The notes below the pieces were generated by a model. It did no database searches and was not told the DNA's origin. It saw only the letters and a program-made list of their open reading frames with translations. From NCBI RefSeq assembly GCF_018070565.1, contig NZ_JAGPXL010000004.1:124001-188000 (forward strand): a DNA stretch of 64,000 bases, written 5' to 3'. The first letter of the stretch is position 1; each line of letters begins with the position of its first letter. This DNA comes from Streptomyces sp. B93. Its GTDB lineage: Bacteria; Actinomycetota; Actinomycetes; Streptomycetales; Streptomycetaceae. A program made the position numbers and the translations under genes. Below are positions 1 to 64,000 of this stretch, piece by piece.

Positions 1-41
1 CCGGCCGTCGGCCGTCCGACTCCCTCTTCCGTGGAACTGGT

Positions 42-59
42 CGGGGGTGATCACCCCCG
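42..59. repeat. 18-bp perfect palindrome
   Basis: The bases CGGGGGTGATCACCCCCG read identically on both strands. The palindrome lies 49 bases before the CoA-transferase start. It could be an operator or the terminator of a gene to the left of the window. The sequence alone does not decide. Confidence 0.6.
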
Positions 60-70
60 GGTTCCCGCGC

Positions 71-97
71 GTCAGGAGTCGTCAGGACGCGTCAGGA
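71..97 (+). repeat. Three 7-base direct repeats in 10-bp phase
   Basis: GTCAGGA occurs at 71, 81 and 91, exactly one helical turn apart. The last copy runs into the Shine-Dalgarno region (AAAGGAG at 97-103). The phasing suggests a protein-binding array or an origin in slippage, in the leader of the following gene. Confidence 0.5.
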
Positions 98-107
98 AAG
101 GAGAGCC

Positions 108-1853
108 ATGGCAACTCCCGCCACACCGGCCGTCGCGCGGACGGCCGGACCGCTCGACGGACTCCGCTTCGAGGGCTCAGGCCCGCCCGGCGTGGCGGAC
201 GCCCTGGTCGCGGAGCACCTACGGCTGCTCGGCGCCCGCCCCAACGGCGGTCCGGGAGGCCGCTTCACCGTCACCGGGCGCGGCCTCGGCGAGGTGTCCG
301 CCCGCAGCTCCTGGGGGGACACGGCGAGCGACGAAGCCACCGTTCAGGCGGTCAGCGGCATCATGGCGGTGCACGGCCGCCGCGACGGCGCCCCGCGCGG
401 TCTGGGCGTCGACCACGCCGCCACCGCCACCGCCGTCCTCACCGTGCAGGGCCTGCTGGCCGGGCTGCTGGCGGGGGCGCGCGGGGGCGGGCCCCCCACG
501 CGGGTGGAGGTGAGCGCCGAGCGCGCCGGTCTGCTCACCGTCTCCCAGTATCTGGCCGCCGCCGGGGCCGAGGACGGCGAGGCCGTCGAACTCGCGCCGG
601 GCGGGCCGCCGTTCACGTCCGCCGACGGAACGGTCTTCGAGCTGGAGACGCTCGACCCGGGTGGGTGGGCGGCGTTCTGGCGTGCCCTGGACGCTCCGGA
701 GGAGGCGGTACGGCGGGGATGGCGGCCCTTCCAGTTCCGGTACGCCACCGCCTGCGCGCCCTTGCCCGAGGTACTGCACGAGACCACACGGGCGACCACC
801 TGGGAGCGGCTCCGGCAGGCCGCCCACGCCTCCGGCGCCGACGTGTGCCCGGTGCGGTCGCTGGCCGGGCGGGCCGCCGAGTACGACGGAGCGGCGCCCT
901 GGAAGCTGACCCCGCACGACGCCACGTACACCCCCGCACGGGCCCTCCACACCGGCCTGCCCCTCGCCGGGTTCACCGTCCTGGAGGCGGGCCGCCGTAT
1001 CCAGGCCCCGCTCGCCGCCCATCTGCTCGGCCTGCTGGGCGCGGAGGTCATCCGGATCGAGCCGCCGGGCGGCGACCCGCTGCGCGGCATGCCGCCCGCC
1101 TGCTCGGGGGTCTCGGCACGGTGGCTCGCCCTCAACCGGGGCAAAAGAGCGGTCGAGGTGGACATCAAGTCCCCCTCCGGCCGGGACCGGCTGCGGGACA
1201 TGGCCGCCGACGCCGATGTGTTCCTGCACAACTGGGCGCCGGGCAGGGCCGCCCGGCTCGGCCTCGACCACGGGGACCTGGCCGCGGTCAACCCCGCCCT
1301 CGTCCACGCCTACACCAGCGGCTGGGCGGGCCGGCTGGCCGACGCCCCCATGGGCACCGACTTCATGGTGCAGGCCCGCACCGGGATGGGTGAGGCCGTA
1401 CGGCCCGCCGACGAGGCGCCCGCGCCGTCCCTGATGACCCTGCTCGACGTCCTCGGCGGACTCCTCGGCGCCGAGGCGGTCCTGGCGGGCCTGCTGCTGC
1501 GCGAGCGGACCGGGCACGGGGTGCGCGTCGACTCCTCCCTGCTCGGCGCCGCCGACGTCCTCACCGCGCCCGCCCGGGCCCGGGCCGCGCGAGGGCTCGA
1601 CCCGCGCCGGCCGAGGGGGTTCCGCCGTCCGCTGCGCACCGCCGACGGCGGATGGATCGCGTTCCCGGACCACTCCGCGGCCCCCCATGACCTGAGCGGA
1701 CTGACCACGGACCAGGCCATCGAGCGGATGCGGGACCGCGGGGTGCGGGCCGTCCCGGTCGTCACCGACCTGGCCGACCTCCTCTCCTGCGGCCCGATCT
1801 CCCGCGACGCCCACGGCGCCCCCGCCGTCCCCTCCCCCTGGAGCTTCGTATGA
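108..1853 (+). CDS. Double-domain family III (CaiB/BaiF) CoA-transferase
   Basis: A 581-residue protein, longer than the roughly 400 residues usual for a single CaiB/BaiF enzyme. The C-terminal half (about 285-490) is the recognisable family III CoA-transferase, with the catalytic-type Asp in the TDFMVQARTG motif (Asp418). The N-terminal half looks like a second, more diverged copy with a matching SDEATVQAVSG motif (Asp75). The protein probably transfers CoA between acyl acids; the substrate is unknown. The ATG has AAAGGAG six bases ahead. The 3' end overlaps the next start by four bases (ATGA), so it is translationally coupled to an acyl-CoA synthetase, which suggests a short acid-activation pathway. 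Confidence 0.8.
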   Translation: MATPATPAVARTAGPLDGLRFEGSGPPGVADALVAEHLRLLGARPNGGPGGRFTVTGRGLGEVSARSSWGDTASDEATVQAVSGIMAVHGRRDGAPRGLGVDHAATATAVLTVQGLLAGLLAGARGGGPPTRVEVSAERAGLLTVSQYLAAAGAEDGEAVELAPGGPPFTSADGTVFELETLDPGGWAAFWRALDAPEEAVRRGWRPFQFRYATACAPLPEVLHETTRATTWERLRQAAHASGADVCPVRSLAGRAAEYDGAAPWKLTPHDATYTPARALHTGLPLAGFTVLEAGRRIQAPLAAHLLGLLGAEVIRIEPPGGDPLRGMPPACSGVSARWLALNRGKRAVEVDIKSPSGRDRLRDMAADADVFLHNWAPGRAARLGLDHGDLAAVNPALVHAYTSGWAGRLADAPMGTDFMVQARTGMGEAVRPADEAPAPSLMTLLDVLGGLLGAEAVLAGLLLRERTGHGVRVDSSLLGAADVLTAPARARAARGLDPRRPRGFRRPLRTADGGWIAFPDHSAAPHDLSGLTTDQAIERMRDRGVRAVPVVTDLADLLSCGPISRDAHGAPAVPSPWSFV

Positions 1854-3520
1854 CCGTGGACCTGCACGACCTGCTGCCCGCCGAACTGCGCCGCGCCTGG
1901 GCCCTCGACGGCACCTGCCCCGACCTCGACCTGTACAGCCTCTACCGCGCCCGTCAGATCGCCGACCCGCACCGCACGGCGGTCCTCGATGCCAAGGGCA
2001 CGCTCTGTTACACCGCTCTCGACCGCAAGGTGCGCCGTCTGGCCGCCGGGCTGTCCGGGCTCGGCGTACGCGCCGGTGACGTGGTCGGCGTACAACTGCC
2101 CAACGGACGCGATGCCGTCGTCGCCGACCTGGCCGTGGCCGCGCTGGGCGCCATCGCCCTGCCCTTCCCCGTCGGCCGCGGCAGGCGCGAGGCGGCCTCG
2201 CTGCTGCGCAGAGCCGAGGCGGTCGCCGTCATCGCCGCCACCGAGCACCGCGGCGACCGGCACGCCGCCGATCTGCTCGCCCTCACCGGCGAGCTGCCCG
2301 CCCTGCACACCGTGGTCGCCGCCGGGCCGGGCACGCCCCCCGAGGGCGCGGTCGCCTTCTCCGCGTTGCTGCGCACCGACCCCACGTCGTTCACCGTGGC
2401 CCGTCCCGACCCCGACTCCGCCGTCCGCATCCTCGTCTCCTCGGGTTCCGAGGCGGAGCCGAAGATGGTGGCGTACTCGCACAACGCCCTGGCCGGTGGC
2501 CGCGGCAACTTCCTCGCCTCCCTCATCGCCGACGACCGGCCGCCCCGCTGTCTCTTCCTCGTCCCGCTCGCCTCCGCCTTCGGCAGCAACGGCACCGCCG
2601 TCGCGCTCGCCCGGCACGGCGGCACGCTCGTGCTGCTCGACCACTTCACCCCCGAGGCGGCCCTCGACGCGCTCGCCGAGCACGGGCCCACCCACGTCCT
2701 GGGCGTCCCGACCATGATCCGGATGATGCTCGACCGCTTCGCGGAGGGACACCGCCCGGCGTTCACTCCCCCGACGGCCGTCGTCGTCGGCGGTTCCCCC
2801 CTCGACGAGGCGACGGCCGACGAAGCCCGCCGCGTCTTCGGCTGCCCGGTGGTGAACCTCTACGGCTCCGCGGACGGCGTCAACTGCCACACCGGGCTGG
2901 GCGACGGCCCCCTGCACGGGGAAGGACCCGGCGTCGTCGCCGGACAGCCGGACCCACGCGTCGCGGACATACGCATAGCCGTCCCGGGCAGCGCCCCCGA
3001 GCTGGAGGAGGCGCCGAAGGGCTCCGTCGGCGAGATCGTCGCCCGCGGCCCCATGACCCCGCTGTGCTACGTCGCGGCCCCCGACCTCGACGCCCGCTAC
3101 CGCACCGCCGACGGCTGGGTGCGCACCGGGGACCTCGGCCTCATCGGGGACGACGGCACGCTGCGGGTCGTGGGCCGTCTGAAGGACGTCGTCATCCGGG
3201 GCGGGGCCAACATCAGCCCGGCCGAGGTTGAGACCGAACTCGCCACGCACCCCCTCGTACGGGACGTGGTGTGCGTCGGGGTGCCCGATCCGGTGATGGG
3301 TGAGCGGCTGGCGGCCTGTGTGGTCGCGCGGGGCGCGGCGCCCACGCTGGCGGACCTGTCCTCGCACCTGACGGCGCGGGGCCTGGAACGCCGCAAGCAC
3401 CCCGAACGACTGCTGGTCGTGGACGAGTTGCCGCTGACCCCGGCCGGGAAGCCGGACCGGGCACGGCTGCGTGAGCAGTGCGCCCTCGGGACGTCGGAGT
3501 CGCTCGCGGAGGCTGTCTGA
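1850..3520 (+). CDS. AMP-forming acyl-CoA synthetase / ligase
   Basis: A 556-residue member of the adenylate-forming (ANL) superfamily, which activates a carboxylic acid as acyl-AMP and then the CoA thioester. The phosphate-binding loop reads SSGSEAEPK rather than the usual TSGTTGxPK. The YRTADGWVRTGDLG core, the GRLKDVVIRGG hinge and a C-terminal Lys in TPAGKPDR are all present, so it should be active. It overlaps the CoA-transferase by four bases and is presumably co-transcribed. Acid specificity cannot be read from the sequence. Confidence 0.88.
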   Translation: MTVDLHDLLPAELRRAWALDGTCPDLDLYSLYRARQIADPHRTAVLDAKGTLCYTALDRKVRRLAAGLSGLGVRAGDVVGVQLPNGRDAVVADLAVAALGAIALPFPVGRGRREAASLLRRAEAVAVIAATEHRGDRHAADLLALTGELPALHTVVAAGPGTPPEGAVAFSALLRTDPTSFTVARPDPDSAVRILVSSGSEAEPKMVAYSHNALAGGRGNFLASLIADDRPPRCLFLVPLASAFGSNGTAVALARHGGTLVLLDHFTPEAALDALAEHGPTHVLGVPTMIRMMLDRFAEGHRPAFTPPTAVVVGGSPLDEATADEARRVFGCPVVNLYGSADGVNCHTGLGDGPLHGEGPGVVAGQPDPRVADIRIAVPGSAPELEEAPKGSVGEIVARGPMTPLCYVAAPDLDARYRTADGWVRTGDLGLIGDDGTLRVVGRLKDVVIRGGANISPAEVETELATHPLVRDVVCVGVPDPVMGERLAACVVARGAAPTLADLSSHLTARGLERRKHPERLLVVDELPLTPAGKPDRARLREQCALGTSESLAEAV

Positions 3521-3534
3521 CCTTCGTACGGAGA

Positions 3535-3565
3535 GGGGCCGCCCGGCGTGTCACCCGGCGGCCCC
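3535..3565. terminator. Bidirectional hairpin terminator
   Basis: GGGGCCGCC (3535-3543) pairs perfectly with GGCGGCCCC (3557-3565) across a 13-base loop. It sits in the 56-base gap between the converging acyl-CoA synthetase and metal-transporter operons, so it probably ends both. It has no U tract, as is usual in Streptomyces. Confidence 0.75.
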
Positions 3566-3576
3566 CCGGGCCCTCG

Positions 3577-4398
3577 CTACGAGGCTGCCAGCGCCTTCTT
3601 GATCGTGTCGGCCGCGTTCTCGTAGACCGCCGTCAGATCCAGGTCCCCGCCCGGGTAGTTGACGATCTCCACCTGCTTCGCCCCCGAGCCGGGCAGCACC
3701 TCGCCGGTCGTCATGTGCGCGTTGTCGAGGACGTACGCGGGTTCCGTCTTCGACAGGTCGGACAGCTGCTTGACGGTCACCGCCTCGGGACCGTAGGTGC
3801 CGACCACCTCCGCGCCCGCCATCTTCGCCGACCAGGCGGAGAAGACCTGCGTGACGACGACCGGGGCCTTGCCGCCGGGCCACGCGTCCTTCAACTCGTC
3901 CCGCAGTGTGCCGTACTCGCTCTTGAAGGACGTGTCCCACTCGGCGGCGGCATCCTCGGTCCCGAACAGCTTCCCCAGCCGCCTGACCTCGGCACCCGCC
4001 TTGTCGGCGTCGTTGTCCAGATTGACCTCGACCAGCCTCGCGTCCGACCCGGCGGCCTCCTTGATCTTCGCCGCGTACGGTTCGAAGGGGGCGTACAGCA
4101 CGAAGTCGGCGCCCGCCACCGCCGCGAGGTCGGACGGCTTGGGGTCGTAGTCCGGGGCGTGCCGCGCGGACGACGGGACGATGACCGTCACGTCCTCGGC
4201 ACCGGCCGCCCTGGCGAAGGCGCCCTCCCAGGTGGTGGTGGCCACGACGACAGGGGCACCGCCGTTCTTCTGCCCACTCGTGCCCGTGCCGTCGGCCTGG
4301 TCGGAGCCGCAGGCGGTGGTGGTCAGGACGAGCGCCGTGCTCAGGCTCAGTGCGAGGGCGGAAGGGACACGGACGGTACGGACGCGGTTGCGCGCCAT
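3577..4398 (-). CDS. Metal ABC transporter substrate-binding lipoprotein
   Basis: A 273-residue ZnuA/MntC-like cluster 9 binding protein. The N-terminal basic and hydrophobic segment ends in VLTTTAC|GS, a slightly unusual lipobox with Thr at -3, so the mature protein should be membrane-anchored by Cys30. The first ligand region HAPDYDPKPSD is kept, but the second site, where a His usually follows VVTxH, reads VVVTQVFSAW. Later ligand candidates lie in VLDNAHMTTG. The metal is therefore uncertain (Zn, Mn or Cu). The ATG lies 52 bases inside the permease gene, so this is the last gene of a three-gene operon. No Zur-like regulator is adjacent. Confidence 0.82.
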   Translation of the reverse strand: MARNRVRTVRVPSALALSLSTALVLTTTACGSDQADGTGTSGQKNGGAPVVVATTTWEGAFARAAGAEDVTVIVPSSARHAPDYDPKPSDLAAVAGADFVLYAPFEPYAAKIKEAAGSDARLVEVNLDNDADKAGAEVRRLGKLFGTEDAAAEWDTSFKSEYGTLRDELKDAWPGGKAPVVVTQVFSAWSAKMAGAEVVGTYGPEAVTVKQLSDLSKTEPAYVLDNAHMTTGEVLPGSGAKQVEIVNYPGGDLDLTAVYENAADTIKKALAAS

Positions 4399-5225
4399 GA
4401 GCTGGTTCTCCGTTCGGGAATGAGGTGAACGGCCAGGACCACGATCCCGGCCGTCAGGACGAGCACGGGCCCGGGGGGCCAGTCGAGCGTCAGCGCGACG
4501 AGGAACCCCGTGACGTTGACGACGACGCCGATGCCGACCGCCCAGGCGGTGATGGACCTCAGGGACGTGCCCAGCCGCCGGGCGGCCAGCGCGGGCAGCA
4601 GGGTCAGCGCGTCGACGAGCAGTGCGCCGGTCAGCTTGATGGCCCCGGCCACGGACACCGCGACCAGGACGAGCAGCAGGAGCGTCAGCAGGTCGGCCCG
4701 GACCCCGGCGGAGAGGGCGAGTTCACGGTCGTGGAGCAGCAGGGCGAGATCGCGGCGCCGCCACCAGAACAGGGACGGTACGACGACGGCGAGCACGCCG
4801 AGCAGCCACAGCTCGGCCGTGCCGACGGACAGGATCGACCCCCACAGCAGCGCGAAGGCGCCCTGCGCGTTGACCCCGGACACGGACAGGAGCAGCAGCG
4901 CGGCGGCGATCGCCAGGCTCATCAACAGGCCCATCGCGCCGGACAGGCCGTCCGGCGTGCGGGCGAGCGGGGCGACCCCGGCCCCCGCGAGGGCGCAGGC
5001 CAGGAGCGCGCACAGCATCGGGTCCAGCCCGGTCAGCAGCCCGACGGCGATGCCCAGCAGGGCGACGTGCATCATCGCGAACCGCACCGGCATGATGTCG
5101 AGGCCGACGATCACCACACCGATCACGGGCAGTCCGATCGCGGCCAACAGCAGGGCGGCGCCCGCCCGTTGGACCGGCGCGAGCTGGAGCAGCGGCCCCA
5201 GGTCGGCGGCGGCGAGGCTGTTCAC
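4347..5225 (-). CDS. Metal ABC transporter permease (ZnuB/MntB type)
   Basis: A 292-residue polytopic membrane protein of the ABC-3 family, with about eight to nine hydrophobic helices and the conserved stretch MPVRFAMMHVALLGIAVGLL. The GTG start at 5225 overlaps the stop of the ATPase gene (GTGA), which fixes it against a much longer open frame. The C-terminus overlaps the binding-protein gene by 52 bases. It forms the membrane channel for the transporter. Confidence 0.85.
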   Translation of the reverse strand: MNSLAAADLGPLLQLAPVQRAGAALLLAAIGLPVIGVVIVGLDIMPVRFAMMHVALLGIAVGLLTGLDPMLCALLACALAGAGVAPLARTPDGLSGAMGLLMSLAIAAALLLLSVSGVNAQGAFALLWGSILSVGTAELWLLGVLAVVVPSLFWWRRRDLALLLHDRELALSAGVRADLLTLLLLVLVAVSVAGAIKLTGALLVDALTLLPALAARRLGTSLRSITAWAVGIGVVVNVTGFLVALTLDWPPGPVLVLTAGIVVLAVHLIPERRTSSWRATASVPSVSLPPSH

Positions 5226-5857
5226 CGCACCTCCCGCAGTCGTCCGGCTGCCATCTCCAGCACCCGGTCGCAACGGTCGGCCAGCGCCCGGTCGTGCGTG
5301 ACGACCACCACCGTCACCGGCAGGGACAGCAGAACGTCGGCGACCTCTTCCTGCCCGGCGAAGTCCAGGGCCGCGGTGGGCTCGTCGGCCAGCAGCACAC
5401 CGGCTCCGGCTGCCACACAGCCCACGGCACGGGCCAGGTACACGCGCTGCAACTGGCCCCCGGACAGCGTGTGCAACGGCCGTCGGGTCAACGCCCCCAC
5501 GCCCAGTCTCTCCGCCGCCCGCCCGGCCTCCGGCCGTGCCCCGCTGCTGGCCAGCAGCTCGTGGGCCAGCAGCGGGAAACGGCCCACCGCGGGTTTCTGC
5601 GGGACCCAGGCGCACGCCCGGCGCCGCCAGGCCCACTCGGCGGCCGAGCCCGTGCCGCGGCCCCCGACCAGGATCTGCCCGTCGGCCTGACGGTGCAGGC
5701 CCAGCACCGCGCGGATCAGCGTGGTCTTGCCCGACCCGTTCGTGCCGGTCAGCGCGACCCGCTCGCCCGCCTCGACATCGAGGTGTACGCCACTGACGGC
5801 CTCGACGCGGCCGTGCCGGCAGACGACGTCACGCATCCGCACATCCAGACCGTCCAT
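5222..5857 (-). CDS. Metal ABC transporter ATP-binding protein
   Basis: A 211-residue ABC ATPase that is the first gene of the transporter operon. The Walker A is GTNGSGKTT, the signature LSGGQLQRVYLARA, the Walker B VLLADEPTAALD, and the switch His lies in VVVTHDRAL. GGGAGGGG four bases before the ATG is a strong ribosome site. It powers metal uptake with the downstream permease and lipoprotein. The operon order is ATPase, permease, binding protein. Confidence 0.88.
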   Translation of the reverse strand: MDGLDVRMRDVVCRHGRVEAVSGVHLDVEAGERVALTGTNGSGKTTLIRAVLGLHRQADGQILVGGRGTGSAAEWAWRRRACAWVPQKPAVGRFPLLAHELLASSGARPEAGRAAERLGVGALTRRPLHTLSGGQLQRVYLARAVGCVAAGAGVLLADEPTAALDFAGQEEVADVLLSLPVTVVVVTHDRALADRCDRVLEMAAGRLREVR

Positions 5858-5911
5858 GCCACCCCTCCCGCTCGTTCCCCGAGAGGAGTCGGAGGAGGCG
5901 GCCCGTGAGTT

Positions 5912-5937
5912 CCCGGCGATCAGGCGAATCCGCCGGG
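5912..5937 (-). terminator. Hairpin terminator of the copper operon
   Basis: CCCGGCG (5912-5918) pairs perfectly with CGCCGGG (5931-5937). It sits between the PCu(A)C stop and the ABC-ATPase start, so it probably separates the copper operon from the metal-transporter operon. Confidence 0.55.
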
Positions 5938-5950
5938 CAGCACGGGTGTT

Positions 5951-6472
5951 CTAGGGGCCGTCCTGCCCCGGGCGGACCACCACGGCGAGATTCCGCACGG
6001 CCCCGCTGTGTTGGAAGTGCAGCGTGAACGCGATGAGGTCGCCGGGCCGCCACGTCCCCTTCGTCGGCACGATCACATCGACGCCGGACGGGGACATGGC
6101 GAGACTGCCGCCCGCGGGGACGGGCACCGAGGTCACCGTCTGCCCGGACGCCGTGTTGGCGGTGACCATGCGGTGGCGGCTGAGCCGGGTGGCACCACCG
6201 GCTTCGGCGGAGGTCACCTTGAGCAGCCGGTCCGCCGAGCCCCCGCTGTTGGTGATCCGGAAGAACGCCGCCGTCTCCCGGCTGTCCCCGGTCGGCAGGA
6301 AGACCCGCCCTTCGGTGACCGTGATCAGGGCCGGGCTGCCCGCGTTGCCGTAGGCGGTCCACATGCTCAGTCCGCCGAGGGCGACAGCGCAGGCGGCGAC
6401 GGGCGCGAGCGCGGCGAGCAGGGCGTCGGTGAGCCGGCGGCGCGTCGGCCGCCGGCGATCGCGGTCGGTCAT
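5951..6472 (-). CDS. PCu(A)C-like copper-chaperone protein, membrane-anchored
   Basis: A 173-residue protein with a basic N-terminus, one hydrophobic segment (about 18-42) and an exported PCu(A)C (DUF461) domain. This family carries Cu(I) to cytochrome oxidase or buffers exported copper using an H/M...M...HxM site. Here SRHRM and LAMSPSG are kept, but the final HxM position reads VDVIV, so the canonical site is incomplete. The ATG at 6472 overlaps the copA stop (ATGA), making it the third gene of the copper operon. Confidence 0.8.
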   Translation of the reverse strand: MTDRDRRRPTRRRLTDALLAALAPVAACAVALGGLSMWTAYGNAGSPALITVTEGRVFLPTGDSRETAAFFRITNSGGSADRLLKVTSAEAGGATRLSRHRMVTANTASGQTVTSVPVPAGGSLAMSPSGVDVIVPTKGTWRPGDLIAFTLHFQHSGAVRNLAVVVRPGQDGP

Positions 6473-8730
6473 CGGGTGCGCCTCCGGGCCGCGGGGGCGG
6501 GCTGCCAGCCGCGCAGCCGCAGGCTGTTGCCGACGACCAGCAGCGAACTGGCCGACATCGCCGCCGCGGCGAGCATCGGGGTGAGCAGTCCGACCATGGC
6601 GAGCGGCACGGTCACGAGGTTGTAGCCGAACGCCCACACGAGGTTGGCGCGGACGGTGCCCAGCGTGCGCCGGGCCAGCCGTACGGCGTCCGCCAGGGCC
6701 TCGATGTCACCGCGCACAAGCGTCACGTCGGCGGCCCCGATGGCGACGTCGGTGCCCGTTCCCATGGCGATGCCGAGGTCGGCGGCGGCCAGTGCGGCGG
6801 CGTCGTTCACACCGTCGCCGACGACCGCGACCCGGTACCCGCGCTCCTGTAGGTCCCGTACGAGACCGGCCTTGTCCTCGGGGGTGCGGCGGGCGTGCAC
6901 CTCGTCGATGCCCAGGGTTTTCGCGACGGCCCGGGCGGGTGCCTCCCGGTCGCCGGTGGCGAGCACCGGTCGCACGCCGAGGCGCCGCAGCCGGTCCACG
7001 GCCCGGTAACTGCCGGGCCGTACGACGTCCCCGACCGCGATCACCGCCTCGCCCACACCGTCCACGCGGACGAGCACGGCGGTGTGCGCGGCGCCCTCGG
7101 CAGCCGACACCGCCTCCGCCAGGACGGCGGGCAACTCGTCGTCGTCCGGGGCCCGCACTTCGACCAGCCGCCCCTCGACGCGTCCCTGCACTCCCCGCCC
7201 CGGCACCGCGGTGAACCCGGTCAGCTCCGGCAACGGCCGCCCGGGCAGGGCCCGCCGGGCGTGGGCGGTGATCGCCCGCCCCAGCGGGTGTTCCGAGCCC
7301 TGCTCGACCGCCCCCGCCCACCGCAGCGCCGTGTCCCCGCCCAAGCCCTCGGGCACGGCCGTGACCCGGGCGACACTCATGTGCCCCGAAGTGAGCGTGC
7401 CGGTCTTGTCCAGTACGACGGTGTCCAGGTGCTGGAGCCCTTCCAACGCCTGCGGACCGCCGACCAGCACCCCGAGTTGGGCCCCGCGGCCGGTGGCGGC
7501 CATCAGCGCGGTCGGCGTGGCGAGACCCAGCGCACACGGGCAGGCCACGACGAGGACGGCCACGCACGCGGTGACGGCGGCCTGCGGATCGGCGCCGGCA
7601 CCGAGCCAGAACCCCAGCACCGTGGCGGCCAGCGCGAGGACGACCGGGACGAAGACACCGGCGACCGAGTCGGCCAGCCGCTGTGCCTTCGCCTTGCCCG
7701 CCTGCGCCTCGGTCACCAGCCGGGTGATCCGGGCGAGCTGCGTGTCCGCCCCGACGGCGGTGGCCCGTACGAGCAGCAGCCCGCCGGAGTTGACGGCTCC
7801 CCCCACGACCGCCGAGCCCGGGCCGACCTCGACCGGGTCGCTCTCCCCGGTGACCAGGGACAGGTCCACGGCCGAACTCCCCTCCACCACCTGCCCGTCC
7901 GTGGCCACCCGGTCCCCGGGGCGCACGACGAAGACCTGCCCGGCCCCCAACTCCTCAACAGGCACGAGTCGTTCGGAGCCGTCCCCCTCGCGGAGCGCCA
8001 CCTCCTTGGCCGCCAGCCCGGCCAGCGCGCGCAGTGCCGACCCGGTGCCGCGCCGGGCACGCGCCTCCAGGAACCGCCCCGCGAGCACGAACAGCGGCAC
8101 GGCGACGGCCGCTTCGAGGTAGACGTGCGCCGTGTCCCCCGCCGCGGAAGGCACCAGGCTGAACGGCATCCGCATGCCGGGGTCACCGGCGCCGCCGAGG
8201 AAGAGCGCGTAGGACGACCAGGCGAAGGAGGCGATCACGCCGAGCGACACCAGGGTGTCCATGGTCGCCGCCGAGTGCCGCAGCCCGCGCGCCGCCCGCG
8301 CGTGGAACGGCCACGCGCCCCACACGGCCACCGGCGCCGCCAACACGAAGCACAGCCACTGCCAGTTGCGGAACTGGAGGGCGGGCACCATCGACAGGAC
8401 GAGCACGGGCAGCGCGAGCAGGGCCGTGATCAGCAGACGCTCCCGCTCCCGCCCGCCGTCCTCGGCGGACGGCTCCCCGCCCTGCGGTTTCCTGGTCGGC
8501 CGCGGCACGGCGGCCGTGTAACCGGCCTTCTCGACCGCCGCCACGAGGTCCTCGGCGCTGACGTCCGCCGGGTGGCTCACCCGGGCCCGCCCGGTCGCCA
8601 GATTGACGCTCGCCGTGACCCCGTCCAGCCTGCCGAGCTTCTTCTCGACGCGCGTCACACAGGCCGCGCAGGTCATCCCGCCGACGGCCAGGTCGGTCGT
8701 CACCAGCACGGTGACCGGCCGCGCACCCAT
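6469..8730 (-). CDS. copA: Copper-translocating P1B-type ATPase
   Basis: A 753-residue heavy-metal P-type ATPase. One N-terminal HMA domain carries GMTCAAC (Cys21, Cys24). The membrane metal site is the CPC motif (Cys397-Pro-Cys399), diagnostic of Cu+/Ag+ pumps. The phosphorylated Asp is 441 in DKTGTLT, and the hinge GDGVNDAAAL follows. It exports cytoplasmic copper. The ATG at 8730 overlaps the stop of the 71-residue gene by one base and the 3' end overlaps the PCu(A)C gene, so the three form one operon. No CsoR or CopZ gene is adjacent. Confidence 0.93.
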   Translation of the reverse strand: MGARPVTVLVTTDLAVGGMTCAACVTRVEKKLGRLDGVTASVNLATGRARVSHPADVSAEDLVAAVEKAGYTAAVPRPTRKPQGGEPSAEDGGRERERLLITALLALPVLVLSMVPALQFRNWQWLCFVLAAPVAVWGAWPFHARAARGLRHSAATMDTLVSLGVIASFAWSSYALFLGGAGDPGMRMPFSLVPSAAGDTAHVYLEAAVAVPLFVLAGRFLEARARRGTGSALRALAGLAAKEVALREGDGSERLVPVEELGAGQVFVVRPGDRVATDGQVVEGSSAVDLSLVTGESDPVEVGPGSAVVGGAVNSGGLLLVRATAVGADTQLARITRLVTEAQAGKAKAQRLADSVAGVFVPVVLALAATVLGFWLGAGADPQAAVTACVAVLVVACPCALGLATPTALMAATGRGAQLGVLVGGPQALEGLQHLDTVVLDKTGTLTSGHMSVARVTAVPEGLGGDTALRWAGAVEQGSEHPLGRAITAHARRALPGRPLPELTGFTAVPGRGVQGRVEGRLVEVRAPDDDELPAVLAEAVSAAEGAAHTAVLVRVDGVGEAVIAVGDVVRPGSYRAVDRLRRLGVRPVLATGDREAPARAVAKTLGIDEVHARRTPEDKAGLVRDLQERGYRVAVVGDGVNDAAALAAADLGIAMGTGTDVAIGAADVTLVRGDIEALADAVRLARRTLGTVRANLVWAFGYNLVTVPLAMVGLLTPMLAAAAMSASSLLVVGNSLRLRGWQPAPAARRRTR

Positions 8731-8945
8731 CAGTGGCCTCCTCCGTGCGGGTCCACGTCCTCCGTGTCGGCGCTGCCGGACGTGCCGTGCATGCCGGGCG
8801 CGACGGGTCCCGCCGCCGCCCCCACGGCGTACGACGCCGTGAACACCAGTGCCAGCAGCAGGAGGAAGCCGCAGAGGGCGGGCGGGGGCATGAGTCTGCC
8901 CGGCGCTCCGCCCGCGCCGGCGGGTGATTCCCTGGACTCGTCCAT
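8730..8945 (-). CDS. Small single-span membrane protein with His/Met tail
   Basis: A 71-residue protein: a Pro/Gly-rich N-terminus, one transmembrane helix (about 24-45) and an external tail containing PGMHG and ending DPHGGGH. The tail looks suited to metal binding. It is the first gene of the copper operon and overlaps copA by one base. GGAG eight bases ahead supports the ATG at 8945. I do not recognise a named family. Context suggests a copper-related accessory role. Confidence 0.72.
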   Translation of the reverse strand: MDESRESPAGAGGAPGRLMPPPALCGFLLLLALVFTASYAVGAAAGPVAPGMHGTSGSADTEDVDPHGGGH

Positions 8946-9038
8946 CACCGGGTCTCCAGATCGCGTCGTACGGCGTCCGTCGGATCGAGCCGTGCCGGTG
9001 AAGGGGTCGAAGCGGCCGACGCCCGAGTTCCGCCGCTG

Positions 9039-9060
9039 GCATGTGGCGTGCGCCACATGC
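9039..9060. promoter_or_regulatory. 22-bp inverted repeat upstream of the copper operon
   Basis: GCATGTGGCG, two bases, then CGCCACATGC: ten perfect arms around a TG centre. It lies 93 bases upstream of the copper-operon start and 13 bases beyond the stop of the GPR1-like gene, which is transcribed the same way. It may be an operator for the copper operon or a terminator of the upstream one. The tiny loop favours a protein-binding palindrome. Confidence 0.6.
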
Positions 9061-9073
9061 GATCGGGCCGGGG

Positions 9074-9769
9074 TCACAGGTCCTTGCGGACCCCCGCTTC
9101 GTGGCTGATGTCGGAGAGTTGGGCGGCGACGTCGCTGCGCAGGGCGGTGCGGCCGGAGCCCCGGCGGAACAGGGGGACGACGGTGTGGTGGGCGGTGTCC
9201 TCGAGTTCGAAGCCCAGGGCGGCGTAGAGGGCGAGGGCGGCGAGGACGAGGCCGATGACGCCGGCCGTCGTCTCCCAGGCGCTGGACGCGGTGATCTCCG
9301 CGATGCCGGTGACCGCGAACCGGACGGCCGACACCCCCATGACGGCGGCGGCGACGAGCTTGCCGCCTGCCGCCGCCGCGGGTACGAGCATCGCCACCGC
9401 GGCGGCCAGCAGGACCGTGCCGAGGGCGTTGCTGTGCGCCCCGGGAGGAGAGCCGAGGGTGATGACGCAGACCGCGGCCCAGGTTCCGGCCAGGACGCCC
9501 ATGCCGGTTCCGGCGACGGGGTCCCGGCACAGGTAGCCGAACACGGATGTCAGGACTTGCAGGGGCACCGTGAAGACCAGGACGGCCCGTGCGACGGCGG
9601 TGCCGTCGGCGGCGCCGAGCCAGTCGAGCTGGAGGGCGCTGAAGACGGTGGTGGCCAGGCCGAGGGCGAGGAAGCCGAGCGGCAGGGGTGTGCCGACCGG
9701 GCGCAGGACGATACGGCTGACCGCGAGGTGGTCGCGGTCGGCGTCGGAGGGAGGTGGCTGTGCCGTCAT
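9074..9769 (-). CDS. GPR1/FUN34/YaaH-like membrane protein
   Basis: A 231-residue protein with about six hydrophobic helices. The N-terminal TPLPLGFLALG resembles the NPAPLGLxGF signature of the acetate/succinate channel family. The C-terminus (about 190-231) is a soluble tail. The ATG at 9769 overlaps the stop of the 160-residue gene by one base, so it is the third gene of the molybdoenzyme operon. Family assignment is moderate and the substrate unknown. Confidence 0.6.
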   Translation of the reverse strand: MTAQPPPSDADRDHLAVSRIVLRPVGTPLPLGFLALGLATTVFSALQLDWLGAADGTAVARAVLVFTVPLQVLTSVFGYLCRDPVAGTGMGVLAGTWAAVCVITLGSPPGAHSNALGTVLLAAAVAMLVPAAAAGGKLVAAAVMGVSAVRFAVTGIAEITASSAWETTAGVIGLVLAALALYAALGFELEDTAHHTVVPLFRRGSGRTALRSDVAAQLSDISHEAGVRKDL

Positions 9770-10251
9770 CAGCTGGCCAGGATCTGCGGGGCCGATTCCT
9801 TGATCTTGGCGTTGGCCCAGCGCATCTGCCTGAGGGAGTCCGGGTGGCAGCGCCGGCACAGGGCCAGCAGTTCGGTGTCCTTGACCGCCTGGGCGGCTTG
9901 GGCCAGCATCTCCCAGTCCGCGGAGACGCCCGAGGCCGAGGTGTAGACCTTGCGGAGATCGCGCAGCAGGAGCAGGGCCGCCTCGCCCCGGCGTCCGATC
10001 AACTCGCTGCCCTTCTCCCGCAGTTTCTCGGTCAGCGCGGGCTCGTCGTGTGCTTCGGGGTCCAGGTCGACGCCGTAGCGGTGGCTCATGCCGGCGATCT
10101 CGCGGACGTGGCGCTGGGACCAGGCGGCGAGGTCGCGGGCGAGGTGGTGGACGTCGTGGTCGGTCTTGTGCCGGTCGGAGACGTGCAGCAGATGGCGTGC
10201 GAGGTCGTTCTCGCTGCGGTGCAGTTCCCTCAGTACGAGGTCGATCTTCAC
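9769..10251 (-). CDS. Conserved helical protein, His-rich, unknown function
   Basis: A 160-residue, probably all-helical soluble protein with many His residues early on (LHRSEND, HLLHVSDRHKTDHDVHHLA) and a CRRCHPDS motif near the end. The spacing of His and acidic residues is reminiscent of ferritin-like or four-helix metal proteins, but I cannot name a family. The start overlaps the molybdoenzyme stop by four bases (ATGA), so the two are co-translated. It may be a partner or maturation factor. Confidence 0.6.
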   Translation of the reverse strand: MKIDLVLRELHRSENDLARHLLHVSDRHKTDHDVHHLARDLAAWSQRHVREIAGMSHRYGVDLDPEAHDEPALTEKLREKGSELIGRRGEAALLLLRDLRKVYTSASGVSADWEMLAQAAQAVKDTELLALCRRCHPDSLRQMRWANAKIKESAPQILAS

Positions 10252-12719
10252 GGGGTGTCTCCCGGTGCCGTGGTGCGCGGTTCTTCACGGGCCTCGCCCG
10301 CCGGTCCGGCCGCGGTGGGGATGATGCCGGGGTCCAGGGGCGCGGAGGCCGTCGTGGTGGGGGCGGGGGCGGGCCCGGCGCCGGGTCCGATACGGCGCAG
10401 TCGTGCCGCGGCCGTCTTGAAGATCGGTTGCTTGGAGGCGGGGTCCCAGTCGGTGAGGGTGAGTTCGTTGGCGGCCCGGTCCTCGTCGCCGGGCTTGCGG
10501 GCCGTGTCACCGTCGGCGTCCCAGTAGCCGTAGTGGAAGGGCAGGAAGAGGACGCCGTCGCGGATCCCGCACACCCGGGCGCGGGCCCGTACCGAGCCGC
10601 GGGGCGTGGTCACCTCGACCAGGTCACCTTCGCTGATGGCGTGCGTGGCAGCGTCGTCGCGGGAGACCTCCACCCAGACCTTTGGCGCGGCCGCCTGGAG
10701 CTGCGGTGCTCGGGCGGTCTTGGTGCGGGTGTGGAAGTGGTACAGGGTGCGGCCCGTGATCAGGGCGAAGGAGTGCTCGTCGTCGGGTGATTCATGGGGT
10801 GGCTGGTAGGCGGCCGCTTTGATCACCGCTTTGCCGTGCGGGTTCATCGCGCGGTACTCGGTGGGTTCCAGGGGGGCGCCGGTGACCATGTCACGGCCGT
10901 AGCTCTCGCACTGCTCGGGGTCGCTCCAGAACGTTCCGTCGGCGTAGAGCCGTTCCAGGCCGTCGGGGTGTTCGTCGTTGCAGGGCCACTGGATGCCGCC
11001 GCGGGCGCGCAGTGCGGCGTAGGTGATGCCGGTGTAGTCGCAGGGCCGGCCGCGTGAGCACTCCTTCCACGCCTCGAAGGCGGACTCCGGGTCGTCCCAC
11101 TTCACGAGCGGCCGGCCGTCCTTGTCGCGCAGGTCGAGCCGACGGGCGTAGTCGAGGAAGATGTCGAGGTCGGGGCGGGCCTGGCCGGGCGGGTCGACGG
11201 CCTTCTCGGAGAGGTGGACGGTGCGGTCGGCGTTGGTGAAGGTGCCGGTCTTCTCGCCCCAGGTCGCCGCCGGGAGCACGACGTCGGCGAGCTGTGCCGT
11301 CTCGCTGAGGAAGATGTCCTGGACGACGAGGGTGAGCCGGTCCTGCTCCAGCAGCGGGCGGACCCGGCTCAGCTCGGGCAGGGAGACGGCGGGGTTGGTG
11401 CCGCTCACCCACAGCAGGCGGATCGACCCCTCCTCCACGTAGCGCATCATCTGCATGACGTGCGTGGGAGGCGCGTAGTGCGGGATCTGCGCCGTGTCGA
11501 CGTTCCACACCCGTGCCAGGTCCTCGACGTGCGCGTCGTTGGCCCAGTTGCGGAAGCCGGGCAGATCGCCGTCGGCGCCGCACTCGCGGGTGTTCTGGGC
11601 GGTGGGCTGTCCGTTCATCTGGAGGATGCCGCAGCCGGGCCGGCCGAGCATGCCGCGCACCAGGTGCAGGTTGTTGACCTGCACGGCGGCGGCCGTGGCC
11701 TGGTGGGACTGGTAGAAGCCCTGGAGGACGGTCGACAGCACCCGCTCGCCGGTCCCGAGAATCCGGGCGGCGTCGCGGATCCGCTCGACGGGGACGTCGC
11801 AGATGGCGGCCGCACGCTCCGGCGGGTAGTCCTCGACCCGTTCGGCCAGTTCCTCGAAGCCGACCACGTGCCGCTCGATGTAGTCCCGGTCGGTCCAGCC
11901 ACGGGCGATGATCTCGTGGAGCAGTCCGTTCATCAGCGCCACGTTGGTGCCGGGCCGCGGTGCCAGGTGCACGGTCGCCGCACGCGCCACGGGGGTCGGG
12001 CGGGGATCGACGCAGACGATCGCGGGCGGGTTCGGCCCGGCGAGCCGGTCCAGCACCCGCGTCCACAGGACGGTCTGGGTCTCCGCCATGTTGTGCCCGA
12101 ACAACGCGATGACGTCCGCGTGGTCGATGTCGGTGTAGGAACCGGGCTGCCCGTCGCAGGCGAAGGACTCCTTCAGGGCCGCCGCCGCGGTCGCCGTGCA
12201 CAGGCGTGTGTTGCCGTCCACGTGGTTGGTGCCCAGCCCGCCGTGTGCGACGAGCCCCAGGGTGTAGTACTCCTCGAGGAACAGCTGACCCGTGGTGTAG
12301 AACCCGATCGCGCTGGGGCCCTGCTCGTCGAGCAGTTCGCGGGTCCGGGCGCAGATCCGGTCCATCGCCGTGTCCCATGTGGTGGGCACCAGGCGGCCGT
12401 TCTCCCGTACCAGCGGGGTGGTCAGCCGGTCGGCGGAGGCGTTGGCCTGCCAGCCGAAGAGGTCCTTGGGGCCGAGCCGCCCGTGGTTGACCCGGTCGTC
12501 GGCGCGCCCGCGGACCCCGACGATCCGTCCGTCCCTGACCGCAATGTCCATCGCGTCGCCGTTGGAGTGCAGGAGTGAGGCGGACCGCACCCAGCGCTCC
12601 ACGTCGCCGTCCTCGACCCCGTCGGCCAGGTGGGTGTCCACCCGGACGGGCCAGTCCTCGCCGGGTCCGTAGGGGGTCCGGATGCCCCACGGCTCGGCGA
12701 TACGGTCGGAAGTCCCCAC
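10248..12719 (-). CDS. Molybdopterin oxidoreductase lacking the Fe-S cysteine motif
   Basis: An 823-residue member of the DMSO-reductase superfamily (nitrate reductase/formate dehydrogenase-like), with molybdopterin domains and a C-terminal dinucleotide-binding domain. A Cys in TRLCTATAAAA (Cys174) is a candidate Mo ligand. The N-terminal site that should be CxxCxxxC reads SASLLHSNGD, with Ser48, His51 and Asp55 in place of the three cysteines, and RLGPK stands where the fourth Cys (RLCxKG) would be. The N-terminal [4Fe-4S] cluster is therefore probably absent. The GTG start is set by GGGAGG six bases ahead. It is first in a three-gene operon. The substrate is unknown. Confidence 0.85.
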   Translation of the reverse strand: MGTSDRIAEPWGIRTPYGPGEDWPVRVDTHLADGVEDGDVERWVRSASLLHSNGDAMDIAVRDGRIVGVRGRADDRVNHGRLGPKDLFGWQANASADRLTTPLVRENGRLVPTTWDTAMDRICARTRELLDEQGPSAIGFYTTGQLFLEEYYTLGLVAHGGLGTNHVDGNTRLCTATAAAALKESFACDGQPGSYTDIDHADVIALFGHNMAETQTVLWTRVLDRLAGPNPPAIVCVDPRPTPVARAATVHLAPRPGTNVALMNGLLHEIIARGWTDRDYIERHVVGFEELAERVEDYPPERAAAICDVPVERIRDAARILGTGERVLSTVLQGFYQSHQATAAAVQVNNLHLVRGMLGRPGCGILQMNGQPTAQNTRECGADGDLPGFRNWANDAHVEDLARVWNVDTAQIPHYAPPTHVMQMMRYVEEGSIRLLWVSGTNPAVSLPELSRVRPLLEQDRLTLVVQDIFLSETAQLADVVLPAATWGEKTGTFTNADRTVHLSEKAVDPPGQARPDLDIFLDYARRLDLRDKDGRPLVKWDDPESAFEAWKECSRGRPCDYTGITYAALRARGGIQWPCNDEHPDGLERLYADGTFWSDPEQCESYGRDMVTGAPLEPTEYRAMNPHGKAVIKAAAYQPPHESPDDEHSFALITGRTLYHFHTRTKTARAPQLQAAAPKVWVEVSRDDAATHAISEGDLVEVTTPRGSVRARARVCGIRDGVLFLPFHYGYWDADGDTARKPGDEDRAANELTLTDWDPASKQPIFKTAAARLRRIGPGAGPAPAPTTTASAPLDPGIIPTAAGPAGEAREEPRTTAPGDTP

Positions 12720-12991
12720 TGCGTGCCTCCCTGCGACTGTCCCCGCCCACATCATCGGCCGACGGAACGCCCTCGTCCGCTCGCCCACGCCAGCGCGCCG
12801 CACACGGACGGGCGGAGCCCCTCGTCCGGAGCAAGCCGCCTGACGCCGCGGCACCCGGCGGCCCGCCGTCCCGCGCCACCCCCCAGTCCCCCGGCATCCG
12901 CCGTCCAAACGACCGACGGGCGTTTCCTCGCGGGCCGTCTCGGCGAGGCGTACGTCACGGTGGCGATGCGCGCGGTTACCGTCCGCTGTCC

Positions 12992-13489
12992 ATGGGCTCC
13001 TACGACATCACGATGCAGGCCGGCGGCAGGCGGCCCGCCGGCCGGGCGGCGTGGCCGGTGTCCCTCACCGTGACGCTGCTCATGGCCCTCGGCGCGTGCG
13101 TGGGGCCTTCCTGGTCCGAGACGGACTACGAGGAGAAGGTGGCCAACACCGCGCAGGCGGCGCGCTCGGCCGTGCAGACGGCACGCCTGGTGGTGGAGGC
13201 GGCCGAGGAGAGCAAGGCCCCCGGCCCGTACACGGCCAGGGCGCTGTCGGACGCGGAGACGGCCGTGTCCTCCATCGCCACGCACATCGCGTCGGTGCAG
13301 CCGCCCACCCCGCGCGGCACCCGCCTGCGCGGCAGGGTGACCTCGCTGCTGACCGACTGTCAGACGGCGTTGGCCGATCTGCGGATCGCCGCCCGCGACG
13401 GACGATTCGACACGCTCGCCCGGCTCGCCGAGCCGCTGCCCCGGCTCGCCACGCGGCTGAAGCGGTTGCAGGAGCTGAGGCCGACATGA
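12992..13489 (+). CDS. Putative lipoprotein, helical
   Basis: A 165-residue protein with an N-terminal signal ending in the lipobox LMALGAC|VG, so probably lipid-anchored. The rest is predicted to be long helices (AQAARSAVQTARLVVEAAEE). There is no good ribosome site at ATG 12992. An in-frame ATG at 13013 is an alternative. A TACCGT box at 12977-12982 suggests a very short leader. The stop overlaps the transporter start (ATGA), so it heads the NRAMP-like operon. Family not recognised. Confidence 0.62.
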   Translation: MGSYDITMQAGGRRPAGRAAWPVSLTVTLLMALGACVGPSWSETDYEEKVANTAQAARSAVQTARLVVEAAEESKAPGPYTARALSDAETAVSSIATHIASVQPPTPRGTRLRGRVTSLLTDCQTALADLRIAARDGRFDTLARLAEPLPRLATRLKRLQELRPT

Positions 13490-14715
13490 AGAAGATCCTC
13501 AGCCTGGCACTCGGTGTCTTCACCGCGATCGGCGGGTTCATCGACATCGGGGACCTGATCACCGACGCCCTGATCGGGGCCCGGTTCGGGCTGGCGCTGG
13601 TGTGGGTCACCGTGGTGGCGGTGATCGGGGTGGCCCTGTACTCGGAGATGGCGGGCCGGGTCGCGGTGGTCACGCGCCGGACCGTGTTCGATCTGATCCG
13701 TGAGCGGATGGGCGCCCGGATGGGGCTGGCGGCCGTCGTGGTCTCGTACCTCGTCAACGCGATCGCCCTGGTCGCCGAGTTGTGCGGCATCGCACTGGCG
13801 ATCGAACTGCTCACGGACGTGCACTACCTGCTGTGGGTGCCACCGGTGGCGTTGCTCGCCTGGCTGGTGATCTGGCGGGTGCCGTTCGAGCTGATGGAAC
13901 GCCTCTACGGCCTCGCCGGGATGGCCCTGTTCGTGTTCGTGGTCGCCGTCTGGCACCTGGGCCCCGACTGGGACCGGATGCTGCACGACGTCACCCACCC
14001 CAGCCTGCCCTTCGGCGAGGGGCTGCCCACGTACTTCTTCTACGCGCTGGTGATGCTGGGCGCGCAGATGACCCCCTACGAGGTGTTCTTCTTCTCCTCC
14101 GCGGCCGTCGAGCACCGCTGGCGGGCCCGCGACCTGGCCGAGGTGAGGATGAACTGCTGGGTCGGCTACCCCATCGGCGGCATCCTCGCCATCGGCATCC
14201 AGGCCGTCGCCTACCTGGTGCTCCAGCCCGCCGGGATCCAGGTGGAGAACCTCGGCCAGACCGTCCTGCCCGTCGTCCTGGCGCTGGGGAAGGTCGGGTT
14301 CGCGCTGGCCATCCTCGGTATCGTCGCCGCCGTCTTCGGCTCCACGATCGAGACGCTGCTGTCGTCCGGTTACACGGTCGCCCACCACTTCGGCTGGACC
14401 TGGGGCAAGACCGCGCGCCCGGCCGACGCGAGCCGCTTCCACACCCTGCTGCTGGTCACCCTGCTCGCCGCGGTGGCCGTGGCGCTGACCACGGTCAACC
14501 CCGTCACGATCACCATCTACGCCGTCTACCTCGGGGCCGCCGTCCTGCCGGTGACCTATCTGCCGATCCTGGTGATCGCCAACGACCGCCGGTACATGGG
14601 CGACCGGGTCAACGGGCGCCTGGCCAACGCCGTCGGCGTGGTCTACCTGGTCATCGTGCTCGCCGGAGCGGTGGCCGCTCTTCCCCTGCTGATCGCGACC
14701 AAGGCGGGACTGTGA
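13486..14715 (+). CDS. Divergent NRAMP-family metal transporter
   Basis: A 409-residue membrane protein with about 11 helices in the LeuT-like NRAMP fold. In classical NRAMPs helix 1 carries DPGN and helix 6 carries A-x-x-MPH for Mn/Fe. Here helix 1 reads DIGD (Asp20, Asp23) and helix 6 reads GAQMTPYE (Thr196, Tyr198, Glu199). Loss of the metal-binding Met and gain of acidic residues resemble the NRAMP-related magnesium transporters, so a hard cation such as Mg2+ is plausible but inferred. It overlaps the lipoprotein and the first PRC-barrel gene, each by four bases. Confidence 0.82.
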   Translation: MKKILSLALGVFTAIGGFIDIGDLITDALIGARFGLALVWVTVVAVIGVALYSEMAGRVAVVTRRTVFDLIRERMGARMGLAAVVVSYLVNAIALVAELCGIALAIELLTDVHYLLWVPPVALLAWLVIWRVPFELMERLYGLAGMALFVFVVAVWHLGPDWDRMLHDVTHPSLPFGEGLPTYFFYALVMLGAQMTPYEVFFFSSAAVEHRWRARDLAEVRMNCWVGYPIGGILAIGIQAVAYLVLQPAGIQVENLGQTVLPVVLALGKVGFALAILGIVAAVFGSTIETLLSSGYTVAHHFGWTWGKTARPADASRFHTLLLVTLLAAVAVALTTVNPVTITIYAVYLGAAVLPVTYLPILVIANDRRYMGDRVNGRLANAVGVVYLVIVLAGAVAALPLLIATKAGL

Positions 14716-15095
14716 CCGAATTCCTCGATGCCGGGCTCCGGCTCCTCGACCGCCAGGTCGTCGACAGCGAGGGCACCGAACTGGGCAAGATCGACGATCT
14801 CCTCTTCGCCGACGACGGGGACGGACCGCCGGTCCTCACGGCCGTGCTCATCGGCCAACGGGCCTTCGCGGGCCGCCTCGGAGGCCGCGCCGGGCTCTGG
14901 TGGGCGGGGATCGCCGAGCGGCTGTCCGGCCGCCGGGGTCCGGTCGAGGTACCCGTCGCGGCCATCGACGACATGGGCACCGTCGTACGGCTTACCTCGA
15001 CCACCGAGGCGTTTCCCGACCTGACGGCGCCCGAGCGGTGGCTGCGTCAGCATCTGGTCTCACGGCTCCCCGGAGGCATGCGTGAAAGCGACTGA
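14712..15095 (+). CDS. PRC-barrel domain protein 1
   Basis: A 127-residue protein with an N-terminal PRC-barrel-like half (LLDRQVVDSEGTELGKIDDLLF, then VLTAVLIGQ). This small beta-barrel adaptor domain is found in RimM and in photosynthetic reaction-centre H subunits. The GTG at 14712 overlaps the transporter stop (GTGA). The C-terminus overlaps the next PRC-barrel gene by 14 bases. It probably acts at the membrane with the transporter. Confidence 0.72.
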   Translation: MTEFLDAGLRLLDRQVVDSEGTELGKIDDLLFADDGDGPPVLTAVLIGQRAFAGRLGGRAGLWWAGIAERLSGRRGPVEVPVAAIDDMGTVVRLTSTTEAFPDLTAPERWLRQHLVSRLPGGMRESD

Positions 15096-15393
15096 CCTGC
15101 TCGGCGCGGAAGCCGTCGACACGGACGGCCACTCGCTCGGCCGGGTGCACGACGTCCGTCTCGCCCGCTCCGGGAGGGACGCGCCCTGGCGCATCGAGGC
15201 CGTCGTCGTCGGACCGTCGGCCCTGGCGTACCGCCTGGGCTACGCCGAGGACACCGTCGACGGCCCCTACGTCCTCGCGGCGCTGGCCCGCAGGCTCGGC
15301 CGGAGGAACCGCTCGATCGCCTGGCACCGGATCGTCTCCGTCCGGCAGCGCCGCCTGGTCGTACGCCCTGACACGGAACGGACCGGCCCGTGA
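15082..15393 (+). CDS. PRC-barrel domain protein 2
   Basis: A 103-residue PRC-barrel protein (LLGAEAVDTDGHSLGRVHDVRL, IEAVVVGPSALAYRLGY), a diverged sibling of the preceding gene, probably from duplication. The GTG start has GGAGG five bases upstream. It lies inside the end of gene 1 and overlaps the 38-residue gene by four bases, so all five genes appear translationally coupled. Confidence 0.72.
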   Translation: MKATDLLGAEAVDTDGHSLGRVHDVRLARSGRDAPWRIEAVVVGPSALAYRLGYAEDTVDGPYVLAALARRLGRRNRSIAWHRIVSVRQRRLVVRPDTERTGP

Positions 15394-15506
15394 CGACGGA
15401 AGGACTGGCGGTCCTCTTCGCCTGGCTGGAGTACCTGGCGCTCGTCGCCGTCCTGGTCTGGCTCGTCCTGCGCCACGGGCCGGACGAGCGGGACCCGCGC
15501 CGTTAG
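15390..15506 (+). CDS. 38-residue membrane micropeptide
   Basis: A GTG codon overlapping the stop of the second PRC-barrel gene (GTGA) opens a 38-codon frame ending in TAG. The product has one hydrophobic helix (LEYLALVAVLVWLVL) followed by a charged tail HGPDERDPRR. The coupling, membrane helix and strong terminator 12 bases later argue that it is real. It may be an accessory subunit of the NRAMP-like transporter. No family recognised. Confidence 0.6.
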   Translation: MTTEGLAVLFAWLEYLALVAVLVWLVLRHGPDERDPRR

Positions 15507-15518
15507 CGAACGGGCGGC

Positions 15519-15539
15519 GGCCCGGCGCAAGGCCGGGCC
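15519..15539 (+). terminator. Hairpin terminator of the NRAMP-like operon
   Basis: GGCCCGGC (15519-15526) and GCCGGGCC (15532-15539) form a perfect 8-bp stem with a five-base loop, 12 bases after the micropeptide stop. Confidence 0.8.
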
Positions 15540-15617
15540 CCTCAAGGAAGTGATAACCGGCGGGAATACGCCATTGCCGCACAACTCAAGAAGGGAGCCA
15601 GAGCTGGCAGAGCGGCA

Positions 15618-15645
15618 TTGCGGGAGCGGATCGCGTCTATAGGCT
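15618..15645 (+). promoter_or_regulatory. Candidate promoter of the haloperoxidase gene
   Basis: TTGCGG (15618-15623), a 16-base spacer and TAGGCT (15640-15645), 47 bases before the ATG. The -10 box is typical of HrdB promoters in Streptomyces. The spacer is one base short of ideal. Confidence 0.4.
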
Positions 15646-15692
15646 CGTTCGTCGGACCCACAAGGACGAGACAAAGGACAAGGGATACAGCC

Positions 15693-17270
15693 ATGTCAAA
15701 AACCGGGCGTTCTCCCCTCTCGAACTTCACACTGGGGCGCAGGTCACTTCTCTTCGGCGCCACCGCGGCCGCGGTGATGGCCACCGCGGGACCCGCTGGC
15801 TGGGCCGCCGCCAGCCAGGGCGACGAGCCTCCGCCAGTCGATTTCGACCTCGATACCGACAATTACTTCGATTGGCTGGTACCGCAGGACGAAGACGCCG
15901 GAACGGCGCTCACTTCGGAGTATTTCGGCCAGATGGACGTGACCACATTCCTCTGGCTCAACCGCATTGCGGCGATCGCGGCATTCGACGCGGTAGCGCC
16001 GTACCACGAGACCGCGGTCGGTATCCACACCCGGATCCGGCGCCGTCCCTCCAGTGAGTCCGCCACCAACCGGAACATGAACACGGCCAGCCTGTACGCC
16101 GCGTTACGGGTGATGCAGTACGTGCTCGGCAGCAAGGCTCCCGACACCCTGGGGCAGGTGATGAGCGCGATAGGTCTGGACCCGGACGACAGGTCGGAGG
16201 ACCCGGCCAGCCCGGTCGGCATCGGCAACCTCGCGGGGAAGGGCGCCTTCGAGGCGCACAAGCGGGACGGCATGAACTTCCTCGGCGACGAGGGCGGCCG
16301 CCGGTACAACCCGCGGCCCTGGGCGGACTACACCGGCTACCGGCCCGTGAACACCGCGTTCGACCTGGCCAACCCCTCGCGCTGGCAGCCGCAGCTCGGC
16401 CCCCACAACGGCCGCCGTGTCGGCGGTGGGCCGGGTGACATCGGTATCTACGTCGCGCAGCACATGGTCACCCCGCAGATGGGCCGGGTGCGGCCCCTGT
16501 CCTTCCGGGACCCGGGCGACTTCCCCATCGCCCGCCCCGACTTCAGCGACCACACCCGTCCGCGCGCCTACCGGCGGGCGGTGGACGAGGTCCTGGCGGC
16601 GTCGGCCGCGCTCACCGACGAGCAGAAGGTGTTCGCGGAGATCATGGACAACAAGCTGTGGGGCATCGGCCAGTCGGGCGTGGCCATCCTCCGCAAGCAC
16701 GACCGGAACGGCGAGCAGGGCATCCACGGCTGGGTGCACTTCCAGCTCGAGCACGTGCTCGCGACGTTCGAGTCGGCGATCGTCGCCTGGCACCACAAGG
16801 TCAGGTACGACGCCGTACGGCCGGTCAGCGCGATCCGGCACGTGTACGGCAGCCGGCCGGTGACCGCCTGGGGCGGACCCGGCATGGGCACGGTCAACGA
16901 CATTCCGGCCAGTGAGTGGCGGAGTTACCTGCCCACGGGCGACCACCCGGAGTACCCGTCGGGTTCCGCGCTGCTCTGCGGCGCCGCGTCACAGGCGGCG
17001 CGGCGCTACTTCGGCGACGACGTCCTGGACTGGAAGTTCACCGTCCGTGCGGGCGGGACGCGGACGGAGCCGGGGATCGCGCCCGCCAAGGACATCGAGA
17101 TCCACTTCCCCACCTGGACCGACTTCACCAGGACGTGCGCCGACAGCCGGGTGTGGGGCGGGGTGCACTTCCAGAAGACGGTCGACAGGTCCGCCGCGAT
17201 GGGTGAGCAGTTCGGCGATCTGGCCCATGAGTTCGTGCAGCGGCACATCAGGGGCGAGGTCAGGAGCTGA
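15693..17270 (+). CDS. Tat-exported vanadium-dependent haloperoxidase-like protein (PAP2 superfamily)
   Basis: A 525-residue protein with a twin-arginine signal (GRRSLLFGATAAAVMATAG), so folded before export. The vanadate/phosphate-binding residues fall as in vanadium haloperoxidases: Lys369 and Arg376 (KxxxxxxRP), Ser423-Gly424 in PSGS, and Arg486...His492 in SRVWGGVH. The acid-base His of the fungal PSGH motif is Ser425 here. I recall the same change in bacterial vanadium chloroperoxidases but could not check it. It probably oxidises halide with peroxide, or may be a related acid phosphatase. The ATG at 15693 follows AAGGG. Confidence 0.8.
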   Translation: MSKTGRSPLSNFTLGRRSLLFGATAAAVMATAGPAGWAAASQGDEPPPVDFDLDTDNYFDWLVPQDEDAGTALTSEYFGQMDVTTFLWLNRIAAIAAFDAVAPYHETAVGIHTRIRRRPSSESATNRNMNTASLYAALRVMQYVLGSKAPDTLGQVMSAIGLDPDDRSEDPASPVGIGNLAGKGAFEAHKRDGMNFLGDEGGRRYNPRPWADYTGYRPVNTAFDLANPSRWQPQLGPHNGRRVGGGPGDIGIYVAQHMVTPQMGRVRPLSFRDPGDFPIARPDFSDHTRPRAYRRAVDEVLAASAALTDEQKVFAEIMDNKLWGIGQSGVAILRKHDRNGEQGIHGWVHFQLEHVLATFESAIVAWHHKVRYDAVRPVSAIRHVYGSRPVTAWGGPGMGTVNDIPASEWRSYLPTGDHPEYPSGSALLCGAASQAARRYFGDDVLDWKFTVRAGGTRTEPGIAPAKDIEIHFPTWTDFTRTCADSRVWGGVHFQKTVDRSAAMGEQFGDLAHEFVQRHIRGEVRS

Positions 17271-17283
17271 TGCCGCCCCGGCT

Positions 17284-17305
17284 GCGGGCACGGCCACGGG
17301 CCCGC
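17284..17305. terminator. Weak hairpin between converging genes
   Basis: GCGGGC (17284-17289) pairs with GCCCGC (17300-17305) between the haloperoxidase and the converging MFS gene. It is short, so only a tentative terminator. Confidence 0.35.
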
Positions 17306-17335
17306 CCGCCGCCGGGGAACCCATGAAACGTTCGT

Positions 17336-18613
17336 TCACTGCACTGGTGTCCCCGGCGGGGCCGGAAGCGTCCGCCCCAGGCGGGCGAGCGGGGACAGCG
17401 CCATCAGCGCCGGGGACAGCAGCATGCCCACGGCGGCCACCAGGAGGCTGGTGCGCGTGCCCCACACCTCCGCGAGGAGGCCGCCGAGCAGCGAGCCGAG
17501 CGGGGTCAGGCCCATGCCGACGAAGTTGATCGTCGCGGCCACACGGCCCTGCATCGCATGGGGGGTGACGGTCTGCCGGACGGCCATGATCGTGACGTTC
17601 ACCAGCTGGCCGAAGGCCCCGAAGACGAAGTTGACCGTGAGGAGCGCGGCGATCGTCACCGCGGAGGAGCCGTGCAGCGCGGGCACCAGCAGGAACGCGC
17701 CGTCGCCGAGCGCCGCCGCCGTGACGAGTACGACGCCGTGTCCGAAGCGGCCCGGCAGACGGGCGGCCAGCAGCGCACCCAGGAGCGCGCCCGGTCCGGT
17801 CGCGGCGAGCGCCAGCCCCACGGCGGTGCCCGACAGATGCAGGTCCCTCGGCAGGAACAGCAGGTAGACGGTCATCACGGCCGCGAAGGAGAACTGGAAG
17901 GCCGCCGACGCGAGGCACACCGCCCGCAGCGAGGTGTCGCGGACGACGAAGCGCAGGCCCTCCTGGATCCGCCGCCAGATCCGCGGCGGGCGCTCGGTGC
18001 GTTCCGGGACGGCCTCGTGGTGACCGATCCGGCGGATCGACAGGAACGACAGCGCGAAGAACGCGGCGCTGGACGCGGCGGCGACCGGTGCCGACAGCGT
18101 GGACACCAGTGCGCCGCCGAGGGCGGGGCCGCCGATCTGCGCTGCGGACCTGCTCCCTTCGAGCGCGCTGTTGCCCCGCACCAGCTGATCGCGTCTCACC
18201 AGCCGTACCAGCGACGCCTGGTAGGCGACGTCGAAGAACACGGACAGCGCCCCGACCGCGAAGGCGACGACGAACAGCGTCGGCAGGCCGAGCCAGCCGA
18301 ACAGGCCCGCCGCGGCGGCGGCGCCCAGGGCCAGGGCCCGGCCGGCGTCCGTCAGCACCATCACCGTACGGGTCCGCCACCGGTCCACCCAGGCGCCGAC
18401 GAACAGCGACAGCAGCAGGATCGGCGTCTGTCCCACCGCGCGCAGGGCGCCCAGCTGGTCGGCGCCGGCGTCGAGCGTCAGGACGGCGAAGAGCGGCAGG
18501 ACCACCAGGCTCGCGTGTTCGCCGAGCTGAGAGGCAGTCTGACCGAGCCAGAGCCCGCGGAAGTCGCCGTTCCGCCACAGGCTCGCCGCATCAGGTCGTC
18601 CTGGATCGGACAC
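17336..18613 (-). CDS. MFS transporter (drug-exporter-like)
   Basis: A 425-residue protein with about 12 hydrophobic helices. The start reads ASLWRNGDFRGLWLGQTASQLGE, typical of the DHA3-like (MefA/enterobactin exporter) MFS branch, and the cytoplasmic loop WVDRWRTRTVMV carries the family motif. It probably exports a small hydrophobic compound; the substrate is unknown. The GTG start has only a distant GAGGAG. A TACGGT -10 box lies at 18657-18662. Confidence 0.82.
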   Translation of the reverse strand: MSDPGRPDAASLWRNGDFRGLWLGQTASQLGEHASLVVLPLFAVLTLDAGADQLGALRAVGQTPILLLSLFVGAWVDRWRTRTVMVLTDAGRALALGAAAAAGLFGWLGLPTLFVVAFAVGALSVFFDVAYQASLVRLVRRDQLVRGNSALEGSRSAAQIGGPALGGALVSTLSAPVAAASSAAFFALSFLSIRRIGHHEAVPERTERPPRIWRRIQEGLRFVVRDTSLRAVCLASAAFQFSFAAVMTVYLLFLPRDLHLSGTAVGLALAATGPGALLGALLAARLPGRFGHGVVLVTAAALGDGAFLLVPALHGSSAVTIAALLTVNFVFGAFGQLVNVTIMAVRQTVTPHAMQGRVAATINFVGMGLTPLGSLLGGLLAEVWGTRTSLLVAAVGMLLSPALMALSPLARLGRTLPAPPGTPVQ

Positions 18614-18746
18614 GGGGGACCACGTCTTCGCTCCTCAGGAGTGACTCGTCGCCCGAACCGTAGCCCTCGCGCCACGGCACACGAAAGGCAATTTCCGACG
18701 CCGGGCTCGGCGCCCGGTTCCCCGGGCACCGCGGGCGGCGGCAACC

Positions 18747-19157
18747 GTGCAGACGGTGCTGGTCGCGGGCTCCGCGGCGGTCGCGGCGGGCGCCGCCGGC
18801 CGGCTCTCCACCGATGTGCGGTACGCCCTGATCGTGCTGCTGTCGCTCGCCATGGGCGTGCGGAACGCGGTCGCCCGGCGACTCGCCGTCCCCGGCCTCA
18901 CCACCACGGTGCTGACGCTGACCCTGACCGGACTGGCCGCCGACCCCGCGACCGGCGCGGCGACCGCGGCGGTACGGCCCGGCAGGCGGCTGCTGTCCGT
19001 GCTGGCCATGTTCCTCGGCGCGCTGGGCGGCGGCGCGCTCGTCCCGCACGACCGTCTGGTCCTGCTGCTGACGCTGACCCTGCTGCTCCTCGCCGTGATC
19101 GCGCCGGCCGCCCACCGCTTCTCGCGCGGTGACGCCGACTGGGTGCGCCGACCCTGA
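18747..19157 (+). pseudogene. N-terminally truncated DUF1275 (YoaK-like) membrane protein
   Basis: The 136-residue frame matches only the C-terminal part of DUF1275 proteins (usually about 230 residues): GVRNAVARRLAVPGLTTTVLTLTLTGLAAD and the following helices. The first helices are missing, and the 133 bases upstream hold no remnant in any frame that I can see. It is probably a deletion remnant. A GTG at 18747 could still give a short product. Confidence 0.6.
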
Positions 19158-19248
19158 GACCGTCCGCCGCCGGTTCCCCCGATCACCGTTTCGGCCGCGC
19201 GCGCCGGGGGCACCCGTGCCAGGCTCGGTACGAGTGAGGAGGTCGTAG

Positions 19249-20106
19249 GTGACGGAAGACACCGCCGCGCGGTCGTCCGGGTACCCGGACGGACAGCCGC
19301 GCATGGGCTTCTTCACGGACACCTCGGTCTGCATCGGCTGCAAGGCCTGCGAGGTCGCCTGCAAGGAGTGGAACGCGATCCCGGCGGACGGCCTGGAACT
19401 GACCGGCATGTCGTACGACAACACCGGCGGGCTGGGCGCCGACACCTGGCGGCACGTCGCCTTCGTCGAGCAGCGGGTGCCCGCCGACGTGGACGTCTTC
19501 ACGGCCGCCCGTGACCTGGAGCCGGAGGGCCCCGGCGGCGAGCTGCGCTGGCTGATGTCGTCGGACGTGTGCAAGCACTGCACCCACGCCGCCTGTCTCG
19601 ATGTGTGCCCGACCGGCTCGTTGTTCCGGACGGAGTTCGGCACGGTCGTCGTCCAGGAGGACATCTGCAACGGCTGCGGTTACTGCGTCCCCGCCTGCCC
19701 GTACGGCGTCATCGACCAGCGCCGCGAGGACGGCCGGGCCTGGAAGTGCACCCTGTGCTACGACCGGCTCGGCGTCGGCATGGAACCGGCCTGCGCCAAG
19801 GCCTGCCCGACCGAGTCCATCCAGTTCGGCCCGCTGGACGAGCTGCGCGAGCGGGCGGCGGGCCGGGTGGCCGCGCTGCACGCCACCGGTGTCACGGACG
19901 CCCGCCTCTACGGTGCGGACCCGCAGGACGGCGTCGGCGGGGACGGGGCGTTCTTCCTGCTGCTGGACGAGCCGGAGGTCTACGGTCTGCCGCCGGACCC
20001 GGTCGTCACCACACGTGATCTGCCCGCCATGTGGCGGCACGCGGCGGCGGCAGCGGTGTCGTTGGCGGCGCTGGCCGCCGTGAGCTTCGCCAGGGGGCCG
20101 CGTTGA
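19249..20106 (+). CDS. fdhB: Formate dehydrogenase iron-sulfur subunit (beta)
   Basis: A 285-residue electron-transfer subunit with four ferredoxin-type cysteine clusters (CIGCKACEVACKEWN, CKHCTHAACLDVCPTGS, CNGCGYCVPACPYG, CTLCYDRLGVGMEPACAKACP), enough for four [4Fe-4S] centres. A single hydrophobic helix close to the C-terminus (WRHAAAAAVSLAALAAVSF) should tether it to the membrane, as in E. coli FdnH. No Tat signal is present. The GTG start follows GAGGAG seven bases ahead. It is the first gene of the FDH operon and passes electrons from FdhA to the NrfD-like anchor. Confidence 0.92.
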   Translation: MTEDTAARSSGYPDGQPRMGFFTDTSVCIGCKACEVACKEWNAIPADGLELTGMSYDNTGGLGADTWRHVAFVEQRVPADVDVFTAARDLEPEGPGGELRWLMSSDVCKHCTHAACLDVCPTGSLFRTEFGTVVVQEDICNGCGYCVPACPYGVIDQRREDGRAWKCTLCYDRLGVGMEPACAKACPTESIQFGPLDELRERAAGRVAALHATGVTDARLYGADPQDGVGGDGAFFLLLDEPEVYGLPPDPVVTTRDLPAMWRHAAAAAVSLAALAAVSFARGPR

Positions 20107-21038
20107 CCGCCACGCACCGCCGACGCCGGGGCCGCGGCGAGCGGCCGATGGTCCCCGAGGCGACGTTCGCCTCGTACTACGGCACCCCGGTCCTCAACCG
20201 CCCGACCTGGAAGGCCCTCGACATCGCGGGCTATCTCTTCCTCGGCGGTCTCGCCGGGGCGTCCTCGCTGCTGGCCGCCGGGGCCGAGGCCACCGCCCGG
20301 CCCGCGGTGGCCCGGGTGGCGAAGCTGGGTGCGGCGGGCGCGGTCTCCGCGTCGCTCGGGCTGCTGGTGCACGACCTGGGCCGCCCGTCCCGGTTCCTGA
20401 ACATGCTGCGGGTCTGCAAGCCCACCTCGCCGATGAGCGTCGGTTCCTGGCTGCTGGCGGGCTACGCGCCGCTCACCCTGACCGCCGCCGCCACCGACGT
20501 GGCGGGCCGCTTCCGGATCGTGGGCCGGGCCGCCGCCCTGTCCGCGGCGGTGCTGGGCCCGGTGGTCACCACGTACACCGCGGTCCTCATCGCCGACACC
20601 GCGGTGCCGTCGTGGCACGACGCCCACCGGGAGCTGCCGTTCGTCTTCGCCGGTTCCGGTGCGACGGCGGCGGCCGGGCTGGCGCTCGTGGGCGCACCGG
20701 CCGGGCAGACCGGTCCCGCGCGCCGGATGGCCGTGCTGGGCGCCGCCCTCGAAGTGGGTGCCTTCCGGCTGATGCGGCGGCGCATGGGGCTGACGGCGGA
20801 GCCGTACGAGCGGGGCCTGCTGCGCGCGGCCGAGGCGCTCACGGCCTCCGGCGCCGCGCTGGCGGGCCTGCGGGGCGGCCGGGTGCCCGGCGCGGTCGCG
20901 GGCGCGGCGCTGCTGGCGGGTTCGGCGGCGCTGCGGTTCGGGGTGTTCCACGCCGGCGTGGCGTCCGCACAGGACCCGAAGTACACCGTCGTACCCCAGC
21001 GGGAGCGGCTCGCCGCCCGCGCGCGGGAAGGGACGTGA
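20103..21038 (+). CDS. nrfD: NrfD/PsrC-type membrane anchor of formate dehydrogenase
   Basis: A 311-residue protein with about eight to nine hydrophobic helices. It belongs to the NrfD/PsrC family that exchanges electrons with the quinone pool without haem. The TTG start overlaps the fdhB stop (TTGA) and has AGGGGG five bases before it. An in-frame ATG at 20148 (MVPEATFASYYG) is the alternative, but the basic RRRGRGERP stretch before it looks like coding sequence. It replaces the cytochrome b subunit of FdnGHI-type enzymes. Confidence 0.85.
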   Translation: MTATHRRRRGRGERPMVPEATFASYYGTPVLNRPTWKALDIAGYLFLGGLAGASSLLAAGAEATARPAVARVAKLGAAGAVSASLGLLVHDLGRPSRFLNMLRVCKPTSPMSVGSWLLAGYAPLTLTAAATDVAGRFRIVGRAAALSAAVLGPVVTTYTAVLIADTAVPSWHDAHRELPFVFAGSGATAAAGLALVGAPAGQTGPARRMAVLGAALEVGAFRLMRRRMGLTAEPYERGLLRAAEALTASGAALAGLRGGRVPGAVAGAALLAGSAALRFGVFHAGVASAQDPKYTVVPQRERLAARAREGT

Positions 21039-21042
21039 GGAC

Positions 21043-24000
21043 ATGGGCGTACGCACCTGGATCGACTCCTGGCCGGTCTACCGGCAGCTCACCGGCACGG
21101 ACCCCCTCGGCCGGGGAGCCGCCGCGAAGAGCGGCGCCCGGCGCACGCCCCGGGTCGCGTCGGCGGACCGGGTGGTGAAGTCGGTCTGCCCGTACTGCGC
21201 CGTGGGCTGCGGGCAGAACGTGTACGTCGAGGACGACCGCGTCACCCAGATCGAGGGCGACCCCGACTCGCCCGTCTCCCGGGGGCGGTTGTGCCCCAAG
21301 GGCGCGGCGAGCCTCCAGCTGACGACCGGGGGCGCCCGCGAGCACCATGTGCTGTACCGCGCGCCGTACGCCGCCGAGTGGGAGCGTCTCGACCTCGACA
21401 CGGCGATGGACATGATCGCGGACCGGGTGATCGAGGCGCGCCGGGCGGGCTGGCAGTGGGAGGTCGACGCGGCCCGCACCCGGCGCACGCTGGGCATCGC
21501 GAGCCTGGGCGGGGCCACGCTCGACAACGAGGAGAACTACCTGATCAAGAAGTTGTTCACCGCCCTGGGCGCCGTACAGATCGAGAACCAGGCGCGTATT
21601 TGACACTCCGCCACCGTTCCCGGTCTGGGAACCTCGTTCGGCCGCGGCGGCGCGACCACCTTCCAGCAGGACCTCCAGAACAGCGACTGCATCGTCATCC
21701 AGGGCTCGAACATGGCCGAGTGCCATCCGGTCGGGTTCCAGTGGGTGATGGAGGCCCGGGCACGCGGCGCGAAGGTGATCCACGTCGACCCGCGCTTCAC
21801 CCGCACCAGCGCGCTGGCCGACCTGCACGTGCCGCTGCGCGCGGGCTCGGACATCGCCTTCCTCGGCGGGATCATCAACCACGTCCTGACGAACGAGGCG
21901 TACTTCCGGGAGTACGTGGTGGCCTACACCAACGGGCCGGTGATCCTGCGGGAGGACTTCCGTGACACGGAGGACCTCGACGGCGTCTTCTCCGGCCTCG
22001 ACCCGGACGGCCGCGGCTACGACAACGACAGCTGGCAGTACGCGGGTACGGAGGTGCAGGCGGCGTCGGGCCAGCGGGACCAGCTGTACGAGCGGCGCAC
22101 CGCCGTCGACGAACACGCCGTCGCGGAGGAGGCGGGCGGTGAGGCGCACGGCTCGGGCGGTCCCGACATCGGCGGCGGCGAGCCCGAACGCGACGAGACG
22201 CTGACCGACCCGCGCTGCGTCCTCCAGGTCCTCAAACGCCACTACGCCCGCTACACGCCCGAGGCGGTGGAACGGATCTGCGGTGTCCCGCGGGAGGTGT
22301 TCCGCCAGGTGTGCGAGCTGGTCACGGCGAACTCCGGTCGGGAGCGGACCACCGCGTTCGCCTACGCCGTCGGCTGGACCCAGCACACGGTGGGCGTGCA
22401 GTACATCCGCGCGGCCTCCGTGCTCCAGAGCCTGCTGGGCAACATCGGCAGGCCGGGCGGCGGCATCCTGGCGCTGCGCGGGCACGCCTCCATCCAGGGC
22501 TCGACGGACATCCCCACCCTGTTCAACCTGCTGCCCGGCTACATCCCCATGCCGCACGCGCACGAGAACCAGGACCTCGACACCTTCGTCCGCGCGGACG
22601 CCTCCCGCAAGGGCTACTGGGGCAACATGCGCGCCTACCTGGTCAGTCTGCTCAAGGCGTACTGGGGCGAGGCGGCGACGGCGGAGAACGACTTCCGCTT
22701 CGACTACCTCCCGCGGCTGACCGGTTCGCACTCCACCTACGAGACGGTCACGGCCCAGCTGGAGGGCGTGTGCAAGGGCTACTTCCTGATGGGCGAGAAC
22801 CCGGCCGTCGGCTCCGCCAACGCCAAGATGCAGCGCCTGGGCATGGCGAACCTGGACTGGCTCGTCGTACGGGACTTCTCCCTCATCGAGTCGGCGACCT
22901 GGTGGCGGGACGGCCCGGAGATCGAGAGCGGTGAGCTGCGCACGGAGGAGATCGGCACGGAGGTGTTCTTCCTCCCGGCCGCCGCGCACATCGAGAAGGA
23001 CGGCACGTTCACCAACACCCAGCGGCTGCTGCAATGGCATCACCAGGCCGTGGAGCCGCCCGGCGAGGCGCGCAGCGACCTGTGGTTCACGTACCACCTC
23101 GGACGGCTCGTCCGGCAGAAGCTCGCCGCCTCCACCGACCCGATGGACCGCCCGCTGCTCGATCTGACCTGGGACTACCCGACCAGGGGTCCGCTCGCCG
23201 AGCCGGATGCCGCCGCCGTCCTCGCCGAGATCAACGGCCACGGCCCCGACGGGACCCCGCTCGGCTCCTACGAGCAGCTCCGCGCGGACGGCTCGACGTC
23301 GTGCGGCTGCTGGATCTACTGCGGGGTGTACGCCGACGGGGTGAACCAGTCGGCGCGCCGCACCCCGGGCGCGGAGCAGGACTGGGTGGCGGCCGAGTGG
23401 GGCTGGGCCTGGCCCGCGAACCGCCGGGTGCTGTACAACCGGGCCTCCGCCGACCCGGAGGGCCGCCCGTGGAGCGAGCGCAAGGCACTCGTCTGGTGGG
23501 ACGCGGAACGCGGCGAGTGGACCGGCCACGACGTCCCCGACTTCAAGAAGGACCAGGCACCCGACCACACTCCCCCGCCGGACGCCACCGGTCCCGAGGC
23601 GCTGGGCGGCACGGACGCCTTCATCATGCAGGCCGACGGCAAGGCCTGGCTGTACGTCCCGTCCGGCCTCACCGACGGCCCGCTGCCCACCCACTACGAA
23701 CCGCAGGACTCCCCGTTCCCCAACCTCCTGTACGGCCAGCAGCGCAACCCGGTACGGCACTTGCCGCCCCCGCACCCCGACAACCGCTACCAGCCCGGCC
23801 CCGCCGACCCCGGCTCCCTGGTGTTCCCCTACGTCGCCACGACGTACCGCCTCACCGAGCACCACACCGCGGGCGGCATGTCCCGCTGGCAGCCCTACCT
23901 GGCGGAGCTGCAACCGGAGTTCTTCTGCGAGGTGTCACCGGCGCTCGCCGCCGAGCGGGGCCTGGAACACACCGGCTGGGCGACGGTCGTCAGCGCCCGC

Positions 24001-24300
24001 GGGGTGATCGAGGCGAGGGTCCTGGTCACCGACCGGATGCCGCCCCTGACCGTGCACGGCCGCCCGCTCCACCAGGTGGGCCTGCCCTACCACTGGGGCC
24101 CGAACGGCCACACCACCGGCGACGCCGCCAACGAACTGCTCCACCTCTCCCTCGACCCCAACACCCACATCCAGGAGGCCAAGGCCTTCGCCGTCGACAT
24201 CCGCCCCGGCCGCCGCCCCCGCGGTCCGGCCGCCCCCGCCCTGGTACGCGCCTACCGGGCACGCGCGGGCATCGACGAGAACACCGGCAGGGAGATGTGA
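21043..24300 (+). CDS. fdhA: Selenocysteine-containing formate dehydrogenase catalytic subunit (alpha)
   Basis: A 1085-residue protein if the in-frame TGA at 21601-21603 is read as selenocysteine (Sec187). Before it the frame carries the [4Fe-4S] site Cys49, Cys52, Cys56 and Cys84 (CPYCAVGC...GRLCPKG). The context NQARI-Sec-HSATVPGLGTSFGRG matches the Sec site of FDH-N type enzymes, and the same frame continues without a stop for 899 codons through DPRFTRTSALAD and the C-terminal molybdopterin-binding domain. It oxidises formate to CO2 at the Mo/W centre. No Tat signal is seen, so it probably faces the cytoplasm. tRNA-Sec, selB and selA follow directly. Confidence 0.93.
21601..21632 (+). promoter_or_regulatory. 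Selenocysteine UGA and SECIS-like hairpin
   Basis: The UGA (21601-21603) is followed after 12 bases by GTTCCC (21616-21621), loop GGTCT (21622-21626) and GGGAAC (21627-21632). This is a 6-bp stem with the same GGUCU apical loop that I recall in the E. coli fdhF SECIS, at a similar distance. Bacterial SelB binds this loop to deliver Sec-tRNA. Confidence 0.85.
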
Positions 24301-24327
24301 GCCGGCTCCGGTAGCCTGGCCGGGCGT

Positions 24328-24423
24328 GGAGGCGTGTGGGTGCCTGGTGGCCCTCCCGGTCTTCAAAACCGAGGTGCCCGAGGATCTCGGGCAGGCAGGT
24401 TCGATTCCTGTCCGCCTCCGCCA
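24328..24423 (+). tRNA. selC: tRNA-Sec (anticodon TCA)
   Basis: A 96-base tRNA with encoded CCA. The acceptor starts GGAGGCG and pairs with CGCCTCC. The anticodon loop CTTCAAA (24361-24367) gives TCA. A long extra arm forms GCCCGAG/CTCGGGC, and the T arm GCAGG-TTCGATT-CCTGT matches E. coli tRNA-Sec. Acceptor pair 8 looks like a T-C mismatch. It lies 27 bases after fdhA and converges with selB. Confidence 0.93.
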
Positions 24424-24437
24424 TCGCCCCTGTCTCG

Positions 24438-26210
24438 CTACCGGCACCGGCGCCGCTGGTCGTCCACCCGTTCGGTGTAGCCGCGCGTGTCCAGGAACTC
24501 CAGCAGCGGTACGGCGACCCGGCGGGTGGTGTCCAGGGCGCGGCGGGCCTCGCTGGTCGTGAAGGGCTGGGGCAGGTCGCGCAGGACGGCGGCGGCCCGC
24601 GCGTCGGCGCCCGGCAGCAGGACGATGCCGTCGCCGACCTTCAGCAGTGCGCCCGCGGTGACGGCGGCGGCCAGGGCCTTGCGGGTGAGGCCGAGTTCGG
24701 TGAGGTGGTGTGCCTCGGGGGCGCGGAAGGGGGCCTCGGTCAGCTCGGCGCGCACGGTGTCGACGGCGGCGCTGAGGTGGGGCGGCAGGGCGGGGGCGGC
24801 GCTCGTGGTGCCGTACAACTTGCCGTTGCGCTGGTGCAGTTGGCGGTTTCCGGGGGTGGTGGTGAGCGCGTCGATCAGGGTGCGGTCGGGCAGCGCCAGG
24901 AGGCGGCGGGCCGCCTCGGTGGGCAGGCCGGGGTCGAGGGGGTCGCGGGAGGCGTGCCGGTCGACCTCCTGGGACAGGCGTTCGCGCAGCGCGGCCCAGT
25001 GGGCCGGGTCGGCCAGCCAGTCGCCGGTGACGGGTTCGAAGGGGGCGGGGACGCCCATGGCGTGGAGTTCGCCGCGGCGTACGAGGTGACGGCGGCGGAG
25101 TTCGGAGGCGGCGTCCGGGGTGCCGGTCAGGGTGGCCAGTTCGGCGGCTCGGGCGCGGGCGGCCCCGCGTCGGGTCAGCCGGGGTGGCCGTACGTCGAGG
25201 AGGGTCACCGCGGAGGGGGTGCGGGGGCCGCCCGGCTGCCGCAGCACCGCCCGGTCGCCGACGCGCAGCGGCAGTTCCCGGGCGAGGGTGAGGCGGGCGG
25301 TGTCGGTGCCGAGCGGGCGGACGGTCACGGGGACGGCGGCGGTGCCGAAGTGCAGGGTGGCCTGCCGGGGCAGTTCGGCGACGGGGGTGCCGGTGACGCG
25401 TACGTCGGTCACGGAGGTGGGCAGCCAGCGGCCTGGGGTGAGCAGTACCTGACCGCGCGTCAGCAGTCCGTCGGGGGCGCCGTGCACGTTGACCGCCACC
25501 CGCGCCACCGCGCCGACCTCGTCCCGGTCCTCGTTCAGGCACTGGAGGCCGCGCACCCGCAGCACCGTCGTGCCGTCCCCGGCCGTCAGCCGGTCGCCGA
25601 CGCGGAGGGTGCCCGCGGCCAGGGTGCCGGTGACGACGGTGCCGTGTCCGCGCACGGTGAAGGCGCGGTCCAGCCACAGCCGGACGTCCGCGTCGGCAGG
25701 GGGCACGGGCAGGGCGCGGGCCAGCCGGGACAGTTCGGCGCGCAGCGCGCTCAGGCCCTGCCCGGTCACCGCGCTGACCTCGACGCAGGGCGCGGCGCCG
25801 AGGGAGGTCGCCGCGAGGCGTTGGGCCGCGTCCGCGCGCACCGGCGCCGGGTCGGCCAGGTCGCCGCGGGTGACGGCGAGCACGGCGTGCCGGACGCCGA
25901 GGGCGTGCAGGATCTCCAGGTGTTCCTGGGACTGCCGCTGCCAGCCCTGGTCGGCGGCGACGACGAACAGCACGGCGGGCACCGGGCCGACGCCGGCCAG
26001 CATGGTGGCGACGAAGCGTTCGTGGCCGGGCACGTCGACGAAGGCGAGGGGTTCGCCGTCGGGCGGGAGGCCGGTCCAGACGAAGCCGAGGTCGAGGGTG
26101 AGGCCGCGGCGCCGTTCCTCGGCGAGCCGGTCGGGTTCCATCCCGGTCAGCGCCCGCACCAGCGCGGACTTGCCGTGGTCGACGTGCCCGGCGGTGGCCA
26201 GCACCCGCAT
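24438..26210 (-). CDS. selB: Selenocysteine-specific elongation factor SelB
   Basis: A 590-residue translational GTPase. G1 is GHVDHGKS, G3 DVPGHE and G4 TRGD, followed by EF-Tu-like beta-barrel domains and C-terminal winged helices (about 390-590) that bind the SECIS hairpin. It delivers Sec-tRNA to the UGA of fdhA. The ATG at 26210 has GGGAGGT ahead and lies five bases after the selA stop, so selA and selB form one operon, convergent with selC. Confidence 0.93.
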   Translation of the reverse strand: MRVLATAGHVDHGKSALVRALTGMEPDRLAEERRRGLTLDLGFVWTGLPPDGEPLAFVDVPGHERFVATMLAGVGPVPAVLFVVAADQGWQRQSQEHLEILHALGVRHAVLAVTRGDLADPAPVRADAAQRLAATSLGAAPCVEVSAVTGQGLSALRAELSRLARALPVPPADADVRLWLDRAFTVRGHGTVVTGTLAAGTLRVGDRLTAGDGTTVLRVRGLQCLNEDRDEVGAVARVAVNVHGAPDGLLTRGQVLLTPGRWLPTSVTDVRVTGTPVAELPRQATLHFGTAAVPVTVRPLGTDTARLTLARELPLRVGDRAVLRQPGGPRTPSAVTLLDVRPPRLTRRGAARARAAELATLTGTPDAASELRRRHLVRRGELHAMGVPAPFEPVTGDWLADPAHWAALRERLSQEVDRHASRDPLDPGLPTEAARRLLALPDRTLIDALTTTPGNRQLHQRNGKLYGTTSAAPALPPHLSAAVDTVRAELTEAPFRAPEAHHLTELGLTRKALAAAVTAGALLKVGDGIVLLPGADARAAAVLRDLPQPFTTSEARRALDTTRRVAVPLLEFLDTRGYTERVDDQRRRCR

Positions 26211-26215
26211 GACGG

Positions 26216-27568
26216 CTACCTCCCGGCCGCCGACCGCACTGCGGCGGCCAGCCGTTCGTCGTCCGCTTCGGGCACGGTCCGCAGGTCGAGCAGGCAGCGC
26301 CCGCTCGCCAGCCGTCCCACCACGGGGTCCGTCCCGGCGCGCAGGGCGGCGGCGTACCGCTCGGGCAGCGACAGCGCGGCGCTGGGCAGGGTGACGCCGG
26401 GCGCTCCCCCGCCGCCGACGGTGGCCTCGCTGTCGACGGCGTGGGCGTCGACGCCGTCCTCCGTGAGCGCGTGGGCGAGCCGTTCGGCGCGCTGCCGCAG
26501 CCGCGCCGGGTCGGCGGTCAGCGCCTCCCCGGTCGGGGTGCCGGGCCCGGTGAGGGTGGCCTCCAGGGCGGCCAGGGTCAGCTTGTCCACGCGCAGGGCG
26601 CGGGCCAGCGGATGCCGGGCCAGGGTGCCCACGACGTCCTGTGCGCCGAGGAGGAGGCCGCACTGCGGACCGCCGAGGAGTTTGTCGCCGCTGGCGGTGA
26701 CCAGGGCGGCCCCGGCGCGCAGTTGGGTCTGCGCGTCGGGTTCCCCGGGCAGCAGGGGGTGCGGGGCGAGCAGGCCGGAGCCGATGTCGACGACGACGGG
26801 GACGCCCAGCGGGACGAGTTCGGTGATGTCGGCGGCGCGGGTGAAGCCGGTGATCCGGAAGTTGGAGGGGTGCACCTTGAGCACGAAGGCGGTCCGCTCC
26901 CCGACGGCGGCGGCGTAGTCGGCGGGTGTGGTGCGGTTGGTGGTGCCGACCTCGCGCAGCCGGGCCCCGGTGGAGACCAGCAGGTCCGGCAGCCGGAAGC
27001 CGTCCCCGATCTCCACGAGTTCACCGCGGCCGACGATGATCTCCCGTCCGGCGGCGAGCGCGGTGGCGGCCAGCACCAGGGCGGCGGCGCCGTTGTTGAC
27101 CACGTGCGCGGCCTCGGCGGACGGCACCCGCTCGCGCAGGGCGGCCAGTGCGGTACGGCCGCGCCGGGCGCGTACGCCGGTGGTCAGGTCGAGTTCGACG
27201 TCGGTGGGTCCGGCGGCCTCGGCCACGGCCCGGCGGGCGGCGGCGGACAGCGGGGCGCGGCCGAGGTTGGTGTGCAGCAGCACACCGGTGGCGTTGACGA
27301 CGGGGCGCAGTCCGCCGGCGGTGCGCGGCAGCAGGGCGACCGCCGTGTCGGCCACCTCCTCCGGTGTGACGGCGCCCCGTCGCGCCCGCTCCTGGGCCTG
27401 CCGGACCGCCGACTTCACGGGCGTCTCGCCGAGCCGGGCCGCCGCCTCGCGCAGCCGTGGGTCGCGCAGCAGGGCGTCGGTGCGCGGGACCCGGCGGCGC
27501 GGGTCCGACGGCGGTGCGTCCACCTGGTGGTCCACGGGCCCCTCCGTAGTGCTGTGCGCGGCCTCCAT
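26216..27568 (-). CDS. selA: L-seryl-tRNA(Sec) selenium transferase
   Basis: A 450-residue PLP enzyme that converts Ser-tRNA-Sec to Sec-tRNA-Sec using selenophosphate. The motifs NATGVLLHTNLGRAPLS and GTTNRT, and the PLP lysine in SGDKLLGGPQCG, are all present. ATG 27568 has GGAGG only three bases ahead. GTG 27535 has GGAGG at a better five bases and would give 439 residues; both are possible. It is first in the selAB operon and divergent from mrpA. Confidence 0.92.
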   Translation of the reverse strand: MEAAHSTTEGPVDHQVDAPPSDPRRRVPRTDALLRDPRLREAAARLGETPVKSAVRQAQERARRGAVTPEEVADTAVALLPRTAGGLRPVVNATGVLLHTNLGRAPLSAAARRAVAEAAGPTDVELDLTTGVRARRGRTALAALRERVPSAEAAHVVNNGAAALVLAATALAAGREIIVGRGELVEIGDGFRLPDLLVSTGARLREVGTTNRTTPADYAAAVGERTAFVLKVHPSNFRITGFTRAADITELVPLGVPVVVDIGSGLLAPHPLLPGEPDAQTQLRAGAALVTASGDKLLGGPQCGLLLGAQDVVGTLARHPLARALRVDKLTLAALEATLTGPGTPTGEALTADPARLRQRAERLAHALTEDGVDAHAVDSEATVGGGGAPGVTLPSAALSLPERYAAALRAGTDPVVGRLASGRCLLDLRTVPEADDERLAAAVRSAAGR

Positions 27569-27748
27569 CGTCCTCCAGTGCCCCGGGCCGCTCGTGGAAC
27601 ACGCCGGGCAGGGCCGATTGCGCGGGCGATGTCGCGGCAAAGGGTTCATTTTCCGCCGCGCCGGGCACCCGGCCGCGTCGCGGGTGGTAGATCCCCCGCG
27701 TAGGCCGGGCAGGGACGAGCGGTTCGCCGCGGAGGGGTTGGTGCTGTC

Positions 27749-30595
27749 GTGCTGTTCCTGCTGGCCGCCCACGCCGTGGTCGCGGTGGCGATCTGGTGGG
27801 GGCGGCGGCGGCTCGGCGGCTCGGTGTGGGCGGTGGCCGCGCTGGTGCCGCTGGCGGTGGTGGTCTGGGCGGGTGCCCTGACGGGCGGGGTGCTGGACGG
27901 TGAGGTCCACACCGAGTCGCTGGCCTGGGCGCCGTCGCTGGGACTCACCGTGGATCTGCGGCTGGACGCGCTGTCCCTGCTGATGCTGTGGATCGTCGCC
28001 GGGGTCGGGGCGCTGGTGCTGCTGTACTGCCGGTACTACGTGGAGCGGGACGCCGGACGGCTGGCGGCGCTGCTCCTGCTGTTCGCGGGGGTGATGGCGG
28101 GCCTGGTGCTGTCCGACAACCTCTTCGTCCTCTACGTCTTCTGGGAACTGACCACGGTGGTGTCGTTCCTGCTGATCGCCGGGCACGGCGAGTCGGCGGC
28201 GGAGCGGCGGGCGGCCCGGCAGGCGCTGCTGGTGACGACGGCCGGCGGCCTGGTGATGCTGCTGGGCTTCGTGCTGCTGGCGCGGGCGGCGGGTACTGCG
28301 CGGATCTCCGCGATCGTCGCGGACCCGCCGCACGGCGGCACGGTCACCGCGGCCGTGGTGCTGGTGCTGATCGGGGCGTTCGCCAAGTCGGCGCAGTTGC
28401 CGCTGCACGGCTGGCTGCCCGCGGCGATGGTGGCGCCGACGCCGGTGAGCGCCTATCTGCACGCGGCGGCGATGGTGAAGGCGGGGGTCTATCTGGTGGC
28501 CCGGCTGGCGCCCGGGCTGGCCGAGGTCGCTCCGTGGCGGCCGATGGTGCTCGGGGTGGGGCTGACGACGATGGTGCTGGCGGCGTGGCGGGCGCTGCGC
28601 GCGCTGGACCTGAAGCTGCTGCTGGCCTACGGCACGATCAGCGAACTGGGTCTGCTCACCGCCCTGCTGGGCGCGGGGACGCGGACCGCGGCGATCGCGG
28701 GGACGGTGCTGCTGACGGCGCACGCCGCGTTCAAGTCGGCGCTGTTCCTGTCGGTGGGCATCGTGGACCACCGCACCGGCACCCGGGACGTGCGCGAACT
28801 GTCGGGTCTGGGCCGTCGTATGCCGATGCTGTGCGCGGTGGCCGTGCTCGCGGCGGCGTCCATGGCGGGGCTGCCGCCGCTCGTCGGCTATCTGAGCCAT
28901 GAGGCCGCCATCGAGGCGTTCTGGCACGGCGGTGAGCTGGCCGCCCAGGGCTGGCTGACGGCGACGCTGGTGGTGGGCTTCGCGCTGACGGTGGCGTACA
29001 GCGCGCGGTTCGTGCGGGGCGCCTTCGGCGGGCCGCCCGCGGAGGTCGTCGAGCGGGCGGAGCGGCCGGAGCCCCGGTTCCTCGCGCCGGTGGCCGTGCT
29101 GTCGGGGGCGGGTCTCGTCCTCGGGGTCTGGTACCCGGGGACGGCGGCCGTCGCGGAGGCGTACGCCGACGTCTTCCCGCCGGGTCCTGACGGCCCGTAC
29201 GAACTGGCGCTGTGGCACGGGTTCACGGCGGTACTGGGGCTGTCGGCGCTGGCGCTGCTGCTCGGCGGTCTGCTGCACGCGTGGCTGCGGCGGCTGCCGT
29301 ACGGCTCCGCGGGACGGCTGCCGAGCCTCCCGGACGCGCAGCGGCTGTACGACCGTGCCGTCGCCGGTGTGGACCGGGTGGCGGTCGCCGTCACCGGCCG
29401 CACCCAGGTCGGGTCGCTGCCGGTCTATCTGACGGTGCTGCTGGCGACGGTGGTCCTGGTGCCCGGGGTGGCGCTGGCCGCGGCGGCGCCGACGCTGGGC
29501 TCACCGTCGGCGTGGTGGTCACCGGTGGAGCCGGTGCTCGGGGTGCTGGTGCTGGCCTCGGCCGCGGCGGTGGTGGCCGCGCGGCACCGGCTGACCGGTG
29601 TTCTGCTGGCGGGTGCCGTCGGCTACGGCGTGGCGGGGATCTTCCTGGTGCGCGGGGCGCCGGACCTGGCGCTCACCCAACTGCTGGTGGAGACGATGAC
29701 GCTGGTCGTGGTGGTGCTGGTGCTGCGGCGGATGCCGTCGCGGTTCAGCCCCGGCCGGACACGGACCCGGGCGCGGCTGCTGCGCGCGGCGGCGGCCTGC
29801 GCGGTCGGGGTGTTCGTCATCTGCTTCGCGCTGGCGGCGTCCTCTGCGCGCAGGGCGCCCGCCGTCTCCGGTGAGCACGTGCGGCGCGCCGAGGAGGCGG
29901 GCGCCCACAACGTGGTGAACGCGATCCTCGTCGACTTCCGCGCCCTGGACACCCTGGGCGAGATCTCGGTGCTGCTGGTGGCGGCGGTCGGTGTGGTGAG
30001 CCTGGTGCGGGTGCCGGGCCGGGGCCGGGCCCGGATGCCCTCGGAAGCCCGGCGGGATGCCTTTCCCACCGCGCACTGGGACGAGCCCGCCGGGACCTGG
30101 CTGCCCGGGGCCAAGGAGCGGCCCGGCGGTGAACGTTCGGTGCTGCTGGAGGTGGTGACCCGGCTGCTGTTCCCGTCGATCCTGGTGCTCTCCCTGTTCC
30201 TGCTGTTCTCCGGCCACTACGACCCCGGCGGCGGCTTCGCGGCCGGTCTGGTGGCGGGTCAGGCGTTCGTGCTGCGCTATCTGGTGGGCGGCCGGGCCGA
30301 TCTGGGCGCCGCGGTGCGGGTGCACTCGGGCGTGGTCGCGGGTTCGGGTCTGCTGCTCGCGTCCGGTGTCGGGCTGTTCCCGCCGCTCGTCGGGGGCGCG
30401 CCGCTGGAGAGCACGGTGCTGACGTTCCATCCGCCGCTGCTGGGCACCGTGAAGTTCGCGACCAGTCTCCTCTTCGACATCGGCGTCTATCTGGTGGTCG
30501 TCGGGGTGACGCTGAAGCTGCTGTCGGCCGCGGGCGTGTCACTGGGCCGGGCTCCGGCACCCGAGAAGGAGACGACGAAGGGAGCCACCGGGTGA
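27749..30595 (+). CDS. mrpA: Mrp Na+/H+ antiporter subunit A fused to B
   Basis: A 948-residue membrane protein. The N-terminal two thirds form an NuoL-like proton-translocating subunit (LFVLYVFWELTTVVSFLLI, the lysine-bearing helix with HGWLPAAMVAPTPVSAYLHAA). The middle (about 610-690) carries the MrpA-specific region with GAPDLALTQLLVET. The C-terminal part (about 800-935, LLFPSILVLSLFLLFSGHYD) is an MrpB domain, so A and B are fused. The GTG start follows GGAGGGG at a long spacing. It heads the six-gene antiporter operon for Na+ and alkaline tolerance. Confidence 0.9.
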   Translation: MLFLLAAHAVVAVAIWWGRRRLGGSVWAVAALVPLAVVVWAGALTGGVLDGEVHTESLAWAPSLGLTVDLRLDALSLLMLWIVAGVGALVLLYCRYYVERDAGRLAALLLLFAGVMAGLVLSDNLFVLYVFWELTTVVSFLLIAGHGESAAERRAARQALLVTTAGGLVMLLGFVLLARAAGTARISAIVADPPHGGTVTAAVVLVLIGAFAKSAQLPLHGWLPAAMVAPTPVSAYLHAAAMVKAGVYLVARLAPGLAEVAPWRPMVLGVGLTTMVLAAWRALRALDLKLLLAYGTISELGLLTALLGAGTRTAAIAGTVLLTAHAAFKSALFLSVGIVDHRTGTRDVRELSGLGRRMPMLCAVAVLAAASMAGLPPLVGYLSHEAAIEAFWHGGELAAQGWLTATLVVGFALTVAYSARFVRGAFGGPPAEVVERAERPEPRFLAPVAVLSGAGLVLGVWYPGTAAVAEAYADVFPPGPDGPYELALWHGFTAVLGLSALALLLGGLLHAWLRRLPYGSAGRLPSLPDAQRLYDRAVAGVDRVAVAVTGRTQVGSLPVYLTVLLATVVLVPGVALAAAAPTLGSPSAWWSPVEPVLGVLVLASAAAVVAARHRLTGVLLAGAVGYGVAGIFLVRGAPDLALTQLLVETMTLVVVVLVLRRMPSRFSPGRTRTRARLLRAAAACAVGVFVICFALAASSARRAPAVSGEHVRRAEEAGAHNVVNAILVDFRALDTLGEISVLLVAAVGVVSLVRVPGRGRARMPSEARRDAFPTAHWDEPAGTWLPGAKERPGGERSVLLEVVTRLLFPSILVLSLFLLFSGHYDPGGGFAAGLVAGQAFVLRYLVGGRADLGAAVRVHSGVVAGSGLLLASGVGLFPPLVGGAPLESTVLTFHPPLLGTVKFATSLLFDIGVYLVVVGVTLKLLSAAGVSLGRAPAPEKETTKGATG

Positions 30596-31020
30596 ACACC
30601 ATCGACGTCACCCTGTCCGTCGTGGTCGGCGGTCTGTTCGCCGTGGGGTTCTACCTGATGCTGCAACGCTCGCTGATGCGGATCGTCCTCGGGTTCATCG
30701 TCCTCGGCCACGGAACCAACCTGTTGCTGCTGGTCGCGGGCGGTACGCCGGGGCGGCCCCCGGTGACGGACGGCAAGGCGGCGGACCCCTCGCGGTACGC
30801 GGATCCGCTGCCCCAGGCCATGGCGCTGACGTCGATCGTGATCACGTTCGCCCTCACCGCGTTCCTGACGGCGCTGGCGTACCGCTCGTGGCGGCTGTGG
30901 GGCAACGACGAGGTGCGCGACGACGTGGAGGACCGGCGCATCGGCACGTTCGCCGAGCGTGCCGGGCATGCCCGGCACGACGACCGCGCCGGTTCGGTGT
31001 CACGGGAGGAGGACCGGTGA
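30592..31020 (+). CDS. mrpC: Mrp antiporter subunit C
   Basis: A 142-residue NuoK-like subunit with three helices. The conserved stretch MRIVLGFIVLGHGTNLLLLVAGG contains the family core. The C-terminal tail (from about 105) is charged and longer than the minimal subunit. The GTG start overlaps the mrpA stop by four bases. Confidence 0.88.
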   Translation: MNTIDVTLSVVVGGLFAVGFYLMLQRSLMRIVLGFIVLGHGTNLLLLVAGGTPGRPPVTDGKAADPSRYADPLPQAMALTSIVITFALTAFLTALAYRSWRLWGNDEVRDDVEDRRIGTFAERAGHARHDDRAGSVSREEDR

Positions 31021-32522
31021 GGGCGACGATGCTGGCGCTGCCGGTGCTGCTGCCGCTGTGCGGCGCCGGGCTGTCGCTGCTCGGGCCGCACCGGGCGGCG
31101 GTGCGGGCGCTCAGCGGTGTGGTGCTCACCGTGGTCCTCGCCGACGCGCTGGCGCTGCTGGTGCTGGCCGACCGGGACGGGCCGCAGGCCGTGCACATGG
31201 GCGGCTGGCCCGCGCCGCTCGGCATCACCCTGGTCGCCGACCGGCTGTCGGCGCTGCTGCTCAGCGTCTCCGCGCTGGTGTCGCTGGCGGTCCTGGGCTT
31301 CGCCGTGGGCCAGGGCACCGCGGAGCACCGCCGCCGTACCGCGCGCGTCTTCCACCCGGCGTACCTGGTGCTCGTCGCGGGCGTCGGCCTGGCCTACCTC
31401 TCCGGTGACCTGTTCAACCTGTTCGTCGCCTTCGAGACGATGCTGGCGGCGTCGTACGTGCTGATCACGCTGGACGCCGACCGGGACCGCACCCGCGCGG
31501 GCATGACGTACACCATCGTCAGCCTGACCTCGTCGCTGCTGTTCATCACTCTGATCGCGCTGGTGTACGCGGCCACCGGCACGGTCACGCTGGCGCAGCT
31601 CGGCCCGCGGCTGGCGGAGCTGGACGACGGGCTGAGCGGTGCGCTGGCGCTGCTCACGCTGACGGTCCTCGGCATCAAGACGGCGCTGGTGCCGCTGCAT
31701 TTCTGGCTCCCCGACAGCTACCCCACCGCGCCCGCGCCGATCACCGCGGTGTTCGCCGCGCTGCTGACGAAGGTCGGCGTGTACGCCGTGCTGCGCACGG
31801 AGACGCTGCTGTTCCCGCGCGACGGGCCGTGGCCGCTGCTGGCCTGGGTGGCGATCGCGACCCTGCTGACGGGCATCCTGGGCGCCCTCGCGCAGGACGA
31901 CCTCAACCGGCTGCTGTCCTTCACCCTGGTCAGCCACATCGGTTTCATGCTGTTCGGTCTCGCCCTGTTCGACGTGCGCGGCCTGACCGGCACCATCCTG
32001 TACGTCGTCCACCACATCGTCGCCCAGGCGGCGCTGTTCCTCGTCGCGGACCTGATGGTGCGCCGCTCCGACACGGCGTCCCTGTCCAGGATGGCGGGGC
32101 GGCCGGCGCCGGGCGCGCTGGTCGCCGTACTGTTCGCGCTTCCGGCGATGAGTCTGGCGGGCATTCCGCCGTTCTCCGGTTTCGTGGCCAAGCTGGCGCT
32201 GCTGGAGGCCGGTGCCGATGACGGCGGGGCGGTGTCGTACGCCCTGCTCGGGGCAGCCGTGCTCACCAGCGCGCTGACCCTGTACGCCATGACCCGGGTG
32301 TGGACGGCCGGTTTCATGAAGCCGCCGCGTCCGGAGCGTGGGCCGTCGGTGCGCACGCGCGGGGCGTGGCTGATGCTGGTCTCCGCGGCCGGGGTGACGG
32401 CGGCGGGGCTGGTGATCACGGTCGGCGCGGGGCCGCTGGCCCGGCTCGCCGAGCGGGCGGCGCACGATCTGATCAGTCCGCAGGCGTACCGGTCCGTCGT
32501 CCTGGGCGAGGGGGAGCGATGA
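31017..32522 (+). CDS. mrpD: Mrp antiporter subunit D
   Basis: A 501-residue NuoM/N-like antiporter subunit with about 14 helices. FVAFETMLAASYVLI carries the conserved proton-path Glu, and KTALVPLHFWLPDSYPTAP the conserved Lys. The GTG start overlaps the mrpC stop and has GGAGG four bases ahead. It couples H+ and Na+ movement with MrpA. Confidence 0.9.
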   Translation: MRATMLALPVLLPLCGAGLSLLGPHRAAVRALSGVVLTVVLADALALLVLADRDGPQAVHMGGWPAPLGITLVADRLSALLLSVSALVSLAVLGFAVGQGTAEHRRRTARVFHPAYLVLVAGVGLAYLSGDLFNLFVAFETMLAASYVLITLDADRDRTRAGMTYTIVSLTSSLLFITLIALVYAATGTVTLAQLGPRLAELDDGLSGALALLTLTVLGIKTALVPLHFWLPDSYPTAPAPITAVFAALLTKVGVYAVLRTETLLFPRDGPWPLLAWVAIATLLTGILGALAQDDLNRLLSFTLVSHIGFMLFGLALFDVRGLTGTILYVVHHIVAQAALFLVADLMVRRSDTASLSRMAGRPAPGALVAVLFALPAMSLAGIPPFSGFVAKLALLEAGADDGGAVSYALLGAAVLTSALTLYAMTRVWTAGFMKPPRPERGPSVRTRGAWLMLVSAAGVTAAGLVITVGAGPLARLAERAAHDLISPQAYRSVVLGEGER

Positions 32523-33064
32523 GCGGCGCCGCGGGACTGCGCCGGGTGGGACGGCACCTGCCGATGGTGGGCTGGCTGTGGCTGCTGTGGATCATGCTGT
32601 GGGGGTCGCTCGGCCCGCGGGTGCTGGTCGGCGGCGCGGTCGTCGCGGTCGTGGTGGTGGCGGTGTTCCCGCTGCCGGCGGTGCCGGGGTGGCTGCCCCG
32701 GCCGCTGGCCGGAGTACGGCTGCTGGTGCGGCTGTTGGCGGATCTGGTCGGCTCGGGCGTCGTGGTCGCCTGGCAGGCGGTACGGCACGGGCCCCGGACC
32801 AGCGCCGCGATCGTGGAGGTGCCGCTGCGGGCCGACGACGATCTGCTGATCACGGCCGTCGCCGAGGTCGCCACGATGTCTCCCGGGACGCTGGTGATGG
32901 AGATCGACCGGCGACGGCGGCGCCTGTACGTGCACGCCCTGCCGGTCCGCGACGCGCGCGGCGTCGAACTGCGCAGGGAAGAGGTCCGGTCGGTGGAGCG
33001 CACGGTCGCGCGGGCCATGGGCCGCTCCGACGGCACCCGAGACTCCGGAGGGAACCGACGATGA
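32519..33064 (+). CDS. mrpE: Mrp antiporter subunit E
   Basis: A 181-residue protein with two N-terminal helices and a soluble domain (AAIVEVPLRADDDLLITAVA, MSPGTLVMEID) typical of MrpE/MnhE. The ATG overlaps the mrpD stop by four bases. Confidence 0.87.
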   Translation: MSGAAGLRRVGRHLPMVGWLWLLWIMLWGSLGPRVLVGGAVVAVVVVAVFPLPAVPGWLPRPLAGVRLLVRLLADLVGSGVVVAWQAVRHGPRTSAAIVEVPLRADDDLLITAVAEVATMSPGTLVMEIDRRRRRLYVHALPVRDARGVELRREEVRSVERTVARAMGRSDGTRDSGGNRR

Positions 33065-33327
33065 ACACGCTGTACGCCGTCACCCTGGGCCTGCTGTCGG
33101 CGGCCGCCCTGCTGACGCTGGTGCGGCTGGTGCGCGGTCCGAGCGCGCTGGACCGGGTCATGGCGCTGGACGTGGTCGTGACGCTGGTCGTCGCGGGGAC
33201 GGCGGTCGGCATGGTCCTGCGTGCGGACGCCACTCCCGTGCCCGCGCTGGTGGTGCTGACGCTGCTGGCGTTCATCGGCTCGGTGACGGCGGCGCACCTG
33301 GTGGAGAAGCGGGAGGGCATGCGGTGA
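33061..33327 (+). CDS. mrpF: Mrp antiporter subunit F
   Basis: An 88-residue, three-helix subunit with VRLVRGPSALDRVMALDVV, the conserved MrpF/MnhF motif. It overlaps mrpE and mrpG by four bases each. Confidence 0.87.
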   Translation: MNTLYAVTLGLLSAAALLTLVRLVRGPSALDRVMALDVVVTLVVAGTAVGMVLRADATPVPALVVLTLLAFIGSVTAAHLVEKREGMR

Positions 33328-33716
33328 GCGTCGTCCGGGACGTGGTGACCGCGGTGCTGTTCCCGGCCGGTGCCCTGTTCTGTCTGCTCGGCGCGGTGGG
33401 CCTGCTGCGGTTCCCGGACACCGGGAGCAGACTGCACGCCGCGGCCAAGGCGCAGACGCTCGGTCTGCTGCTGGTGCTGCTGGGGGCGGCCGTGCAGCTT
33501 CCGGCCCGGCACGCGCCCGTGCTGGTGCTGGTCGCGGTGTTCCAGATGCTCACCGCCCCGGTGACCAGCCAGATCATCGGCCGCACCGCGTACCGGATCG
33601 GTGATCTCGACCGCCGTCCGCTGGTGCGTGACGAACTCGCCGACCGGCTCGCCGAGGACGGCACACCGCTGCCCGGGGCGGACACCCCTCGGGCCGATCA
33701 CGACGCGGAGCGGTGA
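33324..33716 (+). CDS. mrpG: Mrp antiporter subunit G
   Basis: A 130-residue subunit with three helices and LLRFPDTGSRLHAAAKAQTLG, the MnhG signature. It has a short soluble tail (about 95-130). The GTG start overlaps mrpF. It is the last gene of the operon. Confidence 0.87.
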   Translation: MSVVRDVVTAVLFPAGALFCLLGAVGLLRFPDTGSRLHAAAKAQTLGLLLVLLGAAVQLPARHAPVLVLVAVFQMLTAPVTSQIIGRTAYRIGDLDRRPLVRDELADRLAEDGTPLPGADTPRADHDAER

Positions 33717-33835
33717 ACGGGCCCTCGTAGCCCTCCGTTCGTGCGTGGTTCGGCGCGTGGCACCGCCGCGGTCCACCGCCGTCTGCTGCACTTCTCCCTG
33801 TGACCAGGACGGTTGACGGACCCTCAGGGGGGACT

Positions 33836-35050
33836 GTGACGGGCAGGGGACTGCTGGCGTTGCTGACGGCTCTCGGCGCGCTGGCCGGGGCCGGCCTGGT
33901 GGGGGCGGCCCCGGCCGCCGCCGTGGACGGCGGCACCCAGGTGGCGCCGGGTGTGCGCTACGAGCGGTTCGACGTGGCCGCGGTCGGCGGGCCGACGCGT
34001 GTGCATGTGCTCCGGGTCGATGTGAGCGACCCCCGGGTGCGTCTCGGCCTGCTGTACCCGGGGACGGTGGCGGCGCGGGCCACGGTGTCGTCGCTGGCCG
34101 ACGGCGCGGGCGCGGTCGCGGGTGTCAACGGGGACTTCTTCAACATCACCGAGGTGCAGCACCCGGGTGTCGAGGCGACCGGCGCGAGTTCCGGTCCGGC
34201 GATCGCGGCCGGTCGGGCGCTCAAGGGCGCGGTGCCCGACGCCCAGCGCTTCGGCCCGGCGTTGCCGCCCGGCACCAGCGCCCGGGACGTCATCGGTGTG
34301 GGGGACGACCGGCGGGCCCGGCTGGACCGGCTGACGCTGGACGGCACCGTGCGCACCCCGCAGGGTGCGCTGCCGCTGGGCGGGCTCAACCAGTACGCGC
34401 TGCCGGAGGGTTCGGTCGGCGCGTTCACGTCGGCGTGGGGCGGCGCCTCCCGGGTGCGCGCCACCTGCGGCACGGACACCGACCGGGCCGCGCCGTGCAG
34501 CACGGACACCTACGAGGTGACGGTGCGCGGCGGCCGGGTCGTGTCGGCCTCCGGCACTCCGGGCGGCGGGCCCATCGGTGCCGGGACGACGGTGCTGGTC
34601 GGCCGGGAGGCGGGCGCGCAGCGGCTGCGGAAGCTGTCCGAGGGAGAGCCCGTGCGGGTGGGGTACCGGCTGGTGGCGTCCGCGAGCCGGGTGCCGTACC
34701 GCTTCGCCGTCGGCGGCTATCCGGTCCTGGTGGACGGTCAGCCGCTGCCGGGGCTGAGCGACGCCACCCCGGCCGTGCGCACCGCCGCCGGGGTCTTCCG
34801 CGGCGGACGCGGGCTGCTGCTGCTCGCGGTGGACGGGGCGCCCGCGTACCGCACCGGTCTGACGGTCGCCGAACTGGCTGACGTGATGCGGCAGCTGGGG
34901 TCGGCCGACGCGTTCAGCCTGGACGGCGGCGGCTCGTCGGCGCTCGTCGCGCGGGAGCCGGGCGCGGCGCGGGTGACGGTGCGCAACAACCCCTCCGACG
35001 GCACGGAACGGCCCGTGCCGAACGGCATCGGGGTGTTCTCGACGCCCTGA
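33836..35050 (+). CDS. Secreted phosphodiester glycosidase (NAGPA family)
   Basis: A 404-residue exported protein with a signal peptide (GLLALLTALGALAGAGLVGAAPAAA) and a phosphodiester glycosidase (NAGPA) domain with GVNGDFF and SLDGGGSSAL. The human relative uncovers mannose-6-phosphate; bacterial members act on exopolysaccharide or sugar-phosphate diesters. The GTG at 33836 follows AGGGGGG. An upstream in-frame GTG at 33800 has no ribosome site. Confidence 0.82.
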   Translation: MTGRGLLALLTALGALAGAGLVGAAPAAAVDGGTQVAPGVRYERFDVAAVGGPTRVHVLRVDVSDPRVRLGLLYPGTVAARATVSSLADGAGAVAGVNGDFFNITEVQHPGVEATGASSGPAIAAGRALKGAVPDAQRFGPALPPGTSARDVIGVGDDRRARLDRLTLDGTVRTPQGALPLGGLNQYALPEGSVGAFTSAWGGASRVRATCGTDTDRAAPCSTDTYEVTVRGGRVVSASGTPGGGPIGAGTTVLVGREAGAQRLRKLSEGEPVRVGYRLVASASRVPYRFAVGGYPVLVDGQPLPGLSDATPAVRTAAGVFRGGRGLLLLAVDGAPAYRTGLTVAELADVMRQLGSADAFSLDGGGSSALVAREPGAARVTVRNNPSDGTERPVPNGIGVFSTP

Positions 35051-35068
35051 AGCGACCGGGCGGCGGCC

Positions 35069-35263
35069 TCAGGGGCGCAGACTGCTGACCAGGTCGGCGG
35101 TCGCCGTGAGGCCGCTGCTGATGGTGGGGGCGACGCTGGTGCCGGCCAGGTAGAAGCCGAGCAGCAGGCACACCAGGGCGTGCGAGAACTTCAGCCCGCC
35201 GTTGCGTACGAAGATCACCGCCAGGACCAGGAGCAGCAGCACCACAGAGATGGAAACGGCCAT
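35069..35263 (-). CDS. Small two-span membrane protein, unknown function
   Basis: A 64-residue protein with two hydrophobic helices (VSISVVLLLLVLAVIFV and ALVCLLLGFYLAGTSVAP) joined by a short loop. ATG 35263 has GGAGGAG seven bases ahead. An in-frame GTG at 35269 would sit too close to it. It has the look of a conserved Streptomyces small membrane protein, but I cannot assign a function. Confidence 0.65.
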   Translation of the reverse strand: MAVSISVVLLLLVLAVIFVRNGGLKFSHALVCLLLGFYLAGTSVAPTISSGLTATADLVSSLRP

Positions 35264-35281
35264 CGTCACACTCCTCCGCCA

Positions 35282-35323
35282 CGCCGCACTTCCGGTTCAC
35301 GGCGTTCGGCCGCAAGTGTGGCG
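35282..35323. repeat. 10-bp inverted repeat upstream of the small membrane protein
   Basis: CGCCGCACTT (35282-35291) pairs with AAGTGTGGCG (35314-35323), with one G-T wobble and a 22-base loop. It lies 18 bases upstream of the 64-residue gene and could be its operator, or a terminator of the gene to the right. Confidence 0.45.
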
Positions 35324-35385
35324 TAGCGGGGGGTTCGTCCGGGCGGCTGACCTGTCCTCCGATCGTGTGGTCTTGCCGCGGACCG

Positions 35386-36249
35386 TCAGAGCGCCCGGTG
35401 GGCGTCGAGGAAGGCCTCAAGGCCCGCGAGGTCGTCGGTGTTGAGGTAGTCGACGTCGGCGGCGAGCAGTTCCGTCCACAGCGCGTCGCGCTCCGGCCCC
35501 GGCAGGTCGGGGGTCGCCCAGAACCGCACCTGCTGGCCACGTGCGTGCGCCGTGCCGGTGATGGCGTGCAGCTTCTCCCGTTCGGCCGCGGGGAACGCGC
35601 CGACGCCCCGCCAGGTGAAGTGGTTGGTCCAGTTGTCGCTGATCAGCGAGATGAACGAGGCGGGCGCGGGGCCGCCGAGGTCGGCGAGGCGGCCGTCGTA
35701 GAAGGCGCGGCGCGTGGTCTGCGCCGCCATGGGGACGCGGGCGGCGCGGTCGCCGGAGATGACGGCGGTGACCGGGCCGCGGCGCACCCGGCCGTGCGCG
35801 TAGGTGGTGAACAGGTGCTTGTAGCGCCGCAGCTGACGGTCGAGTTCGAGGTAGGTGGCCGAGCCCTCGGTCTTGAGGTCGATCAGGAGCTGGAGGGGGT
35901 GGTGGTGGCCGCGGTAGATCCAGCCGTGTCCGGCGCGGACCCGGGCGGCGAGCGGTTCGAGGTAGAGCGACTCCAGGGTGCGGGCCGGGTCGAGGTCCTC
36001 GGGGTCGTGGGCGACGAGGAGTTGGTCGCCGACCAGGTAGATGTCGGCCTCGACGCTGCCGAAGCGGTGGTCGAGGGCGTCGAGGAGGGGGCGCGGGTGC
36101 TCGTAGTCGTTGTGGGCGTGGGCCCGCCACAGGGGGCGCGGGCCGCGGCCCCGCTCGCCCGCGAGGGCCTGGGTGGCGGGCAGCGCGAACGAGCCCGCGA
36201 GGGCGGCGCCGAGGGTGGTGAGGGCTCTGCGGCGGGTGGTGAGGGCCAT
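35386..36249 (-). CDS. Tat-exported PI-PLC/glycerophosphodiesterase-like protein
   Basis: A 287-residue protein with a twin-arginine signal (TTRRRALTTLGAALAGSFALP). The TIM-barrel phosphodiesterase domain starts HAHNDYEHPRPLLDAL and carries VEADIYLVGDQLLVAHD, the catalytic His/Glu/Asp pattern of the PLC-like superfamily. It probably cleaves glycerophosphodiesters or phosphoinositol outside the cell. The ATG follows GGGAGG. ORF position and signal support this start over longer ones. Confidence 0.82.
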   Translation of the reverse strand: MALTTRRRALTTLGAALAGSFALPATQALAGERGRGPRPLWRAHAHNDYEHPRPLLDALDHRFGSVEADIYLVGDQLLVAHDPEDLDPARTLESLYLEPLAARVRAGHGWIYRGHHHPLQLLIDLKTEGSATYLELDRQLRRYKHLFTTYAHGRVRRGPVTAVISGDRAARVPMAAQTTRRAFYDGRLADLGGPAPASFISLISDNWTNHFTWRGVGAFPAAEREKLHAITGTAHARGQQVRFWATPDLPGPERDALWTELLAADVDYLNTDDLAGLEAFLDAHRAL

Positions 36250-36376
36250 GTCTGCCTCCCGAGGGGTGCCGGACGGGACGCAGGAAGTATGCGGCCGTTC
36301 GGCCCTCGAAAGGCCTGTACATGCCAGGAGTTGGCTGGACCGCCGCCATGAGTTCACCCCTGCCGCTCGGCGCGCA

Positions 36377-36412
36377 CGGGAAAGCCCGCCCCAGGTGGGA
36401 CGGGCTTTCCCG
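36377..36412 (-). terminator. Strong hairpin terminator
   Basis: CGGGAAAGCCCG (36377-36388) pairs perfectly with CGGGCTTTCCCG (36401-36412) around a 12-base loop. It lies 20 bases past the stop of the acyl-CoA dehydrogenase operon. Confidence 0.85.
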
Positions 36413-36431
36413 GCTGAACGAGCGGTGTACG

Positions 36432-37514
36432 TCAGGGAGTCGGCAGGGCCACCAGCTCACCGACGGCCTGCCGGTGGGCGCCCGCCGTGCCGTACGCGAT
36501 CGAGTCGGCCTTGGCGCGCTTCAGGTACAGGTGCGCCGGGTGCTCCCAGGTCATCCCGATGCCGCCGTGCAGTTGCAGCGCCTCCTCGGCGGCGCGCACC
36601 GCGACCGGCGCCGCGTACGCCTGCGCGACGGCCACCGCCAGGTCGGCCTCCGCGCCCGTGGCCAGCGCGTCGGCGGCGTTGCGGGCGGCGGCCCGCAGGT
36701 TGACGACCTCGAGCCACAGCTGGGCGAGCCGGTGCTTGAGCGCCTGGAAGCCGCCGACGGGCCGGTTGAACTGCTTGCGCTCCTTCAGATAGCGCACGGT
36801 CTCGGTCAGCGCCCACTCCGCGACGCCGAACTGCTCGGAGGCGAGCAGCCCGGCGGCACTGCGCAGCGCCCGTCGCACGGCGGGTTCCGCGTCGCCGAGC
36901 CGCCGCCCGGACGCCCCCTCGAGGGTGACCGTCGCCAACGGCCGGGTCAGGTCGAGCGACACCTGCGGGGTGACGGTCACGGCGTCGGCGTCCACGGCGT
37001 ACAGCCCGCCGTCGTCCGCGGGCACCAGCAGGACGTCCGCGACGGCCGCGTCCGCGATGCCGGTCAACTCCCCGCGCAGGGTGCCGTTCTCGGCGCGTAC
37101 GGTCTTCCAGGCCCCGCCCGGGGCGAGGTGCAGGGCGACGGCGAGGGCGCCGATGCGGCGGCCGGCGGCCAGCTCGGTGAGCAGGTCGTCGGCGCCGCAG
37201 GCGAGCAGGGCCTCGGTGGCGGTGACGGCGCTGGTCAGGTAGGGCACGGGGGCGACGGCGCGGCCCAGTTCCTCCAGGACGACGGCGGCCTCGCGGTGGG
37301 TGGCGCCCTGACCGCCGAGCGCCTCGGGCACCAGCAGACCGGCGAGGCCCATGCCGTCGGTGAGGGCCTTCCAGGTCTCGCGGTCGTGCGGCTCGTCCGA
37401 CTCGGCGCGGGCGAGGACACCGGCGGCGTCGCAGTGGTCGGCGAGCAGATCGCGGACGGCTGCGCGCAGGGCCTCTTCCTCCTCGGTGTAGAGCAGGTCG
37501 GGCTGTGTGCTCAT
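36432..37514 (-). CDS. Acyl-CoA dehydrogenase, probable non-catalytic partner subunit
   Basis: A 360-residue acyl-CoA dehydrogenase family protein with N-terminal, middle and C-terminal domains and LHGGIGMTWEHPAHLYLKRA near the end. The position of the catalytic Glu found in the neighbour's SIEGGTSEV reads DSIAYGTAGAH here. Such proteins in actinobacteria often form heterotetramers with an adjacent active subunit. The ATG overlaps the neighbour's stop by four bases. Confidence 0.85.
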   Translation of the reverse strand: MSTQPDLLYTEEEEALRAAVRDLLADHCDAAGVLARAESDEPHDRETWKALTDGMGLAGLLVPEALGGQGATHREAAVVLEELGRAVAPVPYLTSAVTATEALLACGADDLLTELAAGRRIGALAVALHLAPGGAWKTVRAENGTLRGELTGIADAAVADVLLVPADDGGLYAVDADAVTVTPQVSLDLTRPLATVTLEGASGRRLGDAEPAVRRALRSAAGLLASEQFGVAEWALTETVRYLKERKQFNRPVGGFQALKHRLAQLWLEVVNLRAAARNAADALATGAEADLAVAVAQAYAAPVAVRAAEEALQLHGGIGMTWEHPAHLYLKRAKADSIAYGTAGAHRQAVGELVALPTP

Positions 37515-38692
37515 CGGGCGAGGTCCTTCCAGGCGACGTCCTTGTCGGTGCGCGGCTCGGCGGGCAGCCCGAGGACGCGCTCGGCCACGATGTTCAGCAG
37601 GACCTCGCTGGTCCCGCCCTCGATGCTGTTGCCCTTGGCGCGCAGATAGCGGTATCCGGCGTCCCGGCCGGTGAAGTCGACCTGGTCCGGCCGGCGCATG
37701 GTCCAGTCGTCGTACAACAGGCCCTCCTCACCGCGGAGTTCGACCTCCAGGCCGCTGATCTCCTGGGCGAGCCGGGCGAAGCCGAGCTTCATCCCGGCGC
37801 CCTCGGGCCCGGGGTGTCCGGCGGCGAGCTGCTGGCGCAGGCGTTCGCCGGTGAGGCGGGCGACCTCGGCGTCGACCCAGAGCTTCAGCAGCCGCTGGTG
37901 GAGGTCGTGGGTACGCAGTTCGGGGCGTTCGCGCCAGGTGGCGGCGATGGGGCCGATCATGCCGCCCTCGCGGGGCAGCCGCATGCCGCCGATGGCGACG
38001 CGTTCGTTGTTGAGGGTGGTCTGCGCGACCCGCCAGCCGTCGCCGACGTCGCCGAGGCGCCGGGAGTCGGGGATGCGTACGTCGGTGAGGAAGACCTCGT
38101 TGAACTCGGCCTCGCCGGTGATCTGCCGCAGCGGCCGGACCTCGACGCCGGGGTCGGTCATGTCGCAGAGGAAGTAGGTGATGCCCCGGTGCTTGGGCAC
38201 GTCGGGGTCGGTGCGGGCGATGAGGATGGCCCAGCGGGCGACATGGGCGCTGGATGTCCACACCTTCTGCCCGTTGACGACCCACTCGTCGCCCTCCCGG
38301 ACCGCGCGGGTGCCGAGCGCGGCGAGGTCGGACCCGGCGCCGGGTTCGCTGAACAGCTGGCACCAGACCTCCTCGCCCGTCCACAGCGGGCGCAGATAGC
38401 TGCGCTTCTGCTCCTCGGTGCCGTAGTGGAGGATCGTCGGCGCGGCCATGCCGAGGCCGATGCCGATGCGCCGGGGGTCGTTGTCGGGGGCGCCCGCGGC
38501 CTCCAGTTCGGCGTCCACGACGGCCTGGAGGGTGCGGGGCGCGCCGAGTCCGCCGAGGCCCTCGGGGAAGTGCACCCAGGCGAGCCCGGCGTCGAAGCGG
38601 GCCCGCAGGAACTCCAGGCGGTCGGTGCCGGCGGGCGGATGCGCGGCCAGGAACTCCTGGGTACGGCGGCGCAGTTCGGCTGCGTCGGTCAT
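37511..38692 (-). CDS. Acyl-CoA dehydrogenase, catalytic subunit
   Basis: A 393-residue FAD enzyme. WCQLFSEPGAGSDLA and WVVNGQKVWTSSA are the acyl-CoA/FAD motifs, and Glu in NSIEGGTSEVLLNIVAERVLGLP is the likely catalytic base. It introduces a double bond into an acyl-CoA and passes electrons to ETF. It sits between the quinone oxidoreductase and the partner subunit, with four-base overlaps on both sides. Confidence 0.9.
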   Translation of the reverse strand: MTDAAELRRRTQEFLAAHPPAGTDRLEFLRARFDAGLAWVHFPEGLGGLGAPRTLQAVVDAELEAAGAPDNDPRRIGIGLGMAAPTILHYGTEEQKRSYLRPLWTGEEVWCQLFSEPGAGSDLAALGTRAVREGDEWVVNGQKVWTSSAHVARWAILIARTDPDVPKHRGITYFLCDMTDPGVEVRPLRQITGEAEFNEVFLTDVRIPDSRRLGDVGDGWRVAQTTLNNERVAIGGMRLPREGGMIGPIAATWRERPELRTHDLHQRLLKLWVDAEVARLTGERLRQQLAAGHPGPEGAGMKLGFARLAQEISGLEVELRGEEGLLYDDWTMRRPDQVDFTGRDAGYRYLRAKGNSIEGGTSEVLLNIVAERVLGLPAEPRTDKDVAWKDLAR

Positions 38693-39654
38693 GCTGCTCC
38701 CTCCGTCACGACGGCGATCCGGCCGGTGGTCACCCCGTCCGCCACCCGCTGCACGGCGGTGGCGGCCCCCTCCAGCGGCACCCGCTCGCTGACCAGCGGC
38801 CTGACGGCGCCGCGCGCGGCCAGTTCGGTGAGCTGCCGGTGGCACTCCTCGACCAGCCCCGGGTTCTTGGTGTTGTACAGGCCCCAGTGCAGGCCGAGGA
38901 TCGAGTAGTTCTTCACCAGGGCGTGGTTGAGGCCGGGACTGGGGATGGTGCCGCTGGCGAAGCCGACGACCACGATCCGGCCCTCGAAGGCGACGACCTT
39001 GGCGGACTGGGTGTAGGCGTCACCGCCCACGGGGTCGTAGATCACGTCGGCGCCCCGTCCGCCGGTGGCCTCCTTGACCACGGCGACGACGTCCTCGGCA
39101 CGCCGGTCGATCACCACGTCACAGCCCAGCTTCCGGGCGACGGCGGCCTTCTCGGCGCCGCCGACGACCCCGATGACGGTGGCCCCGGCCGCCTTGCCGA
39201 GCTGCACGGCGGCGCTGCCGACCCCGCCCGCGGCGGCGTGCACCAGCAGGGTCTCGCCGGGTTCCAGGCGGGCCCTGCGGTGCAGGGCGAACCATCCGGT
39301 CTGGTAGCCGATGTGCAGGGCGGCGGCCTCCGCGTCGTCCAGCGTCTCCGGGGCGGCCCGGAGCCCGGCGGCGTCCGCGACGGCGTACTCGGCGAAGCCG
39401 CCGTGCGGCAGCGCGGGGTTGCCGATCACCCGGCGGCCGTCCTCGGTCTCGCCGCAGACCTCCACCCCGGGGGTGAACGGCAGCGGCGGCTTGACCTGGT
39501 AGTGGCCGCGGCACATCAGGGCGTCGGGGAAGTTGACGCTGGCGGCGCGCACCTTCAGCAGGACCTGGCCGTCGCCGGGGGTGGGCCGCGCCACTTCGGC
39601 GAGGCGCATCACCTCGCCCGGCTCGCCGTTCTCGTGCACTTGCCATGCCTGCAT
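38689..39654 (-). CDS. NADPH:quinone oxidoreductase (zinc-independent MDR family)
   Basis: A 321-residue medium-chain dehydrogenase/reductase. The cofactor loop is VHAAAGGVGSAAVQLG and the N-terminal GroES-like domain has VRAASVNFPDALMCRGHYQ, without structural zinc cysteines. It may reduce quinones or act as an enoyl-CoA reductase-like enzyme with the dehydrogenases. GGAGG six bases ahead supports the ATG at 39654. It is first in the three-gene operon. Confidence 0.87.
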   Translation of the reverse strand: MQAWQVHENGEPGEVMRLAEVARPTPGDGQVLLKVRAASVNFPDALMCRGHYQVKPPLPFTPGVEVCGETEDGRRVIGNPALPHGGFAEYAVADAAGLRAAPETLDDAEAAALHIGYQTGWFALHRRARLEPGETLLVHAAAGGVGSAAVQLGKAAGATVIGVVGGAEKAAVARKLGCDVVIDRRAEDVVAVVKEATGGRGADVIYDPVGGDAYTQSAKVVAFEGRIVVVGFASGTIPSPGLNHALVKNYSILGLHWGLYNTKNPGLVEECHRQLTELAARGAVRPLVSERVPLEGAATAVQRVADGVTTGRIAVVTEGAA

Positions 39655-39701
39655 GCGGGGCCTCCACGGGGGACTGCTTCGTCTGACCGGGGTCGGTTCG
39701 C

Positions 39702-39718
39702 ATACTAAGCGGTCGCTT
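39702..39718 (-). promoter_or_regulatory. Promoter -10 box and overlapping inverted-repeat operator
   Basis: On the minus strand TAGTAT (39702-39707) fits a -10 box. It is overlapped by the inverted repeat AAGCG-GT-CGCTT (39707-39718). This type of palindrome is common ahead of acyl-CoA dehydrogenase genes in actinobacteria and fits a TetR-type repressor. No such regulator is next to it. Confidence 0.5.
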
Positions 39719-39742
39719 GCCGCCCTGTGAACAGGCGAGGGG

Positions 39743-40327
39743 TCACTCGTCTTCGGCACGCCGCTTGGGCCGCGCCCGCACATGCATCCGCTCCCCCTGC
39801 GGCCCGAACAGGCTCAGGAACTCGGCGGGCCCCTCCCCGGTCGACCCGAACCAGTGCGGCACCCGGGTGTCGAACTCGGCGGCCTCCCCCGCCGTGAGCA
39901 CGATGTCGTGGTCGCCCAGGACCAGCCGCAGCTTCCCGGACAGCACGTACAGCCACTCGTACCCCTCGTGCGTGCGCAACTCCACCACCCGCTCCTGCTG
40001 CGGCTCCAGCACCTTGAAGGCCTGGAGCCCGCCGGGCTGGCGGGTGAGCGGCCAGTGGGTGCGCCCGTAGCGGCAGATCGGCTCGGACCGCACCCTCGGG
40101 TCGCGCACCGGCGGCGCGCCCACCAGGTCGTCCAGCGCCACCCCGTGGGCCTGCGCGATCGGCAGCAGCAGCTCCAGACTGGGCTTGCGCAGTCCGGACT
40201 CCAGCCGGGAGAGCGTGCTCACCGAGATGCCGGTCGTCTCGGACAGCGAGGTCAGCGTCACCTCCCGCTCCTTGCGCAACTGCCGCAGCCGGGGGCCCAC
40301 GCCTGCCAGGACTTCGTCGGTACTCAT
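39743..40327 (-). CDS. XRE-family regulator with cupin domain
   Basis: A 194-residue repressor-like protein. Residues 10-66 are a helix-turn-helix (LTSLSETTGISVSTLSRLESGLRKPS) and about 105-175 a cupin sensor domain (HEGYEWLYVLSGKLRLVLGDHD). There is no Shine-Dalgarno; the promoter places the transcript start at the ATG, so it is probably leaderless. It is divergent from the flavoprotein gene and probably controls it and itself. Confidence 0.87.
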   Translation of the reverse strand: MSTDEVLAGVGPRLRQLRKEREVTLTSLSETTGISVSTLSRLESGLRKPSLELLLPIAQAHGVALDDLVGAPPVRDPRVRSEPICRYGRTHWPLTRQPGGLQAFKVLEPQQERVVELRTHEGYEWLYVLSGKLRLVLGDHDIVLTAGEAAEFDTRVPHWFGSTGEGPAEFLSLFGPQGERMHVRARPKRRAEDE

Positions 40328-40333
40328 GTCTTC

Positions 40334-40362
40334 ATTGCAGTTTCGGCAAACGTATTTGTCAA
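40334..40362 (-). promoter_or_regulatory. Promoter of the XRE-cupin gene
   Basis: On the minus strand TTGACA (40357-40362), a 17-base spacer and TGCAAT (40334-40339), six bases before the ATG. The perfect -35 and the spacing predict a leaderless mRNA. Inverted repeats TTGC-N7-GCAA (40335-40349) and CAAA-N4-TTTG (40347-40358) lie across it. Confidence 0.65.
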
Positions 40363-40404
40363 TTGCTCGACGGGCGCGCGACGGTGTGCGTGGAGGTGGT
40401 CACC

Positions 40405-41343
40405 ATGACCGAGAAGACGGATCAGTACGAAGTCGTAGTGGTGGGCGGTGGGGCCGCGGGCCTGTCCGCCGCCCTCGTCCTGGGCCGGGCCCGGCGCCGG
40501 ACCCTGGTGGTCGACGCGGGTGAGCCGCGCAACGCGCCCGCCGCCCATATGCAGGGCTATCTGTCCCGCGACGGCATGCCCCCGGCCGAGTTCCTGGCCG
40601 TGGGCCGTGAGGAGATCGCGCGGTACGCCGTCGAACTGGTCCGGGACGAGGCGGTGGACGTCACCGCGGGCGAGGGCTTCGCCGTCGCGCTGGCCGGCGG
40701 GCGGACCGTGCGCGCCCGGCGGCTGGTGGTCACCACCGGCCTGGAGGACGAGCTGCCCGACGTGCCCGGCGTCGCCGAGCGGTTCGGCCGGGACGTGCTG
40801 CACTGCCCGTACTGCCACGGCTGGGAGGTCCGCGACCAGGCGTTCGGGGTGCTGGCGGGCAGCGTGATGCCGGTCCACCAGGCGCTGATGGTGTCGCAGT
40901 GGTCCAAGGACGTGACGCTGTTCCTGCACCGGATCGCGGAGGAGGAGCTGGCGGACGACGAGCTGCGCCGCCTCGCCGCGGCCGGGGTGAAGGTCGTCCC
41001 CGGCGAGGTCGCGGGCCTGGAGACCACCGACGACCGGCTGACCGGCGTACGGCTGGCCGACGGGACGGTGCACGAGCGGTCGGTACTGTTCGTCGCGCCG
41101 CGTGCGGTGCCCCGGACCGGGTTGCTGGAGCGGCTGGGCGCCGAGCTGACCGAGACGCCCTTCGGCGCGTACCCGGTGGTGGACCCGACCGGGAAGACGA
41201 CCGTGCCCGGGGTGTGGGCGGCGGGCAACGCGATGGGCTTCGCCGAGCAGGTGGTGAACGCGGCGAGCGGCGGCTACCGGGCCGGGGCCACCATCAACGG
41301 CGAGCTGCTGATGTCGGACCTGGACGCCGCGCTGGAGGTGTAA
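40405..41343 (+). CDS. FAD-dependent thioredoxin reductase-like oxidoreductase
   Basis: A 312-residue flavoprotein. The FAD-binding motif is VVVGGGAAGLSAALVLGRA, the redox-active CPYC lies in LHCPYCHGWEVRD, and the C-terminal FAD motif is VWAAGNAMGFAEQVVNAAS. The middle NADPH-binding Rossmann fold lacks a clear GxGxxA (VLAGSVMPVHQAL). The partner disulfide protein is unknown. GGAGG eight bases before the ATG sets the start. It is divergent from the XRE-cupin regulator. Confidence 0.83.
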   Translation: MTEKTDQYEVVVVGGGAAGLSAALVLGRARRRTLVVDAGEPRNAPAAHMQGYLSRDGMPPAEFLAVGREEIARYAVELVRDEAVDVTAGEGFAVALAGGRTVRARRLVVTTGLEDELPDVPGVAERFGRDVLHCPYCHGWEVRDQAFGVLAGSVMPVHQALMVSQWSKDVTLFLHRIAEEELADDELRRLAAAGVKVVPGEVAGLETTDDRLTGVRLADGTVHERSVLFVAPRAVPRTGLLERLGAELTETPFGAYPVVDPTGKTTVPGVWAAGNAMGFAEQVVNAASGGYRAGATINGELLMSDLDAALEV

Positions 41344-41372
41344 CGGCCGCCCGGCGGGTGCACCCTGACTCC

Positions 41373-42911
41373 ATGCTGCTCACCCGGCTCGCCCAAGTGT
41401 CCCGGGAGGTCGCCGCGACGTCCGCGCGGTCCCGGAAGACGGCCCTGCTCGCCGAGTTGTTCCGGGACGCGGACGCGGACGACGTACCGGTGGTCATCCC
41501 GTACCTGGCGGGACGGCTGCCGCAGGGACGGCTCGGCATCGGCTGGAAGGTGCTGGGCCGCCGGGTCCCCCCGGCGAACGCGCCGAGCCTGACCGTGCGC
41601 GAGGTGGACGAGCGGCTCACCGCGCTCGGCGCGGTCTCCGGCACCGGTTCGCAGGCCGAGCGGGCCCGGCTGACCGGCGAGCTGATGGGCCGGGCCACCG
41701 AGGAGGAGCAGCGGTTCCTGGTGGGGCTGATCACCGGCGAGGTGCGGCAGGGCGCCCTGGACGCGGTGGCCGTGGAGGGTCTCGCGCAGGCGACCGGGGC
41801 GCCGCCCGCGGACGTACGGCGTGCGGTGATGCTGGCGGGCTCGCTCCAGACCGTGGCCCAGGCACTGCTCGCGGACGGCCCGGCGGCGCTGGAGGCGTTC
41901 CGGCTCACGGTCGGCCGTCCGGTGCTGCCGATGCTGGCGCACAGCGCCTCCTCGGTGGCGGAGGCGGTCGGCAGGCTGGAGGGCTGCGCGGTCGAGGAGA
42001 AGCTCGACGGCATCCGCGTCCAGGTGCACCGCGACGGCGGCACCGTACGGCTGTACACCCGCACCCTGGACGACATCACCGACCGCCTGCCCGAGGTGAC
42101 CTCGGCCGCGCTCGGGCTGAGGGGCGAGCGGTTCATCCTGGACGGCGAGGTCATCGCGTTCGACGCGGAGGGCAGGCCCCGCTCGTTCCAGGAGACCGCC
42201 GGGCGCGTCGGCTCCCGCGTGGACGTGGCCACGGCCGCCCGCGCGGTCCCCGTCTCCCCCGTCTTCTTCGACGCGCTCTCCGTGGACGGCCGCGATCTGC
42301 TGGACCTGCCGCTGACCGAGCGGCACGCGGAGCTGGCCCGGCTGGTCCCGGAGCCGATGCGGGTCCGGCGCACGGTCGTGTCCGGGACGGCCGACCTGGC
42401 CGCCGCCGAGGGCTTCCTCGCCGAGACCCTGGAGCGCGGCCACGAGGGTGTCGTCGTCAAGGCCCTCGACGCCCCCTACAGCGCCGGACGCCGCGGCGCG
42501 GCCTGGCTGAAGGTCAAGCCCGTGCACACCCTCGACCTGGTGGTCCTGGCCGCCGAGTGGGGCCACGGCCGCCGCACCGGCAAGCTCTCCAACCTGCACC
42601 TGGGCGCCCGCACCGCGGACGGCTCCTTCGCCATGCTCGGCAAGACCTTCAAGGGCATGACCGACGAGCTGCTGACGTGGCAGACCGAGCGGCTGAAGGA
42701 GCTGGCCGTCGACACCGACGGCCACGTGGTGACCGTACGCCCGGAACTCGTCGTCGAGATCGCCTACGACGGTCTCCAGCGCTCCTCCCGCTACCCGGCC
42801 GGGGTCACCCTGCGCTTCGCCCGCGTGGTGCGCTACCGCGAGGACAAGCGCCCCGAGGACGCCGACACCGTGGAGACCCTGCTCGCCGCGCACCCGGAGG
42901 CGCTGCGGTGA
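41373..42911 (+). CDS. ATP-dependent DNA ligase
   Basis: A 512-residue LigB-type ATP-dependent DNA ligase. An N-terminal DNA-binding domain (1-200) is followed by the adenylation site KLDGIR with Lys210. The nucleotidyltransferase motifs FILDGEVIAF and EGVVVKALDAPYSAGRRGAAWLKVK are clear, and an OB-fold ends the protein. It seals nicks, probably in repair alongside the essential NAD-dependent ligase. The stop overlaps the Nudix gene. Confidence 0.92.
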   Translation: MLLTRLAQVSREVAATSARSRKTALLAELFRDADADDVPVVIPYLAGRLPQGRLGIGWKVLGRRVPPANAPSLTVREVDERLTALGAVSGTGSQAERARLTGELMGRATEEEQRFLVGLITGEVRQGALDAVAVEGLAQATGAPPADVRRAVMLAGSLQTVAQALLADGPAALEAFRLTVGRPVLPMLAHSASSVAEAVGRLEGCAVEEKLDGIRVQVHRDGGTVRLYTRTLDDITDRLPEVTSAALGLRGERFILDGEVIAFDAEGRPRSFQETAGRVGSRVDVATAARAVPVSPVFFDALSVDGRDLLDLPLTERHAELARLVPEPMRVRRTVVSGTADLAAAEGFLAETLERGHEGVVVKALDAPYSAGRRGAAWLKVKPVHTLDLVVLAAEWGHGRRTGKLSNLHLGARTADGSFAMLGKTFKGMTDELLTWQTERLKELAVDTDGHVVTVRPELVVEIAYDGLQRSSRYPAGVTLRFARVVRYREDKRPEDADTVETLLAAHPEALR

Positions 42912-43366
42912 GGCGCAGCGCGGGCCTGCTGCTGTTCCGGTGCGGCGACGACGGCCTCGAGGTGCTGCTCGGTCACATGGGCGGCCCGTTCTTCGCCCGC
43001 CGGGACGCCGGGGCATGGACGGTCCCGAAGGGCGAGTACGAGGCGGACGAGTCCGCCTGGGACGCGGCCCGCCGTGAGTTCACCGAGGAGCTGGGCCTGG
43101 CGCCGCCCGACGGGGCGGCCGTACCGCTGGGCGAGGTCCGGCAGTCCGGCGGCAAGCTGGTGACGGTGTGGGCGGTCGAGGGCGACCTCGATCCGGCGGC
43201 GGTCACGCCGGGCACCTTCCGCATGGAGTGGCCGCCGCGCTCCGGGCGCATCGAGGAGTTCCCGGAGCTGGACCGGGTGCGCTGGTTCCCCCTGGCGGAG
43301 GCCAGGGACGTGATCGTCAGGGCGCAGGGCGCGTTTCTCGACCGGCTGGCGGAGCACTCGGCCTGA
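42908..43366 (+). CDS. Nudix hydrolase
   Basis: A 152-residue Nudix protein. The box GEYEADESAWDAARREFTEE fits Gx5Ex7REUxEExGU and continues LGL. It hydrolyses a nucleoside-diphosphate-linked substrate that the sequence does not identify. The GTG start overlaps the ligase stop by four bases, so it is co-translated with the ligase, which hints at nucleotide-pool cleaning or end processing in repair. Confidence 0.87.
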   Translation: MRRSAGLLLFRCGDDGLEVLLGHMGGPFFARRDAGAWTVPKGEYEADESAWDAARREFTEELGLAPPDGAAVPLGEVRQSGGKLVTVWAVEGDLDPAAVTPGTFRMEWPPRSGRIEEFPELDRVRWFPLAEARDVIVRAQGAFLDRLAEHSA

Positions 43367-43441
43367 GGGGATGTCCCCGCGTTGCGGAGGGCATCGGCGC
43401 GCGCGAAGGTCGAAGCACAGTCGCTCCCAGGAGGTCCAGCC

Positions 43442-44827
43442 ATGCCCATCGCGACGGTGAACCCGGCGAACGGCGAGACAGTCAAGACGTACCAGGCCAT
43501 GGGCGAGGAGGAGGTCGAGCGCAGGCTCCAGCTCGCCGAGGCCACCTTCCGTACCTACCGGACGACCGGGTTCGACGAGCGTGCCGCGCTGCTGCGCCGG
43601 GCCGCCGACCTCCTCGACGAGGACCAGCAGGACATCGCCCGGGTCATCACCACCGAGATGGGCAAGCCGGTCAAGCAGGCCCGCGCGGAGGCCGCCAAGT
43701 GCGCCAAGGCGATGCGCTGGTACGCCGACCACGCCGCTGAGCTGCTCGCCGACGAGGAGCCCGCCGACGCCGATGTGCGCGACTCCGGCGCCACCCGCGC
43801 CCTGGTGCGCTACCGGCCGGTGGGCCCGGTGCTGGCGGTGATGCCGTGGAACTTCCCGCTGTGGCAGGTGATCCGGTTCGCCGCGCCCGCGCTGATGGCG
43901 GGGAACGTGGGCCTGCTCAAGCACGCCTCGAACGTCCCGCAGACCGCCCTGTACCTGGAGGACCTCTTCCACCGGGCGGGCTTCACCGAGGGCACCTTCC
44001 AGACCCTGCTGATCGGCTCCGGCGAGGTCGACGAGATCCTGCGGGACGAGCGGGTGAAGGCGGCCACCCTCACCGGCAGCGAGCCCGCGGGCCGCGCGGT
44101 CGCCGCCACCGCCGGGGAGATGATCAAGAAGACGGTGCTGGAGCTGGGCGGCAGCGACCCGTTCATCGTGATGCCGTCCGCCGACCTGGACCGGGCCGCC
44201 GAGGTCGCGGTGAACGCGCGCTGCCAGAACGCGGGGCAGTCCTGCATCGCGGCCAAGCGGTTCATCGTCCACACCGATGTCTACGACGCCTTCGCCGAGC
44301 GTTTCACCGAGGGCATGAAGGCGCTGGTGATGGGCGACCCGATGGACGAGGACACCGAGATCGGGCCGCTGTCCAGCGAGCGCGGCCGGGCCGATCTGGA
44401 GGAGCTGGTGGACGACGCCGTACGCGGCGGCGCGAGTGTGCTGTGCGGCGGGGAGCGCCCCGGCCGGCCCGGCTGGTACTACCCGCCGACCGTGCTGGCC
44501 GGGATCGACCGCGAGATGCGCATCCACCGCGAGGAGGCCTTCGGGCCGGTCGCCACGCTGTACCGGGCGGGCGACCTGGACGAGGCCGTGCTGATCGCCA
44601 ACGACACGCTGTTCGGGCTCAGTTCCAATGTGTGGACCCGCGACGAATCCGAGGTCGACCGGTTCGTACGGGACCTGGAGGCCGGGGGCGTGTACTTCAA
44701 CGGGATGACCGCGTCCCACCCGGCGTTCCCGTTCGGCGGGGTGAAGCGGTCGGGGTACGGGCGTGAGCTGTCCGGGCACGGAATCCGCGAGTTCTGCAAC
44801 ATCACCACCGTATGGCACGGGGCGTGA
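43442..44827 (+). CDS. gabD: NADP-dependent succinate-semialdehyde dehydrogenase
   Basis: A 461-residue aldehyde dehydrogenase. VMPWNFPLWQVIR, the Glu in TVLELGGSDPFIV and the catalytic Cys268 in NAGQSCIAAKRFIV are all present, and the sequence resembles the short GabD/Sad group that oxidises succinate semialdehyde to succinate. GGAGG seven bases ahead supports the ATG. It appears monocistronic. The aldehyde specificity is inferred from similarity. Confidence 0.85.
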   Translation: MPIATVNPANGETVKTYQAMGEEEVERRLQLAEATFRTYRTTGFDERAALLRRAADLLDEDQQDIARVITTEMGKPVKQARAEAAKCAKAMRWYADHAAELLADEEPADADVRDSGATRALVRYRPVGPVLAVMPWNFPLWQVIRFAAPALMAGNVGLLKHASNVPQTALYLEDLFHRAGFTEGTFQTLLIGSGEVDEILRDERVKAATLTGSEPAGRAVAATAGEMIKKTVLELGGSDPFIVMPSADLDRAAEVAVNARCQNAGQSCIAAKRFIVHTDVYDAFAERFTEGMKALVMGDPMDEDTEIGPLSSERGRADLEELVDDAVRGGASVLCGGERPGRPGWYYPPTVLAGIDREMRIHREEAFGPVATLYRAGDLDEAVLIANDTLFGLSSNVWTRDESEVDRFVRDLEAGGVYFNGMTASHPAFPFGGVKRSGYGRELSGHGIREFCNITTVWHGA

Positions 44828-44852
44828 GCTTTCCGCGACTACGATCGTCTTT

Positions 44853-45080
44853 GTGAACCGCGAAGTGACTCTGCCTCTGATCGTCGACGACCGCGGTACC
44901 TTGCAGGTGGCCGCGGCCGACGTGAGCAAATTGCTGCGCACGGTGGGCGGGCGGTGGCTGCACCTCGTCGAGGCCGGGGAGGACGGGCTCGACGAGGACA
45001 CGGTGGCCGCGCTGACGATCGAGCTGGCGAAGCTGGCCGACCGGATCGATGTGGCGTGCATCGCCCACAGCAGCGGGTGA
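44853..45080 (+). CDS. Small conserved protein, unknown function
   Basis: A 75-residue acidic protein (VNREVTLPLIVDDRGTLQVAAADVSKLLRT in sequence outline) without membrane segments. I think it belongs to a streptomycete DUF (possibly DUF6213) but cannot confirm. The GTG has no ribosome site. TACGAT at 44840-44845, seven bases before the GTG, predicts a leaderless transcript. A dispersed stem-loop repeat follows the stop. Confidence 0.62.
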   Translation: MNREVTLPLIVDDRGTLQVAAADVSKLLRTVGGRWLHLVEAGEDGLDEDTVAALTIELAKLADRIDVACIAHSSG

Positions 45081-45105
45081 GCACCGTCCGGGTTTCCCTT
45101 TGACG

Positions 45106-45168
45106 CCGGGCGCGGGTCGTGATGGGTTGCTCGCGCAGCTCCCCGCACCCCTTGAGCGGCATCCGCTC
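45106..45168 (+). repeat. Dispersed stem-loop repeat, copy 1
   Basis: It contains GGGCGCGGG...CCCGCACCCC around the conserved core TTGCTCGCGCAGCTCCCCGC, followed by a hairpin GAGCGG-CAT-CCGCTC (45154-45168). It is the same element as at 50874 and 54807, here just downstream of the 75-residue gene, so it may act as its 3' end or terminator. Confidence 0.65.
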
Positions 45169-45221
45169 ACCCCCTGTACGGAGTAGTCCCGCGCGAGATC
45201 GTCGCCGATGCGGGTGATCGT

Positions 45222-45250
45222 GGGTGAAGCACCTTTGAGGTGAACCACCT
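45222..45250. promoter_or_regulatory. Array of four alternating half-sites before rppA
   Basis: GGGTG (45222), CACCT (45230), AGGTG (45238) and CACCT (45246) repeat every eight bases in alternating orientation, giving overlapping inverted repeats with 3-base spacers. The array ends 22 bases before the rppA ATG. It is a probable operator for a regulator of pigment synthesis. Confidence 0.6.
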
Positions 45251-45272
45251 TCGGCGAAAGCAGGCACGGTTC

Positions 45273-46334
45273 ATGGCGACTTTGTGCAGACCCTCGGTGT
45301 CCGTTCCAGAGCACGTGATCACGATGGAGGAGACGCTCGACCTGGCGCGCTCCCGCCACGCCGACCACCCCCAACTCCCGCTCGTCCTGAGGCTGATATC
45401 GAACACGGGAGTACGCACCCGGCACATCGTGCAGCCCATCGAGGAGACCCTGAAACACCCCGGCTTCGAGGACCGCAACAAGCTCTACGAGGCCGAGGCC
45501 AAGGCCCGCGTCCCGGCGGTCGTGCAGCGCGCCCTCGACGACGCCGAGCTGCTCACCAGCGACGTCGACCTGATCATCTACGTGTCGTGCACGGGCTTCA
45601 TGATGCCCTCGCTCACGGCCTGGCTGATCAACGAGATGGACTTCGGCAGCGACACCCGCCAGCTCCCCATCGCCCAGCTGGGCTGCGCGGCCGGCGGCGC
45701 CGCGATCAACCGGGCGCACGACTTCTGCACGGCCTACCCGGAGGCCAACGCGCTGATCGTGGCCTGCGAGTTCTGCTCGCTGTGCTACCAGCCCACGGAC
45801 GTGGGCGTCGGCTCGCTGCTGTCCAACGGGCTGTTCGGCGACGGGATCGCCGCCGCCGTGGTGCGGGGCCGGGGCGGCACGGGCGTCCGGCTGGAGCGCA
45901 ACGGCTCGTACCTGATCCCCAAGACCGAGGACTGGATCTCCTACGACGTCCGCGCCAGCGGTTTCCACTTCCTGCTGGACAAGCGGGTGCCCGGGACGAT
46001 GGAACCGCTCGCGCCGGCGCTCCAGGAACTCGCCGGGCGGCACCAGTGGGACGCGTCCGACCTGGACTTCTACATCATCCACGCGGGTGGTCCCCGAATA
46101 CTCGACGACCTCAGCAAGTTCCTCCAGGTCGACCCGCACGCCTTCCGCTTCAGCCGGGCCACCCTCACCGAGTACGGGAACATCGCCAGCGCCGTCGTCC
46201 TGGACGCGCTGCGGCGGCTGTTCGACGAGGGCGGCGCCGAGGAGCGGGCGCGCGGGCTGCTGGCCGGGTTCGGGCCCGGCATCACCGCCGAGATGGCCCT
46301 GGGCCGCTGGCAGATCACGGACGAGAAGACTTGA
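45273..46334 (+). CDS. rppA: Type III polyketide synthase, 1,3,6,8-tetrahydroxynaphthalene synthase
   Basis: A 353-residue chalcone-synthase-fold enzyme that condenses five malonyl-CoA into tetrahydroxynaphthalene (THN). The catalytic Cys138 lies in QLGCAAGGAAI, the His in IIHAGGPRILDDL and the Asn in EYGNIASAVVLDALRRLF. The start MATLCRPSVSVPEHVITM matches known RppA proteins. THN oxidises to flaviolin, a pigment precursor. It is first in the rppA-P450-cupin operon, with an operator-like array upstream. Confidence 0.95.
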   Translation: MATLCRPSVSVPEHVITMEETLDLARSRHADHPQLPLVLRLISNTGVRTRHIVQPIEETLKHPGFEDRNKLYEAEAKARVPAVVQRALDDAELLTSDVDLIIYVSCTGFMMPSLTAWLINEMDFGSDTRQLPIAQLGCAAGGAAINRAHDFCTAYPEANALIVACEFCSLCYQPTDVGVGSLLSNGLFGDGIAAAVVRGRGGTGVRLERNGSYLIPKTEDWISYDVRASGFHFLLDKRVPGTMEPLAPALQELAGRHQWDASDLDFYIIHAGGPRILDDLSKFLQVDPHAFRFSRATLTEYGNIASAVVLDALRRLFDEGGAEERARGLLAGFGPGITAEMALGRWQITDEKT

Positions 46335-46335
46335 G

Positions 46336-47550
46336 ATGAGCGAAGAAACGATTCTTCAGACCGCGCCCCCGGTCCGGCAGTGGCCCGCCCTCGACCTGAC
46401 CGGCACCGACTTCGACCCGGTGCTGCGGCAGCTGATGGACGAGGGCCCGGTCACCCGCATCCAGCTGCCCAACGGCGAGGGCTGGGCCTGGCTGGTCACC
46501 CGCTACGACGACGTCCGCCTGGTGACCAACGACCCCCGCTTCAGCCGTGAGCTGGTCATGGACCGGCAGGTCACCCGGCTCGCCCCGCACTTCATCCCCA
46601 GCCGGGGCGCGGTCGGCTTCCTCGACCCGCCCGACCACACCCGGCTGCGCCGCTCGGTGGCGTCCGCCTTCACCGCCCGGGGCGTGGAGCGGGTACGGGA
46701 GCGGTCACGGGAGCTGCTCACCGAACTCGTCGACGAACTCCTCCAGGACGGCCCGCCCGCCGACCTCACCGCGGCCGTGCTGAGCCCCTTCCCCATCGCC
46801 GTGATCTGCGAGCTGATGGGCGTCCCCGCCGCCGACCGGCACGACATGCACACCTGGACCCAGCTCATCCTGTCCTCCTCCAACGGGGCGCAGGTCAGTG
46901 AGAAGGCCAAGGAGGAGATGGGCGCGTACTTCGCCGATCTCATCGGCCTGCGGGAGGGCAGCACGGGCGAGGACGTGGCCTCGCTGCTCGGGGCCGCCGT
47001 GGGGCGCGAGGAGGTGACGCTCCAGGAGGCGGTGGGCCTCGCGGTGCTCCTCCAGATCGGCGGGGAGGCGGTCACCAACAACAGCGGGCAGATGTTCTAC
47101 CTCCTGCTCACCCGCCCCGAACTGGCCGAACGGCTGCGCGCCGAGCCGGAGATCCGCCCCCAGGCCGTCGACGAGCTGCTGCGGTACATCCCGCACCGCA
47201 ACGCCGTCGGGCTGTCCCGGATCGCCCGGGAGGAGGTGGACATCCAGGGGCACACCATCCGCGCGGGCGACGCCGTCTACGTGTCCTACCTGGCCGCCAA
47301 CCGCGACCCGGACGTCTTCCCCGACCCGGAGACGATCGACTTCGCCCGTGGCCCCAACCCGCATGTGGCGTTCGGCTTCGGACCGCACTACTGCCCGGGC
47401 GGCATGCTCGCCCGGATGGAGTCGGAACTGCTGATCGACGCGCTGCTCGACCAGATCCCGACGCTGCGCCTCGCGGTGGACCCGGCCGACGTGCCCTTCA
47501 AGAAGGGCGCGTTGATCCGCGGGCCCGAGGCCCTGCCCGTGACCTGGTGA
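46336..47550 (+). CDS. Cytochrome P450 CYP158A2-like, biflaviolin synthase
   Basis: A 404-residue P450, the same length as S. coelicolor CYP158A2 as I recall it. The haem Cys353 is in FGFGPHYCPGGMLAR. The I-helix reads LLQIGGEAVTNNSGQ, lacking the usual acid-alcohol pair, and the ExxR is in DELLRYIP. It couples flaviolin units oxidatively into red-brown dimers and trimers that may protect from UV. It starts one base after the rppA stop. MSEETILQTAPPVRQWPALDL matches that enzyme's N-terminus. Confidence 0.93.
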   Translation: MSEETILQTAPPVRQWPALDLTGTDFDPVLRQLMDEGPVTRIQLPNGEGWAWLVTRYDDVRLVTNDPRFSRELVMDRQVTRLAPHFIPSRGAVGFLDPPDHTRLRRSVASAFTARGVERVRERSRELLTELVDELLQDGPPADLTAAVLSPFPIAVICELMGVPAADRHDMHTWTQLILSSSNGAQVSEKAKEEMGAYFADLIGLREGSTGEDVASLLGAAVGREEVTLQEAVGLAVLLQIGGEAVTNNSGQMFYLLLTRPELAERLRAEPEIRPQAVDELLRYIPHRNAVGLSRIAREEVDIQGHTIRAGDAVYVSYLAANRDPDVFPDPETIDFARGPNPHVAFGFGPHYCPGGMLARMESELLIDALLDQIPTLRLAVDPADVPFKKGALIRGPEALPVTW

Positions 47551-47557
47551 GCGGCCG

Positions 47558-48079
47558 ATGACGGCGACGGAGGGGCTGCTGGTGCCGCCCGGCCAGGGGC
47601 GGGTGGTCCAGACGCCCGCCCAGCACGTCACCTTCAAGGTGACCGGCTCGCACTCGCGGATGGCGTCGACCTTCGAGGTGCTGGTGCCGCCGGGCTTCGA
47701 CGTGGGGGCCCATGTGCACACGCGCAGCGAGGAGTTGTTCTACGTGCTGGAGGGCGAGCTGGACGTGCTCGCCTTCGAGCCGCGTGTCCGCACCCCCGAC
47801 AACTGGCGGACGTGGGAGTCGAGTTCGGGCAACCGGGTGGTGCGCGCCACGCCCGGCACGGTCCTCGTCGTACCGCCGGGCTGTCCGCACGCGTTCGCGA
47901 ACCCGATGGACGCCCCGGCGAAGATGTTCTTCCAGTCCTCGCCGCCGCCGGACCACGAGCGCTACTTCGAGGAACTGCTGGAGATCCTCGGCAACGGCGG
48001 CCCGCCCGACCACGCTGCCATCGAGGAGCTGCGCAGGCGCTACGACATCGAACAGCTGACGCCGCTCAGGCACCGGTGA
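47558..48079 (+). CDS. Cupin monooxygenase-like protein of flaviolin biosynthesis
   Basis: A 173-residue single cupin. The metal-binding motif has HVHTRSEELFYVLEGELDV and the second motif PGCPHAFANP. Its position after rppA and the P450 matches the quinone-forming monooxygenases (MomA type) that turn THN into flaviolin. It begins seven bases after the P450 stop and ends the operon. The last 14 bases overlap a converging gene. Confidence 0.85.
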   Translation: MTATEGLLVPPGQGRVVQTPAQHVTFKVTGSHSRMASTFEVLVPPGFDVGAHVHTRSEELFYVLEGELDVLAFEPRVRTPDNWRTWESSSGNRVVRATPGTVLVVPPGCPHAFANPMDAPAKMFFQSSPPPDHERYFEELLEILGNGGPPDHAAIEELRRRYDIEQLTPLRHR

Positions 48080-48392
48080 GCGGGCCGGGGCGGCGGTCGC
48101 GGGCCTCGCCCGCGAGGATACGGCGCCGGTACTCGCCCAGCCTGCTCCGCTCCTCCCGGGTCAGGTAGTCGGCCAGCTTGTCGGCCTCGGCCCAGGCCGC
48201 CGAGCGAGCGGTCCGCGCGGCACGCCAGTCGCGCCGGTCCACAGCGGCGGCGAGCTGGGCCAGGGCCTTCAGCAGCGGCGCGCGTGCGGTCTGCTGGGAT
48301 CGGGTGAAGCCCGTCCGCCCGGCCGCCGCCCGTCGCTGCTCCCAGGTGGGGCCGCCGCTGGTGAGGTGCGCCCGTGACCGTCCTCGGTTCAT
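48066..48392 (-). CDS. Small basic conserved protein, unknown function
   Basis: A 108-residue, Arg/Ala-rich and probably helical protein (LLKALAQLAAAVDRRDWRAARTARSAAW, then DYLTREERSRLGEYRRRILAG). No ribosome site precedes ATG 48392. The 3' end overlaps the cupin gene tail to tail. I do not recognise a family. Codon bias supports the minus-strand frame. Confidence 0.5.
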   Translation of the reverse strand: MNRGRSRAHLTSGGPTWEQRRAAAGRTGFTRSQQTARAPLLKALAQLAAAVDRRDWRAARTARSAAWAEADKLADYLTREERSRLGEYRRRILAGEARDRRPGPLTGA

Positions 48393-48531
48393 GGGGCGGA
48401 ACGGTACCCGGCGGGTGTCCGACGGGGAGCGCGCGGGAGTCCGTGCGCCCGGTTCACGCCCTTGTGGGCGTCCTGTCCCCCCGGTGACCGTGGTCGTTGG
48501 GTGTGAGGCCGCTTCGACGACAGGGGGTCCG

Positions 48532-48777
48532 ATGGGGCGTGGGCGGGACGACATGGCCGGGTTGCTGCTGCTGGGGCTGGCCGTGGTGCTGCACCGGACG
48601 GTGGCGAGCAAGCGGGCCACCGAGCGGATACAGGCCCGCCGCAACGCCATGGTGCGGGCGGCCCACCGCCGGGGCGTCCCGGTGCCGAGGCTCGCGGCCG
48701 GTCTCGGCCTGACGGAGGGCTGGGTGCGCAAGGTGCTGAACGGGCGGGGGCCAGCGGTGGAGGAGGAGACCGCGTAG
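48532..48777 (+). CDS. Small protein with membrane helix and HTH-like segment
   Basis: An 81-residue protein with one hydrophobic segment (MAGLLLLGLAVVL) and a later helix-turn-helix-like stretch (VPRLAAGLGLTEGWVRKVLNGRG). AGGGGG four bases before the ATG is a good ribosome site. It might be a membrane-tethered DNA-binding protein. Function unknown. Confidence 0.55.
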   Translation: MGRGRDDMAGLLLLGLAVVLHRTVASKRATERIQARRNAMVRAAHRRGVPVPRLAAGLGLTEGWVRKVLNGRGPAVEEETA

Positions 48778-48789
48778 GCCGGACACCGG

Positions 48790-48817
48790 GGCGGGCCGCA
48801 CGGATGGGCGGCCCGCC
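48790..48817. terminator. Bidirectional hairpin terminator
   Basis: GGCGGGCCGC (48790-48799) pairs perfectly with GCGGCCCGCC (48808-48817), loop eight bases. It sits between the 81-residue gene and the converging acyl-CoA dehydrogenase. Confidence 0.8.
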
Positions 48818-48826
48818 GGACCCGGC

Positions 48827-50053
<1,227 letters not shown>

Positions 50054-50076
50054 GTCCCCTCCAGCGGCGCAATGGT

Positions 50077-50114
50077 GTTACTAGCGGTAACAGCAGTGTG
50101 TTACCCGTGGGTAA
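50077..50114. promoter_or_regulatory. Two palindromic operators between dehydrogenase and TetR genes
   Basis: GTTAC-TAGCG-GTAAC (50077-50091) and TTACCC-GT-GGGTAA (50101-50114) share TTAC/GTAA ends and have centres about 23 bases apart. They lie 24-61 bases upstream of the dehydrogenase and before the divergent TetR gene, as expected for TetR-controlled autorepression. Confidence 0.7.
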
Positions 50115-50220
50115 GAAAAGTCAACTCACGACTACCCCTCGGCAGCCCGTTCGATCGCCGAGACGTGTCGGGTGTTAGTTTGCGCAGGCGTCACCGAACC
50201 AGCACGGGTGGGGAGAACCG

Positions 50221-50862
50221 ATGGACACCACACAGCGGACCGGGCAGCAGCGGTCCGCCGACCGCCGCCGACGCGAGCTGTTGGAGGCCGCCGACCGGGT
50301 CGTGCTGCGCGACGGACCGCAGGCCTCCATGAACGCCATCGCCGCGGAGGCGGGCATCACCAAGCCGATCCTCTACCGGCACTTCGGCGACAAGGGCGGC
50401 CTGTACGCCGCGCTGGCCAAGCGGCACACGGACGCGCTGCTCGCCTCCCTGCGGGCCGCGCTGGACGCCCCGGCGGAGCGCCGGGAGCGCGTGGAGTCCA
50501 CCCTCGACACCTACCTCGCGGCGATCGAGGCCCGCCCCCAGGTCTACCGGTTCCTGATGCATCCGGCCGAGGGGTCGCAGAGCGACCAGGAGTTCGACGT
50601 CGGCAAGCACAGCGCGCCCTTGCTCCGGCGCATGGGCGAGGAGCTGGCCCAGGTGATCGAGGAGCGGGTGGACCTCGGACCGGGCAGCCAGCAGCTGGCG
50701 CGGGTGTGGGGACACGGGATCGTCGGGATGATGCACGCCGCCGGGGACTGGTGGCTGGGCGAACGGCCCTGCACCCGGGCGGAGTTGGTGCGGAGTCTGG
50801 CCGACCTGCTGTGGGGCCGGTTGGCTGCCGCCGGGGATCGCGTAGGAGGTCCGGGTTTCTGA
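50221..50862 (+). CDS. TetR-family transcriptional regulator
   Basis: A 213-residue repressor. The N-terminal helix-turn-helix is MNAIAAEAGITKPILYRHFGDKGGLYAAL. The C-terminal ligand domain (about 75-200) has a WWLGERPCTRAELV segment. GGGGAG five bases ahead supports the ATG. It probably binds the palindromes upstream and represses the acyl-CoA dehydrogenase until an acyl-CoA is present. Confidence 0.9.
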   Translation: MDTTQRTGQQRSADRRRRELLEAADRVVLRDGPQASMNAIAAEAGITKPILYRHFGDKGGLYAALAKRHTDALLASLRAALDAPAERRERVESTLDTYLAAIEARPQVYRFLMHPAEGSQSDQEFDVGKHSAPLLRRMGEELAQVIEERVDLGPGSQQLARVWGHGIVGMMHAAGDWWLGERPCTRAELVRSLADLLWGRLAAAGDRVGGPGF

Positions 50863-50873
50863 CCGTTGTCTTT

Positions 50874-50925
50874 CGGGTGCGGGTTGTTCGTGGTTGCTCG
50901 CGCAGTTCCCCGCGCCCCTGGGCGG
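50874..50925 (+). repeat. Dispersed stem-loop repeat, copy 2
   Basis: GGGTGCGGG and CCCGCGCCC pair over nine bases with one G-U wobble, enclosing TGGTTGCTCGCGCAGTT. It lies just after the TetR stop and ends at the peptide deformylase stop. Confidence 0.7.
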
Positions 50926-50926
50926 G

Positions 50927-51472
50927 TCATCGCTCCCGGCGCCACGAAGCCCGCGCAGCCTGTCGCAGCACCCGGCGCCTGCGCCACCCCGTCAGGTGGT
51001 CGACGTAGAGGCGGCCCTCCAGGTGGTCGCACTCGTGCTGGAGGCACCGCGCGAAGAACCCCGTGCCGTGCACCGTGACCGGCTCACCGGTCACCGTGAA
51101 CCCCTCGACCACCGCGTGGTCGTAGCGCTCCGTGCCCGCCTCAAGGCCCGGCAGGGACAGGCACCCCTCCGGCCCGCGCAGCCGGATGCCGTCCGCCCGC
51201 ACCAGGCGCGGGTTGACCACATGTCCGAGATGCCGGACGTCCTCGTCGTCGGGGCAGTCGTAGACGAAGACCCGCGCCCCCTCCCCCACCTGGTTGGCCG
51301 CGAGGCCCACGCCCCGCGCGGCGTACATCGTGGCGAACAAGTCCTCCACGAGCCGGGCCAGTTCCGGGCCGAAGTCGGTGACCTCGGCGCAGGGGGTGAC
51401 CAGGGCCGGGTCGCCCAGCAGGGTCAGGGGGCGGACGCGGCCACGGGCGCCCGGGATGGAGCTTTGTCGCAT
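50927..51472 (-). CDS. def: Peptide deformylase
   Basis: A 181-residue metalloenzyme that removes the formyl group from new proteins. All three family motifs are present: GVGLAANQVG, EGCLSLPG and QHECDHLEG (Cys and two His bind Fe2+). No ribosome site precedes ATG 51472. TACCCT (51480-51485 on the minus strand) lies seven bases before it, so the mRNA may be leaderless. The basic C-terminal tail WRRRRVLRQAARASWRRER is a Streptomyces-like extension. Confidence 0.92.
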   Translation of the reverse strand: MRQSSIPGARGRVRPLTLLGDPALVTPCAEVTDFGPELARLVEDLFATMYAARGVGLAANQVGEGARVFVYDCPDDEDVRHLGHVVNPRLVRADGIRLRGPEGCLSLPGLEAGTERYDHAVVEGFTVTGEPVTVHGTGFFARCLQHECDHLEGRLYVDHLTGWRRRRVLRQAARASWRRER

Positions 51473-51628
51473 GGCCGCAAGGGTACGGTTCTCCGCGTCG
51501 CGTCCGCCGCGCTGCCGGATCGTGACGGTGCCGCAATTCGGGAGTGCGAATGGATCTCGATAGGCTGACCACCACCACGTTGCCGTTTGGCAGATGCGCG
51601 GCGCGTACGCAAGGAGGATCGAGGACTG

Positions 51629-52867
51629 ATGGCAGGCAACTCGGACCCGCTCACGCCGCGGGCCAAGATCGCCGTGACCGCGGGCAAGGCGGTAGCGGCG
51701 GCATCCCGTGCCGCGGGGCGGGGCAGCGGATCGGTGATCGGCGGCCGGGTCGCCCTCAAACTCGACCCCGACCTGCTCGCCCGGCTCGCGCAGCACCTGG
51801 ACGTGATCCTCGTCTCCGCGACCAACGGCAAGACGACGACCACCCGGCTGATCGCCGAGGCGCTGCGGGCCGCGGGGCCGGTGGTCTCCAACGCGCTCGG
51901 CGCCAACATGCCCGCCGGTATCACCTCGGCGCTTGCGGGCGGCTCGGACGCCCGGTACGGCGTGATCGAGGTCGACGAGAAGTACCTCGCCGGGGTCGCC
52001 CGGGACACCGACCCGAAGTGCATCGCCCTGCTCAACCTCTCCCGCGACCAGCTGGACCGCGCCGCCGAGACCCGGATGCTCGCGGAGAACTGGCGTGAGG
52101 GCCTGGCCGGCTCCAAGGCCGTCGTCGTCGCCAACTGCGACGACCCGCTGGTGGTGTGGGCCGCGTCGTCCTCCCCCAACGTGATCTGGGTCGCCGCGGG
52201 CCAGATGTGGAAGGACGACGCCTGGTCCTGCCCGTCCTGCGGCGGTGTGATGCAGCGGCCCGGCGACGACTGGTTCTGCGGCGAGTGCGGGTTCCGGCGT
52301 CCGACGCCGACCTGGGCGCTCTCCGGCGACCACGTCCTCGACCCGCACGGCTCCGCCTGGCCGATCCACCTCCAGCTGCCGGGCCGGGCCAACAAGGCCA
52401 ACGCCGCCTCCTCGGCCGCCGTCGCCGCCGTGTTCGGCGTACCGCCGCAGGTGGCGCTGGAGCGTATGTACCAGGTGCAGGCGGTCGCCGGGCGGTACGA
52501 CGTCGTGCAGTTCATGCAGCGCGACCTCAGGCTGCTGCTGGCGAAGAACCCCGCGGGCTGGCTGGAGACGTTCTCCCTGATCGACCCGCCGCCCACGCCG
52601 GTGATCCTTTCGGTGAACGCCCGCGGCGCCGACGGCACCGACACGTCCTGGCTGTGGGACGTCGACTACGCGCGGCTGACCGGGCACCCGATCTGTGTCA
52701 TCGGCGACCGGAAGCTGGACCTCGCGGTGCGGCTGGAGGTCGCGAACCAGCAGTTCCAGGTCTGCGAGAACCTCGACCAGGCGGTGCAGATGTGCCCGCC
52801 CGGCCGGATCGAGGTCATCGCCAACTACACCGCCTTCCAGGACCTGCGCCGCCGCGTCGGCAACTGA
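51629..52867 (+). CDS. murT: Lipid II isoglutaminyl synthase subunit MurT
   Basis: A 412-residue Mur-ligase-like protein. The ATP loop is SATNGKTTTTR. A zinc ribbon CPSCGG...CGECGF (about 206-228) is typical of MurT, and the C-terminal DUF1727 domain closes the protein. With GatD it amidates the D-Glu of lipid II to isoglutamine in the cytoplasm. The ATG lies 12 bases after AAGGAGG, or four after GAGG. It pairs with gatD, which begins 23 bases downstream. Confidence 0.94.
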   Translation: MAGNSDPLTPRAKIAVTAGKAVAAASRAAGRGSGSVIGGRVALKLDPDLLARLAQHLDVILVSATNGKTTTTRLIAEALRAAGPVVSNALGANMPAGITSALAGGSDARYGVIEVDEKYLAGVARDTDPKCIALLNLSRDQLDRAAETRMLAENWREGLAGSKAVVVANCDDPLVVWAASSSPNVIWVAAGQMWKDDAWSCPSCGGVMQRPGDDWFCGECGFRRPTPTWALSGDHVLDPHGSAWPIHLQLPGRANKANAASSAAVAAVFGVPPQVALERMYQVQAVAGRYDVVQFMQRDLRLLLAKNPAGWLETFSLIDPPPTPVILSVNARGADGTDTSWLWDVDYARLTGHPICVIGDRKLDLAVRLEVANQQFQVCENLDQAVQMCPPGRIEVIANYTAFQDLRRRVGN

Positions 52868-52890
52868 CCACACGACTTCAGGGAATCTTC

Positions 52891-53622
52891 GTGAGCGACA
52901 ACCAACTGCGGGTCGTCTGGATCTACCCCGACCTGCTCAGCACCTACGGCGACCAGGGCAACGTCCTCGTCGTGGAACGCCGGGCCCGGCAGCGCGGCCT
53001 CGACGTGGCCCGTCTCGACGTGCGCAGCGACCAGCCCATCCCGACCTCCGGTGACATCTACCTCATCGGCGGCGGCGAGGACCGGCCGCAGCGCCTCGCG
53101 GCGGAGCGGCTGCGCCGGGACGGCCATCTGTACCGGGCCGTGGAGAACGGCGCGATCGTCTTCTCGGTCTGCGCGGGCTACCAGATCCTCGGCCACGAGT
53201 TCGTCAACGACCTCGGCCAGCGCGAGCCCGGCCTCGGTCTGCTCGACGTGGTCTCGGTGCGCGGCGAGGGCGACCGGTGCGTCGGTGACGTGCTCGGGGA
53301 CGTCGACCCGCGGCTCGGCCTGCCGCCGTTGACCGGCTTCGAGAACCACCAGGGCGTCACCCACCTCGGGCCCACCGCGCGCCCGCTGGCCCAGGTGCGG
53401 TTCGGCAACGGCAACGGCACCGGCGACGGCACCGAGGGCGCGTACAACGACACGGTCTTCGGCACCTACATGCACGGCCCCGTCCTCGCCCGCAATCCGC
53501 AGATCGCCGACCTGCTGCTGAAGCTGGCCCTGGACGTCAACGCGCTCCCGCCGACCGACGACCGCTGGTACGAGGCGCTCCGCAACGAGCGCATCGCGGC
53601 CGCCCAGGCGCAGACCGCGTAA
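52891..53622 (+). CDS. gatD: Lipid II isoglutaminyl synthase glutaminase subunit GatD
   Basis: A 243-residue class I glutamine amidotransferase-like protein (CobB/CobQ branch) that makes ammonia from glutamine for MurT. The nucleophile is Cys94 in FSVCAGYQILG, the same number as I recall for S. aureus GatD, and the His is 195 in GTYMHGPVLARNP. The GTG follows AGGGAA. It is co-transcribed with murT. Confidence 0.94.
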   Translation: MSDNQLRVVWIYPDLLSTYGDQGNVLVVERRARQRGLDVARLDVRSDQPIPTSGDIYLIGGGEDRPQRLAAERLRRDGHLYRAVENGAIVFSVCAGYQILGHEFVNDLGQREPGLGLLDVVSVRGEGDRCVGDVLGDVDPRLGLPPLTGFENHQGVTHLGPTARPLAQVRFGNGNGTGDGTEGAYNDTVFGTYMHGPVLARNPQIADLLLKLALDVNALPPTDDRWYEALRNERIAAAQAQTA

Positions 53623-53671
53623 GCCCGTCTGACGGGGCGTCCGCACAGGTGAGCGCGGTCGTCCAGCAAGC

Positions 53672-53688
53672 GGACGCACGGTGCGTCC
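53672..53688. repeat. 8+1+8 inverted repeat before pfkA
   Basis: GGACGCAC-G-GTGCGTCC lies 50 bases after gatD and 18 bases before a TAGGGT -10 box (53706-53711) of pfkA. It could end the murT-gatD transcript or be an operator over the pfkA -35 region. Confidence 0.55.
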
Positions 53689-53773
53689 CCGCCCCCCTGC
53701 GACGTTAGGGTGGCGGGGATCGAGCCGGACAGCGCGGTCCGGCCTGGCCCCTTTCGAGAAGGTGTTTCGGGCT

Positions 53774-54799
53774 ATGCGCATTGGTGTCCTCACGTCCGGC
53801 GGTGACTGCCCCGGTCTGAACGCCGTCATCCGGTCCGTCGTGCACCGTGCCGTCGTCGACCACGGCGACGAGGTCATCGGTTTCCGGGACGGCTGGAAGG
53901 GCCTCCTGGAGTGCGACTACCTCAAGCTCGACCTCGACGCGGTGAGCGGCATCCTCGCCCGCGGCGGCACCGTCCTCGGCTCCTCCCGGGTCCGGCCCGA
54001 GCACCTGCGGGACGGGGTGGAGCGGGCCAGGGGGTACGTCGGGGAACTCGGTCTCGACGCCATCATCCCGATCGGCGGCGAGGGGACGCTCAAGGCGGCC
54101 CGGCTGCTCTCCGACAACGGGCTGCCGATAGTCGGCGTGCCCAAGACCATCGACAACGACATCGCCGTCACCGACGTCACCTTCGGCTTCGACACCGCGG
54201 TGGGTGTCGCCACGGAGGCGCTGGACCGGCTCAAGACCACCGCCGAGTCCCATCAGCGGGTGCTGATCGTGGAGGTCATGGGGCGCCACACCGGCTGGAT
54301 CGCCCTGCACTCCGGGATGGCGGCCGGGGCGCACGCCGTGGTCGTGCCCGAGCGGCCCTTCGACATCGACGAGCTGACCGCGAAGGTCGGCGAGCGGTTC
54401 GAGGCGGGCAAGCGGTTCGCGATCGTCGTCGCGGCGGAGGGGGCCAAGCCGAAGCCCGGCACCATGGCCTTCGACGAGGGCGGCAAGGACGTCTACGGCC
54501 ATGAGCGCTTCGCCGGGATCGCCCGGCAGCTGTCGGTGGAGCTGGAGCGGCGGCTCGGCAAGGAGGCACGGCCGGTGATCCTCGGGCATGTGCAGCGCGG
54601 GGGGACGCCGACGGCGTACGACCGGGTGCTGGCCACGCGGTTCGGGTGGCACGCGGTGGAGGCGGTGCACCGGGGGGAGTTCGGGATGATGACCGCGCTG
54701 CGGGGGACGGACATCGCGATGGTGTCGTTGGCGGAGGCGGTGGAGACCCTCAAGAGGGTGCCGGAATCCCGGTACGCGGAGGCCGAAGGGGTGCTTTAG
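53774..54799 (+). CDS. pfkA: ATP-dependent 6-phosphofructokinase
   Basis: A 341-residue glycolytic enzyme that phosphorylates fructose 6-phosphate. LTSGGDCPGLNAVIR starts the protein. PIGGEGTLKAA has Gly at the position (E. coli 104) that favours ATP over pyrophosphate, and VPKTIDNDIAVTD carries the catalytic Asp with Lys at the position of E. coli Gly124. This mix is typical of actinobacterial group III enzymes. Streptomyces usually carry several copies. GAAGG lies ahead of the ATG. Confidence 0.93.
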   Translation: MRIGVLTSGGDCPGLNAVIRSVVHRAVVDHGDEVIGFRDGWKGLLECDYLKLDLDAVSGILARGGTVLGSSRVRPEHLRDGVERARGYVGELGLDAIIPIGGEGTLKAARLLSDNGLPIVGVPKTIDNDIAVTDVTFGFDTAVGVATEALDRLKTTAESHQRVLIVEVMGRHTGWIALHSGMAAGAHAVVVPERPFDIDELTAKVGERFEAGKRFAIVVAAEGAKPKPGTMAFDEGGKDVYGHERFAGIARQLSVELERRLGKEARPVILGHVQRGGTPTAYDRVLATRFGWHAVEAVHRGEFGMMTALRGTDIAMVSLAEAVETLKRVPESRYAEAEGVL

Positions 54800-54806
54800 G
54801 TTCGTC

Positions 54807-54860
54807 GGCGGGTGCGGGTGGTCTGTGGCTGGTCGCGCAGTTCCCCGCGCCCCTTGAGGT
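54807..54860 (+). repeat. Dispersed stem-loop repeat, copy 3
   Basis: GGGTGCGGG and CCCGCGCCC enclose a loop with the core GCTGGTCGCGCAGTT. It begins seven bases after the pfkA stop. It is nearly identical to copy 2. Confidence 0.7.
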
Positions 54861-54956
54861 ACGTATCCGTGCCCCCGGTCGCAGGTGCTGCCGGGGGTCG
54901 CTCTAGTCTTGGGGCGGACCAAAGGGCACAACCCCCACGAATCAGGAGCCAGGCGG

Positions 54957-55907
54957 ATGGACCACAGCGGGCATGGGATGGGTGTCGGTCTGGCGCCGTT
55001 CACGCTGGGGCGGGGACTTCAGTGGTCGCCGGACGCGTTCTTCCTGGTGGCGTGTCTGCTGGGGCTGGCCCTGTACGGCTGGGGTGTCGCGCGGCTGGTC
55101 AGGCGGGGGGACAAGTGGCCGGTGGGGCGGACGGTGGCGTTCGCGGGCGGGGTGCTGACCATCGCGCTGGTGATGTGCACCAAGCTGAACGACTACGGCA
55201 TGGTCATGTTCAGCGTGCACATGGTGCAGCACATGGTGATCAGCATGCTGTCGCCGATCCTGATCCTGCTCGGTGCCCCGATCACCCTGGCGCTGCGCGC
55301 GCTGCCGCCCGCCGGACGGGGGCGGAAGGGGCCGCGTGAGCTGCTGCTGGCCCTGCTGCACAGCAGGTACATGCGGGTGATCACGCACCCCGGTTTCACC
55401 ATCCCGATGTTCATCGCCAGCCTCTACGCGCTCTACTTCACCCCGCTGTTCGACTTCCTGATGGAGTCCAAGCCGGGGCACATCGCGATGATGGTGCACT
55501 TCCTCGCCGTGGGTCTGGTGTTCTTCTGGCCGATCATGGGAATCGACCCGGGCCCGCACCGGCCCGGCTACCTGATGCGGATGCTGGAGCTGTTCGCGGG
55601 CATGCCGTTCCACGCGTTCTTCGGCATCGCGCTGATGATGGCCTCGACGCCGATGGTGGACACGTACGCCCATCCGCCCGCCTCGCTCGGTATCGACGCG
55701 CTCTCCGACCAGAACGCGGCGGGCGGGATCGCCTGGGCGTTCAGCGAGATCCCGTCCGTGCTGGTACTTATCGCACTGATGTTCCAGTGGTACGCCTCCG
55801 ACCAGCGGCAGGCCAAGCGCCAGGACCGGGCCGCCGACCGCGACGGCGACAAGGAGCTGGAGGCGTACAACGCCTATCTGGCCTCCCTGAACGCACGCGG
55901 GAGCTGA
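54957..55907 (+). CDS. ctaG: CtaG-like cytochrome c oxidase assembly protein
   Basis: A 316-residue membrane protein of the caa3_CtaG family with seven to eight helices. His-rich helices are conserved (MVMFSVHMVQHMVISMLSP, MMVHFLAVG, FHAFFGIALMM), and the N-terminus MDHSGHGMG could bind copper. It assists assembly of the haem-copper oxidase, probably copper delivery. The ATG follows AGGAGCC. A 56-residue membrane protein gene follows. Confidence 0.85.
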   Translation: MDHSGHGMGVGLAPFTLGRGLQWSPDAFFLVACLLGLALYGWGVARLVRRGDKWPVGRTVAFAGGVLTIALVMCTKLNDYGMVMFSVHMVQHMVISMLSPILILLGAPITLALRALPPAGRGRKGPRELLLALLHSRYMRVITHPGFTIPMFIASLYALYFTPLFDFLMESKPGHIAMMVHFLAVGLVFFWPIMGIDPGPHRPGYLMRMLELFAGMPFHAFFGIALMMASTPMVDTYAHPPASLGIDALSDQNAAGGIAWAFSEIPSVLVLIALMFQWYASDQRQAKRQDRAADRDGDKELEAYNAYLASLNARGS

Positions 55908-55965
55908 GTGCCGGGGCGGAACCAGGGCACCATGGAGGGGGACGAACCATGAGGAGGGTGTCGCG

Positions 55966-56136
55966 ATGCCCGGTTCTACGGACAGTTCGACGAGGACGAT
56001 GGGGGTGCTCACCGTCGGCGGACTCGTCGTGGTGACGGCCTACACGGTGGCGCTCGGCAGCAACGGCTGGCTGTGGTTCGGCTGGGTCGTGCTGGGTCTG
56101 ATCACGCTCGGGATGGTCGCCACCCGCAGTACCTGA
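55966..56136 (+). CDS. 56-residue membrane protein
   Basis: A small ORF with GGAGGG seven bases before its ATG and a TGA at 56134. The product has two hydrophobic helices (MGVLTVGGLVVVTAYTVAL and WLWFGWVVLGLITLGMVA). Codon thirds are G/C as in neighbours. It probably follows ctaG in one transcript. Function unknown. Confidence 0.6.
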   Translation: MPGSTDSSTRTMGVLTVGGLVVVTAYTVALGSNGWLWFGWVVLGLITLGMVATRST

Positions 56137-56147
56137 GCGGCGCGGTC

Positions 56148-57335
56148 TCAGTGCACGCCCGGCTGGTACTTCGGCAGCCGGGCGGTGACCTTCATGCCCG
56201 CCCCGACCGCTGTCTCGATGACGAGGCCGTAGTCGTCGCCGTAGACCTGGCGGAGCCGGTCGTCGACGTTGGAGAGTCCGATGCCGCCGGACGGGCTCTC
56301 CTCCCCCGCGAGGATGCGGCGCAGCAGCTCCGGGTCCATGCCGGCGCCGTCGTCCTCGATGACGACCAGGGCCTCGGCCCCGGCGTCCTGCGCCGTGATG
56401 CTGATGTGGCACTTGTCGGCCTTGCCCTCCAGGCCGTGTTTGACGGCGTTCTCCACGAGCGGCTGGAGGCAGAGGAAGGGCAGGGTGACCGGAAGCACCT
56501 CGGGGGCGATCTGGAGGGTGACCGAGAGCCGGGTGCCGAAGCGGGCGCGGACCAGGGCCAGGTAGTGGTCGATGGCGTGCAGCTCGTCGGCGAGGGTGGT
56601 GAAGTCGCCGTGCCTGCGGAACGAGTAGCGGGTGAAGTCGGCGAACTCCAGCAGCAGCTCACGGGCGCGCTCGGGGTCGGTGCGGACGAACGAGGCGATC
56701 ACCGCGAGCGAGTTGAAGATGAAGTGCGGGGAGATCTGGGCGCGCAGGGCCTTGATCTCGGCCTCGATCAGCCGGGTGCGGGAGCGGTCGAGGTCGGCGA
56801 GTTCCAGCTGTACGGAGACCCAGCGGGCGACCTCGCCGGCGGCCCGCACCAGCACGGCGGACTCCCGGGGCGCGCAGGCGACCAGTGCGCCGTGCACCCG
56901 GTCGTCGACGGTGAGCGGGGCGACCACCGCCCAGCGGACGGGGCAGTCGGGGGTGTCGCAGGTCAGCCGGAACGCCTCGCCCCGGCCGCTCTCCAGCGGT
57001 CCCGCCAGCTTCTCCATGATCTCGGCCCGGTGGTGGCCGCCCACCCCGTCCCAGGCCAGCACCTCCCGCTCGTCGGTCAGGCACAGCGCGTCGGTGCCGA
57101 GCAGTGAGCGCAGTCTGCGGGCCGACTTGCGGGCGGTCTCCTCGGTCAGCCCGGCCCGCAGCGGGGGCGCGGCGAGGGAGGCGGTGTGCAGGGTCTGGAA
57201 GGTGGCGTGCTCGACGGGGGTGCCGAGCCCGACGTGGCTCTTGGGCCGGGGCGCGGTGCGCCGCCCGAGCCAGAACCCGGCCGCCAGCACCGGCAGCACG
57301 GCGACGCACAGCCCGGCGAGGAATCCGGTGGTCAC
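56148..57335 (-). CDS. LytS-type sensor histidine kinase
   Basis: A 395-residue kinase: one N-terminal helix (FLAGLCVAVLPVLAAGFWLG), a GAF-like sensor region (about 50-190), then the His_kinase box LRAQISPHFIFNSL with the phospho-His and the ATP domain (ENAVKHGLEG, DDGAGMDPE, GIGLSNVDDRL). The GTG start overlaps the symporter stop (GTGA). With the LytTR regulator encoded at the other end of the operon it forms a two-component system, probably sensing the symporter's substrate. Confidence 0.88.
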   Translation of the reverse strand: MTTGFLAGLCVAVLPVLAAGFWLGRRTAPRPKSHVGLGTPVEHATFQTLHTASLAAPPLRAGLTEETARKSARRLRSLLGTDALCLTDEREVLAWDGVGGHHRAEIMEKLAGPLESGRGEAFRLTCDTPDCPVRWAVVAPLTVDDRVHGALVACAPRESAVLVRAAGEVARWVSVQLELADLDRSRTRLIEAEIKALRAQISPHFIFNSLAVIASFVRTDPERARELLLEFADFTRYSFRRHGDFTTLADELHAIDHYLALVRARFGTRLSVTLQIAPEVLPVTLPFLCLQPLVENAVKHGLEGKADKCHISITAQDAGAEALVVIEDDGAGMDPELLRRILAGEESPSGGIGLSNVDDRLRQVYGDDYGLVIETAVGAGMKVTARLPKYQPGVH

Positions 57336-59044
57336 TGCTTCACCTCCGCCCTCAGCTCCTCCGGCAGGTGGAAGCGGGCCAGGATCGCCGCCGTGCCGGC
57401 GGGGACCCGGGCCGGGGTCGCCAGGGAGACCAGGATCATCGTGAGGAAGCCCAGCGGCACCGACCACAGGGCGGGCCAGGCGAGCAGGGTGTGCAGGGAG
57501 GCGGTGCCGGGGAAGCCCGCCATGGTGGCGGTGACGGCGAGGAACGCGGAGCCGCCCCCGACCAGCATGCCGGCGGCGGCGCCGGGCGGGGTCAGCCGGC
57601 GCCACCAGATGCCGAGGACGAGCAGCGGGCAGAACGAGGACGCCGAGACGGCGAAGGCGAGGCCCACCGCGTCGGCCACCGGCAGCCCGGGGACCAGGAC
57701 GCTCGCGGCGAGCGGCGCGGCCATGGCGAGGACGGTGCCGAGGCGGAAGTGCCGTACGCCTCGCGCGGGCAGCACGTCCTGGGTGAGCACCCCGGCGACG
57801 GCCATGGTGAGCCCGGAGGCGGTGGACAGGAACGCGGCGAAGGCCCCGCCGGCGACCAGCGCGCCGAGCAGGTCGCCGCCGAGGCCGCCGATCACCCGTT
57901 CGGGGAGCAGCAGGACGGCGGCGTCCGCGTGCCCGGCGAGGACCAGCTCGGGGGCGTAGAGGCGCCCGAGGGCGCCGTAGACGGGCGGCAGCAGGTAGAA
58001 GGCGCCGATCAGGGCGAGCACGGCGACGGTGGTGCGGCGGGCGGCGACGCCGTGCGGGCTGGTGTAGAAGCGGACGACGACGTGCGGCAGGCCCATGGTG
58101 CCGAGGAAGGTGGCGAGGATCAGCCCGTACGTCGCGTACAGGGGGCGTTCGTCGCGTCCGGTGGCCAGGGAGGCGGACATGCCGCCGTTGCTGCCGCGGT
58201 CGGCCTCCGGGACGGGGTCGCCGCGGTCGAAGGTCAGCCGGGTGCCCTGGTCGACGCGGTGGGTCCCGGCGGGCAGCCGCAGTGTCTCCGCCTCGTGCGG
58301 GCGGCCGTCGATCTTCCCGGTCACGGTGACGGTCAGCGGGCGCTCCAGTTTCAGGTCGAGGGTGGCGTCGACGCGGACCACGCGCTGTTCGCGGAAGGTG
58401 GCGGGTTCGTCGAAGGCGTGCCGGGGCGCGCCGTCGGCCTGCCAGGCGAGGACGAGGAAGAGGGCGGGGACGAGCAGGGCGGTGAGCTTGAGCCAGTACT
58501 GGAAGGCCTGCACGAAGGTGATGGAGCGCATGCCGCCCGCGGCGACGGTCGCGGTGACGACGACGGCGACGATGATGCCGCCGAGCCAGTCGGGCGCGCC
58601 GGTGAGGACGGTCAGGGTGAGTCCGGCGCCCTGGAGCTGGGGCAGCAGGTAGAGCCAGCCGACGCCGACGACGAAGGCGCCCGCGAGCCGCCGTACCGAC
58701 TGGGAGGCGAGCCGGGCCTCGGCGAAGTCGGGCAGCGTGTAGGCGCCGGAGCGGCGCAGCGGGGCGGCGACGAAGAGGAGCAGGACGAGGTATCCGGCGG
58801 TGTAGCCGACGGGGTACCAGAGCATGTCGGGGCCCTGGACGAGGACCAGGCCGGCGATGCCGAGGAAGGAGGCGGCGGAGAGGTACTCGCCGCTGATGGC
58901 GGCGGCGTTGAGGCGGGGGCCGACGGTGCGGGAGGCGACGTAGAAGTCGGAGGTGGTGCGGGAGATGCGCAGGCCGAAGGCGCCGACGAAGACGGTGGCG
59001 ACGACGACGAGGGCGACGGCGGGGACGGCGTAGTTCTCGTTCAT
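57332..59044 (-). CDS. Sodium:solute symporter (acetate/pyruvate-type SLC5)
   Basis: A 570-residue protein with about 13 helices. ASRTVGPRLNAAAISGEYLSAASFLGIAGLV is the conserved SSS signature region. A soluble insert of about 90 residues (about 215-305) between helices is larger than I expect for ActP. It probably imports a short monocarboxylate. It sits between the DUF485 protein and the histidine kinase in one operon. Confidence 0.87.
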   Translation of the reverse strand: MNENYAVPAVALVVVATVFVGAFGLRISRTTSDFYVASRTVGPRLNAAAISGEYLSAASFLGIAGLVLVQGPDMLWYPVGYTAGYLVLLLFVAAPLRRSGAYTLPDFAEARLASQSVRRLAGAFVVGVGWLYLLPQLQGAGLTLTVLTGAPDWLGGIIVAVVVTATVAAGGMRSITFVQAFQYWLKLTALLVPALFLVLAWQADGAPRHAFDEPATFREQRVVRVDATLDLKLERPLTVTVTGKIDGRPHEAETLRLPAGTHRVDQGTRLTFDRGDPVPEADRGSNGGMSASLATGRDERPLYATYGLILATFLGTMGLPHVVVRFYTSPHGVAARRTTVAVLALIGAFYLLPPVYGALGRLYAPELVLAGHADAAVLLLPERVIGGLGGDLLGALVAGGAFAAFLSTASGLTMAVAGVLTQDVLPARGVRHFRLGTVLAMAAPLAASVLVPGLPVADAVGLAFAVSASSFCPLLVLGIWWRRLTPPGAAAGMLVGGGSAFLAVTATMAGFPGTASLHTLLAWPALWSVPLGFLTMILVSLATPARVPAGTAAILARFHLPEELRAEVKQ

Positions 59045-59050
59045 GGTGGC

Positions 59051-59449
59051 TCAGCGGTCCTGTGCCTCGTTCTCGTCCTCCACGAGGCGCTCGTCCGCCA
59101 CGAGGCGCACGAAGTCGCGTTCGTTGCGTTCTGCGCGGCGCACGTACCAGCGGGCGAGGAGCACCAGCGGCAGGTAGAGGGCGAACCCGAGCACGAGCCA
59201 GGTCAGCCTGCGGCCCTCCGGGGTGGAGGCGAACAGCAGCGGGAGCGGGGCGACCAGCAGGACGAGGACGGCACAGACGCCGAGCGCGGCGCGCAGCTGG
59301 GTGCGCATCAGGGAGCGGACGTAGGTGTGGCCGAGGGTGGTCTGCTCGTCGATCTCGGTGCGCGGCCGGTAGTAGCCGGGCGCCCTGCTGGTGCGGCGGG
59401 GCGGGCCGGTGACGACGACGCGGCGTTCGGGGGCGGGTTCCTGGGGCAT
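59051..59449 (-). CDS. DUF485-like membrane protein
   Basis: A 132-residue protein with two helices (LGVCAVLVLLVAPLPLLF, WLVLGFALYLPLVLLARWYV) and charged ends. Small DUF485-type partners routinely precede actP/mctC-type symporter genes, as here (six bases from the stop to the symporter start). The precise role is unknown. Confidence 0.75.
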   Translation of the reverse strand: MPQEPAPERRVVVTGPPRRTSRAPGYYRPRTEIDEQTTLGHTYVRSLMRTQLRAALGVCAVLVLLVAPLPLLFASTPEGRRLTWLVLGFALYLPLVLLARWYVRRAERNERDFVRLVADERLVEDENEAQDR

Positions 59450-59465
59450 CGCGGCGGGCCTCTCG

Positions 59466-60224
59466 CTAGCTCGTGGTCCGGCGCATCAGCAGGTCCCGCA
59501 GTTCTCGCGCGTGACGGCGGCTGACCTGGAGTTCCTCCTCGCCGATCAGGACGCTGACGGTGCCCGCGTCGAGCCGTAGCTCGCCGATGTGGCGCAGGGC
59601 GACCAGGTGGCGGCGGTGGATGCGGACGAAGCCCCGGGAGCGCCAGCGGTCCTCCAGGGTGGACAGCGGTACGCGGATGAGGTGGCTGCCCTTGTCGGTG
59701 TGCAGCCGAGCGTAGTCGCCCTGTGCCTCGACGTGGGTGATGTCGTCGACGGCGACGAAGCGGGTGACGCCGCCCAGTTCGACGGGTATGTGGTCCGGGT
59801 CGGGTTCGTGGACGGGGATGGCGGGGGCGGTGCTGCCGCGCAGTTCGGCGGCGCGGCGTATCGCCTCGGCGAGGCGTTCCTTGCGGACGGGTTTGAGGAC
59901 GTAGTCGACGGCCTTGAGGTCGAAGGCCTGGACGGCGAAGTCCTCGTGCGCGGTGACGAACACGACCAGTGGCGGCCGGGCGAACCCGGTGAGCAGCCGG
60001 GCCAGGTCGAGGCCGTCGAGGCCGGGCATGTTGATGTCGAGGAAGACGACGTCGATGGCCTCCGGCCCGTGCGGTCCGGATTCCAGGGCGCGGTTGATGC
60101 GGCGCAGCGCCTCCGTCGCGTCGCCCGCCCCCTCCGCGCTGCCGATGCGGGGATCGGCGTGCAGCAGGTAGAGGAGTTCCTCCAGCGAGGGGCGTTCGTC
60201 GTCGACAGCCAGGGCGCGCAGCAT
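59466..60224 (-). CDS. LytTR-family response regulator
   Basis: A 252-residue regulator. The receiver domain (1-125) has the phospho-Asp in VVFLDINMPGLDG and the Lys in DYVLKPVRKERL. The LytTR DNA-binding domain (about 150-250) has GDYARLHTDKG and FVRIHRRHLVALRHI. No ribosome site precedes the ATG. TACACT lies eight bases upstream, so the mRNA is leaderless or nearly so. It is first in the symporter operon. Confidence 0.9.
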   Translation of the reverse strand: MLRALAVDDERPSLEELLYLLHADPRIGSAEGAGDATEALRRINRALESGPHGPEAIDVVFLDINMPGLDGLDLARLLTGFARPPLVVFVTAHEDFAVQAFDLKAVDYVLKPVRKERLAEAIRRAAELRGSTAPAIPVHEPDPDHIPVELGGVTRFVAVDDITHVEAQGDYARLHTDKGSHLIRVPLSTLEDRWRSRGFVRIHRRHLVALRHIGELRLDAGTVSVLIGEEELQVSRRHARELRDLLMRRTTS

Positions 60225-60302
60225 GAAGGTGGAGTGTAGGAGGAATCCGTACGCCTGCACACGTGTCGGACGATGACCTTTGTGGCTGGATACAGTCGGC
60301 GC

Positions 60303-60806
60303 ATGAACAGCAGGCCGACGCCCTTCGACGAGCTGGACCGGAAGATCCTCACCGCCCTGATGGCGAACGCCCGTACCAGCTTCGCCGAGATCGGCGCGGC
60401 GATCGGGCTGTCGTCGACGGCGGTGAAGCGCCGGGTGGACCGGCTGCGGGAGACGGGGGTGATCACCGGGTTCACGGCGACGGTGAAGCCGTCCGCGCTT
60501 GGCTGGCGGACCGAGGCTTACGTGGAGGTGTACTGCGAGGGCGCGGCGCCCCCGCGGCGCCTCGCGGAGGTGGTGCGCAACCATCCCGAGATCACCGCGG
60601 CGATGACGGTGACGGGCGGCGCGGACGCGCTGCTGCACGTGCGGGCCCGGGACGTGGAGCACTTCGAGGAGGTGCTGGAACGCATCCGCACCGAACCGTT
60701 CATCCGCAAGACGATCAGTGTGATGGTGCTGTCCCATCTGCTCCCGGACAGTCCTGAGGCGGGAGCGAACCAAGCGGCGCCGGACGGCGCAACGGACGTG
60801 CGCTGA
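60303..60806 (+). CDS. Lrp/AsnC-family regulator
   Basis: A 167-residue regulator: winged helix (LDRKILTALMANARTSFAEIGAAIGLSSTAVKRRVDRL) and a C-terminal RAM amino-acid-sensing domain. TACAGT (60291-60296) lies six bases before the ATG with no ribosome site, so it is probably leaderless. Dimethylargininase-like and ornithine aminotransferase genes follow, suggesting it senses arginine, ornithine or a related amino acid. Confidence 0.88.
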   Translation: MNSRPTPFDELDRKILTALMANARTSFAEIGAAIGLSSTAVKRRVDRLRETGVITGFTATVKPSALGWRTEAYVEVYCEGAAPPRRLAEVVRNHPEITAAMTVTGGADALLHVRARDVEHFEEVLERIRTEPFIRKTISVMVLSHLLPDSPEAGANQAAPDGATDVR

Positions 60807-60817
60807 GAACGGCGAAG

Positions 60818-60847
60818 ACGCAGTGATCCTGCGTGGACGTGCAGGAT
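60818..60847. promoter_or_regulatory. Nested inverted repeats, likely Lrp binding site
   Basis: ACGCAG-N5-CTGCGT (60818-60834) overlaps ATCCTGC-N8-GCAGGAT (60826-60847). The pair ends seven bases before the -35 box of the downstream operon, where an Lrp-type protein could activate or wrap DNA. Confidence 0.55.
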
Positions 60848-60854
60848 TCTGTTC

Positions 60855-60884
60855 TTGTCGGGCGTCGGTCCCGCTTCCTACGGT
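60855..60884 (+). promoter_or_regulatory. Promoter of the dimethylargininase-rocD operon
   Basis: TTGTCG (60855-60860), an 18-base spacer and TACGGT (60879-60884), about 70 bases before the GTG. Both boxes fit Streptomyces HrdB promoters. Confidence 0.55.
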
Positions 60885-60895
60885 GATGTCACCGT
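60880..60895. promoter_or_regulatory. 7-2-7 palindrome over the -10 and start point
   Basis: ACGGTGA-TG-TCACCGT covers the TACGGT -10 box and the expected transcription start. The position is right for a repressor operator. Confidence 0.55.
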
Positions 60896-60957
60896 GTTGT
60901 CCCGTGTCGTCATGTGTCGTCCACCCTCGACACCGCAGGAAGCGGAGGAACCCCTCT

Positions 60958-61767
60958 GTGTCCGAGTGCCGTGTGCCGCGCCGCAGGCGCTTTCTGGTCT
61001 GTGAACCCAGACATTTCGCCGTGCAGTACGCGATCAACCCCTGGATGCACCCCGAGGTCCGGGTCGACGTCGGTCTCGCCCGGGAGCAGTGGCACGCCCT
61101 GGTCCGTGCCTACCGCGCCCATGGGCACACCGTCGACACCGTCGAGCCGGTCGCCGGGCTCCCCGACATGGTGTTCGCCGCGAACTCCGCCGTCGTCCTC
61201 GACGGCCGGGTCTTCGGCTCCCTCTTCCACGCGCCCGAACGGCGCCCGGAGTCCCTGCACTACGACACCTGGTTCAAGACGGCGGGCTACGACGTCTACC
61301 GCCCCGAGAACATCTGCGAGGGCGAGGGCGACCTCGTCCCCGCCGGCCGCTACGTCCTCGCCGGGACCGGGTTCCGTACCACCGTGGCGGCCCACCGCGA
61401 GGTGCAGGAGTTCTTCGGCGTCCCGGTGATCGGTCTGACCCTGGTGGACCCGTACTTCTACCACCTGGACACGGCGTTGTTCGTGCTGGACGAGGACACC
61501 GTCGCCTACTACCCGGACGCCTTCTCGCCCGGCAGCCGTGAGGTGCTGGCCCGCCTCTACCCGGACGCGGTGCTCGCCACCCGGGAGGACGCGATGGCCT
61601 TCGGCCTCAACTCCGTCTCCGACGGCCGCCATGTCTTCATCGCCCCGGAGGCGACCGCGCTCGCCGACCAGCTGGAACAGCGCGGCTACGTCCCCGTCCC
61701 CGTCGACCTGTCGGAGTTCCACAAGGCAGGCGGCGGCATCAAGTGCTGCACCCAGGAGATCCGCTGA
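60958..61767 (+). CDS. ddaH: Dimethylargininase / amidinotransferase-family enzyme
   Basis: A 269-residue member of the guanidine-modifying pentein fold. The nucleophile Cys lies in GGGIKCCTQEIR at the very C-terminus, with the conserved acidic DMVFAANSAVVLDG and GEGDLV regions. It probably hydrolyses dimethylarginine or arginine to citrulline. GGAGGAA about seven bases ahead supports the GTG at 60958. The stop overlaps rocD by one base, so the two act in one arginine-degradation route. Confidence 0.83.
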   Translation: MSECRVPRRRRFLVCEPRHFAVQYAINPWMHPEVRVDVGLAREQWHALVRAYRAHGHTVDTVEPVAGLPDMVFAANSAVVLDGRVFGSLFHAPERRPESLHYDTWFKTAGYDVYRPENICEGEGDLVPAGRYVLAGTGFRTTVAAHREVQEFFGVPVIGLTLVDPYFYHLDTALFVLDEDTVAYYPDAFSPGSREVLARLYPDAVLATREDAMAFGLNSVSDGRHVFIAPEATALADQLEQRGYVPVPVDLSEFHKAGGGIKCCTQEIR

Positions 61768-62987
61768 TGACCGCACCCGCGCGCACCCGTACGTCCGCCG
61801 ACCTGATCCGCGCCGAGGAACCCGTCCTCGCGCACAACTACCACCCGCTGCCGGTGGTGGTGGCCCGCGCCGAGGGCGCCTGGGTCGAGGACGTCGAGGG
61901 CCGTCGCTACCTCGACATGCTGGCCGGCTACTCGGCCCTCAACTTCGGCCACCGCCACCCGGACCTGATCGCGGCGGCGCACCGCCAGCTGGACCGGCTC
62001 ACCCTCACCTCCCGCGCCTTCCACAACGACCGGCTCGCCGCCTTCGCCGAGCGGCTCGCCGGGCTGACCGGCCTGGACATGGTGCTGCCGATGAACACCG
62101 GCGCCGAGGCCGTGGAGAGCGCCGTCAAGGTGGCCCGCAAGTGGGCGTACGACGTGAAGGGCGTCCCGGACGGCCAGGCCACGATCGTGGTCGCGGCGGA
62201 GAACTTCCACGGCCGTACGACGACCATCGTCAGCTTCTCCACCGACGAGACCGCCCGCACCGGCTTCGGCCCCTTCACCCCGGGCTTCCGGATCGTGCCG
62301 TACAACGACCTGGCCGCGCTGGAGGCCGCCGTCGACGACACCACGGCGGCGGTGCTGATCGAGCCGATCCAGGGCGAGGCCGGGGTGGTCGTCCCCGACG
62401 ACGGCTACCTCACCGGAGTACGGGAGCTGACCCGCCGCAAGGGCTGCCTGTTCGTGTCGGACGAGATCCAGTCGGGCCTCGGCCGCACCGGCCGCACCCT
62501 CGCCGTCGAGCACGAGGGCGTCGAGCCGGACGTGGTGCTGCTCGGCAAGGCGCTCGGCGGCGGCATCGTGCCGGTGTCGGCGGTGGTGGCGCGCCGGGAG
62601 GTGCTGGGCGTGCTGCGGCCGGGCGAGCACGGTTCGACGTTCGGCGGCAACCCGCTGGCCGCCGCGGTCGGCACGGCCGTGGTCGAACTGCTGGAGACCG
62701 GCGAGTTCCAGCGCCGGGCGGCCGAGCTGGGCGTGGTGCTGCGCGGCGGTCTGGCCTCCCTGGTCGGCAAGGGCGTCGTCGGTTTCCGGGCGCGCGGGCT
62801 GTGGGCGGGCGTCGACGTCGACCCGGCGATCGGCACCGGACGCGAGGTCAGCGAGCGGCTGATGCGCGAGGGCGTCCTGGTCAAGGACACCCACGGCTCC
62901 ACGATCCGGCTGGCGCCGCCGCTGACCATCACGAGCGGCGAGCTGGAGTCGGCGCTCGGCACCCTGGAGAAGGTCCTGGCGGCCTGA
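61767..62987 (+). CDS. rocD: Ornithine aminotransferase
   Basis: A 406-residue class III PLP aminotransferase converting ornithine and 2-oxoglutarate to glutamate semialdehyde and glutamate. MNTGAEAVESAVKVARKW, LIEPIQGEAGVVVP, SDEIQSGLGRTG and the PLP Lys in LLGKALGGG are all present. The ATG overlaps the previous stop (TGATG). It is the end of the operon, with a strong hairpin downstream. Confidence 0.93.
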   Translation: MTAPARTRTSADLIRAEEPVLAHNYHPLPVVVARAEGAWVEDVEGRRYLDMLAGYSALNFGHRHPDLIAAAHRQLDRLTLTSRAFHNDRLAAFAERLAGLTGLDMVLPMNTGAEAVESAVKVARKWAYDVKGVPDGQATIVVAAENFHGRTTTIVSFSTDETARTGFGPFTPGFRIVPYNDLAALEAAVDDTTAAVLIEPIQGEAGVVVPDDGYLTGVRELTRRKGCLFVSDEIQSGLGRTGRTLAVEHEGVEPDVVLLGKALGGGIVPVSAVVARREVLGVLRPGEHGSTFGGNPLAAAVGTAVVELLETGEFQRRAAELGVVLRGGLASLVGKGVVGFRARGLWAGVDVDPAIGTGREVSERLMREGVLVKDTHGSTIRLAPPLTITSGELESALGTLEKVLAA

Positions 62988-63006
62988 CAGAGCACCCGGA
63001 GGCGTG

Positions 63007-63037
63007 ACCCGGCGGCTCCCCCAGGAGTCCGCCGGGT
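63007..63037 (+). terminator. Strong hairpin terminator after rocD
   Basis: ACCCGGCGG (63007-63015) pairs perfectly with CCGCCGGGT (63029-63037). Inside it CTCC-CCCA-GGAG extends the stem past a one-base bulge. Confidence 0.85.
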
Positions 63038-63139
63038 TACGGCGATCGCCGCCCGCGCCTACACTGGCGCCACGACACGCCGGTTGACCTGCCGTAACCC
63101 GACAGGCCCAGCGGACCAGCGCAGTGAGGGGCGACCGCC

Positions 63140-63871
63140 TTGTTCTATTACGTGCTCAAATACGTTCTGCTGGGACCGCTGCTGAGACTGCTCTTCCGGC
63201 CCCGGATCGAGGGCCTGGAGCACATTCCGGCGTCGGGCGCCGCCATCGTCGCGGGCAACCACCTCTCCTTCTCGGACCACTTCCTGATGCCCGCGGTCCT
63301 CAAACGGCGCATCACCTTCCTCGCGAAGGCGGAGTACTTCACCGGGCCGGGCATCAAGGGCCGCCTCACCGCCGCGTTCTTCCACAGCGTGGGGCAGATC
63401 CCGGTCGACCGCTCCGGCAAGGAGGCGGGCCAGGCCGCGATCCGTGAGGGCCTCGGTGTGCTCGCCAAGGACGAACTGCTCGGCATCTACCCCGAGGGCA
63501 CCCGCTCGCACGACGGACGGCTGTACAAGGGCAAGGTCGGCGTGGCCGTGATGGCGCTGCGGGCGCAGGCCCCGGTGGTGCCGTGCGCCATGATCGGCAC
63601 CTTCGAGGCCCAGCCCCCGGGCAAGGTCGTCCCCCGTCTCCACCCGGTGGTGATCCGCTTCGGCGAGCCCCTCGACTTCTCGCGCTACGCGGGGATGGAG
63701 AACGAGAAGGCGGTGCTGCGGGCCATCACCGACGAGATCATGTACGCGATCCTGAAGCTGTCCGGGCAGGAGTACGTCGACCGGTACGCGGCCGTGGTGA
63801 AGGCGGAGGAGGAGGCCGCGGCGAAGGAGCGCACGGCGGGCCGCCGACGCCCCCGGCTCCCGCTCGGCTGA
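63140..63871 (+). CDS. 1-acylglycerol-3-phosphate acyltransferase-like (PlsC family)
   Basis: A 243-residue membrane-associated acyltransferase. The catalytic NHLSFSDH (HxxxxD) and the phosphate-binding YPEGTRSHDG are present, with a hydrophobic N-terminus (FYYVLKYVLLGPLLRLLF). It probably adds the second acyl chain in phospholipid synthesis. The start is TTG at 63140 with GAGGGG eight bases ahead. The conserved N-terminal helix requires it. A TACACT -10 box lies at 63060-63065. Confidence 0.88.
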   Translation: MFYYVLKYVLLGPLLRLLFRPRIEGLEHIPASGAAIVAGNHLSFSDHFLMPAVLKRRITFLAKAEYFTGPGIKGRLTAAFFHSVGQIPVDRSGKEAGQAAIREGLGVLAKDELLGIYPEGTRSHDGRLYKGKVGVAVMALRAQAPVVPCAMIGTFEAQPPGKVVPRLHPVVIRFGEPLDFSRYAGMENEKAVLRAITDEIMYAILKLSGQEYVDRYAAVVKAEEEAAAKERTAGRRRPRLPLG

Positions 63872-63930
63872 CGCTCTGCTCTCAGCCGAACCGCATACCG
63901 TCCACGCCTGCGGACGCCTACGGTCGCCCC

Positions 63931-64000
63931 ATGACACGACGCGCAGTGGTGATCGGAGCGACAGGCCAGATCGGGCGCTCCGCCGTGCGGGCCCTCGCCG
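63931..64000 (+). CDS. NAD(P)-binding Rossmann-fold protein, start only (cut by window)
   Basis: The first 23 codons read MTRRAVVIGATGQIGRSAVR and on, the GxxGxxG nucleotide-binding turn of an extended short-chain dehydrogenase/epimerase. TACGGT (63919-63924) lies six bases before the ATG with no ribosome site, so it is probably leaderless. The rest is outside the window. Confidence 0.65.
   Translation, partial: MTRRAVVIGATGQIGRSAVRALA

Follow-up and report, generated by a model that had tools for sequence, protein, structure and literature searches.

The window, that is, the whole 64,000-nucleotide stretch of DNA analysed here, very probably encodes a selenocysteine (Sec)-containing formate dehydrogenase (FDH) beside SelA, SelB and tRNA-Sec, in a cluster that has lost its ancestral selD, and the cell would now be supplied by a SelD of another lineage encoded on contig C39 of the same assembly. 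In the scheme that we propose, FdhA, FdhB and NrfD would be the catalytic, iron-sulphur and membrane subunits, respectively, of one Sec-containing enzyme. Selenophosphate would come from the C39 SelD, and the conversion of seryl-tRNA-Sec would fall to SelA; SelB, together with a hairpin just behind codon 187 of fdhA, would decode the UGA at this codon as Sec. In the ancestral cluster, selD would have stood between fdhA and selC. Its deletion in this lineage would have spared a box upstream of selC, and the SelD of another lineage would now serve the cell.

Layout of the locus

The earlier note on this DNA had placed fdhB, nrfD, fdhA, tRNA-Sec, selB and selA together at 19249-27568, and the coordinates and family matches bore out all six assignments, for fdhB at the level of the general family only. 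The gene for the iron-sulphur (beta) subunit, fdhB (19249..20106, forward strand), encodes a protein that scored 183.6 bits against TIGR01582, under the 334.7-bit cut-off of this FDH-beta equivalog, and that is nonetheless a 4Fe-4S dicluster protein according to Pfam Fer4_11 (82.6 bits). The gene for an NrfD-type membrane subunit (20103..21038, forward strand; start codon uncertain) matched Pfam PF03916 with 54.3 bits (cut-off 25.8), and by Pfam both proteins belong to the right general families. The catalytic subunit gene fdhA (21043..24300, forward strand) starts with ATG at 21043, meets an in-frame UGA, taken as selenocysteine, at codon 187 (21601..21603), reopens after it and ends at the stop codon 24298-24300, giving 1085 residues when the UGA is counted as one. 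Its product matched NF041513, the NCBI model of actinobacterial formate dehydrogenases (formate_DH_Act), over residues 6-1073 and across the UGA with 2009.2 bits (cut-off 1400), and also exceeded the cut-off for FDH-N type alpha subunits (TIGR01553, 916.7 bits; cut-off 814.2). We infer that the enzyme encoded at this locus has formate dehydrogenase activity.

Behind fdhA lies selC (24328..24423, forward strand), a tRNA-Sec gene with the anticodon UCA, as identified by ARAGORN, and an encoded CCA end; in the covariance-model check suggested for this interval in the earlier note, Rfam RF01852 gave 76.5 bits (gathering threshold 47; E 5.9e-14). Convergent with selC, and separated from it by 14 nt, is the gene for the Sec-specific elongation factor SelB (24438..26210, reverse strand), which passed the TIGR00475 cut-off (248.1 bits; cut-off 242.25) and carries the winged helix SelB-wing_3 (PF09107, 56.2 bits; cut-off 23.2). 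It is followed on the reverse strand by selA, for seryl-tRNA(Sec) selenium transferase (26216..27568; TIGR00474, 422.9 bits, cut-off 267.9). The observation that selD is missing from the locus also stood, since only 27 nt (24301..24327, forward strand) separate the fdhA stop codon from tRNA-Sec; in 23 relatives, a selD of opposite orientation occupies this place. Furthermore, fdhD, for which a search of the genome had been proposed, was found on contig C45 (164.8 bits; cut-off 140.9).

selD at the locus and elsewhere in the genome

We then searched the assembly for selD, whose absence from the genome had been named in advance as refuting the read-through of the UGA. As a result, five SelD matches were obtained, and the copy on contig C39 alone exceeded the family cut-off (369.8 bits; cut-off 125). 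This copy also passed a second SelD equivalog (331.8 bits; cut-off 299) and carries GGGCACK near its start, and because selD is thus present on C39, the objection to read-through fails.

The C39 SelD is divergent, with 55-61% identity (mean 57.6%) to 29 SelDs of the genus, which share a mean of 82% (range 68-98%) among themselves. In a tree of the cell's own SelD, these 29 and 18 SelDs of other genera (L261, a duplicate of L272, was omitted), it formed a clade with support 100 with one of the two SelD proteins encoded by G520, which belongs to another family, at 63% identity; both branches of the pair are long (0.99 and 1.27), so that the grouping is not firm. This G520 relative adjoins SelA and SelB homologues (49% and 50%), and a second set of SelD, SelA and SelB lies on another contig of G520. 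The C39 SelD accordingly probably belongs to a lineage that elsewhere operates as part of a Sec system. Comparison of the C39 region with the two G520 SelD regions revealed no conserved neighbours besides SelD. When 394 genomes of the class were searched for a donor, G520 (63%) was the one clearly nearer relative, the others among those listed reaching at most 60%, and we name no donor on this basis.

The C39 SelD is presumably the working copy for the cell. The Sec system might instead be idle, with the C39 SelD silent or engaged in another selenium pathway and fdhA read only to codon 187, as its divergence and the lack of any other sel gene in the 19-kb stretch around it would allow. We consider this unlikely, since the protein exceeds two equivalog cut-offs, retains GGGCACK near its start, and has as its nearest relative found the G520 protein encoded beside SelA and SelB homologues.

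Alternatively, an assembly error might account for the lack of selD at the fdhA-selC junction, with the C39 gene as an additional copy. The assembly is indeed a draft of 134 contigs, and the junction was read from this assembly alone. However, the junction lies within a 274,799-base contig, and at it both the fdhA stop codon and a box upstream of selC (ggtagcctg, 24310..24318, forward strand; a possible -10 region of selC) are intact. Together with the single SelD over the family cut-off in the assembly, this makes an error quite improbable.

The neighbourhood of selC was compared among the tRNA-Sec loci of the genus, 44 in number. In 41 of them, no more than about 0.5 kb separates selD from selC; the other three are L111, where the distance is 6.5 kb, L115, which is a contig of 3 kb, and the window. 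The order fdhA-selD-selC, with selD on the opposite strand, is seen in 23 loci, where the window has its 27 nt instead. The core of the box, TAGCCT, occurs at most 40 nt upstream of tRNA-Sec in 24 of the 44 loci, namely 22 of the 23 with this order, L077 and the window. Moreover, the window's fdhA pairs in the tree with the fdhA of G131 at support 99, and the locus of that genome, L087, does contain selD. An ancestral locus without selD, with gain of the gene in the relatives, is very improbable on these grounds: selD stands beside selC in distant loci as well, the fdhA that pairs with the window's has a locus with selD, and we found no point in support of this reading.

Most simply, the old selD would have been deleted from the locus and a foreign SelD would have taken over, the order of loss and gain being a matter of inference. 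Such an exchange suggests that a distant homologue can replace an essential member of the Sec set with the rest kept, and the exchangeability of SelD is testable. We also speculate that, since the deletion of selD placed selC 27 nt behind fdhA, translation past the UGA may promote the transcription of selC, on whose product it depends.

The UGA codon and the hairpin behind it

We then investigated the UGA codon in 246 genomes of the genus, 64 of which contained a match to FdhA with an E-value of at most 1e-200. UGA was found at the position of codon 187 in 34 of the 246 genomes, and 33 of these 34 had a tRNA-Sec scoring at least 70 bits; the one without, G102, is a draft assembly split into about 1420 contigs. 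In total, 44 genomes had a tRNA-Sec at this threshold; the next lower score was 51, and matches at or below it are probably serine and leucine tRNAs. Codon 187 was read in the Sec rows and 12 Cys rows only, the remaining stop-less rows being presumed non-UGA; three of the latter, G146, G180 and the second copy in G045, do not extend over this codon, and G146 proved on separate reading to have UGA. The conservation of the UGA at one codon and the NF041513 match that crosses it argue that the locus as read here is not due to chance. Sec is the residue expected at the active-site metal in Sec-containing formate dehydrogenases.

As the earlier note had proposed, fdhA was aligned to its Sec and Cys homologues. 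In a tree of 48 rows, built without codon 187 and rooted at the midpoint, the 12 Cys rows (9 genomes) formed one clade, which requires one change of state; one Sec gene was entered twice in this set, which also served for the silent-site analysis.

A SECIS-like hairpin of six base pairs (21616..21632, forward strand) follows the UGA, with the apical loop GGUCU, which we take to be that of the E. coli fdhF SECIS. The pattern GU[UC]CCC-[GA]GUCU-GGG[AG][AG]C describes it, and all 24 unique Sec-form sequences that were folded form the hairpin, with energies of -9.0 to -15.4 kcal/mol. The Cys forms fold a shorter hairpin at the same place (-3.0 to -10.2 kcal/mol), so that the hairpin alone does not tell the two forms apart. 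In the alignment, 91.8% of the cells are paired, versus at most 63.3% when the partner strand is slid. One pair is altered on both sides, a number reached by 146 of 500 shuffles, and the covariation score was reached by 5 of 500. The Sec forms vary very little at the silent sites of codons 188-199, a stretch that ranks 9th from the least variable among 929 overlapping windows; in the Cys forms it is ordinary (rank 533 of 1010). Codons ending in A or T number 47 of 1085 across fdhA and, with the UGA counted, 5 of the 11 codons 186-196, an excess equalled in 1 of 20,000 shuffles for a stretch picked after inspection. Folding energy was dropped as SECIS evidence, because the 56-nt stretch around the UGA folds no better than its shuffles, 146 of 200 of which do as well (z +0.65), and the measure is uninformative here.

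Read-through of the UGA at codon 187 to selenocysteine, as claimed in the earlier note, is well supported by the recurrence of the codon, its association with tRNA-Sec and the family match, the insertion of Sec itself being deduced from these sequence comparisons. That fdhA is instead a pseudogene, in which an ordinary nonsense mutation precedes a decaying frame, would agree with the unremarkable folding around the UGA and with a gene known here from sequence alone, and is scarcely credible beside the same UGA in so many genomes, the adjoining tRNA-Sec, selA and selB, the constrained silent sites behind the codon and a match that goes on to residue 1073. Reading the UGA as Sec corrects the view of a gene that a plain listing of open reading frames breaks; the expectation that automated callers would split fdhA holds for such a listing, but not in so far as NCBI has a dedicated family model, NF041513.

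A candidate membrane selenoprotein and exchange of parts

Eleven genomes with tRNA-Sec had no UGA-type FDH at the E 1e-200 threshold, among them G037 and G156, which have a Cys-form FDH, and G050, a draft of 82% completeness. We thus searched for another selenoprotein in them. Reading frames near the sel genes were compared, and 9 of the 11 loci proved to encode a membrane protein, about 254 residues long, that carries the motif LSGSV-UGA-TRNS. In the genus it is present in 11 of the 246 genomes, each with one in-frame UGA and tRNA-Sec: 10 of the 11 genomes above and G172, which has the UGA-type FDH as well. The chance probability of this co-occurrence with tRNA-Sec is 1.9e-9 under the assumption of independent genomes, which they are not. 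The genus search found no copy in G000. G215 has tRNA-Sec, selA, selB and selD and neither the UGA-type FDH nor the membrane protein, and inspection by eye within 17 kb showed no read-through frame.

A scan of one genome per species (84,980 species) yielded 127 relatives of the membrane protein, of which 80 were retained, and all 80 loci read, L193 and L201 included, have UGA at the motif. They belong to Streptomyces, Actinomadura, Actinoallomurus, Actinophytocola, Micromonospora, Stackebrandtia, Thermomonospora and other genera. The UGA is followed by a hairpin with a one-base bulge and mostly GGU in the loop, in which 96.3% of the cells pair, versus at most 60.0% when slid, and two pairs are altered on both sides. 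Covariation does not settle this hairpin, because the version slid by -1 scores higher in both double-change cells (6 versus 4) and covariation score (0.133 versus 0.107).

The protein has no Pfam match over the cut-off (best 9.7 bits), no NCBIfam or PHROG match and no match in an hmmsearch of PDB sequences. Its structure model is good (mean pLDDT 86.5) and found no match with E below 0.001 in the PDB; a Na+-NQR chain was rejected as a fold match, its Z of 6.3, the best obtained, being at a level common for helical proteins. CcdA came at rank 33 (E 2.5) in this comparison, and our guess is that the protein might be a CcdA-like electron carrier. In L190, the genes nearby include one for a MauE protein (41.8 bits; cut-off 27) and one for a peptidoglycan-binding protein, the other half of which, judged by eye, seems to resemble a methylamine dehydrogenase light chain. 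We found no description of the membrane protein among the open-licence papers searched. By its conserved UGA, it is a candidate selenoprotein family, apparently undescribed, with members in several actinobacterial genera; the question that led to it was why some relatives retain tRNA-Sec and the sel genes although they have no UGA-type FDH.

The suggestion that the locus moves or is lost as a unit held in part. In its favour, the Sec system is patchy in the genus, and the predicted genes flanking the window's locus have no counterpart (blastp E 1e-20) in up to 6 kb next to related loci, of which 23 were compared on the selA side and 9 on the fdhB side. Pairs of loci with a flank gene in common number 44 of 276 on the selA side and 1 of 45 on the fdhB side, which indicates that the window's locus stands at a place of its own and that some relatives share theirs. 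Against it, G092, G101, G043 and G169 have fdhA and the sel genes at separate places, the eleven genomes above have tRNA-Sec without a UGA-type FDH, and selD as a single member seems to have gone from the window. G033 was not counted among the separated cases, since a piece of selB starts both of its contigs (L093, L120) and a contig break is likelier. On these comparisons, the Sec set appears to move, and its parts appear to move and vanish singly as well. It is rather probable that Sec use in the genus resembles a kit with singly exchanged parts, in which the UGA-type FDH and the membrane protein are alternative clients and the SelD of the window has been swapped.

Finally, we compared the locus with known systems, among which its kind, a Sec-containing FDH with sel genes, is already represented. 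Our literature search found no earlier report of a selD exchange, which is weak evidence of novelty. The alpha subunits of formate dehydrogenases of solved structure (9qm0, 6sdv and 8cm4, all three titled selenocysteine-containing, the FDH-N 1kqf, and 1h0h) are homologous to the window's FdhA in two stretches, the better covering residues 378-1055; they are distant from it in sequence, and the membrane subunit of the window is of the NrfD type. In Streptomyces incarnatus NRRL8089, described in 2015, a selenocysteine-containing FDH-O has a UGA followed directly by a SECIS, and selABCD are reported to form one cluster (PMC4498112). The window resembles it in its Sec-type FDH with UGA, the SECIS-like hairpin behind this codon and the nearby sel genes, and differs in having no selD at the locus and a divergent SelD elsewhere in the genome. 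According to another report, FDH and sel genes of actinobacteria lie very close together or in one operon and have been transferred (PMC5029168). The window shares this proximity with the loci described there, but, unlike them, seems to have had one of its members exchanged.

Membrane proteins with an in-frame UGA codon

An apparently undescribed family of membrane proteins with an in-frame UGA codon was found at loci L106-L110, L112-L114, L116, L164-L174, L181-L260, L274 and L275. The in-frame UGA, exemplified by that at L190:8142-8144, was present in all 80 of the membrane-protein loci read (kept from 127 relatives), and is accompanied by a SECIS-like hairpin. Within the genus, 11 of the 246 genomes carry the protein, each with the in-frame UGA. 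Searches of protein families with the membrane protein gave no match over the cut-off, and the comparison of its fold yielded no clear match. At L190, a MauE-type gene neighbours the membrane-protein gene.

We also analyzed locus L111 of genome G215, which contains selA, selB, selC and selD; both the UGA-type formate dehydrogenase and the candidate membrane selenoprotein were looked for in this genome, and neither was found.

Formate dehydrogenase forms and the selC surroundings

Cys forms of the window-type formate dehydrogenase were read in nine genomes (L071-L074, L123, L124 and L126-L131). In the tree, they group together in one clade next to the Sec forms, as would be expected from a single Sec/Cys switch in this enzyme. 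Genomes G096 and G169 each possess one Sec copy together with one copy free of an in-frame stop. Silent-site variation along the Sec-form fdhA was lowest in the intervals starting at codons 212-216 and 1040-1042, not at the UGA.

In the window, selC (24298-24438 with its flanks) is enclosed by the convergent genes fdhA, 27 nt away, and selB, 14 nt away. Thus placed, selC may be reached by run-on fdhA transcripts, while selB transcripts may run opposite to it. The window selC encodes its CCA end, as does none of the 23 relatives ordered fdhA-selD-selC.

FdhA-like and SelD relatives elsewhere

In the window's own genome, fdhD is located close to a second, distant FdhA-like gene (G000:C45:83679-89061; 38% over 159 residues). 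A more distant SelD type, at 40-41% to the divergent SelD on contig C39 of that genome, is encoded at G168:C51:570399-571460 and G229:C1:3052358-3053389. Since G168 does not belong to the 44 genomes in which a true tRNA-Sec was identified, its SelD may be an orphan serving another selenium pathway. Genome G520, from another family, contains two SelA, SelB and SelD sets (L272 and L273), whose SelA and SelB share 49-68% identity with those of the window. Of the SelDs found, the one in the more distant of these two sets comes closest to the SelD on C39.
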